Origin: Fidelibacterota bacterium
GTDB taxonomy: Bacteria; Fidelibacterota; Marinisomatia; Marinisomatales; UBA1611
Length of the DNA stretch: 53,147 nt
Direction: 5' to 3'
Assembly (NCBI GenBank): GCA_002718655.1
Contig: PBFM01000041.1
Location: 1 to 53,147, forward strand
The translations under genes were made by a program, and so were the position numbers. The notes beneath the pieces are model-generated. The model did no database searches. It worked only from the letters and a program-made list of their open reading frames with translations, and had not been told where the DNA came from. Below are positions 1-53,147 of the stretch, piece by piece. Positions within the stretch are counted from its first letter, which is position 1, and each line of letters begins with the position of its first letter.

Positions 1-3000
1 TTCATAGGAACAATCCTATTCTCAAAATTAAAAATTCTTCTTTGAACGATATCATTATTTCCATCAACAAACTCATAAAACAAGTCGAACTCTAAAGCAT
101 CCTCATTAAATATTAAATTGATGGTATCCCTAGACAGAATTCCTTTTCTTGTAAATTCAATGATTGAAAAACCTTTATGAGGAAAATGCTTAGCTAGAAA
201 CATTTCCCCAACTCCAGAAGGTGTTTTTATAATATTAATAGCTTGAGTTTGGTCAAAGAATATTACCTTAACTTGTCCCGAGGTTATTGTATCACTAATG
301 ATGATATCAATTTGATTTCCAAATCTATTCATTTCAACGGGTCTTCCTACCATAGAAGTATCTTTTATAATCTCTCCATATTGTTGTTGATACCAAGACC
401 ACATTTGCATAAAAGCCATCCCGTCATCAAGGTCAAATACACTGTCAAGCTCAGATACCAAATGCGGGACAGAACTGTTTTCTTTAACAGGTCCAAGTTG
501 ATAATCTAAGTCACCCCAATTGTTGAATAAAGTATCTAGGTCATAATATGTAATTGCAGAATCTAGGTCATAATCTCCTAGCATTGGAGTTTTATATGTA
601 AATGCAATGTCTACATTGTTATTTCCAGAATTATCTTCAAGGTAAGAAAAGTTTACAGTAATACTATCATGACTAGCGAATTCAGGTTTAAGAGTACATA
701 CAATTGAGGAGTCTAATATATCAAAGGGTGTAGAACTAAAATTTATTTCATCTAAGACAGATGATGTAACTGTGAATGCCATGTCTTTAATTTGTTCATT
801 AAAATAAAATTTAATGGGATTATCTTGCATCAACAGCACCCAAGAATCTAACGATAAAGAAACATTCGTTATGCTTGGTGGAAGATTATCGTTTAAATTT
901 AATAAACCCGTAAAACTACTGTCTGTAGAGTATTGGTTCGCTGCATCATCAAATAATGAAATGTTATCTATTGGATCTAGAATGATTGTTTCATTTCCAT
1001 TTGGTGTATAGTTATAATCAAGATTTACTCTAATACTTGATTCACCTCCAATTAAAAAATTATTGTCAATCTTTGTTAAACTAGTAATCCAACAAGAATC
1101 AGCCTGACTGCCATTTGGATTAATGCTAACAATGATATCTGCTATCTCTATTATCCCAGTTGCATCATCGTCACCATAAATTTGATCATTGAAGTAAAGA
1201 TCGACGAATGCATTATTCATATCAAGTTCCAAGCTCTCAACAAATGGTATTATATAATCCTCTATGGTAAATAATGCTTCAAAGTTGAACTGAATTGAAT
1301 TGCCATTTGAATCAGCTATGTCAGCAGAAAATGAAAAGAAAATGTCTGCCTCACTTTCAAAATTATCCTGTGGAATTATGGATAAAACTGGTGGCTCTCC
1401 AAATAAACTAAGTGTAAATGTTATATCTTCACCATCCGCATCGGGTGAGCGAAGTATTATATATTCACCGAGTTCCGGTATTGTATATAGCTCCCCTGTT
1501 TCTGGATTGTACAGAGAATCAGTAAAAGTAAGTGATATTACATTATCCTGATCAACATTTACCGCACCATCTTCTGTATTTGAGTCACCACTAGGTGGTA
1601 ATTGATCGTTTAATATGATTTGCCCAGTAGTCTCTGATTGAGGAATTAGAACTCCAGATGATGTATATATCCTATCTTCTCCAGCAGGGTTAATAATAAT
1701 GTTTTCCAAACCTGATGGTAAATTATTAAATGATAAATTAATTCTAATGGTATCCTCTCCACCTCCAAGACTGTTTCCTAAAATACTTGTCAGGCTTATG
1801 ACATCAACGGCTGTGGCATTACCGCCATTTGTCTCAAGTAGGACTTGCAAATCTGTAGCACCAATTGATTCAGATTGAAAAGCATTACCATATATTCCAT
1901 CAGAGAATATTATATCAACAAATGAATTATCATCGTCTAAAACATTTCCAATTATTTGAGCAGAACCATTAAGTAATAGTGTGTCTGTTTCATTATTGGG
2001 AAACATTCCATTTCCAGCAAGGTCATAAATGGATGACCCATTGACAGGGGAAAAAATCACATACTCGCTTCCTGATGGCGCTGAACCAAGCTGTAAAAAT
2101 GCATGTATGGTTGTTTCACCGCCAGTTAATGGTGCACCTGTTGGATTGGTTAATTCAACAATGGAGAGAGAAATACAATTCCCACCATCGGGGTCAAATT
2201 CATATTCAAGATCTGCAGTCTCTAATCCACCTAATTCTGATGCTGTTGAATAAACACCTTCGCTAAATGTAATACTTACATATTGGTTTGTCGATGCCAT
2301 ATTACTTGATTGTATGAGCGGAGGCGATTCATCAGCAGTTCTAAATTGTATTGAGTCATCAACAAAAATATTCCCGTTAGTATCTTGTATATTTGAAATG
2401 ATAAGATTTATGTATGCATAATCAGGTAAATCATTGTCTGGGTCAATTGTAAAATTGACGTTATTTTCAGATGTAATGGAATAATCTATCTCCTGTTCTG
2501 TATCTGTATTTAATAACAAAATGGAACTAGTAGCGTTAGCATTGTTAATTTCTAATCCAGAATTATTTTGAACTGGTTCAGAGAATTCTAGCTCTATATT
2601 TGTAAATGTTGATATTTCTGTTGCTCCATCTACTGGATTCGTAGATACCAAAACGGGTATCAACTGATCAGAAAGATTTTGTGTTCTAGATGCACTTCTC
2701 AGTAATCCTATGCCAAAGGAGTTAAATATGGAGGCATTATCAAATGCTTGTATGGTAACCTGCTCAAGACCTGTTGATTCACCTTCAACATTAATATAAA
2801 AACGTACAGTATCCTCACCACCGACTAAAGGATTTCCTGACACTGAAGATATATAATCAATAGTTACGTCTGTTGCTGTGCCTGCACCTTGATTAAAAGT
2901 CAATTCAAAATCTGATACAACCATAGCCCCGTTTCCTGTAGCATCAGTATACATACCTTCACTAAAATATAATTCTAGGTAACTATCATCGGATGCAATT

Positions 3001-3488
3001 GTAGAACCTATGATTTCGGGTAATGTACCCATGGCTAGCTTATAATTTCCTAGGTTACCACCATAACCATCTACAACTATATAATAAGTACCTGGATCTA
3101 GCCGGAAACTATCAATTATACTAGCAAAATAAGGAGGTTCTACACTAGCCTCCGGGCAAAAATCTTGAGTTCCATCATCAAATTCAGTTAATGAAACAGT
3201 ATTACCACAGGCATCCTTGATGGATAATATAGTATCAAAGTCTGTTATGGGATCACAAGTATCAACATAAATATTTTTCGTATCGAGCAATGTAATCTCG
3301 TATGCAAAGTCTACGCCATCATTCCATTCATTTTCAAATTCCCAGTCATCACCCATAGATTCATCTAGTTCTGACTCATGAAAAAAGGGTAATGAGACTA
3401 TAACCGAATCTACGCATGGTCTTGAATCTTGTGCTCTTAACTCCTGAATGAGCAATGAAATAATAATGAATAATATCAGTCTAATCAT
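1..3488 (-). CDS. Large exported multidomain protein with PPC-like, repeated Ig-like and dockerin-like domains (3' end outside window)
   Basis: The reading frame is open from an ATG at 3488 to the window edge (about 1162 codons), so the C-terminus is missing. It begins with a signal peptide (MIRLILFIIISLLIQELRAQ). A PPC-like beta domain follows (residues ~40-140, ending PGTYYIVVDGYGG). At least four copies of a ~90-residue module come next, recognisable by FSEGVY/FSDGIY at their start and GGEDTIR-like strands later, mixed with Big_5-like segments. Around 405-592 the protein has GDYDLDSAITYYDLD, a dockerin/EF-loop-like D-x-D-x-D pattern, and a weaker second copy (FDLDDG). The start overlaps the stop of the upstream lipoprotein gene by 8 nt, so the two are translationally linked. 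By analogy with neighbours the missing end probably carries a T9SS tail. Role: surface or secreted structural/adhesive protein (inference). Confidence 0.8.
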   Translation of the reverse strand, partial: MIRLILFIIISLLIQELRAQDSRPCVDSVIVSLPFFHESELDESMGDDWEFENEWNDGVDFAYEITLLDTKNIYVDTCDPITDFDTILSIKDACGNTVSLTEFDDGTQDFCPEASVEPPYFASIIDSFRLDPGTYYIVVDGYGGNLGNYKLAMGTLPEIIGSTIASDDSYLELYFSEGMYTDATGNGAMVVSDFELTFNQGAGTATDVTIDYISSVSGNPLVGGEDTVRFYINVEGESTGLEQVTIQAFDNASIFNSFGIGLLRSASRTQNLSDQLIPVLVSTNPVDGATEISTFTNIELEFSEPVQNNSGLEINNANATSSILLLNTDTEQEIDYSITSENNVNFTIDPDNDLPDYAYINLIISNIQDTNGNIFVDDSIQFRTADESPPLIQSSNMASTNQYVSITFSEGVYSTASELGGLETADLEYEFDPDGGNCISLSIVELTNPTGAPLTGGETTIHAFLQLGSAPSGSEYVIFSPVNGSSIYDLAGNGMFPNNETDTLLLNGSAQIIGNVLDDDNSFVDIIFSDGIYGNAFQSESIGATDLQVLLETNGGNATAVDVISLTSILGNSLGGGEDTIRINLSFNNLPSGLENIIINPAGEDRIYTSSGVLIPQSETTGQIILNDQLPPSGDSNTEDGAVNVDQDNVISLTFTDSLYNPETGELYTIPELGEYIILRSPDADGEDITFTLSLFGEPPVLSIIPQDNFESEADIFFSFSADIADSNGNSIQFNFEALFTIEDYIIPFVESLELDMNNAFVDLYFNDQIYGDDDATGIIEIADIIVSINPNGSQADSCWITSLTKIDNNFLIGGESSIRVNLDYNYTPNGNETIILDPIDNISLFDDAANQYSTDSSFTGLLNLNDNLPPSITNVSLSLDSWVLLMQDNPIKFYFNEQIKDMAFTVTSSVLDEINFSSTPFDILDSSIVCTLKPEFASHDSITVNFSYLEDNSGNNNVDIAFTYKTPMLGDYDLDSAITYYDLDTLFNNWGDLDYQLGPVKENSSVPHLVSELDSVFDLDDGMAFMQMWSWYQQQYGEIIKDTSMVGRPVEMNRFGNQIDIIISDTITSGQVKVIFFDQTQAINIIKTPSGVGEMFLAKHFPHKGFSIIEFTRKGILSRDTINLIFNEDALEFDLFYEFVDGNNDIVQRRIFNFENRIVPM

Positions 3489-4023
3489 TTTTTATATTTA
3501 CCCATCCATTTCCAAAATCATTTATCGTAACCTCTAAATTATTTTCATCTCGCAATGTGGTTAAACTCTTGTCCCACTCAAGTGAGCAGCCCCTTGCATT
3601 CTCGGCGATAAAATAAATAGTTGCAATAGACCAAGTCCCCCCCTCATTCTGATTTGATTCCATATCTGGAAGATAATATATGAAAACATCTACTGTTCCT
3701 TCTGAAGTATCTGCCACTGCGACTGGATCATTATCACCTTTGAAAAAAGGTCCCGGTACCATAGTGTCATATTCCAAAGTGACTGGATCGTAGTCAAATC
3801 TTAAATGTGCGCCTGCAGCTGGTTCTAGTTCTAATCCATAAATTTCTACTGAAATGGGATCAGAGAAAGTTGCCTCAACCACCGGTGGATGAAAAAAAAC
3901 TGCGGGGGGATCAAGGTCCATATTTGCTGGGTCATATGGATTATCTAACTCATATTTTGCTTCTTCACATGAAAAAGATAATAAGAGAATAGTAATATGG
4001 AAATTCTTTGTTATCCTTATCAT
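3481..4023 (-). CDS. Small lipoprotein with a cohesin-like domain
   Basis: This 180-residue protein has a short hydrophobic leader ending LLLSFSC, so Cys19 is the likely lipidated residue although the lipobox is imperfect. A linker rich in D, P and N (DNPYDPAN) leads into one beta-rich domain (~45-178). The order of features resembles cohesins: a FDYDP strand near the start, an aliphatic strand before a G-rich turn, then GTWSIATIYFIA, and a last strand NGWVNI after an LxxLRDENN-like segment. Cohesins bind dockerins, and the next gene, overlapping by 8 nt, has a dockerin-like segment. The assignment rests on pattern similarity only. The alternative is an unrelated Ig-like lipoprotein. Confidence 0.65.
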   Translation of the reverse strand: MIRITKNFHITILLLSFSCEEAKYELDNPYDPANMDLDPPAVFFHPPVVEATFSDPISVEIYGLELEPAAGAHLRFDYDPVTLEYDTMVPGPFFKGDNDPVAVADTSEGTVDVFIYYLPDMESNQNEGGTWSIATIYFIAENARGCSLEWDKSLTTLRDENNLEVTINDFGNGWVNIKND

Positions 4024-4027
4024 GTTA

Positions 4028-5050
4028 TCAAAAATTAAAATTCAATTGAAATTGGTTAACATCAGGATTGTATTCTAAATCAAAAAAATACTCCCCATCA
4101 AAATAATCATCACTAGGTGCAACAAGATAAGCATGAATCATATTTACTATCCAAATGGAAGCCGCTATCCCTCTAATGTTTCTCATATATTGATTATATC
4201 TATTAGTCTCAGCAGCATATTGTATCACTTTTGGCCTTAGCTCTGAAAGCAAATGTGGGTCAGTACCATTACGGTATTCATCATAGTTCTCATCAAAACC
4301 ACCCCAATTCTCGTTGTATTGATAATATGATATTAAGGCCAACAGGCCTAAGGTAGCCTCAGTTCCCATAAATCCATATCCAGGATATTTTCTCTGCACC
4401 CATAACTGTCCACTTCCTGGAACAACAGTAGACATCAATAAAGCTTTTACCTTAGTTGGTATTGGTGGGAGTTTAAACCAACTTCTTTTTCTCCCAAAAT
4501 CACTAGTTATCATTACTGATGAAGTATCAGAACCAACTGTTAAGGTATCAGGAACTGGGAGACCACTTACATTATATGCCATTTTTTTCATTTGAAATAA
4601 AAGACTATCAGTTAAACCACTACTATTCATGGCAAATTCATCCACCAATGTCTCCATGTCAATTGAAAATAGGCGACCACTTATCAGAAACTCATCTTTA
4701 TCTTTTTTCTGAATGTTTCCAGCAATCACATAATTTACTTTTAATTTTTTTCCTAGATCAATCGCACATTCTTTGCTCCAGCAAGCCCAATAATCTTTTT
4801 TCCTCGGGTAATATATGTCTATCTCATAGGTAAGACCGCTATCTTGAACCTGAAAAATATCAAGATCTCTTATGGTTTTACGTAGTTCCTCTGTTAGGTA
4901 TTCTGTAAGTGGAGTAGATACATCCCACCCTTCGAACCTGAGAACAGCTAATTGATTACCCGTTTTCATGGAAACAGTCCTAGTAATCTCTGATGCGGAA
5001 CAGAAAACTACAAGGAGATGTATTATGATTATGCCTCGGATCACGAACAT
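4028..5050 (-). CDS. Exported DUF5683-type protein with CsgG/TolB-N-like domain
   Basis: A signal peptide is followed by an N-terminal alpha/beta domain (~30-150): a QLAVLRFEG strand, then LTEYLTEELRKTI and LGKKLKVNYVIAGNI. This layout is typical of CsgG/FlgO/TolB-N-like domains that build outer-membrane or periplasmic assemblies. The C-terminal third starts with VVPGSGQLWVQRKYPGYG and has membrane-like helices, the signature of DUF5683. An ATG at 5050 is chosen over a GTG one codon upstream. The gene ends 4 nt before the cohesin-like lipoprotein and probably heads the same operon. Its biochemical role is unknown; membrane-associated location is likely. Confidence 0.75.
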   Translation of the reverse strand: MFVIRGIIIIHLLVVFCSASEITRTVSMKTGNQLAVLRFEGWDVSTPLTEYLTEELRKTIRDLDIFQVQDSGLTYEIDIYYPRKKDYWACWSKECAIDLGKKLKVNYVIAGNIQKKDKDEFLISGRLFSIDMETLVDEFAMNSSGLTDSLLFQMKKMAYNVSGLPVPDTLTVGSDTSSVMITSDFGRKRSWFKLPPIPTKVKALLMSTVVPGSGQLWVQRKYPGYGFMGTEATLGLLALISYYQYNENWGGFDENYDEYRNGTDPHLLSELRPKVIQYAAETNRYNQYMRNIRGIAASIWIVNMIHAYLVAPSDDYFDGEYFFDLEYNPDVNQFQLNFNF

Positions 5051-5140
5051 CACTATTAATAAGGGTTATTTAACAACCTTACCTAAACTTACATCACACA
5101 GCGACCATTGTCAAAGAAAGACGTAATTTATGAAAATCTT

Positions 5141-5668
5141 TCAAAATTGCTTTAATGGATTATCTTTAAACCATTGGTCGATATATGCAGATATCATTGT
5201 GTTTATGACTTTTTCTACATCTCTGTGCATCTTTTTTGAAGATGTTTGTCCCATTATTTCTCTTGAAAATACCTTACTGGTCATTAATTTTTTTGTTATG
5301 AGAGTATCTGCCATTGATTGGTAATATTCTGATTCTGATACTCCGTAATTATATAGGCTCAGCATAACCAAATATGATGAGACTGCATCTATTCTTGAAT
5401 CAATAATACTTATATCTACTACCATTCTTGGCATCTGAGTATCTACAAATTCAATTCCGTGTTCTAATAGTCTAAGCTCAATGAAACTGGACAACCTTTT
5501 TTCCCAGACATCATCATCAATACCCCTGACATTTAATCTAAAAGATAAATCTTCTATACCTTTTAAATTTCCATGATGCCAAGTACCCCGTGCCAGAACT
5601 TGATTGTTTATTAATACAGAAAGTATAAATAATAAAAATAACCTTAACAATTTAGTTTGATTTTTCAT
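5141..5668 (-). CDS. Exported protein of unknown function
   Basis: The 175-residue protein has a clear signal peptide (KLLRLFLLFILSVLI, cleavage near VLARG). The mature part starts GTWHHGNLKGIEDLSFRL and looks like a small alpha/beta domain, with a LRLLEHGIEF segment and a PRMVVDISIID strand. The C-terminus is helical. I do not recognise the family. The pattern (strand, helix, LLEHGIEFV, then a strand) recalls periplasmic proteins of the DUF4136 or FlgO kind, which is a weak impression only. It lies upstream of and in the same direction as the DUF5683 gene, separated by about 90 nt, so co-transcription is possible. Confidence 0.7.
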   Translation of the reverse strand: MKNQTKLLRLFLLFILSVLINNQVLARGTWHHGNLKGIEDLSFRLNVRGIDDDVWEKRLSSFIELRLLEHGIEFVDTQMPRMVVDISIIDSRIDAVSSYLVMLSLYNYGVSESEYYQSMADTLITKKLMTSKVFSREIMGQTSSKKMHRDVEKVINTMISAYIDQWFKDNPLKQF

Positions 5669-5757
5669 TATAAATCAGGGCCATATTTCATTATTTACCT
5701 ATGACTGAAAAAAAACAAAATGAGCAGGCTTGAGTCTGGATTTCTATTTTAAACATT

Positions 5758-7095
5758 TTAATTTTCTTTTATTCCAACCCATACATATTGATCAATAACT
5801 TGAGTTGGATATACTTCAATGTTTGTTGGGTCGGTATCTAAAACACCTTCTGCCTGCTTATTAGATTTAAGAAATATTTTGGTCATAAACTTTTCAGCAC
5901 TACTTAGCGCTAACCAAGTTTTAACGTCACCAGTTTTATAACAAAAAGTAGTATTGTGCCAAGCACAATTTATTGTTCCTTCCCTTATGTCAACACCACC
6001 ACCTTTCAATGAAAGGTTCATATGTGGACATTTTTCATTCATTCCATAAAATTTATCATCAGCTTTTACTATTAATATTGTTTCTTTATTAAATTTAAAT
6101 ACCTGCTGCTCATTTGATTCAAAAGAATCTACACTCCCACATTTATTCCAATTATATCCATCTTCAAACTTTTGATTATCTTTTAACTGCTTTAACTCAT
6201 TTCTTAGATGAATTTGCTCTACTTCATGAAGCGTTACCCGGCCATCAATTCCCTTGACCATGGTACGCATGAAGTCTTTTACAACCAACAAATCTTTAAC
6301 TTCTTGATAAACTTCATCAGAAATTAAGACCCTCGATTTAAATTGTTTATTTGCGCTCTCAACTCTACTTGCAAAATTCATTGAATCGCCAATCGCAGTA
6401 TATTTCTTTGACTGTCCAGCACCGATGTCCCCAACAACAGCTTCACCCCAATGGACACCTACTCCTATATCAAAATCTTTCCCGTACATTGTCTTTAAAT
6501 AGGGTTTCATATCATCCATTTCATCTATCATTTCAAGCGCAGCTTTTACGGCATACTCTGCTGGATTTTTCTCATCATTCATACCAAAAATGGCAACCAT
6601 TCCATCACCAATATAATTATCGACATGTCCATTGTTTTTTTCTACAACACCAACCATTCTTTTAAAATATCTATTAAGAATAAATACAACATCATAGGGA
6701 GTTAGTTTTTCAGAAAAAGGAGTAAAACCTCTTATGTCACTAAAAATAATTGCTATCTTTTTTGATTCTCCTTGCCTATCAAAAGACATATGCTGTATAT
6801 CATCAGAATCAAGAACCAAACGCCTAGCTGTTATGTCACCATTGATTGAAGTTTGACAGGCTAACCTAAAACCTGTTGTGGTGTGAGCTCGGTCAATTAA
6901 AGCCTTCTCAATCTCTGTTTCATTTGAACAATTTTCTATACCCTCTAAAATTAAAAGCCGACACGTTGTGCATTTACCCTCACCACCACATGCAGCAACG
7001 TGGGGTATCTTATTCCGTTTAGCGACCTCCAATATTGTCAGATTATCTGGTGCTTCACATATTTTATTATCAGGTAGAAAAGTTATTTTTGACAT
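5758..7095 (-). CDS. Ferredoxin - class III nucleotidyl cyclase - Rieske fusion protein
   Basis: Three domains are visible in 445 residues. Residues 1-95 are a [2Fe-2S] ferredoxin with Cys36, Cys42, Cys45 and Cys80 (CGGEGKCTTC). Residues ~110-290 are a class III adenylate/guanylate cyclase: metal-binding Asp120 (FSDIRGFTPF) and Asp164 (YIGDGMVAIFG), plus Asn240 and Arg244 (IGDSMNFASR) for the transition state. The usual substrate-selecting Lys is Asn160 and its partner is Thr233. Residues ~310-445 are a Rieske domain with CPH (356-358) and CAWH (377-380). There is no membrane segment, so it is cytoplasmic. Ferredoxin-cyclase fusions are known; the added Rieske domain suggests cyclic-nucleotide output gated by redox state or electron flow (inference). 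It overlaps the upstream VOC gene by 26 nt. Confidence 0.93.
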   Translation of the reverse strand: MSKITFLPDNKICEAPDNLTILEVAKRNKIPHVAACGGEGKCTTCRLLILEGIENCSNETEIEKALIDRAHTTTGFRLACQTSINGDITARRLVLDSDDIQHMSFDRQGESKKIAIIFSDIRGFTPFSEKLTPYDVVFILNRYFKRMVGVVEKNNGHVDNYIGDGMVAIFGMNDEKNPAEYAVKAALEMIDEMDDMKPYLKTMYGKDFDIGVGVHWGEAVVGDIGAGQSKKYTAIGDSMNFASRVESANKQFKSRVLISDEVYQEVKDLLVVKDFMRTMVKGIDGRVTLHEVEQIHLRNELKQLKDNQKFEDGYNWNKCGSVDSFESNEQQVFKFNKETILIVKADDKFYGMNEKCPHMNLSLKGGGVDIREGTINCAWHNTTFCYKTGDVKTWLALSSAEKFMTKIFLKSNKQAEGVLDTDPTNIEVYPTQVIDQYVWVGIKEN

Positions 7096-7528
7096 TTTTT
7101 AGATTCTCTTCTTGAAATATCATAGTATCGTTCTTGAATGACTTGAATTCTAAAACATTACCACTGGGGTCATTGATAAAAAATGTACCTTGCTCTCCAT
7201 TTTTATTTTTGAATCGAATTCTAGGTTGAATCAAGAATTCAACTTGTTTCTTTTTTAAGACATTAATTAGTTCTTCCCATTTACCCCAACTTAAAATAAC
7301 TCCAAAGTGTCTTGATGGTATGGAGTCTCCATCAACCTCATTGCTTTTAATCATTGCACAATCCTCAGGAGAGAGGTGTGCCACGATTTGATGCCCGTAA
7401 AGATTAAAATCCATCCATTTGTCTGAGTGCCGACCGATACCACATCCTAGTACTTCAGAATAAAATTCTCTTGCCTTAAATAGGTCATTTACTGGGAATG
7501 CGAGGTGGAATCTAGGTAGAGTCATCAT
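7070..7528 (-). CDS. VOC/glyoxalase-superfamily protein
   Basis: The 152-residue protein has the paired beta-alpha-beta-beta-beta fold of the vicinal oxygen chelate superfamily: FHLAFPVNDLFKAREFYSEV at the start of module 1, and NDPSGNVLEFKSF at the end of module 2. His8, His74 and Glu127 sit where metal ligands are expected, so a metal-dependent lyase, isomerase or dioxygenase is plausible, but the substrate cannot be read from the sequence. The start has two consecutive ATG codons. The 3' end overlaps the cyclase fusion by 26 nt, which suggests translational coupling and a shared function. Confidence 0.88.
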   Translation of the reverse strand: MMTLPRFHLAFPVNDLFKAREFYSEVLGCGIGRHSDKWMDFNLYGHQIVAHLSPEDCAMIKSNEVDGDSIPSRHFGVILSWGKWEELINVLKKKQVEFLIQPRIRFKNKNGEQGTFFINDPSGNVLEFKSFKNDTMIFQEENLKNVKNNFST

Positions 7529-7537
7529 GAAATGTTT

Positions 7538-10500
7538 TTATCTTATTATTGCAAACTTACCAATTTTCCCGACACTCTCCATCCCATTTTCAATATGATA
7601 AATGTATAGGCCTGGTGAAGCCTCTTGATTGTTTACCGTCCTCATATCCCACCAGTGATTACCAGAGTATTCATCTTCATGGTCAAGTTCATAAACTAAT
7701 TCTCCAGAAATAGTGAAAATTCTTATTTTACACTTAGATGGCAAATTAGTAAATCTTATTTGTCTTTGAAACTCGGTTTCTTTGAATTTTGATCTTGAAA
7801 AATAAGGATTTGGTACAACTTTTACATTGGATAGGTCATTCTGAGGTTGGATTCCAGGATAAACTTGGGAAAAATTACGATCTAAAATGGTCGTTCCCTT
7901 TGAATTTTCTATGGAGGCATATCCTTCGGGATTTGCCCATTTATTTGGATTTGAAAAGTTAGTGTCGACAACAGTAACAAACTGTCCATTTTCGAGGGGA
8001 ACATACCTGGTAACATATGTTGGTTCTACGCCCATGTCATAGGCAACTATTGAATAAGTGTATTCTATGCCATCAACTACATCATCATCAATAAATAGAT
8101 ATTTGTAGGTGATGCCATTAACTGTCTTCCACTGTGATTCATCAAGCGCAATCATTTCTAAACCAGTATCTTCTCCAAGACTAAACCAGGGGAAATAGGG
8201 ATCAGGACCACTTATGCTGTGGTTTCTTCTTTGATTTCTATCACAGTCATAATCATTGGTATAAACACAGTGCAATGAATCCATTTCAGCAGATAAATCA
8301 AATTGCTTATATGGCCTCCAACCTACAAATAAACCATCGGTATCATAAATCCTCCCAGATGCAGGACCCCAAGTGGAGCCTCCATCCATACTTTTATATA
8401 TCTTATAACCCTCAAAGTCAGAATATCCAGTTAAGACATCAGTAGAATTTTCTGCAGCATCATCCCAATATATCCTAACAGAACCAGTATCAGTTTCTGT
8501 ATATACTGCTGGACGTGTCGGTGGAGTAAATCCTTGATACCTTGAATTGTACATTACCTGAGCAAATCTTGCATTATTGATTAAATCCTCTTCATTCTGA
8601 CCAAAAATAATGCAAAAGGAAAAAGGGACTTCCCTACCTACTGGTAGATCAAAAGGACCACAACTTAAAAAAATTGAACAATCAAGGCCAGGGGGGTCAC
8701 GCAAAAAAGCCGTTTCCTCTAAAAGACCTTCCAAAGAATCAAAATGTGGATTTAAATCTGATCCAAGATCTGTTCCAGGGTCTTGGGTGTGAAAATGCCA
8801 TTGTTTTTCATTATCACTGAGATTTGTTGTATCCCCAGTCATGATCTTATACATTATCTCTTCCTTGTTTCTTGCTTGGGGACAACCCTCTGCTCCTGTA
8901 TAACAGCTACTACTATTACTCTCCATCTGAGGAACACCAGGCCTACTATACCAATCAAACCAATGCCAATCAGTCATTTTCAATGGCTCACCTGGGAAAA
9001 TATCAATTGTTCCATCCTGGTCAAGGTCTACTGGGTCAGTTGCTTTTGGTGAATCCAATAGCTGAGTTGCAACTAGACCAAAAGCATTTCCTGGTGCTGA
9101 TTCTCCGTTCATTGCATATCCAGTGGTTCCACTGAAGCCATCATAATCACCAACCATCGCCATCGATATGAGCATTCGTTCATTATTTAGCTCAAAAATT
9201 TCCCAATAATATTTCATGAAGTCATCATCATTTGTATGATAGGAAGCACTGTAACCACTCTGGTCACCAACTAAAACATCAGCATCAAAATAAAATCCCA
9301 GAGATGTACCTTCATAATTAAATCCCTTTCCACCATTAAGCTTTGTACCATCAGGTAATATCATCCCTTCACCACATTTTTGATTTCCAAAATCGTCATA
9401 AATAGGTTCGTCATTTTCGTCTTCAGCACACCAGTCACCACTCTCGTTTCTTACTTTAACCGTTACAAACAAAATATCTTCTGCATAAGAGACACCATAA
9501 GAATGTGCTTCTGCCATTACTCTTAATCCCATTGGATAACCGGTTTGCTCATAATCATTATTCGTATTTACCATATTCCCTCTGTGTGCCCAGCGATCAT
9601 CAAACTCCATATATACTTCCATATCTGAAATGAAACGTCCTGGAACCTCTTCCCAACAGTCTGGATCTTTTCTGGATTGGGAGCATCCGGGTAGGTTTAT
9701 GTTATAATCTTGCGACCACCAACCCGGCCAAAAAGATTCAGTTAATCCAGTTGATTCATCATATCTTTCTGGCCAAGTGTCTGAGAATGCACTGTGTGCT
9801 AATAATGGATAGGTATCACCAGGATCTGTAACGTAAGTATCTCCGAAAATCTCACCGTTTTTGACTTTTGTATTATGCGTATTGACCCTTGCCATTGTAG
9901 AAGCATGCCATTCTCCATTTGGAGAATTTTCAATTCTTGATAGCCAAGACTCTGCTACATTATATCCATAATACATATAAACATCATCAGCAGTCCATTC
10001 TTCAAGGTCTTTGCCATAGTCGTAGAAATCAAATTGATTTTCTCTACTTATTAGCTTTGGTCTAAGTGCCCAAGGGTAAATAAATCCAATTCTAGCATTT
10101 GATTGATTAGGGTCTAGTTCTCCAGCTGCGGTTAAGTTTATTGTTTTTTTATCATGATCAATCGCCCACTGGTTAGAAGCATCAAAGAAATCGATTGAAG
10201 ATTTTTTTGCAATACTATCTGGGCGCCAAATACCATTATCGTTAATTGCATCGAAAATTATTCCCACAAAAATAGTATCTTGATATTGAAACCAACGATT
10301 ATATGCATCTTCTGATTCCCAAACCCCATATATTGTAATTCCATCCCCATCAATTACGTATTCTACGTTACCCCAATCAAAATTACTCGAGTATTCATGC
10401 CCAGGAACACCTGCTAAAAATGCTACTGATGGTAAATATGAATATCCATTCCATATTCCCATTGGATGTTCATCCCAATTAATTATGTTCCCATAATTCG

Positions 10501-10696
10501 ATATTGCTGTCTGAGCTTTTCCTTGCAATAGATACCCTATGGCTCTATCACTCATTGGATTAGTTGGAAATGGGTTGTCACCAATTTTACCAACTTCATT
10601 ATATTTGAAATTATCCTGGAAGGCCGATTGTTTATTTTTCCGTTCCTCGCAATATACAAGTACAACAAAAAAAAGGAATAAAAAAATATTTCTCAT
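7538..10696 (-). CDS. Large T9SS-tailed exported protein with FnIII-like region
   Basis: A signal peptide (MRNIFLFLFFVVLVYC) is followed by a ~700-residue region rich in W, Y, D and N without a family I recognise. A fibronectin-III-like segment (~745-900) contains GSVRIYWDDAAE and FEGYKIYKSMDGGSTWG. The C-terminus has a FlgD/T9SS-tail fold: VVPNPYF, then IRIFTISGELVY, ending PGLYIYHIENG and GKFAIIR. Such tails direct cargo through the type IX secretion system, so a cell-surface or released protein is expected. It is followed 10 nt downstream by the VOC gene and lies 9 nt after the dehydratase stop, so it sits in the middle of a dense operon. Cys-rich DPDCW/QKCGEG segments may form disulfides. 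Confidence 0.85.
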   Translation of the reverse strand: MRNIFLFLFFVVLVYCEERKNKQSAFQDNFKYNEVGKIGDNPFPTNPMSDRAIGYLLQGKAQTAISNYGNIINWDEHPMGIWNGYSYLPSVAFLAGVPGHEYSSNFDWGNVEYVIDGDGITIYGVWESEDAYNRWFQYQDTIFVGIIFDAINDNGIWRPDSIAKKSSIDFFDASNQWAIDHDKKTINLTAAGELDPNQSNARIGFIYPWALRPKLISRENQFDFYDYGKDLEEWTADDVYMYYGYNVAESWLSRIENSPNGEWHASTMARVNTHNTKVKNGEIFGDTYVTDPGDTYPLLAHSAFSDTWPERYDESTGLTESFWPGWWSQDYNINLPGCSQSRKDPDCWEEVPGRFISDMEVYMEFDDRWAHRGNMVNTNNDYEQTGYPMGLRVMAEAHSYGVSYAEDILFVTVKVRNESGDWCAEDENDEPIYDDFGNQKCGEGMILPDGTKLNGGKGFNYEGTSLGFYFDADVLVGDQSGYSASYHTNDDDFMKYYWEIFELNNERMLISMAMVGDYDGFSGTTGYAMNGESAPGNAFGLVATQLLDSPKATDPVDLDQDGTIDIFPGEPLKMTDWHWFDWYSRPGVPQMESNSSSCYTGAEGCPQARNKEEIMYKIMTGDTTNLSDNEKQWHFHTQDPGTDLGSDLNPHFDSLEGLLEETAFLRDPPGLDCSIFLSCGPFDLPVGREVPFSFCIIFGQNEEDLINNARFAQVMYNSRYQGFTPPTRPAVYTETDTGSVRIYWDDAAENSTDVLTGYSDFEGYKIYKSMDGGSTWGPASGRIYDTDGLFVGWRPYKQFDLSAEMDSLHCVYTNDYDCDRNQRRNHSISGPDPYFPWFSLGEDTGLEMIALDESQWKTVNGITYKYLFIDDDVVDGIEYTYSIVAYDMGVEPTYVTRYVPLENGQFVTVVDTNFSNPNKWANPEGYASIENSKGTTILDRNFSQVYPGIQPQNDLSNVKVVPNPYFSRSKFKETEFQRQIRFTNLPSKCKIRIFTISGELVYELDHEDEYSGNHWWDMRTVNNQEASPGLYIYHIENGMESVGKIGKFAIIR

Positions 10697-10705
10697 TGAA
10701 AATAA

Positions 10706-11659
10706 TTATATCAGAACACTTCGTAATGTATCGGGACTGATATTTCCACCACATATCAAAACACCAACTTTTTTACCCATTAATTCCTCTTTTTTTCTAA
10801 TTAATGCTGCAACTGCAGTACCTGCTGCACCTTCCAAAAGTTGATTCTCATTTTTCATGTAAGTATTCATAGCATCCCTTATTTCCTTTTCTTCCAATAG
10901 TATTGTTTCATCAATAACGCTACGACAAATAGGAAAAGTGATGGAATCTTGTTCAATCCCTCCAGCCGTACCATCACTTAAAGTAGGCTTAGAATCAATT
11001 GATAGGAGTCGTCCTTTTCGCATTGAATGAATCATTACGGCAGAATTTTCTGGTGAACACCCTATGATGATAAGCTCAGGCCAAATAGATTTTAAGTATG
11101 ATCCAATACCTCCAATTAACCCTCCACCTCCAACAGATACAATTAATGCATCTAGCCTATCACATTGAGATTCAATCTCAACACCTATGGTTCCTTGTCC
11201 TGCAATGACATCTAGATCATTATATGGAGATACATATGGTTTCCCACTTTCACTTGAGGCTTGCCGAGCCTTTAACTCAGACTCTATGCAATCACTACCA
11301 TAAACCTTTACTCTAGAACCATAGTTACGCATATTATCTATTTTTGCTTTCGATGAATTATCAGGAACATAGATAGTACAATCAATATTTAACCTACCTG
11401 TAGCAAATGCTACAGCAGCACCATGGTTTCCTGTAGAGGCTGCAATTACTCCTTTTGACCTTTTTGAATCTTTAAGCGATAGAATTTTATTCATTGCACC
11501 TCTTACCTTAAATGATCCTGTAAGTTGGATATTTTCTAGTTTAAACCAAACACTACCATTTATCATTGTTGAAAAAGGTCTTGAATGGTGAAAATAGGTT
11601 TTTCGAATATGGGGTTCTATTCTTTTTGCTGCATCTAATATCTGGTTTGTCAAATCCAT
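10706..11659 (-). CDS. Threonine/serine dehydratase-like PLP enzyme
   Basis: This is a fold-type II PLP enzyme of 317 residues, the length of the catabolic threonine dehydratase/serine racemase group, without the C-terminal ACT regulatory domain of biosynthetic IlvA. Lys51 in GSFKVRGA is the PLP lysine. Other motifs are ASTGNHGAA (74-82) and the glycine phosphate loop SVGGGGLIGG (175-184). The expected reaction is deamination of threonine or serine to 2-oxobutanoate or pyruvate in the cytoplasm; serine racemase or threo-3-hydroxyaspartate dehydratase activity cannot be excluded. It is the first gene of the tight run leading to the T9SS protein, VOC and cyclase genes. Confidence 0.92.
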   Translation of the reverse strand: MDLTNQILDAAKRIEPHIRKTYFHHSRPFSTMINGSVWFKLENIQLTGSFKVRGAMNKILSLKDSKRSKGVIAASTGNHGAAVAFATGRLNIDCTIYVPDNSSKAKIDNMRNYGSRVKVYGSDCIESELKARQASSESGKPYVSPYNDLDVIAGQGTIGVEIESQCDRLDALIVSVGGGGLIGGIGSYLKSIWPELIIIGCSPENSAVMIHSMRKGRLLSIDSKPTLSDGTAGGIEQDSITFPICRSVIDETILLEEKEIRDAMNTYMKNENQLLEGAAGTAVAALIRKKEELMGKKVGVLICGGNISPDTLRSVLI

Positions 11660-11797
11660 TTTATAAAAAATTATTCTTAGAATATTGATTTGTTTTCATT
11701 TTTTCAAAAAATGAAAAAGAGGCTAAAAAAAGTAATTCCACATTCCGAAAAAATAGAAAGATATTAGAATAAAACAAATAGGCTCTACCATTCATGT

Positions 11798-12577
11798 TCA
11801 ATTGATTAGCAACATTTTTTTCATAGATTTGCTTTTCCCTACTTGTAAATGATAAATATATACTCCAGATGAAACAGTTTGGTCAAATTCATCTTTCCCA
11901 TTCCACTGAACCGAATTTTGACCAGCGACTTGATGAGAATCCAATAATAATCTGATGCTCCTTCCTAGAACGTCATAAATATTAATTTTTACCTCCGAAT
12001 CTTCAAAAAGGTCAAACCTGATCCAAGTCTTAGGATTAAAAGGATTAGGATAATTTTGATATAACTTAAAGACATTTGGATTAATCTCAACATCTATTGC
12101 GACACTTTCTTGTGTTAAATTTAAAACTATCTGCTCAAGGTCATCAGGCAAACCAATCGATACGTTTTGATGGAGAATCAGGTTCCCAGAAAAATCAAGA
12201 ACAAATAAATCTCTTTGCGAGGCATCCCAATTGGTCCAAACCGTAAATGGTGATTCATCTGCACAAACTGGAGAATTGTTTTCATCGGTCCAATTCTGTG
12301 AATGCGTCAAGTGTGTATTTTTGCCGATGCCGATTAATTCTACCGGTATATCTTGAGATTTTAAATTTTCATATAATTCATTTAATTGTTCGAACCGAGC
12401 AGTGCAAATGCCTCATGTAAAATGTCCAAAATAGTGAAGAGTAACTTTCTGTTCAAAAAGTGAGGTGCCAACATTACTATCATAATATTCAGAGGAAGGG
12501 TTTATATCTAATAATGAATAATCATATTGCCCAATTAATAAGGATTGTATAATAAAGATAAATATAAAAAATCTCAT
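11798..12577 (-). CDS. Secreted selenoprotein candidate: SelenoP-N/thioredoxin-like domain with in-frame TGA (Sec55) plus T9SS tail
   Basis: An ATG at 12577 opens a frame of 260 codons interrupted only by TGA at codon 55 (12415-12413). The predicted product begins with a signal peptide (MRFFIFIFIIQSLLIGQ). A thioredoxin-like domain follows in which the TGA reads U in FGHFTUGICTARF, the first position of a UxxC redox motif with Cys58. Downstream residues (YENLKSQ, IGIG, VWTNWDAS, FVLDFSGNL, SIGLP) parallel the N-terminal domain of animal selenoprotein P, which also has UxxC. The C-terminal ~90 residues are a T9SS/FlgD tail (YQNYPNPFNP, SGVYIYHLQVG). TGA ends other genes here, so it is not a general sense codon. 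The alternative is a nonsense pseudogene, but the coding frame is intact on both sides. Expected role: secreted thiol/selenol oxidoreductase. Confidence 0.8.
12379..12410 (-). promoter_or_regulatory. Candidate bacterial SECIS element just after the in-frame TGA
   Basis: On the minus strand, directly after the TGA, CATTT (12410-12406) can pair with AAATG (12383-12379). An inner TCG-GTT-CGA hairpin (12398-12390) puts a GGU in or next to the apical loop, about 20 nt from the TGA. That is near the spacing of the SelB-binding loop in E. coli fdhF. The pairing was done by eye and the inner stem is short, so this supports the selenoprotein reading without proving it. Confidence 0.4.
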
Positions 12578-12677
12578 AACATAAATTAATCCAATTCCAT
12601 TGATACAAAAAAAACAAGTTCATAAAAAGTGGTCAAGGGGAGTACTTATGAATATTGAGGAAATTAAAACAACTGAA

Positions 12678-15296
12678 TTATTTCAGAAGTATCATTTTCC
12701 TAGATTCAATAAATTGATCTGATTGGATGGTATAGTAGTAGATACCGGCAGAAACTAGTTGTCCATAACTATTAGTTCCATCCCATGACTTCGAATTTTG
12801 TCCTATATTTTGATAGTCATTCATTAATTCATTTACAACATTACCTAATATGTCATAAATGGTCAATTTTACCAATCCATCATTAGGTAGATGATAGCGT
12901 ATAGTGGTCGATGAATTAAAAGGATTGGGGTAATTTTGATGAAAAATGTACCCCTTTGGAGTCACTGTCCTTACCTGATTTTCCATAAAATCTGTGACAA
13001 TGGGAATCTCAAAAACGATAGTGTCTCCATCAATGCAATATTCAGGTTGATTTTCACAGTTTAATGCTGCAGGGTATGTGCTGAAAGTAATAATTGTATC
13101 ATTTACAATTGAAGAATCTGCCGTGACATTAAAGTATACATCATTACAGGTGTCTGCATTCATACCATAAAACCAATAGAAATCATTACCTATCGAGGTC
13201 AAAATTGAATCAGATTCCAGTACTACGCCTGGATAGTACATATGACCTATTTCTGAATCATTACAAAGCTCCATTTCAATAGATACAGATTCCCCAGGTG
13301 CCCAATGCTCTTGGCCTCCTAATATCTCAATTTCCGGATTGCCAATCGAAAAATTCCATTCGAATGTTTGATTGCAATAGGTAGTATCTTGACCTTCTGT
13401 TTGATATTCATTTAAACAGCCAGGATATGGCGGGCATAATCGATTGCTAGTAATGTCAAATGATAGGGCATCATCAAAATTCAAGTTTAAATCACAAATC
13501 GATTCAGGTACAAAACCTGAAAAATAATTTCCCTCAAATCTGAACTGATCTATTTCCGTCCATTCATGAATTCTTGCTGGAATCGCGCCAGATAATTGAC
13601 AATTAACATATGCGCCACAAAGAATCGATTTCAGTCTTCCATTTTCCCATTCTTGAATACCTAATTCTAATGGTTCAACAATGCCATCCCCATCTGCAAA
13701 ACCATATTCCTCTCCATCGATAATATTCCAATACCAAGATTCGGTATCATCCATAAATGGGTTAGGCGATCCACAATAGTAATCTCCTTCTTCACAATCC
13801 AGATCAATACCACTTTCATAGCTACTATCAATCATTTCTTGAATCAGTTCCAAATCATCCTCATAAAAACATAATCCATCAATCTCTACAAACCCACTAT
13901 CACAATTTGATATGGAAATTATTTCAGGAGGTCCAAGACTACCATCTTCTCTAAATGAATGGGCATATATCGAACCATTTTCTGACCAGGTAATAATTAG
14001 ATTAGTCAACCCCTTTTGGACATCCACATCTGATTTTTGAGTTTCTGAATTTGTAATGGCAATAGTTTCATTTTCCCAAACCAAATTTCCCATTGAGTCT
14101 AATCTTTTCGCATAAATAGCACCACTCATATTTGAGCTTTGCTCTAAGTAAGTGAGAATTATCTCATCATTGAATTCAGATATTGAAATATCAAGGTAAT
14201 CATATGTAGTGTTTAAATTAACAACTGGAAGCCCATGATCTCCCCAAAGCCTTTCCCCGCTAGGACCAACTCTCTGAGCAAAAATTCCTCGTTGAGATTG
14301 GCTCCCATTTGCTTCTCTCCATACTCCCATAAGCTCATTTGAACTACCGCAGACCATTAATAAAGGAGACATTCTAAAATGGTCTTCATTCATGGAGAAT
14401 TCAATTGCTCCGCCCCAATAGGATGTACCATCATAATCTAATTTATCGACCATGGCATTTTGTACACTACCCGAAAATTGTGTCCATGACGAATAGCTGC
14501 CACCGATACCACTAGCAACTAATTGTTGTGACCAGTCTCCCATTGGAAATGAAGTTGGCCCCACCACTAGAACAGGATCTTCCCATATGGATATACCATT
14601 TAGATCATATTTTTGTATAAATATTTCACTATAAATTGGCCATCCTGGAGATTGCCTAATCCACTGGAAAATGATATCGCCGTTTAAATCAATAATAGAC
14701 TGAGGAGAAACAAGGTAATTGTCATCATCTTCCTTTAAAATTCCTTCATACCATAATAATTCTCCATCTGCTGAGATACGTTGGAACAATATTTCATCAT
14801 CATTGTGGCTACAAGTAACAACCAAACTATTATCCTCAACAATTGTTATCCTTGGGGACATATTATTTATACTTGAGTTTGTTACAGCTATCCCTTCGTC
14901 ACCCCATAGCATATTACCATCAGGAGAGATTTTCCAAACATATACTTCCCATGTTCCAGTCCTTTGATCTACTGTCGAAATAATTGCATTGCCATCTAAA
15001 TCGACGAGAATGTTCAAATGGTAAACAGCTATCCATGATGCATTGTCATGATCACTAACTAATAAACCCTGGTCACCAAACTGTTTTATTCCTAATGAAT
15101 CCATTCGCTGGACATATACGTGATAATCACCGTCAGTAATCCAAGTAATATATGTGCTACCATCGCTGAAAGTAGCTGCTTGTGGCTTGATACCTTCACC
15201 AATCAATAATGGTGATGAATAATTTTCAGACCATTGTGCCTTTCCTGTGGCAAAAAGGAATAATGCTAAGACCATTTTTTTGAAAACATGTAACAT
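12678..15296 (-). CDS. T9SS-tailed exported protein with propeller-like repeats and plant-type LRR
   Basis: The 872-residue protein starts with a signal peptide (MVLALFLFATGKAQW region). Residues ~25-460 hold repeated blocks of the form D-x-x-G-x-xxWGDxGIxV (for example LWGDEGIAVTNS and RLWGDHGLPVVN), which look like beta-propeller blades. Residues ~510-640 contain a short leucine-rich-repeat stretch with LSGAIPARIHEWTEI and FSGFVPESICDL, typical of plant-type LRRs. A beta domain (~650-770) follows. The last ~95 residues are a T9SS tail (FHQNYPNPFNSS, ending SRKMILLK). It is the gene immediately upstream of the selenoprotein candidate (100 nt). Surface-displayed binding protein is the likely role; no enzyme motif is seen. 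Confidence 0.87.
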   Translation of the reverse strand: MLHVFKKMVLALFLFATGKAQWSENYSSPLLIGEGIKPQAATFSDGSTYITWITDGDYHVYVQRMDSLGIKQFGDQGLLVSDHDNASWIAVYHLNILVDLDGNAIISTVDQRTGTWEVYVWKISPDGNMLWGDEGIAVTNSSINNMSPRITIVEDNSLVVTCSHNDDEILFQRISADGELLWYEGILKEDDDNYLVSPQSIIDLNGDIIFQWIRQSPGWPIYSEIFIQKYDLNGISIWEDPVLVVGPTSFPMGDWSQQLVASGIGGSYSSWTQFSGSVQNAMVDKLDYDGTSYWGGAIEFSMNEDHFRMSPLLMVCGSSNELMGVWREANGSQSQRGIFAQRVGPSGERLWGDHGLPVVNLNTTYDYLDISISEFNDEIILTYLEQSSNMSGAIYAKRLDSMGNLVWENETIAITNSETQKSDVDVQKGLTNLIITWSENGSIYAHSFREDGSLGPPEIISISNCDSGFVEIDGLCFYEDDLELIQEMIDSSYESGIDLDCEEGDYYCGSPNPFMDDTESWYWNIIDGEEYGFADGDGIVEPLELGIQEWENGRLKSILCGAYVNCQLSGAIPARIHEWTEIDQFRFEGNYFSGFVPESICDLNLNFDDALSFDITSNRLCPPYPGCLNEYQTEGQDTTYCNQTFEWNFSIGNPEIEILGGQEHWAPGESVSIEMELCNDSEIGHMYYPGVVLESDSILTSIGNDFYWFYGMNADTCNDVYFNVTADSSIVNDTIITFSTYPAALNCENQPEYCIDGDTIVFEIPIVTDFMENQVRTVTPKGYIFHQNYPNPFNSSTTIRYHLPNDGLVKLTIYDILGNVVNELMNDYQNIGQNSKSWDGTNSYGQLVSAGIYYYTIQSDQFIESRKMILLK

Positions 15297-15339
15297 AAAC
15301 TATACTGAATGTAAAGATTCTAATAGTTAATCATTTTAA

Positions 15340-18300
15340 CTATTTCATTAATATCATCTTATTTGATTTACTAAATCCTTTTGCCTTTATTGAATAAATA
15401 TACATTCCAGATGATACTATGTCTCCAAAATCATTTTTCCCATTCCATGACGCACTCCAATAGCCCGGATGTTTAATTTCATCCATAATACTAGTTACAA
15501 ATCTCCCTTTTACATCATAAATATTAATCTCAACCCTCGATCTTATAGGTAATGCATAATTTATTATTGTATTAGCGTTAAATGGATTTGGATAATTTTG
15601 GTTTAATTCAAAAGATCTAGGTAGCTCATCAATAATACTTTCTCCTAGCACCCCATAATGAATTAAAATTGAATATCTTTGTTCACCAACCAGAGGATAG
15701 GAACCGATTGGACCATCTGCTATAGAGGAAAAACCACCTTTCGATTCAGTTAGCAGGTCTAAATAGTTTAAATTTTGCATATCATATTCCATCCCTGTAG
15801 TGTTATCTAATATGTCATATGTAATGTGACTCGGGAGATTGGAATTATCAAACGTCAAGGAAACTCTATCATTTATTGTAACAAAATTACCTAGTGTATC
15901 AATTTCAAGAGACATCACGTCAAAAGGGATGATGAAAGTTCCTTCTTGCTCATAAGGAAGATGATTTATCTTTAATGGTTCGTTGTTTGAAACACTCATG
16001 GCTGTAATTCTTGGAGAGGCTTGAAGAGGTAGCAATTTTGATGCATCTGCAATATCTCTGTCTACATTGCCATCAACTCCAAATGTCAAGAAGATTTGAT
16101 CAAACTTATCCCCTGATAAAAATGATAGTATCAAACCACCCTTATTTTCTCGCTCTACCGTTCGTCCAAGAAATGAACCAGAGCTTGTAGCAATATCATT
16201 TGTTTGAATTGTAAAACTTCCAGTTCCTCCAACCGCTTGAACCCAGAAACCTTGAAAAGGTGCGATGAGACCATTTGCCAGATCACCAGACGAACCATTA
16301 TATGTTTTCCAGGATGAACTTGCATCATCCCAAACAGATATGCTTGATGAAAGGTTTGATCTAGTTATGTCATCCCAATCTATGGTGCTTGCGTATGGGT
16401 TTCCTGCTAAATAGTAGCTATTTTGTGGAATGTTAGTTATGGAAACATTACCATTATTATTTGAACCAGTTACATAAAGATCTACAGGCAAATCGCCATC
16501 TCCATCAAAATCAATATCCTCAAAAACATAAACTAAAAAACCTTGACCTGCCGTCAACGATTGAGTTGAAAGATTTGAAACAGAATTCCAACTCTGAGAA
16601 GATACATCTAAAATCCAAACATTTGGAGTTCCTACTGATACATCTCCCCCTGTCATTCCTTGGGTCCATAATTCTTCCAATAAATCACTTAGTATGGTAC
16701 CAGAAACAGGACTACTCATCATCCTAAAACCAGAATTCCCACTTATGGTAGCACTACGTATTGGTACCCAATCATTTCCAAATGTGGTATTTAAATCCCA
16801 ATCATGACCGGCTGTCCAAGCCACATTCCCATCTTCGTATGCACCTATGTCTGGTGCACTGCCATTATTAGTATATTGATCAGTAATTCCTGAAACAACA
16901 ACACCAGCATCAATCAAGGGAGAACCTGATCCTGGAGTAAAGTTATTGTTTGATGTATCTGACAAAATACTATTTAATGTTACACTTTCATCATATCCAT
17001 TCCAGTTGTTCGAGTATGTTCCAAAATCTATTGCGACATCATTTGTTCTGTGATTTGCAATCTTATCCGCAGCATTATTACGAACAATTGTTGTAGAATG
17101 ATCACCGCTATTTATTTGTAAAATTATTATATCATTTTTACTACCTGAATTCAAAACGGTATTATTATAGACCTTGTGATTATTCCCCTTTACCATAATT
17201 CCACCACTCTCACAATTCCATGCTAGGTTATGATGCATAATGCCATTTGTGCCATCAGCAGTCCCACTGTGATCAAATCTTGCACCATACTTTTCAGTAT
17301 CATGAAGCCAATTATATCTGCATATGGCACCGTCCTGTTGCCCTTCCATAAATTGTATCATTGACCCATCACTCTGTAGATGCCCCGTATCGTAAAGGTT
17401 GTTATATTCAACCAGCCCAGCATCTCCGACCATGACTGTTGCCGATCCTCCAGTTTTATGGACAGTATTTTTACGGAATACATTAGATGTTCCATTCATC
17501 CTTATTGTTAACATTATACTACTATTATCTGCAACGGAATAGTCTATTTTATTGAAATAACAATTGTCAACCGTATCAGTCCCGCCCCACATCTCTAGTG
17601 CAGTTCCATCTGTGTTTCGGAAAGCACAATTTCGCACTGAACTTCCCGCACTTCCCGAGGCGAACTTTGTCATTTCTGGCTCTGTATCTACAGTTCTAAG
17701 CATCCTTTTAGAACAACTTGGATACATAAAATTACATCCATATACCACGCAGTTATCTCCATTAGAGAAGTAAACTGTCGTGCCAAAAAATTCTAGATTC
17801 TTTATCTGAACATACTTTGATCCAGTTATGGTAAATGCATAAGACTGAACCTTGCCACGAAATTCAAGTTTGTTAGGATTGACACCATTTTCTGCGTAAT
17901 AGTATAAAGAGTCTGCATTATTATAAGTATCGTACCACCACTCACCAGCTTGATCTAAGAATTCGCGACGTCCTTCAAGATAATAATAGTGGTGTTTTGT
18001 TTTCCAATTAGGTACCGTAGCATATGTAAATGTGTTACCTGAGTGACTCGAAACTAACCTTGACCATGTCCTAAATGAGCCGAGATTAAGTATCGCAATT
18101 GCCTGCTTATTGGCCTCATCAAGGTCAAATCCAGTTGCATTAAGGTCAATCGCAGTCCCTGCAGAGTTTGTATACGGATCATCAATGATAGTGCCATTTG
18201 AATATGCATTTTCATCATCATCTATGGTACCCTTTGCCCAGTAATTATCATTATCCCAGATTGTATTATCATTAAATTTTGCATTGGGCCAGCGAGCCAT

Positions 18301-18711
18301 TACTTGTTCCTCCCAATCAATAAATAGTTGCCATATGTCTGCAGATAGTTTGGTTCTCCAAATATTGGATGTCCCAACCTGAACCCAAGAAGATGTTATT
18401 GGTATCGTACCATCCATTACAACTCTCTCATTATTGTAATTGGTAAAAACAATGGCTGAACCCGATGATCCATCTAGATCATCTATGGTTATGGCCTCGT
18501 GATATCTGCCTTGTCTTATATGGCATTTATCCCCTGATGACATCACACTAGCTGCTTTTGCAATGGTTTTAAAAGGTGTGTTCAAGGAGGTACCATTATT
18601 ACTATCATTCCCATATGAAGTAGCTACATAATAATTAGTAGCTAATAAATAACCTGATAAATAAGTAATAAGTAAAATATAAAAGTGTCTCAACTTCAGC
18701 TTTTGATGCAT
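15340..18711 (-). CDS. T9SS-tailed right-handed beta-helix protein (DUF1565/pectate-lyase-like)
   Basis: The start is placed at ATG 18711, which puts a signal peptide (KLRHFYILLITYLSGYLLA) at the N-terminus; an in-frame TTG 14 codons upstream is less likely. The mature protein opens with NYYVATSYGNDSNNGTSLN and TPFKTIAKAASVM, the hallmark start of DUF1565 and parallel beta-helix proteins. A long beta-helix (~35-640) is rich in N and short repeats (VENN, YNNTV, NNAAD). A middle beta domain (~660-880) contains GFRMMSSPVSG and AGNPYASTIDW. The protein ends with a T9SS tail (LNQNYPNPFNAN, MYIYSIKAKG). Such proteins commonly bind or cleave polysaccharide at the cell surface; I cannot identify catalytic residues. 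Confidence 0.9.
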   Translation of the reverse strand: MHQKLKLRHFYILLITYLSGYLLATNYYVATSYGNDSNNGTSLNTPFKTIAKAASVMSSGDKCHIRQGRYHEAITIDDLDGSSGSAIVFTNYNNERVVMDGTIPITSSWVQVGTSNIWRTKLSADIWQLFIDWEEQVMARWPNAKFNDNTIWDNDNYWAKGTIDDDENAYSNGTIIDDPYTNSAGTAIDLNATGFDLDEANKQAIAILNLGSFRTWSRLVSSHSGNTFTYATVPNWKTKHHYYYLEGRREFLDQAGEWWYDTYNNADSLYYYAENGVNPNKLEFRGKVQSYAFTITGSKYVQIKNLEFFGTTVYFSNGDNCVVYGCNFMYPSCSKRMLRTVDTEPEMTKFASGSAGSSVRNCAFRNTDGTALEMWGGTDTVDNCYFNKIDYSVADNSSIMLTIRMNGTSNVFRKNTVHKTGGSATVMVGDAGLVEYNNLYDTGHLQSDGSMIQFMEGQQDGAICRYNWLHDTEKYGARFDHSGTADGTNGIMHHNLAWNCESGGIMVKGNNHKVYNNTVLNSGSKNDIIILQINSGDHSTTIVRNNAADKIANHRTNDVAIDFGTYSNNWNGYDESVTLNSILSDTSNNNFTPGSGSPLIDAGVVVSGITDQYTNNGSAPDIGAYEDGNVAWTAGHDWDLNTTFGNDWVPIRSATISGNSGFRMMSSPVSGTILSDLLEELWTQGMTGGDVSVGTPNVWILDVSSQSWNSVSNLSTQSLTAGQGFLVYVFEDIDFDGDGDLPVDLYVTGSNNNGNVSITNIPQNSYYLAGNPYASTIDWDDITRSNLSSSISVWDDASSSWKTYNGSSGDLANGLIAPFQGFWVQAVGGTGSFTIQTNDIATSSGSFLGRTVERENKGGLILSFLSGDKFDQIFLTFGVDGNVDRDIADASKLLPLQASPRITAMSVSNNEPLKINHLPYEQEGTFIIPFDVMSLEIDTLGNFVTINDRVSLTFDNSNLPSHITYDILDNTTGMEYDMQNLNYLDLLTESKGGFSSIADGPIGSYPLVGEQRYSILIHYGVLGESIIDELPRSFELNQNYPNPFNANTIINYALPIRSRVEINIYDVKGRFVTSIMDEIKHPGYWSASWNGKNDFGDIVSSGMYIYSIKAKGFSKSNKMILMK

Positions 18712-18858
18712 TATCAATTTTTTCACATTAATGTAATAGTCTAATTTTACCAACTATACTAAAAACAAAAAACCCTGGTTATTAATCAGTAAAGAAAAAT
18801 AAAATTTATTTACTGGGTTTTATTAATTTTTTCAAATCATTTCTTTGGATTATTTATA

Positions 18859-20301
18859 TTGAAAATCAAAAATTTCCTTAAAATATTCTTTTTCATTAAC
18901 CTGCTTCTATTGGTTGTGAGACTTTTATTCATATCAAGTACCATGCTTGTTGATGATGAAGCATATTATGCAATGTATGCTCGCCATTTATCTTGGGGCT
19001 ACATAGATCATGGCCCTGTCGTAGGTTTTTTAATTTGGGTATCTACAATAATGGGTGAAAATGATTTCACAGTACGCATTAGCGCTTTATTTCTAATGAC
19101 ATTATTGAGTATGATCATTTATGTCCTTGGTAAAAATAATTTTAGCCATCAATCTGCCATCATTCTTTCCCTATGTCTAAGCGCAAACTTATTATTCCAT
19201 GTAAATTCAATTATAATAACTCCAGATGCGCCAATGGCATTCTTTAGCATACTTGCAATATTTTTTTATTACCTTGCCTACTTCAAGAACCAAAATTTTC
19301 TTTACTTGGGTGGAATAATGTTAGGCATGGCATTATTATCAAAGATCTCTGCATTATTTCCTGCAATTGGAATTGCCTTGTCTCCTTTATTAATAAAAGA
19401 GAAAAGGCATATTTTAAAGAACATACATTTTTACGCATCATTCCTTATTGCCTTCATGATCTTTGCTCCATTCATATTGTGGAACTTAGAAAATGACATG
19501 GCTTTTTTCCGTTATCAGGGAAATCATATATCTAGAGGAGGAAGCATTAATGATTTTTTTGAACATTGGTTAGGATTAGGTCTACTTGCTGGTCCTCTAT
19601 TCTTTTATTTTTCAGTCATCAGACCTATCCTAAATATTAGAGAATGGAATACTATTTCTAGTGATATGAAATATTTTACAATGGTAACTATAATCCCATT
19701 AACATACTTCTTAATTCATTCATTCTTTACTCGTTTAGAATTAAACTGGGCAGCGCCTGTATTTTATGGTGGCTTATTTCTTTTGGGTTTAAGAAATTAT
19801 GAAACTAAAGAAGAGAGACGGTGGTTAAAACTACAGATTGGATATTCATTATTATTAATTATTGTAATAATGGTACAAAGTTTTCATCCTATAATCCCTG
19901 CCAAAGGGAAATCAGACCCTACAAACAGACATTACATGTATCAAAGTCTAATAGAAAATACAAGATTATTATTAAAAGAAAATCCAGAACTAAATAATTA
20001 CAGAATTGTAAGCAATAAGTTTCAGATTCCTTCAATTATTAATTTCTATTTGAACCCAAAACTTGAATCAATTTGTCTATCCATAGGATACCATGAGACC
20101 TTATTCTCATTCATTTATGATGATAGTGAATTTATTGGGGATGATTTCATTTACATACATCACAAGACCCAATTTCCTGATAAATTAAAGCCTTTCTTTG
20201 AGTCTTTTGAATTGCTAACAATTGCTACTCAGTTTAGAAACAAGGCAAAAGTTTCAAATCACACTATATGGCTAGTGAAGAACTACACTGGAAAAGTATG
20301 A
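18859..20301 (+). CDS. GT39/ArnT-like membrane glycosyltransferase
   Basis: The protein is 480 residues with ~10-12 hydrophobic helices. After the first helix comes MLVDDEAYYAMYARHLSWGY, matching the DDE-Y/W first-loop motif of GT-C enzymes (dolichyl-phosphate-mannose-protein mannosyltransferase/ArnT, GT39), where the acidic pair is catalytic. HGPVVGFLIW and FTVRISALFL are also typical. It would transfer a sugar from a polyprenyl-phosphate donor to lipid A or protein at the outer face of the inner membrane. Translation must start at a TTG (18859), because the next ATG would remove the first helix. It is transcribed against its neighbours and converges on the ABC exporter with a 40-nt gap. Confidence 0.88.
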   Translation: MKIKNFLKIFFFINLLLLVVRLLFISSTMLVDDEAYYAMYARHLSWGYIDHGPVVGFLIWVSTIMGENDFTVRISALFLMTLLSMIIYVLGKNNFSHQSAIILSLCLSANLLFHVNSIIITPDAPMAFFSILAIFFYYLAYFKNQNFLYLGGIMLGMALLSKISALFPAIGIALSPLLIKEKRHILKNIHFYASFLIAFMIFAPFILWNLENDMAFFRYQGNHISRGGSINDFFEHWLGLGLLAGPLFFYFSVIRPILNIREWNTISSDMKYFTMVTIIPLTYFLIHSFFTRLELNWAAPVFYGGLFLLGLRNYETKEERRWLKLQIGYSLLLIIVIMVQSFHPIIPAKGKSDPTNRHYMYQSLIENTRLLLKENPELNNYRIVSNKFQIPSIINFYLNPKLESICLSIGYHETLFSFIYDDSEFIGDDFIYIHHKTQFPDKLKPFFESFELLTIATQFRNKAKVSNHTIWLVKNYTGKV

Positions 20302-20341
20302 GGTATTCATTTTAAAGGTCACTTGTTTGGTTAATTAGATT

Positions 20342-22144
20342 TTATGTATCAACATGGATTCCAGTCTGTATTTTCCAGAGCTTTGAGTAATAACTATTCT
20401 TATTTTGGAGTAATGCATCATGATTACCTTGCTCAATGATTTTGCCGTGTTTTAAAACTAGTATGTTATTGCAATTTCTGATTGTTGAAAGTCTGTGAGC
20501 TATAATAATGGATGTTCTACCCTTGCTTATGGTAAATAATGCTCGTTGAATTAATTGTTCCGTACGATTATCAACAGATGAAGTTGCTTCATCAAAAATA
20601 ATTACTTCAGGATTCCTCATTAAGGTTCTTGCAATGGAAATTCTTTGACGTTGACCACCAGAAAGCATTTGTCCCCGCTCACCAACAAGAGTATCTATAC
20701 CATTTGGTAGATTATTTATGAATTCATCCAACTGACTTTGGCTTACAACTCTGTCAACCTCTTTGGGAAGTGGTTTTTCAACCCCATAGCAAATATTATC
20801 CCTGATGCTTGAATTAAATAAGAATGGTTCTTGGCTTACTATGCCTATTTTATTTCTCAAATAATTAATATCTAATTCACAAATATCATAGTCACCTAAA
20901 ATTATCGACCCCTTAGTTGGTTCATATAGCCTCAATAATAATTTGGCAATGGTGGTCTTCCCTGATCCAGTATCCCCAATTACCCCAATCGATGAGCCAA
21001 ATGGAATATTTATGTTTAGTCCATTAAATAATGTGGTCTTTTTTGAATAACTGAATACAATATTTTCAAATTTTATGTTACAAACCATTGAGTTGGGGAT
21101 GATTGCATTTGGAATGTTAATGATCTTTTTCTGAACGCGCATCATATCAAAAATTCTTTTACATGATGCCATTGATCTTTCATAATCATCAATCAAAGTC
21201 GATAAACTAGTAAATGGCCATAAGAATCTTTGAGTAAGAAAAACTAATACACTGTAGGACCCAACTTCGATTGTGCCATTAAGTGCTAGATAACTACCAA
21301 TTAACATTGTTCCTAAAAACCCTGCCAAAACTCCCATCCTTATGAGTGGATTAAATGCACTACTAATCGCTATGGCCCTTATGTTCTCTTCCTGATAATC
21401 TTTACTATTTCTTATCAAAGTTTGCTTTTCAACATCAAAGGTCATGAAGCTCTTAATTACATTTATTGCCATGAGATTATTGACTATGGATGAACTAAGC
21501 ACACCAACTTTATCTCTAATACTTTTATATCGTGGCGAAAGCCGTTTTTGAAAAAACAAGCTAATGATGAAAATAAGAGGAACAGGTATAATAGCCATCG
21601 AAGCAATCAATGGTGATATATAGAAAAATATAATACCAATAATAATTGTAGAGACAGTTACCTGTATGATTTGATTAACACCATTATTGATGAATCTTTC
21701 TAATTGATTTATATCATCATTTAAAATCGCAGTAATATTCCCCGTAGACTGTCTTTCATGCCAATCTAGATCCAGCCTTTGAGCATGATCATATGCAGCA
21801 ATTCTCAGATGGTGCTCAACATTTTGTGCTAAACCTCTCCATTCAATCATATACAAATATTCAAATAATGACTCTAGTGCCCATATCACGAATGTGATTG
21901 CTCCAATGAATATGACCTGAGAATTGATTGATTCAAATCCAAGTGAAGCAACAAAACTATTTTCTTTTTTTACAACAAGGTCTACCGCAACACCAATTAA
22001 GACTTCAGGAGCTATGTCAAAAATTTTATTTAACAATGAATAAATTGATGCCATGATGGTTTTTGGCCTCCAAGGCTTCAAATATTCAAGCAACTCAAAA
22101 AAGGAGCTTGGGATGGGTTCAGCATTATTATGTTGATTTTTCAT
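20342..22144 (-). CDS. ABC exporter, fused permease and ATPase (MsbA/lipid or multidrug type)
   Basis: The 600 residues divide into a six-helix exporter membrane domain (~25-325) and a nucleotide-binding domain (~355-590). Walker A is GDTGSGKTT (390-398), the signature is LSGGQRQRISIARTL (494-508), Walker B is VIIFDEATSSVD (514-525) and the switch His is in IIAHRLSTIRN. This is a homodimeric half-size exporter. The substrate is unknown; the lipid/lipopolysaccharide exporters and multidrug exporters are the closest functional groups. The adjacent convergent glycosyltransferase makes an envelope-glycolipid role plausible, without proof. Confidence 0.95.
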   Translation of the reverse strand: MKNQHNNAEPIPSSFFELLEYLKPWRPKTIMASIYSLLNKIFDIAPEVLIGVAVDLVVKKENSFVASLGFESINSQVIFIGAITFVIWALESLFEYLYMIEWRGLAQNVEHHLRIAAYDHAQRLDLDWHERQSTGNITAILNDDINQLERFINNGVNQIIQVTVSTIIIGIIFFYISPLIASMAIIPVPLIFIISLFFQKRLSPRYKSIRDKVGVLSSSIVNNLMAINVIKSFMTFDVEKQTLIRNSKDYQEENIRAIAISSAFNPLIRMGVLAGFLGTMLIGSYLALNGTIEVGSYSVLVFLTQRFLWPFTSLSTLIDDYERSMASCKRIFDMMRVQKKIINIPNAIIPNSMVCNIKFENIVFSYSKKTTLFNGLNINIPFGSSIGVIGDTGSGKTTIAKLLLRLYEPTKGSIILGDYDICELDINYLRNKIGIVSQEPFLFNSSIRDNICYGVEKPLPKEVDRVVSQSQLDEFINNLPNGIDTLVGERGQMLSGGQRQRISIARTLMRNPEVIIFDEATSSVDNRTEQLIQRALFTISKGRTSIIIAHRLSTIRNCNNILVLKHGKIIEQGNHDALLQNKNSYYSKLWKIQTGIHVDT

Positions 22145-22438
22145 ATAAATCTAGAATGTTCATGAAGGATACAAGCTTATGTTTTTTCTAATTTAATCGT
22201 ATAAAAGATTAATCTTAATCCACCAATGTGTGTAGTGAAACTCATATTTTTGTAATTAATTATAGAATGAAAATAAGTCTCAATCTACAGAAAAGAATAA
22301 TGAAAAAGTGACATACGATTTTAGTAATCTAAACTAATTAATTATTTTTATCCCACTATCGATATCAAGTGCTATGTATTTTAAATCATCATTAGTACAT
22401 TAGAATATTATCTATCTATTGGGAATAGAGTTATTTAA
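22145..22438. other. Intergenic region, divergent promoters expected
   Basis: The ~290 bp between the ABC exporter (minus) and the P460-like gene (plus) are A/T-rich. Apart from a short palindrome AGATTAATCT near 22210 I see no RNA hairpin, repeat or coding frame. It must hold two divergent promoters, but none is clear enough to place. Confidence 0.5.
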
Positions 22439-22912
22439 ATGAAAATTTTCATAAAATTAATGATTATAATGTTTCTGGCTAGCTGTGAAAATGAAGCAGA
22501 AAAAAGTCAAGATGAAAAGACAGCTGAAAGTATCTGGCAAGAAATTGACGGATACGAAAGTTGGCCCCAAGTCTCTGAATGGTCAGGGGTTATGGCGTCC
22601 ATTGATGGGACCCACGGAAGTTTTGTTCAAATATGGATCAATGATGTTGCGATGCCTTCATTTCAAGATAACATAAGCTCGGAGCTACCGTTTGCCTCTT
22701 TACTTGTTAAGGAAGGGTATTCAGATAATAATGTTAGCTCCATTAACAACATTACAGTCATGAAAAAGATTGAAGGATATGATCCAGATCACGGTGATTG
22801 GTTCTGGGCATCTTTTAGCAAAAATGGTGAAGTAAATAATGCAGGATCAATCTCTTCTTGTTACAACTGTCATGCATCTGGGACAGATTTCATAAGATTC
22901 TCTACGCATTAA
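22439..22912 (+). CDS. Cytochrome P460-like haem lipoprotein
   Basis: A signal peptide with lipobox FLASC (Cys16) makes this 157-residue protein a lipoprotein. The body has the cytochrome P460 pattern (HGSFVQIWINDVAM, then LPFASLLVKEGY, then GDWFWASFSKNG). It ends with a c-type haem motif C141-Y-N-C144-H145 followed by ASGTDF. P460 proteins use a haem cross-linked to protein in hydroxylamine or ammonia metabolism, but many family members of unknown function occur in marine bacteria; the substrate here is unknown. The stop overlaps the stop of the convergent ATP-grasp gene by 4 nt. Confidence 0.82.
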   Translation: MKIFIKLMIIMFLASCENEAEKSQDEKTAESIWQEIDGYESWPQVSEWSGVMASIDGTHGSFVQIWINDVAMPSFQDNISSELPFASLLVKEGYSDNNVSSINNITVMKKIEGYDPDHGDWFWASFSKNGEVNNAGSISSCYNCHASGTDFIRFSTH

Positions 22913-23976
22913 TCTGTCAAGGTTCTGGAAACATTGTCATAAATTTTCTCATACAAATTTTGGTAATAATTTCTATAATCAAGAAATGAATAAATATTGG
23001 GTATCTTTTTAACCAAATTACTTTTTTGTTTAGATAACAATCCTTGAACTTCATCACTCCCAAAACCTGTTTTGCTTGCTTGACCACCCCACATAGGATT
23101 GAATTCTAAAAAAATTGGTTTCCCATTTCTAATGAAAAATTCAATTGCTCCAATATTGCAACCTAATGATCTAGCGCCCAACAAAATCTGTTCTTTAAAC
23201 CTTTCAATGATGTTTGGAATTTCCTGATTAAGGGTAATAAATCTTTCCAAATCATCCATACACATATCCTTATTGTGAAAAACATCTAATTTGCTAGTAA
23301 CAACATAATAGCTAATTATTTTACCAAATAGAATGTGTGCTCTGTAAAGGTCAATAAATCCACTTTTATTTTCTGGTTTGATGAATTCTACAGATAAAAT
23401 ATTCGTACCCATTCTATTCGATTTAAACGAAAGACAACGATTCTTAAGAAAAAGAAGTTTATCAAGAATATCTTTTTGTGTACAATTGCTATCTAATACG
23501 AAGATTCCTTTTGCTGCAGTCTCATTATTTGTTCTAAGAAATATTTTATCGTGAATTGATATGAACTCTTGGATTAAGGTAACTATGCGAGATTGGTCTT
23601 TTTCAAGCTTCCTTGGTGAAATTGAAATGTAATTTGGACATTCCAAACCCGCTTTTTTCCAAAGCTGAAATGTAATATTCTTTGAATCGTAATTATAAAA
23701 AGAGTCAATATCATTGATGATAATTTTTTCTTCTCTTTCTTTTTTTAATCTTTCCTTAATTTTATTCACCTCAACATCAGTTGTAAACTCTGGACGTATA
23801 CGTACCCAAATCACATTTGCCCTGCTAATGAATCTTATTTGTTCTATTTTTCTGCTTGCATCAATTAGACCTTGCGGTTCATCTTTTCTTCTATTCTCTA
23901 GATGGCTTAGCCTCCATTTTCTGTGACCAATGCCTTGCTTTCTTCCAATAAAATAAATTTTTATTTTAGAGCTCAT
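22909..23976 (-). CDS. ATP-grasp family ligase
   Basis: The 355-residue protein has an N-terminal Rossmann-like domain (KIYFIGRKQGIG, FISRANVIWVRIRP) and a C-terminal ATP-grasp fold. Recognisable features are the KIFLRTNNETAAKGIFV lysine strand and the final acidic/Asn metal site in AIEFFIRNGKPIFLEFNP. ATP-grasp enzymes form amide or ester bonds through acyl-phosphate intermediates. Substrates are unknown. It overlaps the upstream TagF-like gene by 11 nt, and a PLP decarboxylase is the first gene of the set. The likeliest reading is ligation of an amine made by the decarboxylase to a surface or cytoplasmic acceptor (inference). Confidence 0.8.
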   Translation of the reverse strand: MSSKIKIYFIGRKQGIGHRKWRLSHLENRRKDEPQGLIDASRKIEQIRFISRANVIWVRIRPEFTTDVEVNKIKERLKKEREEKIIINDIDSFYNYDSKNITFQLWKKAGLECPNYISISPRKLEKDQSRIVTLIQEFISIHDKIFLRTNNETAAKGIFVLDSNCTQKDILDKLLFLKNRCLSFKSNRMGTNILSVEFIKPENKSGFIDLYRAHILFGKIISYYVVTSKLDVFHNKDMCMDDLERFITLNQEIPNIIERFKEQILLGARSLGCNIGAIEFFIRNGKPIFLEFNPMWGGQASKTGFGSDEVQGLLSKQKSNLVKKIPNIYSFLDYRNYYQNLYEKIYDNVSRTLTD

Positions 23977-25120
23977 TAACGAAATTTAATTCTTTGATAA
24001 TATGATCAGTACACAAGGTAGACGATGTTTTTTTTTCGCGATGAATAAAATCTTGTAGGTATTTCTTTTGTTTTTCTTGGAATCTATTCTTTTTGAGACT
24101 GTTTTTTACAGCTAATGTGAAAGTACGATCATCATCTACGACCTCTCCATAATTCCACATATGATAACTCTCTTGTTCTTCCCAATTAATTTCATGAGCG
24201 TTAATAAAAATACATGGCCTTCGTTTTAAATTTAAAAATTCTGTTACCATACTACTCACATCTCCAATATAAACATTAGAGAGGATATTATATGTCCCGT
24301 CAACTAACTTTTCACTTTCGTGGTCAACGATTATGCTCTGTGAATTGTATTTATCCAAATCAATATTATATTTTTCTCTACTTGACATATGTTTTACTAG
24401 CGGATGCGGAGCAAAAATTAGATTCCATTGTTTATTTACCATAAAAAAATCTAGAATGAATCTTTGCCATTTGAAGTATGAAGAAAGCCCTAACTCCCAA
24501 TGAGGATTATAATAAAAAGTAGGGTTATCATTATCAAAAAGCTGGTTTGTATAATTATAATTTTTGGCTATCCAATCAAATTTTGGCTGACCAACTATGG
24601 TAAGTTTTTTGTCATTACATTTTTTTTCTTTTAACAACCTTTTTTTATGATAACTACCAGGAATTAGTATGTGATCGAATAACGAAAGATTTTTTTCAAA
24701 TCCATATGCCCTTGTTCCGGTACCATGGTAAAGATAAAAGAGCATAGGTCCATTAATTTTTCGTTTGATTAGGTAATTTGGTAAATCATGGCTCGTAGAA
24801 ATTATTGCTACAGAATTCTCCAATTCTCTCAGGATTTTATCGATTCTCGTATAAATAGGTGGATAGACTTTATTCTTATAGTTTTTCATCAGACTATACC
24901 TTAGAGGAAGGGCTATGTCAATTAGCTTGAATTTTGCTTTTGAATGCATTTTATGAGCATTACGAATGATTTTGGTATTGATTGGATTCCCAGAGATAAG
25001 AAGAGTTTCAAATCCATGTTCCTTAGAGCAAAATGTTAATGCAGGTTCAATCAGATGGTATACATGGTGAGGGCCATTAATAAATAAAAAGCATACATAG
25101 TTTCTTTTTTTTGTTTTCAC
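23966..25120 (-). CDS. CDP-glycerol glycerophosphotransferase (TagF)-like GT-B transferase
   Basis: The 384 residues show a GT-B architecture: an N-terminal domain with NGPHHVYHLIEPALTF, a middle FYLYHGTGTRAYGFEKN that positions the acceptor, and a C-terminal nucleotide domain with FAPHPLVKH, then VYIGDVSSMVTEFLNLKRR and the conserved Asp/Ser-Ser/Glu of TagF-like polyglycerophosphate transferases. It probably transfers a glycerol-phosphate or similar unit to a surface glycan from a CDP donor (family inference). Translation likely starts at a GTG. The gap to the upstream decarboxylase is 6 nt and the overlap with the downstream ATP-grasp gene is 11 nt, so it belongs to a three-gene operon. Confidence 0.78.
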   Translation of the reverse strand: MKTKKRNYVCFLFINGPHHVYHLIEPALTFCSKEHGFETLLISGNPINTKIIRNAHKMHSKAKFKLIDIALPLRYSLMKNYKNKVYPPIYTRIDKILRELENSVAIISTSHDLPNYLIKRKINGPMLFYLYHGTGTRAYGFEKNLSLFDHILIPGSYHKKRLLKEKKCNDKKLTIVGQPKFDWIAKNYNYTNQLFDNDNPTFYYNPHWELGLSSYFKWQRFILDFFMVNKQWNLIFAPHPLVKHMSSREKYNIDLDKYNSQSIIVDHESEKLVDGTYNILSNVYIGDVSSMVTEFLNLKRRPCIFINAHEINWEEQESYHMWNYGEVVDDDRTFTLAVKNSLKKNRFQEKQKKYLQDFIHREKKTSSTLCTDHIIKELNFVNEL

Positions 25121-25126
25121 CTGTGC

Positions 25127-26533
25127 TCAGTATTGAATTTTTTTTACAATGGATTCTAAATCTAAAAAGAATTTATCCAAATACTCTGCTGTAAGATCAT
25201 GGTTTACAGTCACTAATCTGATGCAATTTTCTCCTTTGACCTTTGCATAATTAACCATTGCCTTATTCTCTTTAATAAGCTCATTTCTAACATCAATTGT
25301 AAATTTTTCAATATCTTCCTTTTCAATACCTCTAGGCTGAATCTGAAAACAAACATTTAAAAAATTGACATCTGAAGTAAGCTTAAGATAGTCTTTACTT
25401 AAAATTTTTTCTTTCGCATAGACTGCCATCTGAAAGGCGTGGTCTATTATCTGTTCAAATCCCCTATCTCCAAAATATTTCCATGTAAGCCAAAGCTTTA
25501 AGGCATCTGCTCTTCTACCACATTGCAAGGATTTTCTTCCAAGATCTTGTTCATATTGATCTTTATCATGGAAAAGATATTCAGTCCCTTCAACATCATT
25601 AAGTTCAAAAAGAATTTTTGAATCTTTGAATAAAGCTAGGCTACAAACAAGTGGTTGTGCCATTACTTTATGCGCGCACCAAATGAAGGAATCAGATAAT
25701 TCACTGCCATTTAATAAATTCTTATGTTTTTTTGAAAATAATGCTACTCCTCCCCAACTACCATCAATATGGAACCAAATATCATATTTTTTGCAAACGT
25801 CTGCTAGCTCTTTAATTGGATCAAAAGAACCTCTAACCGTTGTTCCAGCAGTTGCTCCTACAAAAAATGGCTTAACACCATTTTTAATTGATTTTCCAAT
25901 GGATTTCTTTAATAACCCTACATCCATTCTTCCTTCCTCATCAACATCTACTTTAATAATATTATTAGTCCCGATACCAATCTGATTTGCAGCTTTAAGC
26001 ATAGAGTAATGAGCGTCAACCGACACAAATGCTGCAATCGCATTGGAACCAAACATACCATTACACAAGGCTTCTGGATAGATTTTTTGTCTAGCCGCCA
26101 ACATTGCCAAATAATTTCCATTACTCCCACCTGAAACGAAAGTACCTCCACCGTTTTTATAACCTATGATTTGACTCATTTTACTCATCAATTCATTTTC
26201 AATAAGTGTTGCAACAGGACTCATCTCAAATGTGTATAGCGAATTGTTTGTAATTGAACTTATTAACTCCCCTATATAACCAGTGACTGATATACCTGAA
26301 AAAAGCTGGTTATAAAATTGTGGGCTATTGGTCTTAACAGAGAGGGATAAATAATCGTTAACAAGGGCTTTTATCTTATCTAGATTATTGCCCTTTCCTA
26401 CTTTTAAATCAATTTGTGAACTTATTTGTTGAATAGTGCTTTTTGAGTTAAGACTACTATCAAATAAATAATTAACAACTGTTGAATGTATTTCATTCAG
26501 CAATTTTTTTTGCTTTATTAAATCAGTCCCCAA
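25127..26533 (-). CDS. Group II PLP-dependent amino-acid decarboxylase
   Basis: The 468-residue protein belongs to the glutamate/aromatic-amino-acid/DABA decarboxylase group. His175 (VDAHYSMLKAA) stacks on PLP, Asp257 (HIDGSWGG) binds the ring nitrogen, and Lys289 (CAHKVM) forms the Schiff base. TFVSGGSNGNYLAMLAAR is the phosphate-binding region. Substrate cannot be decided: glutamate, 2,4-diaminobutyrate, aspartate and aromatic amino acids are all handled by relatives. A TTG start (26533) is used because no ATG lies nearby. As first gene of the TagF-like/ATP-grasp operon it probably supplies an amine or beta-alanine-type product for surface modification (inference). Confidence 0.92.
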   Translation of the reverse strand: MGTDLIKQKKLLNEIHSTVVNYLFDSSLNSKSTIQQISSQIDLKVGKGNNLDKIKALVNDYLSLSVKTNSPQFYNQLFSGISVTGYIGELISSITNNSLYTFEMSPVATLIENELMSKMSQIIGYKNGGGTFVSGGSNGNYLAMLAARQKIYPEALCNGMFGSNAIAAFVSVDAHYSMLKAANQIGIGTNNIIKVDVDEEGRMDVGLLKKSIGKSIKNGVKPFFVGATAGTTVRGSFDPIKELADVCKKYDIWFHIDGSWGGVALFSKKHKNLLNGSELSDSFIWCAHKVMAQPLVCSLALFKDSKILFELNDVEGTEYLFHDKDQYEQDLGRKSLQCGRRADALKLWLTWKYFGDRGFEQIIDHAFQMAVYAKEKILSKDYLKLTSDVNFLNVCFQIQPRGIEKEDIEKFTIDVRNELIKENKAMVNYAKVKGENCIRLVTVNHDLTAEYLDKFFLDLESIVKKIQY

Positions 26534-26674
26534 GTATGATCCAATTTTTTTGATAAAGTATATTAAAAAGTAAAACTAATGAAAATAGATCACTATAATT
26601 AATTTTAATTTCTTGATATTAGTTTATTCGATCTTCCAGTTAGAATTATCACATTACACTAAATAGTATTGGTT

Positions 26675-27781
26675 TTAATAACTTTCCCACCATCTTTGAG
26701 TAAAACCATTGATGTTGTTATTAGAAATGACTTCTCCAATCTTAGGGGTAAAATATTTTAAGCCTTGAATATCTGCATGTTTAATAGACTCTTTCACAGG
26801 CTCATCCCACGGATGCATTGCCAGGGTGAAACCTGCCCAATGTATTGGCATGAAATAATCCGTTTTTACATCCTTCGCAGCTTGTACAGCTTCTGGAGGA
26901 AACATATGTGAATGCTTCCAGGCGTTATTGTATTGTCCGCAATCAATCAGTGCAATATCAAAAGGACCATACTCTTCACCAATTGTTTTTAAATGCTTAC
27001 CATAACCACTGTCTCCGCTAAAATATATCTTTAACGAAGTTGATCTTATGGCCCATGAACTCCAAAGAGTGCTATTCCTATTTAATGGACCTCTCCCTGA
27101 AAAATGTCTTGCTGGTAGACAAGTGAATTCGATATCATCTTTTTTGTAGGAATCATTCCAATTTAACTCAATGATTTTTTTATCTTCCACATTCCATTTT
27201 CTTAAATGATTACCAACACCAAATGGAACAATAAACCTACTTACATTTTCCCTAATTCGCTTAATAGTAGAATAATCAAGATGGTCGTAATGATCATGCG
27301 AAATTAAAACAACATCGATATTTAGAATTGAATCTGGATCTATCGGGAGAGTATCATTGAATCTTTTTAGATTTGGAACTGGTAGTGGTGCAGCGTGGCT
27401 ACCTAACATCGGATCTAGCAATATGATATTTTCTGAAATATTTAATAAAAATGCAGAGTGACCCAGCCAACTTATTTTATAATCTTCACCACTATTTTTT
27501 CTAAATGAATCATAGTTTATCATATTAGGCTTGATATCATTTTTTGGTTTTCTCATACTATCGCTTTTGAAAAAATCCCAAGTCGATATTTCACCAGTCA
27601 TCAAAGGGGTTTGTTCTAAGGGTTTAAAACTACCACTTTCATAATTGAAAAATTTCTCATATTGTTTTTTCTGTTTTGAAGAAGGATTAGAACCAAATTG
27701 AGGTGCAAGATTTACAAAAGAAATCGCACTAGCAAACACAAAAAGAATTCCCAGTGAAAAATAGTAAAAATAAGAAAGCAT
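26675..27781 (-). CDS. MBL-fold metallohydrolase, NAPE-PLD/RomA-like
   Basis: The protein (368 residues from ATG 27781) has an N-terminal signal/anchor helix (FYYFSLGILFVFASAISFV). The metallo-beta-lactamase fold shows SWLGHSAFLL, then the metal motif SHDHYDH (164-170), FSGDSGYG and MPIHWAGFTLAMHPW near the C-terminus. The last motif and the order of His residues match N-acyl-phosphatidylethanolamine phospholipase D-like/RomA enzymes, which cleave phosphodiesters in membrane lipids. It follows the YceI lipoprotein gene with a 5-nt gap, so the two are probably co-expressed. Confidence 0.87.
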   Translation of the reverse strand: MLSYFYYFSLGILFVFASAISFVNLAPQFGSNPSSKQKKQYEKFFNYESGSFKPLEQTPLMTGEISTWDFFKSDSMRKPKNDIKPNMINYDSFRKNSGEDYKISWLGHSAFLLNISENIILLDPMLGSHAAPLPVPNLKRFNDTLPIDPDSILNIDVVLISHDHYDHLDYSTIKRIRENVSRFIVPFGVGNHLRKWNVEDKKIIELNWNDSYKKDDIEFTCLPARHFSGRGPLNRNSTLWSSWAIRSTSLKIYFSGDSGYGKHLKTIGEEYGPFDIALIDCGQYNNAWKHSHMFPPEAVQAAKDVKTDYFMPIHWAGFTLAMHPWDEPVKESIKHADIQGLKYFTPKIGEVISNNNINGFTQRWWESY

Positions 27782-27786
27782 AAAAA

Positions 27787-28425
27787 TCAAATTGTAATAA
27801 TCAATACATCAATATTTATCTCATCATAGATCAGCCTGTCTCCTAAATTATCAAAAAACTTTCCAGAACCATATCTCACATCATATAGAGAACGATCAAA
27901 TGCTACCTTAGCATTAGCGCTCAGTTTACCATTAATAGAATTAATTTTAGATTGAAATGATATTGGATGTGTGATATTCTTTATGGTTAATTCGCCAACA
28001 AATTTTAATTGCCCATCCAAATAATCTTTTGAATCTGATTTGAACTTTAGAAATGCGACTGGATGTTTTTCTACATCAAAAAAATCTGGACTTTTCAGAT
28101 GTCCATCAAGTCTATCTTTCCCTCTTCCTTTTATGTCAGTTGTATTTATTGATAGCATGTCAATTTCAATACCACCATTTATGACCCCACTATCATCAAT
28201 ACTTATTTGACCTTTTTTTATGTTTAATGTCCCTCTGTGTTCCTTTGCTGACAACTGTTTTCCTATCCATTCTAACTTAGACTCGGTTAGATTTACATCA
28301 TATTGCCCCTGTGCTATTGATGGTACATCCTCTTTTGACAAGGATGATGACTTTTCTTTTTTCTGCCCACAACTACTGATGACAAATAATGGAATGATAA
28401 TTAATAAAAAGAGTGTTTTCTTCAT
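27787..28425 (-). CDS. YceI-family lipoprotein
   Basis: This 212-residue lipoprotein has a signal peptide ending VISSC. The YceI fold (an isoprenoid-binding lipocalin-like barrel) is seen as YDVNLTESKLEWIGKQL, then NGGIEIDMLSINTTD, then HPVAFLKFKSD and ISFQSKINSING. YceI proteins bind polyprenyl or fatty-acyl molecules in the periplasm. It is upstream of the MBL-fold gene in the same operon. A divergent leader region with regulatory signals lies upstream (28426-28867) and may control it, the divergent small protein, or both. Confidence 0.9.
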   Translation of the reverse strand: MKKTLFLLIIIPLFVISSCGQKKEKSSSLSKEDVPSIAQGQYDVNLTESKLEWIGKQLSAKEHRGTLNIKKGQISIDDSGVINGGIEIDMLSINTTDIKGRGKDRLDGHLKSPDFFDVEKHPVAFLKFKSDSKDYLDGQLKFVGELTIKNITHPISFQSKINSINGKLSANAKVAFDRSLYDVRYGSGKFFDNLGDRLIYDEINIDVLIITI

Positions 28426-28591
28426 TTTTTTTCCTTTTTTGGTATCAAGCTAAAAATATCAATTGTTGTTTTTTTTAAGCTTGGGAATTTGCATTAGTAA
28501 TTTTTTTTTAAGAATTATTTTATCTTGTTTATCTTGTTTTTTAAATCTCATCGATTCTATACACTCTATCTTTTATGGTCAACTCAAAGTT

Positions 28592-28621
28592 TTGACATTC
28601 ATGAAAATAATTACGTATTCA
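28592..28621 (+). promoter_or_regulatory. Candidate promoter: TTGACA, 18 bp, TATTCA
   Basis: The hexamer TTGACA (28592-28597) matches the sigma-70 -35 consensus perfectly and TATTCA follows at 28616-28621 with an 18-bp spacer. A CRP-type palindrome begins 4 nt later and would sit at the transcription start. A second weaker -10 (TATTAT at 28665-28670) lies ahead of the hairpins. Which is used is unknown. Confidence 0.35.
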
Positions 28622-28624
28622 TAG

Positions 28625-28640
28625 TGTGATTTGCATCACG
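28625..28640. promoter_or_regulatory. CRP/FNR-type operator, TGTGA-N6-TCAC
   Basis: TGTGATTTGCATCACG matches the CRP consensus TGTGA-N6-TCACA at 9 of 10 defined positions. Its centre is about 45 bp upstream of the start expected from the -10 at 28665, which is near the class II activator position. Two class III nucleotidyl cyclases are in this window (5758-7095 and 35414-36679), so a cAMP-CRP link is possible. No CRP gene is present here. Confidence 0.5.
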
Positions 28641-28656
28641 AGTAGTTTATTCATTT

Positions 28657-28762
28657 GCATCGTTTATTATATGATGCTTGGTCTTGCAGTATAGAAGACT
28701 ATGGTTATGGGTAGAGGGGATTTATCTTACCTCTGTGAGTATTCTCAGCCATCCCCTCTACC
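28657..28762 (+). ncRNA. Structured leader/ncRNA: three successive hairpins
   Basis: Hairpin 1 pairs GCATC (28657-28661) with GATGC (28673-28677). Hairpin 2 pairs GTCTT (28681-28685) with AAGAC (28695-28699). Hairpin 3 is an 11-bp perfect stem, GGTAGAGGGGA (28710-28720) with TCCCCTCTACC (28752-28762), whose 31-nt loop contains a further TGAG-TATT-CTCA hairpin. The G-rich stem stands out from the A/T-rich surroundings. It is about 105 nt upstream of the small membrane protein gene and could be its leader, a riboswitch-like element or a small RNA. The rest of 28426-28867 holds A/T-rich tracts without coding sense. Confidence 0.45.
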
Positions 28763-28867
28763 TAAAACTATCTTATTTTTTTCATCCCACGATCTTAATT
28801 TGCCAAAATGGCAATATAAAGCATCAGGTATGAAAATTGCATATTATAAATCAAACTAGGAGATATA

Positions 28868-29110
28868 ATGAATCAAATAAAAGAACTCATGGTCAAACAT
28901 CCATTGGTATCAATGGCACTTCTTTTTCCATTCTCACTTTTAATTATCTTTGCAGTTTTTTCCATTTTAATTAACATAATACTTCCTGTCTTATTAGCAT
29001 TATCATTAACAAATTGGATTTATAATTTTGTGATAAGCAAATCATTGAGGAATGCTTCGAATAGATCATTTTCATTCATCCAATCTAAATACCATTCTAT
29101 TTTTTCCTAA
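28868..29110 (+). CDS. Small membrane protein of unknown function
   Basis: An 80-residue protein preceded by a strong ribosome-binding site AGGAGA (28858-28863), which fixes the start. One long hydrophobic stretch (~15-50, LLFPFSLLIIFAVFSILINI) could form a hairpin of two helices, followed by a short charged or polar tail (KSLRNASNRSF). I do not recognise a family. It is the only plus-strand gene of this stretch and has a regulated-looking leader upstream. Confidence 0.6.
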   Translation: MNQIKELMVKHPLVSMALLFPFSLLIIFAVFSILINIILPVLLALSLTNWIYNFVISKSLRNASNRSFSFIQSKYHSIFS

Positions 29111-29150
29111 TTTTGATCTTTTTCAAGTTTGGTTTTCGAAAACTTTTGCT

Positions 29151-31271
29151 CTATTCAATTAGCACTAGCTTAGTGGTATGATTTGTTGAATTCCCGATGC
29201 TTATTCTTCCAAGATAAATACCCGATGCTACCTTTTGACCAAGATCCGTCTTCCCGTCCCAAATCACTTTTCTTGAACCAATAAATTGTTTTTCATCCAC
29301 TAGCTTCCTTATTGTATTTCCAAGAAGATCATAAATAATAATCTTTATATTTGCATCTTCCATCAAATCATATTTTATTGTTGTTTTTGAATTAAATGGA
29401 TTTGGATAATTTTGATATGGTTTAAATTTTTCTTGTATGTTTTCCCCATCAAAAACATCTAAGATCCCAGAAAGATAGAAAACATCATAGCTTAAGTCAA
29501 TTGAGGACCATTGATGATATATTGGAGAAATACCTATTTCAATTGTTGTTGTGGAATCATTATGAGAATTTGGTAATAAACTAATAGGAAAAGATTCTCC
29601 TTTTTCAATAAAAACTGTGTCTAACGTTGGCGCGAACCATCCATTGCTATCTAAAATTTCATAAGAAAATAATTGCCCATACTCACTATGGTTATTAATA
29701 AAAAAATTCAATGACTGATTTATTTCATCAAAGATTATTCCTGTAACATTATTTGTATCATTTTGTACCGTTCTATATCTATCCATTTTCAGACTATATG
29801 CTGAAGGATGAATGGAGGGAATCTTATAGCTTCTATACCAAACTGCAAAAGGTATGGTGTGCGATGCTTTCCATACAATCTGCTGTTCTGGGGAGAGTTC
29901 CATCAATGTACAAATGGTTCCATCTTGATATCCGCTCCCATGTGTGTAAAGGAAATAATTACCATTATCTAATAATTGGACACTGCCCCAGCTATGACCA
30001 TATAATTCTTGTGGAAGGTCATACTGCCATATGGTTTCACAATATGAATCTTCCAGCACTCTAACCCTTCTAATTCTTGTAGTTGGGAAAGGGTCATTTA
30101 GAAAAATTTCACTGAGTTTTCCATTATCAAAAAATAATAAATCTCCATTTTCTAATAATTGAATATGATGCTGACAACTAAACAAAAGATTAGTACAAAT
30201 ATTATCATCACCATAACCGAATTCTTCAGGCGGTCCCATATCCCAAACAATATCCAAGGATTCATAATCAATTTTTGTTATTCTCGATAGATTACGGTTT
30301 GATACATACAAGATGCTTTCCAATTCATCAAAATGAAAAGCATTCGCATGATTCCAATCAAACATCAATCCGTAATGGCTACCATTAATTGGACTCCACC
30401 ACCTTCCTTCTAGTGAGTCATAATCATTCATGTCAAAATATTCAAATGGGTTCCAACTCCACACCTCCTCACTACCATACCTATCCCATTCAACAATCTT
30501 TGTACCTCTCCATTGAAACTCTTCTGTCTCACCGTCCGCAGCATATCCAAGGTCTTGATATGCCTCAGTCCAGGGGCCTAATGGAATTGGTCCTAGCTGG
30601 TACTCAGGTACAATACCCATATAGTTTCCATTTGAAATTTGTTTCATTTCATGTGCATCTATTTCAGTCCCAAGCGGTGTCATCCAAAGTACCTCATCAT
30701 AAAAATTAACTTCAACACCTCTACCATTTTTCATTCCAAAAAGTTGCCCAAATTCATTCCAGTGATTAATGTAAGCAAATTCAGAATGCCATATCTGTTC
30801 TCCATTCTCATCTATGATAACCATTCGAAAATCAGGAGAGACCTGACTAATTAATATAAGTCCCTCTTGTAAAGATTCTTGATCAAATAATTCAACTTCA
30901 AGATCTGCAGAAAGAAATTCGTTTGCTATGTTAAAAAAGAGAGTATCGCTCCACACGCCACTTACTCCCCCAGGAAACATGGGTGAGACAATGGCTCTAT
31001 AATTTCCACCCCAGTTAAAATCAGTTTTACTGATATATAGAGTTTGTTCGGTCTCAACATCTAAAACAATATTTTGGAAATCATCAATGGCTTTAAGATT
31101 ATATTTGACCGCATTGGGCTCTTGTTCCCATTTAAACATTATATGAGTATAATTCAATACGGATCCATTTTCTGGAAAAGTTATTCTTCCATATGATACG
31201 GTAAGGGTAAAAAGTAAACAAAAAAGGAGTTTTCTAGGCAGTCCTTCCTTAAAAAATTTTGCAAACCTCAT
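29151..31271 (-). CDS. Arylsulfotransferase (ASST)-like T9SS-tailed protein
   Basis: The 706-residue protein has a signal peptide and an N-terminal FnIII-like domain (~30-125). A beta-propeller of the arylsulfotransferase family follows, with DWNHANAFHFDE, SRITKIDYESLDIVWDMG, CQHHIQLLENGDLLFFDNG and SWGSVQLLDNGNYFLY. The paired His/Asp positions resemble the active-site His residues of bacterial ASST, which moves sulfate from phenyl sulfates to phenols in the periplasm. The C-terminal tail is T9SS type (YQNYPNPFNSK, VASGIYLGRIS). Enzymatic activity is plausible but not certain, since not every ASST-fold protein keeps all catalytic residues. Confidence 0.85.
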   Translation of the reverse strand: MRFAKFFKEGLPRKLLFCLLFTLTVSYGRITFPENGSVLNYTHIMFKWEQEPNAVKYNLKAIDDFQNIVLDVETEQTLYISKTDFNWGGNYRAIVSPMFPGGVSGVWSDTLFFNIANEFLSADLEVELFDQESLQEGLILISQVSPDFRMVIIDENGEQIWHSEFAYINHWNEFGQLFGMKNGRGVEVNFYDEVLWMTPLGTEIDAHEMKQISNGNYMGIVPEYQLGPIPLGPWTEAYQDLGYAADGETEEFQWRGTKIVEWDRYGSEEVWSWNPFEYFDMNDYDSLEGRWWSPINGSHYGLMFDWNHANAFHFDELESILYVSNRNLSRITKIDYESLDIVWDMGPPEEFGYGDDNICTNLLFSCQHHIQLLENGDLLFFDNGKLSEIFLNDPFPTTRIRRVRVLEDSYCETIWQYDLPQELYGHSWGSVQLLDNGNYFLYTHGSGYQDGTICTLMELSPEQQIVWKASHTIPFAVWYRSYKIPSIHPSAYSLKMDRYRTVQNDTNNVTGIIFDEINQSLNFFINNHSEYGQLFSYEILDSNGWFAPTLDTVFIEKGESFPISLLPNSHNDSTTTIEIGISPIYHQWSSIDLSYDVFYLSGILDVFDGENIQEKFKPYQNYPNPFNSKTTIKYDLMEDANIKIIIYDLLGNTIRKLVDEKQFIGSRKVIWDGKTDLGQKVASGIYLGRISIGNSTNHTTKLVLIE

Positions 31272-31294
31272 AATGAAAGTAATTGAATGTTCAT

Positions 31295-31624
31295 TTATTT
31301 TATGAACTTTATTTCACATACTTTGGTATTATCTAATTCTCCAGAATATTGGTTCTGAATAATATAATCTCCATAACCATACTCGTTCATTATTCTATTC
31401 ATATAATATTTAAAATGTTCACTTTTTTTTAAATTTTTCAAATTATACTCTTCATCCAAGTCTACATTAATCATTGTTATATGAAATAGATTTGGCTCAT
31501 TGGGGTCTGTTACCCATCCTAAGATAACTAATCCATTTTTTTCATTATGAGCATTGCTCATTTGACGCTTGCATCCTGAATTGATTAGTAAAATGATTAG
31601 AATTAGAAATAAATGTTTAATCAT
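31295..31624 (-). CDS. Small lipoprotein, unknown function
   Basis: A 109-residue protein with a lipoprotein signal ending LLINSGC (Cys18). The mature part contains GLVILGWVTDPNEPNLFHI and a KVCEIKFIK C-terminus, probably a small beta-rich domain. I do not recognise the family. It starts 24 nt before the ASST-like gene, in the same direction, and 117 nt follow the amidase stop, so it may be co-transcribed with either. Confidence 0.6.
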   Translation of the reverse strand: MIKHLFLILIILLINSGCKRQMSNAHNEKNGLVILGWVTDPNEPNLFHITMINVDLDEEYNLKNLKKSEHFKYYMNRIMNEYGYGDYIIQNQYSGELDNTKVCEIKFIK

Positions 31625-31741
31625 ATGAATTATTATTTTTTAGAAAATACAATTTTATTTATGATCGAGTCTAATTTAGATGTGAATATTTTAGAACCTC
31701 GTTTTTTTTAAAAATAATTTTGCAGATTTAGGATAAAACAA

Positions 31742-33295
31742 CTAATCAGTTTTAAGAAATTTTGGTTTTTTTCTATGATTAGTACCCTGCTCATAAGAAT
31801 ATGCAATCTCAATTAATTGTGGCTCACTCCATTCTCTGCCATAAAATGATAGGCCAACAGGTAATTCCCCAATAAAACCCATTGGTATGCTAATATTTGG
31901 ATATCCTGATAAAGCCGCATAAACAGAAGTTGATAATTGGAAATTATCACCATTTACCAAATCCGTCTTCCAGGCTGGACTACCTGTTGGTGATACAATG
32001 GCATCTAGCTCATATCTATCCATTATCAAATCAATGCCATCATTCCTATAGGCTTTTTGCATTTTTGATAGGGCTTCTTTATATCTTTTATCATCAAGTC
32101 CACCTTTTGACTCAGCATTCTCTAATCTAATTAGATTGAAGTATTGCATCTCAATACTATCATCTTTTGTCACCACAATCACATCTTTTAAATCAGAAAC
32201 AGGTCTATTTTTGCCTAGCTGTTCCAAATAATTATTTAAACCATCCTTAAATTCATATGCCATGACCTCTTGAGCATTCTCATAGGGTGTCCCACTAACA
32301 ATTGCATCTAGTTCAATAATATGTGCTCCCTGATTTTTCATGAATCGAATAGCCTTATGTACTAAACTATCTACCTTGAAATTTTTTCCTTCTTCAGTTT
32401 TGAGATAGCCGATTTTTTTTCCTTTTAATCCATCAATTTTTAGAAATTTCATATAATCGGCATGAAAATTCCCATCACTATTTATTGTTTTTGGATCACT
32501 TCTATCAACACCAACGATAATACCTAAGAGTTTTACAGCATCCAATAATGTACGTGCCATCGGTCCAGCTGTGTCTTGGGTATAACTTATGGGTATCACT
32601 CCAGACCTACTCCATAGCCCTACCGTTGGCTTAATTCCAACAATACCATTTGCATTTGACGGACACATTATTGATCCCCATGTCTCTGTACCAATAGCAA
32701 CAGCACATAAATTTGCAGATACCGCAACAGCAGATCCAGAACTTGAACCACAGGGATTTCTATCAAGAATATATGGATTTTTCGTTTGTCCTAATACTCC
32801 ACTCCATCCGCTTGATGAATAAGATGCTCTATAATTTGCCCACTCACTCAAATTTGCTTTTCCAATAATTATAGCACCAGACTCTCTTAATTTCTTTGCA
32901 ATCCAGCTATCTTTGATAGGGAAGGAATTTTTGAGAACTCTTGAACCGGCAGTAGTGGGCATGCGATCATTTGTGTTGATATTATCTTTTAAAATCACAG
33001 GGATTCCATACATTGGATTTAATTTTTGTTTTTTTTGAAGTTCATCATCTAGATCTTTAGCAATAGTCAATGCATCAGGATTAATGGTTATGATAGAGTT
33101 AAGCGTGGGCCCTGACCTATCTATTTTCTTTATCATTGATATATAATGATTTACAACATCAGTAATTGAAAATGTTCCTGATACATAGCCCTCATGCAAC
33201 ATATCAATAGTGTATTCATCAAGATCAAGTTTTTTGTATGAATATTGATTACAGGAAAAAAGTAGAATTATGAAAATTATCAGATTTTTTTTCAT
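31742..33295 (-). CDS. Amidase-signature-family lipoprotein
   Basis: The 517 residues start with a lipoprotein signal (LLFSCNQ). The amidase-signature fold has its Ser-cis-Ser-Lys triad: Lys103 (PVILKDNINT), cis-Ser near 185 (CGSSSGSAVA) and the nucleophile Ser208 in TETWGSIMCPS. The Gly usually before the nucleophile stretch is Trp206 here; related amidases often carry Asp at that site. The expected reaction is hydrolysis of an amide bond in the periplasm or at the outer membrane surface. It is not GatA, which is cytoplasmic and lacks a lipoprotein leader. Substrate is unknown. Confidence 0.9.
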   Translation of the reverse strand: MKKNLIIFIILLFSCNQYSYKKLDLDEYTIDMLHEGYVSGTFSITDVVNHYISMIKKIDRSGPTLNSIITINPDALTIAKDLDDELQKKQKLNPMYGIPVILKDNINTNDRMPTTAGSRVLKNSFPIKDSWIAKKLRESGAIIIGKANLSEWANYRASYSSSGWSGVLGQTKNPYILDRNPCGSSSGSAVAVSANLCAVAIGTETWGSIMCPSNANGIVGIKPTVGLWSRSGVIPISYTQDTAGPMARTLLDAVKLLGIIVGVDRSDPKTINSDGNFHADYMKFLKIDGLKGKKIGYLKTEEGKNFKVDSLVHKAIRFMKNQGAHIIELDAIVSGTPYENAQEVMAYEFKDGLNNYLEQLGKNRPVSDLKDVIVVTKDDSIEMQYFNLIRLENAESKGGLDDKRYKEALSKMQKAYRNDGIDLIMDRYELDAIVSPTGSPAWKTDLVNGDNFQLSTSVYAALSGYPNISIPMGFIGELPVGLSFYGREWSEPQLIEIAYSYEQGTNHRKKPKFLKTD

Positions 33296-33339
33296 GAATT
33301 TTTCCCTAATTAATCATAAATAAAGGTTGAATGGTAAAA

Positions 33340-34389
33340 CTATTTTTGAAAGGTCTGACCATCCATCAGTTTACTGATCCATTTGCCGCTTTCAGAATTT
33401 GATAAAGCAATTTTTATGGTCATGGTAAGAGGCACAGAGAGCACCATTCCAACAGGACCCAATACCCACCCCCAGAAAATTAAAGATAAAAATACAACTA
33501 AAGTAGAGAGCCCTAATCCCTTCCCAAGAATCCTAGGCTCTATGATACTCCCTATCATAATGTTAATTACAAAATAACCCCCAGCAGATGCAAGGGAACT
33601 AATCACTCCAAATTGTATTAGCGCCAATAATGAAGGAGGGACTGCAGCAATAATCGATCCAATCGTTGGTACATAATTGAATAAAAAAGTTAAAAAACCC
33701 CATAGAAGAGGGTAATCAACACCGAGTACCATAAGCCAGATAGATGCTATGATTCCCGTAGCCAGACTAGAACATGTCTTTATGAGCATATACCGATTTA
33801 CAGTATTAGAAAAAGAATCAACCTGACTTGCTCCATCATTTTTCGTACCAAAAACATTCCTTACCTTATATTTAAATATTGATGCCTCCAACAACATGAA
33901 AATGACCATTAAAAGGATAAGAAGACCATTGCTTAATACACCACCCAGCGCAGATAAGATTGAGGATGTAAGTGACATCGCCGCACCAGGATCAAAACGC
34001 TCGATAATTGCAGAGCCTGATATTTGTAGTCCTAGTTCTTCAAAGAATTGAAAAAAGTTCGTAGCAGATCTGTTGATCATTGCATTGTATTGCGGTAAAT
34101 TATCGGAGAAATCATTTAGCGATGTACCTAACAAAGAGGTAATACCAATTCCCATTGCAATTATAGCAAAAATAACCGTCAAGATAGCTCCAACAGTAGG
34201 TATCCCGTAAACACGAAGTTTCACTACAAGAGGATGTGCAATAACAGAGATGAAGATTGCTAGAAGGAATGGTATGAGAATATCGCTGGAGGCACGCATT
34301 CCAGCTATGACGATTACAAAAGCCGCAAGGTTAAAAAGAACTTGTTGTATGTGACTTGGCCCAGTGTATGTTTTTTTTTCCACACCCAT
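33340..34389 (-). CDS. AI-2E family (PerM/YdiK-like) membrane transporter
   Basis: This 349-residue membrane protein has eight or so helices: a hydrophobic start with SSDILIPFLLAIFISVIAHP, a long mid-region amphipathic part (DNLPQYNAMINRS), and the conserved late block PLLWGFLTFLFNYVPTIGS, then GWVLGPVGMVLSVPLTMTI. The order and length match the AI-2E/PerM family, whose members move autoinducer-2, ions or unknown small molecules. The substrate is unknown. It is the last of a run of minus-strand genes and diverges from the plus-strand barrel gene at 34512. Confidence 0.9.
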   Translation of the reverse strand: MGVEKKTYTGPSHIQQVLFNLAAFVIVIAGMRASSDILIPFLLAIFISVIAHPLVVKLRVYGIPTVGAILTVIFAIIAMGIGITSLLGTSLNDFSDNLPQYNAMINRSATNFFQFFEELGLQISGSAIIERFDPGAAMSLTSSILSALGGVLSNGLLILLMVIFMLLEASIFKYKVRNVFGTKNDGASQVDSFSNTVNRYMLIKTCSSLATGIIASIWLMVLGVDYPLLWGFLTFLFNYVPTIGSIIAAVPPSLLALIQFGVISSLASAGGYFVINIMIGSIIEPRILGKGLGLSTLVVFLSLIFWGWVLGPVGMVLSVPLTMTIKIALSNSESGKWISKLMDGQTFQK

Positions 34390-34511
34390 AATTTATGCAA
34401 CTATGTATTTAGATGAATGAAAAACCTTTTTGTATAAATTCCAACCTTTGGTTTATACCTACTTGATTTCATATTAAATTTATTGTAATTAATATTATAA
34501 AAGGTGATTAT

Positions 34512-35327
34512 ATGAAAAATAAGTTAATAATGTATTTAATGATAGCCTCCGTTGCATATTCACAAGAGAATGCTGACATGACTGGCGTGACTATTTCATT
34601 TGGTGGGGGATCAGTAAATACTGTAATCCCTGCTTTTATTGGAAATTTTGCAGTAAACGATGAATCTGGTTCAAATAGCACATACTTCTTTAGCGCAGAC
34701 ATTGAAGGGTCTGAATCCTATTCTCCATTATTACTCACAATGAGTGGAGATCTTGCACATAGGCTAGGAATGGATCTAGGAAAAATGGATGTTCCACTTA
34801 GTTTTTCCATTGGTTACGCACCTTTAGGTGGTGGTGCTGGAATTTTTAGTGGCTTAATTGGTGCAGGAATTGGATACAGAGTTCATGATTTCGTGAAACT
34901 AGGAGCCGGTGCTGGATTTGGTTTCTTAGGTTATAACATCTCTTTTGATGTAGAAAGAGAATCACTAGGTGACATTTTTATGACGTTCGATGGAACTGAC
35001 ATATATTTTGATAATGATGGACTAGCAAGAGCAACGCTTCAAAAGGATGGCGCAGTATTAGCTCCTGAATTTAACCTACAGTTAGGAAAAGAAGATGGAA
35101 AGCTTGGTCTTCAAGTAAAATATCAAATGTTAAGCCACTCCAGCGATCCAACCGATCCTTGGAAAATTCGATTTACTGAAACAATAGATGATAAAGAAGA
35201 CAAAGCCTCTGTTACTATTGATTATACAGGTAGCTATGTTTATGATGGTGGGACTGAATTTCCTGAACTCGATCTAAGTGGTGGACTACTATCAGTTGAA
35301 TTAATTCTTAGAATGGGGAATTTTTAA
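34512..35327 (+). CDS. Predicted outer-membrane beta-barrel protein
   Basis: The 271-residue protein has a signal peptide (MYLMIASVAYSQ) and a mature part full of alternating strands with G-rich turns (FSIGYAPLGGGAGIFSGLIG, KLGAGAGFGFLGYNISF), ending in an aliphatic strand with C-terminal Phe (LILRMGNF). Terminal Phe is the recognition residue for barrel assembly. The family is unknown to me. The ribosome-binding site AAGGTGAT precedes the start. A symmetric terminator (35351-35378) ends it and is shared with the convergent cyclase gene. Confidence 0.75.
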   Translation: MKNKLIMYLMIASVAYSQENADMTGVTISFGGGSVNTVIPAFIGNFAVNDESGSNSTYFFSADIEGSESYSPLLLTMSGDLAHRLGMDLGKMDVPLSFSIGYAPLGGGAGIFSGLIGAGIGYRVHDFVKLGAGAGFGFLGYNISFDVERESLGDIFMTFDGTDIYFDNDGLARATLQKDGAVLAPEFNLQLGKEDGKLGLQVKYQMLSHSSDPTDPWKIRFTETIDDKEDKASVTIDYTGSYVYDGGTEFPELDLSGGLLSVELILRMGNF

Positions 35328-35350
35328 AAATTATATCAGTAAGATTTTAT

Positions 35351-35378
35351 AAAAAACCCTGCAAAAGCAGGGTTTTTT
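35351..35378. terminator. Bidirectional intrinsic terminator
   Basis: AAAAAACCCTGC pairs perfectly with GCAGGGTTTTTT around an AAAA loop, giving a T-run on both strands. It sits between the convergent barrel gene (plus) and nucleotidyl cyclase gene (minus) and serves both. Confidence 0.9.
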
Positions 35379-35413
35379 ATTGATTACATTATTTTTAAAA
35401 AAAATAAACCAAA

Positions 35414-36679
35414 CTAAATTCCATATACCTTAGATGGCGCATTTCTACCTTTCAGCTTTACTTCCCCTACAAAAGTTGCTTTTTCATGAAGACTTTTGGT
35501 TAGGTTAATGTAAATTTCCTCACTAACACAAATATCAGTTTCAAATTCCTTGTTTGCTTGCTCAAGCCTAGCAGCAACATTAACCACATCGCCGATGGTG
35601 CTATACTGGAGCATTCTCTCACTTCCAATATTTCCGGCTATGACACTCCCTGTATGGATTCCTGTTCTTACAGAAATTTTTTCAATGCCGTGATTTTTCC
35701 AGTATCTTGATGCTTCTCTATCATCCCAATCTTTGTTTAATTGTTCTAAGGATTCTCTCATTTCAATGGCACATTCTAAAGCCTTGACCTCGTGGTCATC
35801 CAATTGATTTGGAGCACCAAAGACCACCATGATCGCATCTCCAATATAATTTAGAATTTGGCCGCCATGCTTTTCAATGACATCGTGCATTTTCGTAAAA
35901 TACTCGTTTAACAATTTTACAGCAACCTCTGGAGACATATTCTCAATAATGGTTGAATATGATGCTATGTCAGTGAATGATATGGAAACCCATTTTATCT
36001 CACCCTTTAGATTACCCTCCTCAGATAAAATTTTATTACTTAACGTTTCACCAAAGTATCGATTCAATGTCTCATGCATAAGCTTTTTTGTGTTCTGAAT
36101 GGTTTCTTTTTGAGAAAATTCAACTCGCTTATTTATTTCACTTCTTCTTTTATCAAATACTAAAATGAAAAATGGAATGAAGAACGCCAAATATTCGCCA
36201 CTAAAAATTTGTTTATGATCTTGTAGATATAAAAATGTAAAAAATGCAATGAAAGAAGTTAGTAGTGCTATGGCAAAAGTTAGTGGCATTAGTCTCAAGA
36301 TAATCAATGATACCAATATGGGCATAATGGGAAGAGTCACTGCCCTATGCATGTCAATATCAAAATTATAGATTGAATTAAGAGGTAAGATTACTGCAAA
36401 TGCCAAAATCACAACCACTGGAGCAATTTTCCTGATTTTATCTATATCGTTAAAAAAGAAAGCAGAAATTCCGACAATAGTGAAGACCAAATCCATTAAA
36501 AAATTGGTATATACCTTATAATACAGAGCTGTTATTACGCCAACAAATGGAACAATAGTCCCTAAAACAATAACTACGGATTTATAAGGCATTAACTTAT
36601 GCCATTCCTCTTTCTGAAAATTTTCTTCTAATACGGGATTATCGAAGATGCATAGAATTTTATTTATATTATTTTTCAT
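35414..36679 (-). CDS. Membrane-bound class III adenylate/guanylate cyclase
   Basis: The 421 residues have ~6 hydrophobic helices (~30-185) as an integral sensor, a linker helix, then a class III cyclase domain (~225-420). Metal-binding Asp is in SFTDIASYS and in NYIGDAIMVVFG; the transition-state Asn and Arg are in IGDVVNVAARLE. As in the redox cyclase at 5758, the position normally holding the adenine-selecting Lys is Asn, so nucleotide choice is uncertain. It should make cAMP or cGMP at the inner membrane. It ends at the shared terminator at 35351. Confidence 0.92.
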   Translation of the reverse strand: MKNNINKILCIFDNPVLEENFQKEEWHKLMPYKSVVIVLGTIVPFVGVITALYYKVYTNFLMDLVFTIVGISAFFFNDIDKIRKIAPVVVILAFAVILPLNSIYNFDIDMHRAVTLPIMPILVSLIILRLMPLTFAIALLTSFIAFFTFLYLQDHKQIFSGEYLAFFIPFFILVFDKRRSEINKRVEFSQKETIQNTKKLMHETLNRYFGETLSNKILSEEGNLKGEIKWVSISFTDIASYSTIIENMSPEVAVKLLNEYFTKMHDVIEKHGGQILNYIGDAIMVVFGAPNQLDDHEVKALECAIEMRESLEQLNKDWDDREASRYWKNHGIEKISVRTGIHTGSVIAGNIGSERMLQYSTIGDVVNVAARLEQANKEFETDICVSEEIYINLTKSLHEKATFVGEVKLKGRNAPSKVYGI

Positions 36680-36707
36680 TTGAAAATCTACATGTTAGAT
36701 CTCAAAC

Positions 36708-36735
36708 AAAAAACCCCACTGATATGGGGTTTTTT
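36708..36735 (-). terminator. Intrinsic terminator
   Basis: AAAAAACCCCA pairs with TGGGGTTTTTT around a short loop. It follows the lipoprotein gene (36750-37148, minus strand, stop at 36750) by about 15 nt and separates it from the cyclase gene. The symmetric A/T tracts could stop transcription in both directions. Confidence 0.85.
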
Positions 36736-36749
36736 GTTAAACCTAGTCT

Positions 36750-37148
36750 TTAGTATTCTGATACCGACCAGTCATAGTCTCCATAGGATGCTGAACCAAG
36801 TATGATATAGCTTTTCCCCTCTCCCATGTTAAGGGTTTTTGTTAAAGTGGTATCTACTGCAACAGAGTCACTATAAGAGCGCATGTATTTTGCAGTAATG
36901 GTAAATGTATACTCACCAGCCTCTGTACTATCTGTTCCATAATAACCATCTTGATTTTCAAAAACCGTGTTTCCCCACTCCCAAAAAGGTGTATTTTGTG
37001 TACTCTGTGGGGATAGATTTGGCTGAACGGTTAATTCAGTAGCTTCAATTTTAAATGAATATCCCGCTTGAGGAGGTGTAACCTCACAAGCACTAAAAAA
37101 TAGCATTATGAAAGAAGAAAACAAAATTACTTGCTTTGTTTTTAACAT
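36750..37148 (-). CDS. Small lipoprotein, unknown function
   Basis: A 132-residue protein whose signal peptide ends LFFSAC (Cys21). The mature part is a single beta-sandwich-like domain (FKIEATELTV, then TPFWEWGNTVFENQDGYYG, then GEYTFTITAKYMRS and KSYIILGSASYGDYDW). I do not recognise the family. Tyr/Gly-rich strands hint at an immunoglobulin-like or transthyretin-like fold. It is transcribed alone, with its own downstream terminator. Confidence 0.7.
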   Translation of the reverse strand: MLKTKQVILFSSFIMLFFSACEVTPPQAGYSFKIEATELTVQPNLSPQSTQNTPFWEWGNTVFENQDGYYGTDSTEAGEYTFTITAKYMRSYSDSVAVDTTLTKTLNMGEGKSYIILGSASYGDYDWSVSEY

Positions 37149-37331
37149 TTAATACTCCATCTTTTCTTTAAAAAAAAAATTAAGAATTGTTTTAATCTAA
37201 ATAAAGTAAAATATGTAATTGAGCAATCGAACCCATCATTCATAAAAAAGAGATCTTCTCCGAGATGAAAAAGTTTTAGGGTTTACTTAAATCACCTTAA
37301 ATAAGTAAAAATCAAAGACTTTTTATTTTAA

Positions 37332-38531
37332 TCATAATCCACAATCAAAAAAAGAATTACCCTGAATATCATAAATGATATAATCTGAATCGCTTACTCT
37401 AATTAGTAGCTTGCTACCATCATTTGAAAAACTAAAGTTATATTCCTCTTTTGTCATGATATTACTTAACCAATAAATATCTTCGTTATAGGGTAAGCCT
37501 TCCACAATTTCAACATTTTTATCATATAATGCACCACCTATGACAATTGACTCATAAGTTGTTAAATCCATGAGAACAAGATTTATTCCAAATTTTCCGT
37601 GATTTTCCATGATGGCAATATGTTTTCCATTTGGACTAAGTCTAAAATATCCCCCACCTATGCCACCATATTCATAATTAACTTTTTCTGATATGTTTTT
37701 CCAGCTTTCCACTTCCCATATTAGCGTAGGTCCTCCTAAGAATGATGATGTGGTAATAGCGTGCTTACCATCAGAAGTAAAATCCACTCTTTGTGCAGGT
37801 GTATCACATCCCCAACTTCCGCAGTCATCTTTCACTTTTGGTGAAATAATGGTATCAATCCCGGTCTCCATATTTTTCAATGACACTGAACCATCATCCT
37901 TCACTTCGAGTTCAAATGAATTATCAAGGGATGAACCTTTAGAAACAATAACGGGATCGGAAAATTCTTGAATGATCTTCTGGCAGCTCATTGGATCATC
38001 TATTTTTAGTTTAACATTATCTGAATCAATAGCCTGAGTGGTATCGATTTTTCCATCATTATTCTGGGATTTTTCATTTCCCTGATCATCAGTTAGGGGA
38101 ATTATACTCGCTCCAATTGTATCATTTAAATTCCATTCTAATTCTTCATTATATGGAGACCCTTCATTCCAGCTTTGTTGTTCCTCGATCCCATATTTAT
38201 TTATGTAAATACCTTCTCCATGCCTTTTACCATCTTTCCATTCACCTATGTATTTACCACCATTAGTAAAAAAATAAGTACCGTTAAATCGTTTTCCATT
38301 TTTGAATTCACCTTCAAAGATTGCACCGTTATGGTATTTTTTAATACCATATCCATGCATCCTTCCTTTTACGAATTCTCCTACGTATTCACTTCCAGAT
38401 TCATCTATCAATATACCTTTACCGTGGTATCTGCCATTCTCCCACTGTCCCTTGTAATAATTAAGATTTGCTTTAGACACGCTAATCAAAAAAATAATTG
38501 ATAAAAATAATAATGTTAAATATCTGTTCAT
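37332..38531 (-). CDS. Exported MORN-repeat protein
   Basis: A signal peptide (LTLLFLSIIFLISVSKA) precedes four MORN repeats (~25-120): YKGQWENGRYHGKG, YVGEFVKGRMHGYG, FEGEFKNGKRFNG and YIGEWKDGKRHGEG. A low-complexity acidic linker (~135-185) leads to a C-terminal domain (~190-399) with WD40/TolB-like strands (RVDFTSDGKHAITT, YFRLSPNGKHIAIM, FSFSNDGSKLLIRV). MORN repeats bind lipid or mediate protein contact; a periplasmic scaffold is likely, function unknown. Confidence 0.85.
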   Translation of the reverse strand: MNRYLTLLFLSIIFLISVSKANLNYYKGQWENGRYHGKGILIDESGSEYVGEFVKGRMHGYGIKKYHNGAIFEGEFKNGKRFNGTYFFTNGGKYIGEWKDGKRHGEGIYINKYGIEEQQSWNEGSPYNEELEWNLNDTIGASIIPLTDDQGNEKSQNNDGKIDTTQAIDSDNVKLKIDDPMSCQKIIQEFSDPVIVSKGSSLDNSFELEVKDDGSVSLKNMETGIDTIISPKVKDDCGSWGCDTPAQRVDFTSDGKHAITTSSFLGGPTLIWEVESWKNISEKVNYEYGGIGGGYFRLSPNGKHIAIMENHGKFGINLVLMDLTTYESIVIGGALYDKNVEIVEGLPYNEDIYWLSNIMTKEEYNFSFSNDGSKLLIRVSDSDYIIYDIQGNSFFDCGL

Positions 38532-38749
38532 GCTTAAATCTACTTACCAACTACCAAACAAGAAACCACAACACATATGGTTGATTTAGTCATAGGTAAG
38601 TAATCTATTTTAAAAAAAATCAAGTTCAGAATATTAAGCCATTAAATCTCTTATTGATATTAAAGCGATAAATATTGTGATATTTTTCATAATTGCAAAA
38701 ACTACTTAGATAAAACATGCTAATAAACAAGAAAAGCATAAATGAGAAT

Positions 38750-40429
38750 TCACACGTATTTTTTCCCATTTAAAAATTTCCCAATAAACGTACTTCTTAC
38801 AAAAAAATGATAACTAAGAAAACAAATTATGGTAATCAACATGGATGAAATGGCAAATTTTAGGAAAACATTAATATTAACCCCGTGAAAGAAGCCTGGA
38901 ATAAAATGAGTAAGTGGTAGATGTATGATGTATACCCAATAAGATGAATCACTTATGTATCTCATTGCCTTTGACTCGTGATTAAAAATCCTGATGCATA
39001 TGGCTAATATCAACATAATGTAATTTGGAACACCAAAATTCCACAAAAATATATGTAACAGGTTTATTGGATTTTCCTTCAGGGAATCTTTTTTACCATT
39101 GGATGTGAGATTAATAATGTCACCATTACAATTGGTGCATTGCTTCCAACATATGGGGTCAAGAATCATATCTTCTTCAAATACTTGAATAACGTATTCA
39201 TTATACTCAGGTGAGACATCACAATCCAGCCCTTCTTTCCCAGGAGATATCCATTCTTCATAATCTTTCTCCTTATCTCTTTTAACACCATCCCATCCAT
39301 TGATCGTAAAAATAAATTTATAATCTCCATTTTTCATTTGAATCTCTTTCGTGTAAATACCATTACCATCATTGTCAGTCATCTGGTTATCGCATTCTCC
39401 ACACCATCCATTAAAATTCCCCTGGACGAAAACACCTCTGAACTCATTTTCTTCATTCAATTTATCAAAATCAAATTCAGACATATCAATATTAAATGTT
39501 ACGCTCGATGTTTGACCCCAACTATGCATTATCTGAGGATATGGACTGTAAGGGTAAATTTTAAATAAACCATAAAGGACTCCATATAATAATGCATTGA
39601 TAATCACAAATACGCCTAACTGCTTTTTGATGCTTAAAGTACTAATCATGCTTTTATGATGATACATGTACCATCCAATGAAATAAAAAAATCCAAATGC
39701 GAAAAATGATTTGATAGCACCCCATTTAAAAAACCAGATCCAACTCCACCATTGTGCATCACCTTGTGCCATTCCTTTTATGAGAATCATCATAAGTAAT
39801 CCATAAAAAAAACATAATAATAACGTGCCAGATAAAGGTTTTAAATAGAAGGTTAAAATCATTTTTCTAACTTTATTCGATAGCATGCCTCCTGTATCGA
39901 TGGAGTGAAATTCAATATATTTCCTCTGAATCAACTTTATGATGTATGCTAAAAGAGACATAAAAAATAAATAATTTAAAAACCAAAGATGTTCAGTAGA
40001 CCAAGGGAACAGATCCGAAGGCGATTTCACATTAAACACACTCAATCCTTCAGATAATGATTTTATTATGTCATGGCCCTCATTTCTTGCATATGAAAAT
40101 TGTTTTGAGTACCCATTCATTAATGCAATTGGCCATATTAGAGCAATAAGTGGTAATAGAATCCTCTTGAATCGATTAGCAATCATTTTTTCTGCGCCTT
40201 TCCGATGGTAAAGAAGGGATCCAAAGAATCCCGCTATAAGAAAAAATCCAGGCATTCTAAAATAATGTAAAAATCCAAAAAAGAAATCAAAAAATACACT
40301 AGTAGAATTGACATCCTTTGCATAGTCACTACCAAATGTGACGTAAGCTAAAGATAAATGAAAATATACTCCTAATAGCATTAGAAGTGCACGCATACCA
40401 TCTAATGAATGTATCCTATTGGAATCCAT
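38750..40429 (-). CDS. Acyltransferase-3 (OafA-like) with inserted CBM48/20-like domain
   Basis: Ten or so helices and the N-terminal RIHSLDGMRALLMLLGVYFH segment identify an acyltransferase-3 enzyme, which adds acyl groups to envelope sugars. Between helices near residues 292 and 456 lies a ~135-residue insert. It contains RGVFVQGNFNGWCGE, YTKEIQMKNGDYKFIFTING, then Cys-rich LDPICWKQCTNCNGD. The NGDYKFIF and NFNGW pattern fits a glycogen/starch-binding CBM20/48 fold. Such a fold within this enzyme family is unusual; it would sit in the periplasm and could present or sense glycan (inference). Confidence 0.85.
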   Translation of the reverse strand: MDSNRIHSLDGMRALLMLLGVYFHLSLAYVTFGSDYAKDVNSTSVFFDFFFGFLHYFRMPGFFLIAGFFGSLLYHRKGAEKMIANRFKRILLPLIALIWPIALMNGYSKQFSYARNEGHDIIKSLSEGLSVFNVKSPSDLFPWSTEHLWFLNYLFFMSLLAYIIKLIQRKYIEFHSIDTGGMLSNKVRKMILTFYLKPLSGTLLLCFFYGLLMMILIKGMAQGDAQWWSWIWFFKWGAIKSFFAFGFFYFIGWYMYHHKSMISTLSIKKQLGVFVIINALLYGVLYGLFKIYPYSPYPQIMHSWGQTSSVTFNIDMSEFDFDKLNEENEFRGVFVQGNFNGWCGECDNQMTDNDGNGIYTKEIQMKNGDYKFIFTINGWDGVKRDKEKDYEEWISPGKEGLDCDVSPEYNEYVIQVFEEDMILDPICWKQCTNCNGDIINLTSNGKKDSLKENPINLLHIFLWNFGVPNYIMLILAICIRIFNHESKAMRYISDSSYWVYIIHLPLTHFIPGFFHGVNINVFLKFAISSMLITIICFLSYHFFVRSTFIGKFLNGKKYV

Positions 40430-40558
40430 TTTATCTGTTTATAATCTATGTATTTATCTTGAAATCGCCATTCAATATTAAAGATAATATAGTTTTGAAA
40501 TAATGTTGAAATCACTAAGCAAGAAGTAGTTCAACTGTTTATAAAATTTACATGATTA

Positions 40559-40996
40559 TTATTTTTGATCTTTTGTAAAATAACTTTCCATTATAATCCC
40601 ATGCATATATCCATAGATTATTGGGAGGATTGCGTTCGATAACTCAGGACCAATATTAACTAAGTCCCTGCCCTCTTGACTATCCATTCCAAATCCAATA
40701 AACATAATATTTATCATAAATACTATCCACCCTGCCAGAGTTTGATCTTTTCTCAACATCAACCCCATTTCATTTTCTTGGATAACATGTTTTTTCATAT
40801 AAGTAATACTCAAGCCAATTAATAACACAGAAAAGGTTGCTGACCAACTAACAAAGCTACCGAACCCACCAGATGCCCCATCAATAAAAAGAGCATAGTA
40901 GATATTGCCAATCTGAGCAAGCATTACTATAAAAAGTCCTATGATTCTGTTTATAGAAAAATAAATAGTAAGACCTTTAGTAAGTTTTATTTTCAA
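40559..40996 (-). CDS. Four-helix membrane protein, paralogue of the next gene
   Basis: The 145-residue protein has four hydrophobic helices and a C-terminal block LAGWIVFMIN ... NIGPELSNAILPIIYGYMHG and ESYFTKDQK. The adjacent gene shares this block nearly position by position, so they are tandem duplicates. The pattern IGPxLSxAxxPIxYGY faintly recalls the MotA/TolQ/ExbB channel motif, which I give only as a hint. Translation likely begins at a TTG 4 nt after the upstream stop, with the Shine-Dalgarno inside the upstream 3' end. Confidence 0.7.
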   Translation of the reverse strand: MKIKLTKGLTIYFSINRIIGLFIVMLAQIGNIYYALFIDGASGGFGSFVSWSATFSVLLIGLSITYMKKHVIQENEMGLMLRKDQTLAGWIVFMINIMFIGFGMDSQEGRDLVNIGPELSNAILPIIYGYMHGIIMESYFTKDQK

Positions 40997-40999
40997 TCC

Positions 41000-41431
41000 T
41001 TATTCCTCTTCTTCTGATGTTTCTAGGGCAACTACTTTCATATTTTTGGTAAAAAATACTTCTACGATTGTCCCTGATAAATAACCATAAAGGATAGGAA
41101 TTGCTGCTGCTGATAAGCCTGGTCCAATATGTCTTAGGCTTTGCCCTTGTTCACTAACCATCCCATCAAACATCAGAACAAGTCCTATCATAAATCCTAC
41201 CCAGCCTGCAAGAATCAAATCTCTTTTTAATGCCAAACCTAATAATTGATTTTTATATGTATGGCTTCTCATAAGGATAATTCCTCCGCCCATACTTAAA
41301 ACTAGACCGTTCGCAGGCAAACTAATAAAGTTTTCAAAACCACCTATGTCAACTCCGTTAAAAATGAAAACTGTAATCGTAACTACAACGAAAAATAACA
41401 GAAGAAATATACCGGTGATACGATTATTCAT
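41000..41431 (-). CDS. Four-helix membrane protein, paralogue of the previous gene
   Basis: A 143-residue protein with four hydrophobic helices; the block ALKRDLILAGWVGFMIGL and IGPGLSAAAIPILYGYLSG matches the downstream gene. The C-terminus is charged (ALETSEEEE). Its function is unknown; a heteromeric channel made of the two paralogues is possible (inference from pairing). The genes are separated by only 3 nt. Confidence 0.75.
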   Translation of the reverse strand: MNNRITGIFLLLFFVVVTITVFIFNGVDIGGFENFISLPANGLVLSMGGGIILMRSHTYKNQLLGLALKRDLILAGWVGFMIGLVLMFDGMVSEQGQSLRHIGPGLSAAAIPILYGYLSGTIVEVFFTKNMKVVALETSEEEE

Positions 41432-41514
41432 TATTTTAGTACCTTTTTTAAAATTTTTAATTTAGGATATTCTAGAATTTACGTCTATTAAACCATAGAA
41501 AAATTATTGTTCCA

Positions 41515-42633
41515 TTAATGAACAGCCCTAGACATTTTAACGATTCTTCCAGGATTTTCTAATGCAACAAATATATTACCATTCGGACCTACTTCAACAT
41601 CTCTTACTCTACTACCTGCTTCGAAGATAATCTCACTTTCCAATCTTTTTCCATTTTTAATAACAACTCTTTCTAAATATTCAAACTTTAACGATGTGAC
41701 CAAAATATTTCCATCCCATTCTCCAAATGGCTCACCGAAATAAAATTTCATTCCACATACTGCAATGCTTGGTGTCCAATGCCAGACTGGTTGTTCCATC
41801 CCCGGCATGTGAGTTTTCTCAGATATTATTTTACCGTTATAGTTTATTCCGTACGTAATCAAAGGCCAGCCATAGTTCTTACCTTTTTTTATGATGTTTA
41901 ATTCATCTCCTCCCTTTGGGCCGTGCTCTAATTCCCAAAGATTTCCTTTCTCATCCAATGCCAGCCCTTGTGGATTTCTATTGCCATAACACCAGATAGA
42001 TCCAAGAGCATCATTGCGATCAACATATGGATTATCCATTGGAATATCACCATTATCAAGGATACGATGAATTTTTCCATTTGGTTTTAATAGATCTTGC
42101 GCTTCATCCATCACACCTCTATCTCCTATTGAGAAAAAAACATATTCTTCATCAAACACTATTCTACTTCCAAAATGATATGGACTACTTGAATAATGCT
42201 TTTTTGGAGCTTCATATATTGTCTCCAAATTCACTAACTTATCATTCCTGAGTTCAGCTCTTGCAATAGATGTAAATGAGGATCTCTTTTTTAGGTCACT
42301 AAATGATATGTAGACGAAATTATTATTGCTAAAATCTGGATGAATCTCAATATCAAGCAAGCCACCTTGGCCTTTGTAAAAAACCTTTGGTATCCCTGAT
42401 ATCCGTTTTTTATTTTTACCGTCATTATCAACTCTATAAAGTTTTCCAGATATATCGCTCACAAGCAAATCACCATTTGGTAAGAAAGCCATACCCCAAG
42501 GAATCATGTAACCATCTGAAAACAAATCTACCCTATAAGACAGTAGTTCTGTCTTAATAAAATCACTATCCCAGTCTTCTTTTTGAGCCAGCAAGAAACT
42601 AATTAAAGATAATACAAAAAAAAGCTTTAGCAT
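41515..42633 (-). CDS. PQQ-dependent sugar/aldose dehydrogenase-like (Glucose/sorbosone dehydrogenase) protein
   Basis: A signal peptide (LFFVLSLISFLLAQ) precedes a six-bladed propeller of the GSDH family: IPWGMAFLPNGDLLVSD, then YKGQGGLLDIEIHPDFSNN, then GNRNPQGLALDE, LEHGPKGGDELNIIKKGKNYG and NIFVALENPGRIVKM. These enzymes oxidise aldoses with PQQ in the periplasm. The substrate is not known and a PQQ biosynthesis locus is not in the window. Its start overlaps the end of the ABC-class ATPase gene by 7 nt, so they are co-transcribed. Confidence 0.9.
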   Translation of the reverse strand: MLKLFFVLSLISFLLAQKEDWDSDFIKTELLSYRVDLFSDGYMIPWGMAFLPNGDLLVSDISGKLYRVDNDGKNKKRISGIPKVFYKGQGGLLDIEIHPDFSNNNFVYISFSDLKKRSSFTSIARAELRNDKLVNLETIYEAPKKHYSSSPYHFGSRIVFDEEYVFFSIGDRGVMDEAQDLLKPNGKIHRILDNGDIPMDNPYVDRNDALGSIWCYGNRNPQGLALDEKGNLWELEHGPKGGDELNIIKKGKNYGWPLITYGINYNGKIISEKTHMPGMEQPVWHWTPSIAVCGMKFYFGEPFGEWDGNILVTSLKFEYLERVVIKNGKRLESEIIFEAGSRVRDVEVGPNGNIFVALENPGRIVKMSRAVH

Positions 42634-44384
42634 TTGGGAGATTCATTATCGATAGCAAGTGATTGCATGCGGTTTATTACAGCAGCTATTTCAAATTTAC
42701 GGGGACGGGAAAAATTTCCAGGGTGTTTTTCTCGTTTATGAAATGGGTCAAGAAAATCTAAATTATTTTTATCAAAATTACTTTCAATCATATCTACAAT
42801 TCCTTTTAGAGTTAAATTATTTCTGACTAATAATTTTGATGCAAAATAAATTGCATGAGCAATTGAATTTATCTGACTTTTTTCAACTATCTGGTCTATG
42901 TAACGGAGGTCAATGTCTTGAGCTCCAAATAATACCTTATCTCTTCCTTTTAGGCCTATTTTTACTCGTTTTCTTCCTTTAGAAGCATTGAAACTTGATG
43001 GATTTGGAATCCTTGGAATATTATTAGTGAGTGGAACTAGATTTTCAATTTGCCGTTGAGTTGGAAGCACTTGGGAAATTTTTTGAGCTTCTTTTGTAAC
43101 ATCATGAGGATAATAGTCTTGCATTTTAATGACCGTATCTGCCATGTCAAAGTAATCACCAGACCCTCCCATTACCAAAATCGTTGATACACCTTTCTTT
43201 TCATATAATTCCCGGACGCGATCAACAAATGGTTTGATGGGTTCGTGATCTTTATGAACAAGTTTTTGCATTCGCGCATCTCGTACCATGAAATTTGCAG
43301 CAGAGGTATCTTCATCCAAAAGTATAAGATCACATCCCACTTCAATCGCTTCAATTATATTTGCTGCCTGACTCGTGCTTCCGCTAGCATCTTCACTGCA
43401 GAATGATATTGTACTTACATCTTGAGGTAAATTTGTAATAAATGAGCTTATGTTTACCTTTTCTATGCGTCTACCATCTTCAGCACGAATTTTCACACCA
43501 TTAGGATTTGATATCACATATTCTCTTCCGTCACCGGGTATGTGTGGATAGACACAGCGTTCCAGTGATTTTAATAAAGTAGATTTTCCGTGATAACCAC
43601 CGCCAACGATCAAAGAAACACCATGGGGAATTCCCATCCCCGATATAATGTTTTTTCCGTTGGCTAAAGGGTTTAATAATTCAAAAGTAATCTCCAGCTC
43701 TTTTGGTGACAAAAAATGAATAACACCATCGCCTAATAAAGGTTTATCGCTAATTCCAGATAATCTTGGTAAAATGGCACCGTTTGCTACAAAAGCTGAG
43801 ATTTTTTTTTCATTTAACTGACAGCGTATTGCTTCCTGATTTTCTATGCATTCAACAAATTGAATACATGCGACTTGGTCCATGTTCTCCCATTTCAATG
43901 ATAATTGAACCATATTGGGGATACTTTGGAAAAAAATGTCCATTGCTTCGTTACTGAGGATTGTCCTACCAATGGCGGGAAGCCCAACTTGAATTCGAGC
44001 TTCTACCCAGTTCTTAGTTATCTCTACTGCTGTTCTCTCTAGGACCTCTTGTCCACCAGCATCTATATAAATAATACCACTTTTCCCGGTACCCCTTGAT
44101 TGGAAAGCATTGTTTTTGATCGTATCACGAATTGTGCGGGCAATAAAATCTTCAAGAGCAAATTTCCGAACAGAATTTGACCATAGGTCTGTTGAAATGT
44201 TAGCGATTTCATTTTGTACACGTAAACGTATTTTAGACGGTTCGGCAAACGGGTCACCTTGTACGTGATCTACGAAAAGCTCAAAGTCAGGGAATGAATA
44301 ATGACCTTCAATCTGTTTGTAGGCCTTGTATCCACTTCGGTTAATTTGACTTAAGCATTGTTTCAGTTTTGACTGATCTAACAT
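42627..44384 (-). CDS. Predicted ATPase of the ABC class (PF09818-like)
   Basis: The ~585-residue protein starts MLDQSKLKQCL from ATG 44384 (a TTG one codon earlier is possible). It has a DPFAEPSKIRLRV motif, Walker A VGGGYHGKSTLL (about 261-272), a Walker B-like LILLDEDTSAANFM and a SGSTSQAANI signature-like loop. This is the uncharacterised ABC-class ATPase family, without membrane domains, of unknown function; a nucleic-acid or RNA-related role has been guessed for such stand-alone ATPases. The next gene downstream is the sugar dehydrogenase, overlapping by 7 nt. Confidence 0.9.
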   Translation of the reverse strand: MLDQSKLKQCLSQINRSGYKAYKQIEGHYSFPDFELFVDHVQGDPFAEPSKIRLRVQNEIANISTDLWSNSVRKFALEDFIARTIRDTIKNNAFQSRGTGKSGIIYIDAGGQEVLERTAVEITKNWVEARIQVGLPAIGRTILSNEAMDIFFQSIPNMVQLSLKWENMDQVACIQFVECIENQEAIRCQLNEKKISAFVANGAILPRLSGISDKPLLGDGVIHFLSPKELEITFELLNPLANGKNIISGMGIPHGVSLIVGGGYHGKSTLLKSLERCVYPHIPGDGREYVISNPNGVKIRAEDGRRIEKVNISSFITNLPQDVSTISFCSEDASGSTSQAANIIEAIEVGCDLILLDEDTSAANFMVRDARMQKLVHKDHEPIKPFVDRVRELYEKKGVSTILVMGGSGDYFDMADTVIKMQDYYPHDVTKEAQKISQVLPTQRQIENLVPLTNNIPRIPNPSSFNASKGRKRVKIGLKGRDKVLFGAQDIDLRYIDQIVEKSQINSIAHAIYFASKLLVRNNLTLKGIVDMIESNFDKNNLDFLDPFHKREKHPGNFSRPRKFEIAAVINRMQSLAIDNESPKC

Positions 44385-44396
44385 CAAGTTTGTTAA

Positions 44397-44595
44397 TCAG
44401 TTTTTTCTATCTTCAAAAGATTCTGAGCCATGGGTTTGTAATTTTGTATATTCTTTAATCTTTCCACCAAACACATTTTTGATACCGCAATTTGCCCCTG
44501 CCAATATTTCTTTCTCTAGCGGTTCTTCCTCTCGCCATACCTAAGATTTGAATTACTTTCTTATCTGGTAAGTCATCTGTGGTTGTAACTATCAT
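44397..44595 (-). pseudogene. Frameshifted, truncated YbjQ-family (heavy-metal-binding/UPF0145) remnant
   Basis: Starting at ATG 44595 behind a good ribosome-binding site (GGAGATACCCC), the frame reads MIVTTTDDLPDKKVIQILGM and ARGRTARERNIGR, typical of YbjQ proteins, then stops at 44455 after 46 codons. A second frame contains ILAGANCGIKNVFGGKIKEY and TKL, the next block of the same family, ending at 44397. The two parts overlap because of a small deletion, and the C-terminal ~50 residues are missing. It is a decayed gene. Confidence 0.75.
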
Positions 44596-44682
44596 GGGGT
44601 ATCTCCTTTATATTGAAACCTTGCTGATAATTTAAACAAAATTGAGATTATTTTAGTAATTGGATATGATTTTAACTGAATA

Positions 44683-46212
44683 TCATTGAAACCGAAGTTT
44701 AATTTTATTTTTGTGATTTCTTAAACTTCTTTTTCTACTCCCGTGCATAAGAAATACATCACGAGCCTGTCTCCTTGCAACCGGACTATTTCTGATATCA
44801 TAGATTATTTTTTTTGCAGCAAGGGTGGACTTTTTTAAATCAACGACTGGATTTGGATATGAGTAGCCTATTTTACAGCCTATCCTTTTTTGAAGCGCTT
44901 GGCTCATTAAATGAGGATGGGCTAAATAGTCCTTAGGTACAGACACTAACTCAGGACACCATTTTCTTATAAAATAGCCATCAGGGTCTTGATCGAATTG
45001 CTGTTTAACGGGATTATAAATACGGACAGCATTTATTCCTGTAACACCAGATTGCATCTGAAACTGATTGTAATGAATGCCAGGTTCATAATCCGTAAAA
45101 AACTTGCTTAGATATTTTGAGGTCTGTTTCCAATCTAGCCAGAGATTGTATGATGCAAAAGATACTAACATTGCCCTCATTCTAAAATTTATCCAGCCCT
45201 TGGTTTTTAGAAAACGCATACAAGCATCTATCATTGGATAACCAGTATATCCATTTTTCCATTTTTCAAAATAATCAATGTTTAATTCTCTCCCGAGTGC
45301 ATCATAAGCACGGACCATATTCGTAAACTCTAGATTGGGTTGCATCTCAAGTTTTTGAATGAAATGACAATGCCACCTTAGCCTTGATGAAAATGCTGAT
45401 AGAGATTTTAACCAACCATTTCTTACTTTGAGCGCTCTTAATTCTTCTTGTCTAGCTCTTGTTGCATGAACAATCTGTCTAATTGAAATATTTCCATAAG
45501 CTAAATATGCACTTAATCTTGAACAACTTTTCTCTGAAGTAAGAGGGCTTGAAATATTATTTGAGTAATCTAAACTTTCATCATATAAAAATTTTTTAAG
45601 TCGTAATATTGCTTTTGATTCACCCCCAGAAAGATTTTTTTCATAATTAAATTTTTTTATTTTATTGTTCTTGGTTGAGAATATCTCTTTCTTAAATTGA
45701 AGTTTAATAAACTTAGAAATATTTGGCTTAGGGATTATTTCTTTCCCCATTTGCATATTCCACTTAGCAGACCATCCATTCCTGTCCTTTAAGTACATTA
45801 AAACACCATTAGACTGATATAATTTCCAATTGATTCCATTATCAAAAAAAAAATGTTTGAGTTTTTCATCTCTTTTTCGTGTTATCCAATTATCAGTAGT
45901 GTGTGATGAAATGACAGACTTTATGTCATAGGCATTGTTCAGTGTTTTAAAAACATAAATGGCAGGTGCATAAAATACATTTAATTCACTATCTTGCTCA
46001 GCATAGGATTTTGAAAGTTCAAAAATTGAATCATCAATGAAGTCATTGTGTAAGTTACTAAAATCATCAGATCTCAATAAATCGGAGTCGTATATGTATA
46101 CCGCAGCGGGATTATAAAGCTTGGATGATTCAAATAGAGCGATGTTATCTTCTAGTCTTAAATCGCGTCTAAACCAATAAACATTAATCTCTTTCTTTTC
46201 CAACATATACAT
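44683..46212 (-). CDS. Cryptochrome/photolyase-family flavoprotein
   Basis: The 509 residues cover the N-terminal alpha/beta antenna domain (VYWFRRDLRLEDNIALFESS, AVYIYDSDLL) and the C-terminal helical FAD domain. FAD and substrate motifs visible are TGYPMIDACMRFLKTKGWIN, then FRMRAMLVSFASYNLWLDW, then IHYNQFQMQSGVTGINAVRI and FIRKWCPEL. The expected ASNNGGWQW-type flavin site is replaced by HYNQFQMQ, as in a distinct bacterial branch. It either repairs UV-damaged DNA with blue light or serves as a photosensor. It lies next to the proteorhodopsin region; the YbjQ remnant follows it. Confidence 0.9.
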   Translation of the reverse strand: MYMLEKKEINVYWFRRDLRLEDNIALFESSKLYNPAAVYIYDSDLLRSDDFSNLHNDFIDDSIFELSKSYAEQDSELNVFYAPAIYVFKTLNNAYDIKSVISSHTTDNWITRKRDEKLKHFFFDNGINWKLYQSNGVLMYLKDRNGWSAKWNMQMGKEIIPKPNISKFIKLQFKKEIFSTKNNKIKKFNYEKNLSGGESKAILRLKKFLYDESLDYSNNISSPLTSEKSCSRLSAYLAYGNISIRQIVHATRARQEELRALKVRNGWLKSLSAFSSRLRWHCHFIQKLEMQPNLEFTNMVRAYDALGRELNIDYFEKWKNGYTGYPMIDACMRFLKTKGWINFRMRAMLVSFASYNLWLDWKQTSKYLSKFFTDYEPGIHYNQFQMQSGVTGINAVRIYNPVKQQFDQDPDGYFIRKWCPELVSVPKDYLAHPHLMSQALQKRIGCKIGYSYPNPVVDLKKSTLAAKKIIYDIRNSPVARRQARDVFLMHGSRKRSLRNHKNKIKLRFQ

Positions 46213-46230
46213 TTTTTAATCTAAAAATTG

Positions 46231-46271
46231 AAAAGGCCCGCAAAACCTAAAGTCATTAATTGCGAGCCTTT
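46231..46271 (-). terminator. Intrinsic terminator after the DUF6370-like gene
   Basis: Reading on the minus strand, AAAGGCTCGCAA pairs with TTGCGGGCCTTT (one G-U pair) around a 16-nt loop, followed by TTTT. It is 31 nt downstream of the stop of the gene at 46302-46682 and lies just before the photolyase start, so the photolyase needs its own promoter or read-through. Confidence 0.8.
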
Positions 46272-46301
46272 ACTTTGGAGAAAACAAATCCTGTTAATTA
46301 T

Positions 46302-46682
46302 TCAAATTTTAGAAAATTCCATTTTTTCAACATTGATTTTGTTATAATTGATAACACCTTCAATATATACTTTTTTTATTACGTTGCAGTATCCGTCATT
46401 TGCATGTGAATCACCATGTTCATCAATACCTATATCGACAACAGAGATGACATTTTTACCAACTTTTATTGCCAGACTACAGTCATTATCTTGAGACATA
46501 AAATTGCACATTCCGCAAGAGATTAAAACATTCCCTCTCAAATAATTATCCTTGGGTATTGTCTCTAACAGTCCATTTACTTTTGTATTTTGTAACTTCC
46601 TTGGACTGCACCCACCACAGCCAGCTTCAAGAGTTTGAATGTAGATTGAAATTACTATGAAGATTAATGTTAGCTTTCTCAT
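46302..46682 (-). CDS. Exported Cys-rich DUF6370-like protein
   Basis: The 126-residue protein has a signal peptide ending LEAGCGGCSP. It contains SCGMCNFMSQDNDCSLAI, VVDIGIDEHGDSHANDGYCN and VIKKVYIEGVIN. The CGMC, IDxHGDxHAxDGYC pattern is that of small Bacteroidetes-type proteins known as DUF6370; Cys and His clusters suggest metal binding. Function is unknown. It diverges from the Rieske lipoprotein gene and shares with it a region containing a 10-bp motif that also occurs ahead of proteorhodopsin. Confidence 0.75.
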   Translation of the reverse strand: MRKLTLIFIVISIYIQTLEAGCGGCSPRKLQNTKVNGLLETIPKDNYLRGNVLISCGMCNFMSQDNDCSLAIKVGKNVISVVDIGIDEHGDSHANDGYCNVIKKVYIEGVINYNKINVEKMEFSKI

Positions 46683-46707
46683 TTTTTACCTTTTTATGTA
46701 TTATGTT

Positions 46708-46723
46708 ACGCTCATAACGCTCA
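46708..46723. promoter_or_regulatory. Direct repeat operator candidate (ACGCTCA x2)
   Basis: ACGCTCA occurs twice with 9-bp spacing (46708-46714 and 46717-46723). On the minus strand it reads TGAGCGTTATGAGCGT about 26 bp upstream of the DUF6370-like start. The same ten bases TGAGCGTTAT recur upstream of the proteorhodopsin gene (49636-49627), followed by TGACGT. Confidence 0.45.
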
Positions 46724-46906
46724 TATTTTAAAACCTTACTTGTTTTCAATCAAATAGAAATTTCTCTTTTTCATCAGTTTGTTTTGATGGAGAGAATTTC
46801 AAGGTTGTCATCTTTTAAGTAAAATTTATTTGAATTATATTGGTCATTTTTCTTAAAATATTTTAAAAGATTAAAATTTTAAACAACTCAAAATAGGAAT
46901 GAAAAA

Positions 46907-47356
46907 GTGAAAAGAAGAGAATTCTTAAATACATCATCAAAAGTTATCTGTGGATGCATGGCAGGTATGGGGTTGTCAATCATTAGTGGTTGTTCAGAAA
47001 ATGTCGTTTCATCCCCCGTTGGAAATGAACAGGATAACACTTTAGTTATTGACCTAAACAGTGGAGGTTATTCACCACTGCTTGCTGATGGGGGCTCAGT
47101 TGTAACTGATGGCAATAGTATTGATAATCAAGGTCTTCTTCTTCTCAGAAATAGTAATACAGTAAGAGCATTTGAAAATAATTGCACACACAGCGGTTAT
47201 GACCTCATGCCATTTAACAATGGTATATCAGTTTGCACATCAGGACATGGAGGTCAATTTAATTCTAATGGACAAGCTATTTCCAGTCCAGCGTCTGGTA
47301 ATTTACAAGAATATCAAACAGAACTTAATGAGGATGTTCTTACCATATATGGATGA
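46907..47356 (+). CDS. Tat-exported Rieske [2Fe-2S] lipoprotein
   Basis: GTG start at 46907. The N-terminus KRREFLN is a twin-arginine signal and ISGC (Cys29) a lipobox, so the protein is folded in the cytoplasm with its cluster and anchored outside the inner membrane. The 149 residues end in a Rieske domain: CTH (93-95) and VCTSGHGGQF (Cys110, His114). The second ligand pair has three residues between Cys and His, where two are standard. It probably carries electrons to a periplasmic or membrane partner that is not in the window. Confidence 0.85.
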   Translation: MKRREFLNTSSKVICGCMAGMGLSIISGCSENVVSSPVGNEQDNTLVIDLNSGGYSPLLADGGSVVTDGNSIDNQGLLLLRNSNTVRAFENNCTHSGYDLMPFNNGISVCTSGHGGQFNSNGQAISSPASGNLQEYQTELNEDVLTIYG

Positions 47357-47443
47357 ATAAATGAATAACATTAATGATAATTAGGAATGATATTCTTTTA
47401 GTTAGTTTGGAATTTTACAGGTTTAATGTTTTATTTTTGAGAT

Positions 47444-47647
47444 ATGACTTACCTCAAACACGCCAGTAACATACTCAAAATAATAATTATAGTAATTTTG
47501 GCCTTGAGTGTTGCAGATAACATGCGTTCCATAAAACGTCTTAACACAAGCCTCAATCAGACAAAGGAAAATCTTTATCAAACAAATCAAGTAATATCCG
47601 AAATGCAAAAAGACTTATATGAACAAACATACGTTCAATCCAAGTAA
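47444..47647 (+). CDS. Small membrane-anchored protein with coiled coil
   Basis: A 67-residue protein: one hydrophobic helix (ILKIIIIVILALSVAD) followed by a helical, coiled-coil-like segment (LNTSLNQTKENLYQTNQVIS). I do not know the family. It is the first of four closely spaced plus-strand small genes (gaps of 3-6 nt), which supports a real operon. Confidence 0.5.
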   Translation: MTYLKHASNILKIIIIVILALSVADNMRSIKRLNTSLNQTKENLYQTNQVISEMQKDLYEQTYVQSK

Positions 47648-47650
47648 TTA

Positions 47651-47842
47651 ATGGTAAATAAAAAAGAACTTACATTTAAAGAAAAGTTAGCGCTTTGCAA
47701 CGATTTAGTAGATTATTTTGAGAATCTGAAAATCAATGGGAAACATTCAAAATTGGAAACTCAGCAGATTAATGAATTATCAAATAATCTCAAAAGATGG
47801 AAATCAGAACTTGGAGTTCGCAAACTTTATTATGATATTTAG
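47651..47842 (+). CDS. Small helical protein, unknown function
   Basis: A 63-residue acidic/basic helical protein (FKEKLALCNDLVDYFENLKI, then NELSNNLKRWKSELGVRKL). It begins 3 nt after the previous stop. No family is recognised; the regular spacing with its neighbours is the main evidence that it is real. Confidence 0.5.
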   Translation: MVNKKELTFKEKLALCNDLVDYFENLKINGKHSKLETQQINELSNNLKRWKSELGVRKLYYDI

Positions 47843-47847
47843 AATGT

Positions 47848-48147
47848 ATGAATGGAAAATATAGAACAAAGGATGAACTAGCATCAGAACTTTTCATTAC
47901 CATCGATAAACTATTCTTTGAAACAATGAAAAATAGAGAACAGTTGATTTTCAATGATGATATTTCAAAAATTGAAGAGATAAAACGTCTAGACCTCCAA
48001 ATTGCCATATGCATTCAAAAGCGAGCTCGATATACAAAAGGAGGTTTTAATTTCATTCCAGAGGAAATGTGGGATTGGAAACCATATTATCCCATCAATA
48101 AAAAGCTATTACCAAAAATATCAAGAAATTCTGATGTGCATTCCTAA
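47848..48147 (+). CDS. Small helical protein, unknown function
   Basis: A 99-residue protein with amphipathic helices (ELASELFITIDKLFFETMKN, KIEEIKRLDLQIAICIQKRA) and a Trp/Pro-rich end (PEEMWDWKPYYPINKK). It starts 5 nt after the previous stop and is followed 6 nt later by a Cys-rich gene. Family unknown. Confidence 0.5.
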   Translation: MNGKYRTKDELASELFITIDKLFFETMKNREQLIFNDDISKIEEIKRLDLQIAICIQKRARYTKGGFNFIPEEMWDWKPYYPINKKLLPKISRNSDVHS

Positions 48148-48153
48148 AAATCA

Positions 48154-48333
48154 ATGGGAATAGACATCACATGCTTTTTCTGCTTCGAAACTTTTGAGAT
48201 CATGATTGATCTGATAGATGGTCCAAACCGGGAAATTTGGGACTGTGAGGTGTGTTGTAATCCAAATTTAGTGTCCTATAAAATTATCAAGCAAAAGGTT
48301 CTTGTGTTTGATATCTCAAGCGGAAACGAATAA
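48154..48333 (+). CDS. CPXCG-type Cys-rich small zinc-ribbon protein
   Basis: A 59-residue protein starting MGIDITCFFCFETFEIMI and containing WDCEVCCNPNL. Two paired Cys (CxxC ... CxxC plus an extra Cys) match the CPXCG zinc-ribbon family of short proteins, here with CFFC at the first knuckle. Metal binding is likely, function unknown. It closes the four-gene small cluster. Confidence 0.65.
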   Translation: MGIDITCFFCFETFEIMIDLIDGPNREIWDCEVCCNPNLVSYKIIKQKVLVFDISSGNE

Positions 48334-48431
48334 GATTTGTAAGGATAATGTTAATTTATTTATTCAAATGAACTAGAAAGGTAATCATATGGAAGCGAAA
48401 AATTAAATCTCATTTCTTTTTTGCATTAGTT

Positions 48432-48632
48432 CTATCCTTTTCTTTTTTTTAATTCTTTATTAAAGGCTTCCCTTCTTTTACTACTCATTGACCAGGGATA
48501 TCCGATGTCTTTGTTAACGAACTCATCGAATCTATTTTTTTCTGGATTAATATTTTTTGCATTTTTCTTAAGATAAAAGGTCATATAAAAAGTAAAAGTA
48601 AAGGTTATTAATGTGAAAAATATTACCACCAT
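48432..48632 (-). CDS. Small membrane protein, unknown function
   Basis: The 66-residue protein has one N-terminal hydrophobic helix (VVIFFTLITFTFTFYMTFYL) and a basic/acidic tail (RFDEFVNKDIGYPWSMSSKR, EAFNKELKKRKG) that resembles a small folded segment. I do not recognise it. It lies downstream of proteorhodopsin beyond a terminator and has no clear ribosome-binding site, so certainty is moderate. Confidence 0.4.
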   Translation of the reverse strand: MVVIFFTLITFTFTFYMTFYLKKNAKNINPEKNRFDEFVNKDIGYPWSMSSKRREAFNKELKKRKG

Positions 48633-48724
48633 ATCGAAAATCGTAAAGGTCTACTAGCTTTAATTTTAATCGTATCCGGAGCCATTTGTGTAAATGAGAA
48701 TAGCTTTCTTAAAAAAATAAAAGG

Positions 48725-48761
48725 AAAAAACAAAACCCCATTCTCTGGGGTTTTGTTTTTT
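48725..48761 (-). terminator. Intrinsic terminator of the proteorhodopsin gene
   Basis: AAAAAACAAAACCCCA pairs with TGGGGTTTTGTTTTTT around a five-base loop (TTCTC). It lies 26 nt downstream of the rhodopsin stop (48787). T-runs exist on both strands, so it may also stop the small plus-strand cluster. Confidence 0.9.
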
Positions 48762-48786
48762 ATGAATATGTAATCTATTTCTCGGT

Positions 48787-49476
48787 TCATTGCGTATCCA
48801 TTTTTGCACCTGCCCATATTGCCAGACCGAATGCAGTCTTATTTACCAAATCAGCAACATTGTAAATAATATTAACTGTGTTGGCATCTGTTCCACCTCC
48901 AAGATATCCCAAAAAATATCCAATCGGATAAATTGCCCAACCAGCGATTAGTATGAGTCTCAATGTATTGAAAGCAAACTGACCACCCTTATTTCCACTA
49001 CCTGCGGCCAGCTTGGAGGCTTCTCCACTAAACACTTCATAAATGATGTAGATCCATCCAGCCATTCCAAATACAAAACCTATTGTTGCATCGATAATTC
49101 CAGCCTCTCCTAAGAATCCGAAAACTAGCATTACAAGGGACGCACCTAGCAATCTCCAAAATAATGCGCTGGTAACGGCAGTTACCGCAACAAGAATCAG
49201 ATAAAATTCTACAATCTGAAGTGGTACGGTAATTAACCAGTCAACATAGCGATAAACTGTTGTTGCTTCTCCAGCAGCATTCATTTCACTCATTCTTAGA
49301 TAATGCCAGAACGCAATGCCTGTGATAAGGCCAGCTACTGTCAACGAGGTTTTCCACTTTCCGCTAACATCATTTCTTTCAACGAAGAAAAATACTGTAG
49401 ATGCAAGCATGATAGCCGTGGCAAGCCAGAAAGAAAAATTAGCAAGCTCAGCTAAGCCCATTGGTATTGGTGTCAT
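48787..49476 (-). CDS. Proteorhodopsin, blue-tuned light-driven proton pump
   Basis: A seven-helix, 229-residue rhodopsin. RYVDWLITVPLQIVEFYLIL aligns with the third helix of green proteorhodopsin: proton acceptor Asp79, Thr83 and donor Glu90 give the DTE pump signature, and Gln87 sits at the spectral-tuning site (Leu in green, Gln in blue types), so blue absorption is expected. His58 pairs with the acceptor as in other proteorhodopsins. Lys213 in DLVNKTAFG binds retinal. The start is supported by AGGAGA 7 nt upstream. No retinal-synthesis gene is in the window. It is transcribed alone and ended by a strong terminator. Confidence 0.97.
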   Translation of the reverse strand: MTPIPMGLAELANFSFWLATAIMLASTVFFFVERNDVSGKWKTSLTVAGLITGIAFWHYLRMSEMNAAGEATTVYRYVDWLITVPLQIVEFYLILVAVTAVTSALFWRLLGASLVMLVFGFLGEAGIIDATIGFVFGMAGWIYIIYEVFSGEASKLAAGSGNKGGQFAFNTLRLILIAGWAIYPIGYFLGYLGGGTDANTVNIIYNVADLVNKTAFGLAIWAGAKMDTQ

Positions 49477-49482
49477 TTTATA

Positions 49483-49488
49483 TCTCCT
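49483..49488 (-). promoter_or_regulatory. Shine-Dalgarno site of proteorhodopsin
   Basis: AGGAGA on the minus strand, 6 nt before the ATG at 49476. It fixes the start and explains the absence of the longer N-terminal leader found in some other proteorhodopsins. Confidence 0.8.
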
Positions 49489-49620
49489 CTATTTGGTTAC
49501 TTTATGTGTTGTGGACGCTGTAATTATATAGTTAGATGGGAACAGATTGAAGCGAGAACCGTAAGAAGACCCACATAAACTTTTAATAATATATGTTACC
49601 ATTTTATTTTAATTAAAAAA

Positions 49621-49636
49621 ACGTCAATAACGCTCA
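49621..49636 (-). promoter_or_regulatory. Operator candidate upstream of proteorhodopsin
   Basis: On the minus strand TGAGCGTTATTGACGT lies about 145 bp before the rhodopsin start. Its first ten bases match the site at 46723-46714 exactly, followed in both by a second GACGT/GAGCGT half. The shared element suggests one regulator for both promoters (inference). Confidence 0.45.
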
Positions 49637-49779
49637 AATTTGGCAATGGAGACCTATATCGGTCAAATAGATTTTTGAAAATGTATTAAATGATTGTATT
49701 TAGGTATTTGGATGTCAGTTTACGCAAAATCATTTTGAATATTATTGGTAAAACTATTTATAATTGAACATTGGTTAGA

Positions 49780-49838
49780 TGGGGGCAGGGAGACTATCTT
49801 TTATCACTCATATGTAACTAGTCATAAACCTGCCTCCA
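49780..49838. ncRNA. G-rich hairpin element between dinB and proteorhodopsin
   Basis: TGGGGGCAGG (49780-49789) pairs with CCTGCCTCCA (49829-49838, one G-U pair), with an inner GACTA/TAGTC stem (49792-49796 and 49819-49823). It resembles in style the hairpin at 28710-28762: both follow GGTTA and have an inner ATCTT stretch. The remaining ~395 bp between the two genes (49477-49873) otherwise hold the operator candidate and A/T-rich DNA. Strand is uncertain. Confidence 0.35.
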
Positions 49839-49873
49839 CCACCTTTTGAACAGATAGCACCCATTTACTATTC

Positions 49874-50968
49874 CTATGTTGGTAAAAAATTAAATCTCAT
49901 TTGAAGGTCATAATCCAAATCCGTAGTTTCTTTTTGTCTTTGAAGATTCGTAATGGATATACCGAGCAATCTAACAGATTTATTTAATTCTTTCTGGTAA
50001 AGCAGTTCTTCAATTATTGGGAAGAACTCTTCCTTTTTTGAAATATAACTGTCCACTGTTTTACTTCTGGTTTGTAGTGTGAAATCACTGAATTTTATTT
50101 TGATTGTAATGGTTTTTCCTTTATTTGAAGTCTTAACCATTCTTCTTTCAAGTTCGTTAGCTATGGTGGATAATTTATCTAACATGAACCCTTCAGAATC
50201 AATATCCTTAGAAAATGTTTGTTCTGCACCTACTGATTTTCTGATTCTGTTTGGATTTACAGGATTATCATTCAAGCATCTAACGATCTTATAAAAATGT
50301 GCACCAGTTTTTCCAAAATTATCAACCAGTTTGTTTTCACTATGGTTTTTAAGATCTTTCCCAAATCGTATTCCAAGATCGTTCATTTTTTTTGCTGTTA
50401 TTTTTCCAACACCAAAAAATTTATGTATTGGCAATGAATCAATAAATTCATCTACCCTTTTTGGATGTATCGTCTTTTGACCGTTAGGTTTATTTATTTC
50501 TGTGGCAACCTTTGCAATGAATTTATTTATCGATATTCCTGCAGATGCAGTCAGCCCAACTTCTTCCTTTATTCTTTTTCTTATTTCAAAAGCAATATCG
50601 CTTGCGATGGGAATGTTTTTCTTGTTTTTAGTTACATCCAGAAAAGCTTCATCAAGAGAAAGAGGCTCGATCAAATCGGTATAATCAAAAAATATTTTTT
50701 TTATCTTACCAGATATGTACCTGTATCTATCAAATCTTGGTTTGACAAAGATTAGATTTTTACATTTAATCTTAGCCCTAGCCGAAGACATCGCAGACCT
50801 TACTCCAAACTTTCTAGCCTCATATGATGCAGCAGCGACAACGCCCCTATCCTTGTCTCCGCCAACAGCTACTGGTTGACTTTTTAATTCAGGATGATCC
50901 ATTTGCTCAACAGAAGCATAGAAGGCATCCATGTCAACGTGGATTATTTTTCTTATTATTCTTTCCAA
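49874..50968 (-). CDS. dinB: DNA polymerase IV (Y-family)
   Basis: The protein is 364 residues, near the usual ~350. N-terminal KIIHVDMDAFYASVEQ holds the first metal-binding Asp and the steric-gate Tyr; PLSLDEAFLDVT holds the catalytic Asp-Glu pair. The ARKFGVRSAMSS and AGISINKFIAKVA motifs are those of the palm, and a little-finger domain follows. It copies damaged DNA at stalled forks. The start is a TTG, because the first ATG lies inside the VDMD motif. The RCC1 gene is upstream. Confidence 0.95.
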   Translation of the reverse strand: MERIIRKIIHVDMDAFYASVEQMDHPELKSQPVAVGGDKDRGVVAAASYEARKFGVRSAMSSARAKIKCKNLIFVKPRFDRYRYISGKIKKIFFDYTDLIEPLSLDEAFLDVTKNKKNIPIASDIAFEIRKRIKEEVGLTASAGISINKFIAKVATEINKPNGQKTIHPKRVDEFIDSLPIHKFFGVGKITAKKMNDLGIRFGKDLKNHSENKLVDNFGKTGAHFYKIVRCLNDNPVNPNRIRKSVGAEQTFSKDIDSEGFMLDKLSTIANELERRMVKTSNKGKTITIKIKFSDFTLQTRSKTVDSYISKKEEFFPIIEELLYQKELNKSVRLLGISITNLQRQKETTDLDYDLQMRFNFLPT

Positions 50969-50998
50969 TTCAAGATCTGTCTAATACGATTTAGGTAA

Positions 50999-51020
50999 AA
51001 ACCCAACGAAAGTTGCGTTT
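50999..51020 (-). terminator. Weak intrinsic terminator after the RCC1-repeat gene
   Basis: CAAC-loop-GTTG with outer pairs and one C-C mismatch, followed on the minus strand by GGTTTTT. It is 22 nt beyond the stop at 51042 and precedes dinB. The stem is short, so activity is uncertain. Confidence 0.4.
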
Positions 51021-51041
51021 TTTATTTTCAATTAAATTTGA

Positions 51042-53042
51042 TTACTTTAGAAGAAGTATTTTTTTTGTTGCAACAAAATTTTCAACCTCTATTTTGCAAA
51101 AATATACTCCTGCAGATACGGAGTCACCTTGATCACTTTTGGAATTCCATTGAATTTTTTTATGACCAGATCTTTGATTCTCACTTACTAAAGCTTTAAT
51201 AACATTTCCTAATATGTCATGAATCGTGATGACTACAAATGCATCATTATTTAGTTCATATTGTATTATAGTAGTTGGATTAAAAGGGTTCGGATAATTT
51301 TGGTGTAATACAAATTTTTCTGGTAATGTAGATGACTTAGATACTCCCATTAGTTGAAGGCTGTGGTACTCTTTATTTCCATCAAAGTCTACATCTGCAA
51401 GTCGATAGTCATAAGTCTCCTCATCTTGTGCAGTATTATCCGTAAAAGCATAGACGGTCTGAGCAGATACACTACCCTGCCCCTCCAGTTCTAGGTGAGT
51501 AATGTAGCTCGCTATCTGATCCCAATCTGTCATTGAGGTCCTTCTATACAAGATGAAACCAAGGTTATTTAACTCACTCTCGGTTATCCATTCCAAGGTA
51601 AGTCCAGCTTGAAGGTCTGTTTTTACATCAAATGAAACTAATTCTACAGGAAGGGTCAAATCACCCGAACCACCTGCTCCAGAAACTTGCACAGGTGTGT
51701 AACTTGAATTATTTGTGTTATTACCTAGACTTCCGACACTACCATGCCCCCATGAAAAAATTGTATAATCTGCGGCTAATGCATAGGCATTGACAGATGA
51801 AACAGCAAATCCGATGATCTTGTTACTACCATTATCTCCAATATAAGTGGTCCCTGAGTATTCACCCTTCAATGCCTTAACTGGCGCACCTCTATTTGTG
51901 GTGGTCCCATCGGCAAGTTGGCCAACATTATTCCTACCCCATAAATAAAGCATCCCATCATTTCCTAATGCACCGCCCCAGTTGTTACCACCGCTGATTG
52001 CCGTAATCTTATTACTTGAGTCATCCCCTAGATAAGTGGTACCAGAATATGCTCCTTTGACAACTTTTACAGGTGATGTACGTCTTGTGGTTGTATTATC
52101 CCCAAGTTGATTATAATTATTATATCCCCACGAATACACAACTCCATTATTATCAAGGGCCAAACCAAAAGCAGCTCCTGCGTTTATTGCCGTAATCTTA
52201 TTACTTGAGTCATCCCCTAAATATGTAGTCCCAGAATAAACTCCTTTGACAACTTTCACAGGCGTTAATTGTCCATAAGGTGACGAGCTTACTACCGTTC
52301 CATTTCCGCATTGCCCATTATTATTAAAACCAAAGGCAAATACAGTCCCATCTGCTGCAAGCGTATGACTGAAATATGCACCAGCTGATATTGATGTAAT
52401 TTTATTACTTGAATCATCACCTAAATATGTGCTCCCAGAGTATTCACCTTTGAGAACTTTTACCGGTATATAACTTGCTGTGGTATTATTATTCCCAAGC
52501 ATACCGTAGGTATTTAACCCCCAAGCATAAACAATCCCATCTGCTGCAAGTGCAATACCATGTGTCTCACCAATCGAAACAGCAATGATCTTGTTACTAG
52601 AGTCATCGCCTAAATAAGTAGTTCCAGAATAAGCTCCTTTTAGAACTTTAACAGGAACTGTACGTGTTGTGGTAGTATTATCTCCAAGTTGCCCATATTG
52701 GTTTCGTCCCCAAGAGTATACTAGTCCATTTTCATCCAAAGCTACGGCAGAGTTAGCCCAAATTGCCATCATGATTATTTTGTTATCTGTATCATCTCCT
52801 AGGTAAGTAGTCCCGGAGTAAGCTCCTTTTAAAACTAAAACAGGTGATGAGCGATTTGTGGTGGTATTATCTCCAAGTTGCCCATATCCATTGTAACCCC
52901 AGGTATAAACCGTTCCATCTCTGCTGATGCCAAAAGAAAATTGATTACCTGTCTGGTTACCAATTGACTGGGAAAAAATTTTGTGATTTAACAAATCAAA
53001 TAAAATAAATACCCAAATTATAATTTTGATTTTCACTTTCAA
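51042..53042 (-). CDS. T9SS-tailed RCC1-repeat protein
   Basis: The 666-residue protein starts at TTG 53042 (GTG 53036 is an alternative) with a signal peptide (IIIWVFILFDLLNHKIFSQ). Seven RCC1 blades follow (~30-460), each with YSWGYNGYGQLGDNTTT-like sequence and the insert SGTTYLGDDSSNKI. Then comes LPVELVSFDVKTDL, a domain often ahead of sorting tails, and a T9SS tail (VLHQNYPNPFNPTT, ending ATKKILLLK). RCC1 propellers bind proteins or polymers; on a surface protein the ligand is unknown. About 105 bp of A/T-rich DNA upstream reach the window edge. Confidence 0.93.
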   Translation of the reverse strand: MKVKIKIIIWVFILFDLLNHKIFSQSIGNQTGNQFSFGISRDGTVYTWGYNGYGQLGDNTTTNRSSPVLVLKGAYSGTTYLGDDTDNKIIMMAIWANSAVALDENGLVYSWGRNQYGQLGDNTTTTRTVPVKVLKGAYSGTTYLGDDSSNKIIAVSIGETHGIALAADGIVYAWGLNTYGMLGNNNTTASYIPVKVLKGEYSGSTYLGDDSSNKITSISAGAYFSHTLAADGTVFAFGFNNNGQCGNGTVVSSSPYGQLTPVKVVKGVYSGTTYLGDDSSNKITAINAGAAFGLALDNNGVVYSWGYNNYNQLGDNTTTRRTSPVKVVKGAYSGTTYLGDDSSNKITAISGGNNWGGALGNDGMLYLWGRNNVGQLADGTTTNRGAPVKALKGEYSGTTYIGDNGSNKIIGFAVSSVNAYALAADYTIFSWGHGSVGSLGNNTNNSSYTPVQVSGAGGSGDLTLPVELVSFDVKTDLQAGLTLEWITESELNNLGFILYRRTSMTDWDQIASYITHLELEGQGSVSAQTVYAFTDNTAQDEETYDYRLADVDFDGNKEYHSLQLMGVSKSSTLPEKFVLHQNYPNPFNPTTIIQYELNNDAFVVITIHDILGNVIKALVSENQRSGHKKIQWNSKSDQGDSVSAGVYFCKIEVENFVATKKILLLK
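51660..52920 (-). repeat. Tandem coding repeat, RCC1 blades
   Basis: Seven units of about 160-190 bp within the RCC1 gene, with the almost constant segment YSGTTYLGDDSSNKI. The DNA is similar enough between units (for example around 52010 and 52200) to suggest recent duplication or unequal recombination. Confidence 0.8.
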
Positions 53043-53147
53043 GCTTTTAATATTTTTGTTGTGCTATTTGATTGCTTTAGGTAAGTAAATATTATTGAAT
53101 TAAACATAAGAAAAATTATTATGTATATTTACTAAGAACAAAAAAAA

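Follow-up and report, generated by a model that had tools for sequence, protein, structure and literature searches.

A gene on the minus strand of the window (the whole stretch of 53,147 nucleotides analysed here) appears to encode an exported selenoprotein, in which an in-frame UGA would be read as selenocysteine (Sec) by means of SelB and a hairpin, and which would take the type IX secretion system (T9SS) route to work as a UxxC redoxin at the cell surface. This reading as a whole is given a probability of about 0.85. The gene is taken to be that of a genuine selenoprotein whose domain family is known and whose T9SS-exported architecture is seemingly undescribed. Its features are the following.

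11798..12577, minus strand: selenoprotein gene, 259 residues, predicted Sec at 55; the final stop is the TGA at 11800-11798
12413..12415, minus strand: codon 55, an in-frame TGA in a UGIC motif, very probably Sec; TGA at 37/37 distinct homologous sites
12386..12402, minus strand: predicted SECIS hairpin of bacterial type, from covariation, with GGUUC (12396-12392) as its loop, 16 nt downstream of the UGA
12530..12577, minus strand: putative signal peptide MRFFIFIFIIQSLLIG, recognised by eye, with probable cleavage before Q17; the hydrophobic start is kept in orthologues
12158..12523, minus strand: predicted thioredoxin-fold redoxin domain, the NF053656 region (residues 19-140), from NCBIfam, AlphaFold2 and Foldseek
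11810..12052, minus strand: T9SS type A C-terminal sorting domain (residues 176-256), from TIGR04183 and PF18962

Read from 12577 to 11798, the frame runs from an ATG through 54 codons to a TGA at 12415-12413, continues for 204 codons and then ends at the TGA stop. The internal TGA is the only stop within the 259-residue open reading frame and occupies the first position of the CxxC-like motif UGIC. The first-pass annotation, which gave no strand for the gene, had described a single in-frame TGA at this place with the frame open on both sides of it, and reading of the minus strand bears out both points; at the given base composition, 204 codons would stay open by chance with a probability of about 1e-7. 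The encoded protein begins with a hydrophobic stretch, continues in a compact domain and closes with a sorting tail at its C-terminus. An ordinary listing of open reading frames begins the gene after the internal TGA, and the present analysis corrects this annotation. The TGA at codon 55 very probably specifies an active-site Sec in a redox protein.

Among the 40 nearest relatives, the TGA at codon 55 is kept in 10 genomes, at protein identities of 42-67%. A profile of the domain found matches in 39 of 130 genomes of the order, and all matches covering the site have TGA there. Across the phylum the same profile gave more than 100 matches in 69 of 245 genomes; wherever a match scoring above 45 bits extends over the site, TGA is again present, and the matches without it either are fragments beginning downstream of the site or are weak, scoring no more than 38 bits. 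A separate collection, made up of records labelled as Candidatus Neomarinimicrobiota / Marinimicrobia or simply as marine bacteria, has TGA in all. The first-pass annotation had proposed looking for homologues with Cys at this position and had asked whether all homologues end there. No Cys form was found among the good phylum matches (above 45 bits and covering the site, 245 genomes), and the homologues continue past the TGA. Between the window's gene and seven orthologues, synonymous change is near saturation (pS 0.57-0.87), with nonsynonymous change at pN 0.12-0.29 before the TGA and 0.20-0.38 after it, and purifying selection is indicated on the protein on both sides. A TGA kept through near-saturated synonymous change in a constrained protein is neither an error nor the mark of a pseudogene. 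A sequencing or assembly error behind the TGA, or decay of the gene into a pseudogene, might be suspected from a MAG that is 80% complete and in which selD and tRNA-Sec were not found. The chance of this is negligible: it is ruled out by the same TGA throughout the phylum, in genomes from about 30 genera that were assembled independently of one another, by the purifying selection on both sides, and by a covarying hairpin that follows the codon.

This hairpin, directly after the TGA, is identified from sequence covariation as a bacterial SECIS, an element for which the first-pass annotation had proposed a search of positions 12415-12370. Counted from the U of UGA, positions 14-19 pair with positions 25-30 around the loop GGUUC. 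In 35 distinct sequences, 82.4% of the cells are paired vs 58.6% in shuffles, the cells with both sides changed number 64 vs 24.6 in shuffles, and the covariation score is 0.596 vs 0.214. The signal is lost in register-shifted versions, none of which comes near the true register, and RNAalifold recovers the same helix independently. Folding of single SECIS regions often preferred other structures, and covariation was the decisive test; an Rfam scan of the selenoprotein gene gave nothing above chance. Codon choice in the loop is also skewed, Arg being CGG in 30 of 37 homologues compared with 3.5% of the window's Arg codons, and Phe being TTC in 31 of 37 compared with 24% of the window's Phe codons, a comparison that is rough because the relatives differ from the window in composition.

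According to the published bSECIS model, G stands in the first two loop positions, the loop has 3-9 nt, the stem 4-16 bp and the spacing 16-37 nt, and the energy is -7.5 kcal/mol or lower (PMC13188914). The family consensus fits the constraints on loop, stem and spacing: its loop is GGUUC, its stem, in which compensatory changes occur, reaches 6 bp, and its spacing is 16 nt. A C-A mismatch interrupts the stem of the window's hairpin, whose energy of -5.2 kcal/mol falls short of the model's -7.5; many homologues lie at -8 to -15 kcal/mol. In the proposed mechanism, SelB with Sec-tRNA(UCA) would bind this hairpin and the UGA at codon 55 would be translated as Sec, as conservation and covariation suggest.

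A genome without Sec machinery would have spoken against a selenoprotein, as the first-pass annotation pointed out in proposing a search for selA, selB, selC and selD. The search recovered selA and selB side by side in the window's genome (G000:C17), with SelA at 501 bits and SelB at 314 bits, so that the machinery is not wholly absent. The search found neither selD nor tRNA-Sec in the window's assembly, which is 80% complete; for tRNA-Sec, it applied the Rfam model under both strict and more lenient filtering, as well as a sequence pattern taken from the relatives. The best matches in the tRNA-Sec search were tRNA-Leu and tRNA-Met in the window's genome and tRNA-Ser in other genomes. SelD is present, with a Sec codon, in the congeners G001 and G002. 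Over 41 genomes, SelB exceeds the cut-off in 37 and SelD in 33; 32 of the 33 SelD matches have a Sec TGA of their own, and the remaining one begins after the site. A true tRNA-Sec(UCA) occurs in many relatives, and six genes were confirmed to have the anticodon UCA. It was not found in any of the three members of the window's genus, and none was recognisable in the searched genomes of three genera, g1, g3 and g10 (G000-G002, G004, G014, G011, G020 and G125), where selenoprotein genes or selB are present despite this. Because tRNA-Sec often lies at contig ends in relatives, assembly breaks may explain its absence from these three genera, or the tRNA there may be divergent.

The three genera, which carry the gene while tRNA-Sec was not found in them, could also be cited for a UGA that is read as Cys, Trp or Arg, through a suppressor tRNA or a changed code, and not as Sec. 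Such decoding is very improbable, since the selenoprotein gene itself terminates at TGA, SelA and SelB are present together with a SECIS-type hairpin, the site holds a UxxC redox motif, and related genera combine the same gene with a true tRNA-Sec. Insertion of Sec remains the preferred reading of the codon.

The domain around the motif was compared with protein families and structures. The domain matches one family better than any other, NF053656 of NCBIfam release 20.0 (June 2026; redoxin_TUGYCR, 'TUGYCR motif thioredoxin fold (seleno)protein'), with an E value of 6.7e-28 and 97.4 bits against a cut-off of 100 bits. An orthologue in G021 scores 109.5 bits with this model and a paralogue in the window's own genome 144.4 bits. 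The Pfam models AhpC-TSA, Redoxin and Thioredoxin_8 all matched below their cut-offs. The AlphaFold2 model of the domain (pLDDT 94.6, pTM 0.89) has a helix at 40-58 after U39, with the active-site pair at the start of this first long helix. Foldseek with this model gave DsbE/ResA as best (E 1e-8), then peroxiredoxins, glutathione peroxidases and Sco proteins. Across 30 homologues, the aligned domain never varies at U/C39, C42 and R106. By these models, the domain is predicted to be a thioredoxin-fold redoxin of the TlpA/Prx type. The mature part of the protein would consist of this one redoxin-type domain with UxxC as the active site; from fold and motif, the selenol would attack a disulfide or a peroxide and Cys58 would resolve the bond. 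A cell-surface thiol-disulfide or peroxide reductase is the most likely function that the modelled domain suggests.

A third Cys, Cys105 in PVCADES (window 12265-12263), is conserved in the T9SS-tailed subfamily; the other subfamily is without it, and it may take part in the redox cycle. The paralogue already mentioned is a second selenoprotein of the family in the window's genome (L100, G000:C32:10640-11050); it has 509 aa with Sec at 59, and its Sec domain is followed by a repeat region resembling a right-handed beta-helix and then by a T9SS-like tail. There is also a subfamily with two in-frame TGAs (L093 4001-4417 and downstream, L120; the f16 rows of the phylum search), in which the members inspected have UAGU, with Sec in both motif positions, and adjoin a UxxC member.

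Comparison of the neighbourhood with those of relatives found no constant redox partner among the neighbouring genes. The neighbourhood is partly common within the genus only, where it includes a threonine/serine dehydratase and another T9SS protein. Elsewhere in the window (5758-7095, minus strand), a 445-aa protein has, by eye, an apparent ferredoxin-like 2Fe-2S start, a guanylate/adenylate cyclase and a Rieske-like end, and its neighbourhood is kept in G002.

The first-pass annotation had likened the domain to that of selenoprotein P, and this part of it does not hold. The SelP_N profile (PF04592) gives no match for the window's protein, and of 30 relatives only 4 match it, weakly, with E no better than 0.015. 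NF053656 is far better, and AhpC-TSA, Thioredoxin_8, Redoxin and SCO1 of Pfam outscore SelP_N, as do TlpA-type models. Membership in the SelenoP family was rejected on the profile results, and kinship to it is, as judged from sequence, weak. True homology of this bacterial domain to the N-terminal part of animal selenoprotein P, with a shared role in selenium storage or delivery, would agree with the weak matches, with UxxC and one Sec in a secreted thioredoxin-fold domain, and with the low similarity to pfam04592 that the 2008 Global Ocean Sampling (GOS) survey notes in describing the marine family Prx-like 2 (PMC2398784). This is nevertheless improbable in view of the profile scores and of the single Sec; the protein lacks the Sec-rich tail, so that no storage function is visible. 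A redoxin with Sec in its active site is the better description.

Export is the other half of the main reading. The signal peptide claimed by the first-pass annotation can be seen by eye as a hydrophobic start (MRFFIFIFIIQSLLIG|Q) that orthologues keep, and it would direct the protein to the periplasm. The T9SS tail, claimed likewise, is over both cut-offs (TIGR04183, 36.4 bits vs 23; PF18962, 37 bits vs 27), and the window's genome has SprA as a 2104-aa open frame over its cut-off (G000:C59). SprA is over the cut-off in 37 of 41 genomes, and tails of this type are common to dozens of matches per genome. The homologues end in T9SS tails, some of them beyond long extra domains. From the type A tail and SprA, the protein would pass through the type IX secretion system and be released or anchored on the outer surface.

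Some homologues differ in their ends. L092, L093, L097 and L098 have, instead of the T9SS tail, GDVNxDGxxNVxDVVxxVNxIL repeats that look dockerin/EF-hand-like by eye. The short homologues L074, L078, L069 and L080 have, also by eye, lipoprotein-like starts (e.g. LLVVFGC, LLTFVAC), which suggests that the same Sec domain is also membrane anchored. With T9SS tails, dockerin-like ends and lipoprotein-like starts among the homologues, export seems to be general, by different routes.

The selenoprotein might be real and yet not be exported by T9SS, if its tail were a generic Ig-like (FlgD-like) domain and the protein stayed in the periplasm or outer membrane. FlgD_ig does match the C-terminal tail as well, and the lipoprotein-like and dockerin-like homologues would fit such a view. 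It is considered unlikely, given that the tail exceeds the TIGR04183 and PF18962 cut-offs, that SprA is present in this genome and in most of the others, and that the same tail recurs so often in each genome. Type IX secretion of the window's selenoprotein to the cell surface is the probable outcome.

A marine selenoprotein family named Prx-like 2 was published by Zhang and Gladyshev in 2008 from the GOS survey (PMC2398784). In the survey's description, Prx-like 2 has UxxC and UxxU forms, a low similarity to pfam04592, a marine preference and fusions to other domains, and Cys homologues were counted; it had at that time no strong homologue in any sequenced prokaryotic genome (PMC2398784). The NF053656-type family of the window is probably the same as GOS Prx-like 2, the match being one of published description and not of sequences. 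The first-pass statement that no bacterial T9SS-secreted selenoprotein of this kind is known to have been described thus stands in part. The selenoprotein family is not new, since the domain is named in NCBIfam and, probably as Prx-like 2, appeared in print in 2008 (PMC2398784). A T9SS-exported selenoprotein was not found in the literature searched, which comprised openly licensed papers; two of these mention both selenoproteins and type IX secretion and, by their titles, concern other subjects. Among the few openly licensed papers that mention both selenoproteins and the phylum Neomarinimicrobiota, judged by title and abstract, no report of selenoproteins of this phylum was found either.

A broader proposal is that Neomarinimicrobiota have a phylum-wide, exported, Sec-only redox family, displayed on the cell by means of type IX tails or, in relatives, of lipid anchors, with a divergent tRNA-Sec in the genera without a recognisable one. 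It is put forward tentatively, its likelihood being somewhat below even. The Neomarinimicrobiota (SAR406) are widespread and uncultured. If the proposal is true, these ocean bacteria would have a selenium-dependent redox system at the cell surface, and a Sec-only surface enzyme would link their outer-surface chemistry to seawater selenium. The gene also offers a likely genomic home for the Prx-like 2 reads of the 2008 ocean survey (PMC2398784).

Among known systems, Prx-like 2 as described in the survey shares with the window's family the UxxC and UxxU forms, low SelP_N similarity, marine origin and fusions; it differs in its counted Cys homologues, of which the window's family has shown none, and the description of it considered here leaves export unmentioned (PMC2398784). 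Selenoprotein P also places UxxC in a secreted thioredoxin-fold domain (PF04592), whereas the window's protein is without a Sec-rich C-terminal part and has a predicted bacterial SECIS inside its coding region. NF053656 is alike over residues 19-140 and has Sec in its motif, but the window's motif is TUGICT and not TUGYCR, and the window's protein adds a T9SS tail and falls in a separate subfamily with the extra conserved Cys. Among proteins of known structure, ResA, DsbE and TlpA come closest in both fold and sequence (TM about 0.7-0.77, E 1e-8), at 14-19% identity; the window's protein differs from them in having Sec for the first Cys and a different C-terminal sorting, and it has an Arg aligned with the cis-Pro of ResA. 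Peroxiredoxins (AhpC-TSA) are among the next best families and folds, at 22.9 bits against a Pfam cut-off of 26, and have TxxC in place of UxxC. In the window's family an invariant Arg precedes the F-[IV]-[IL]-D strand, a feature shared with peroxiredoxins.
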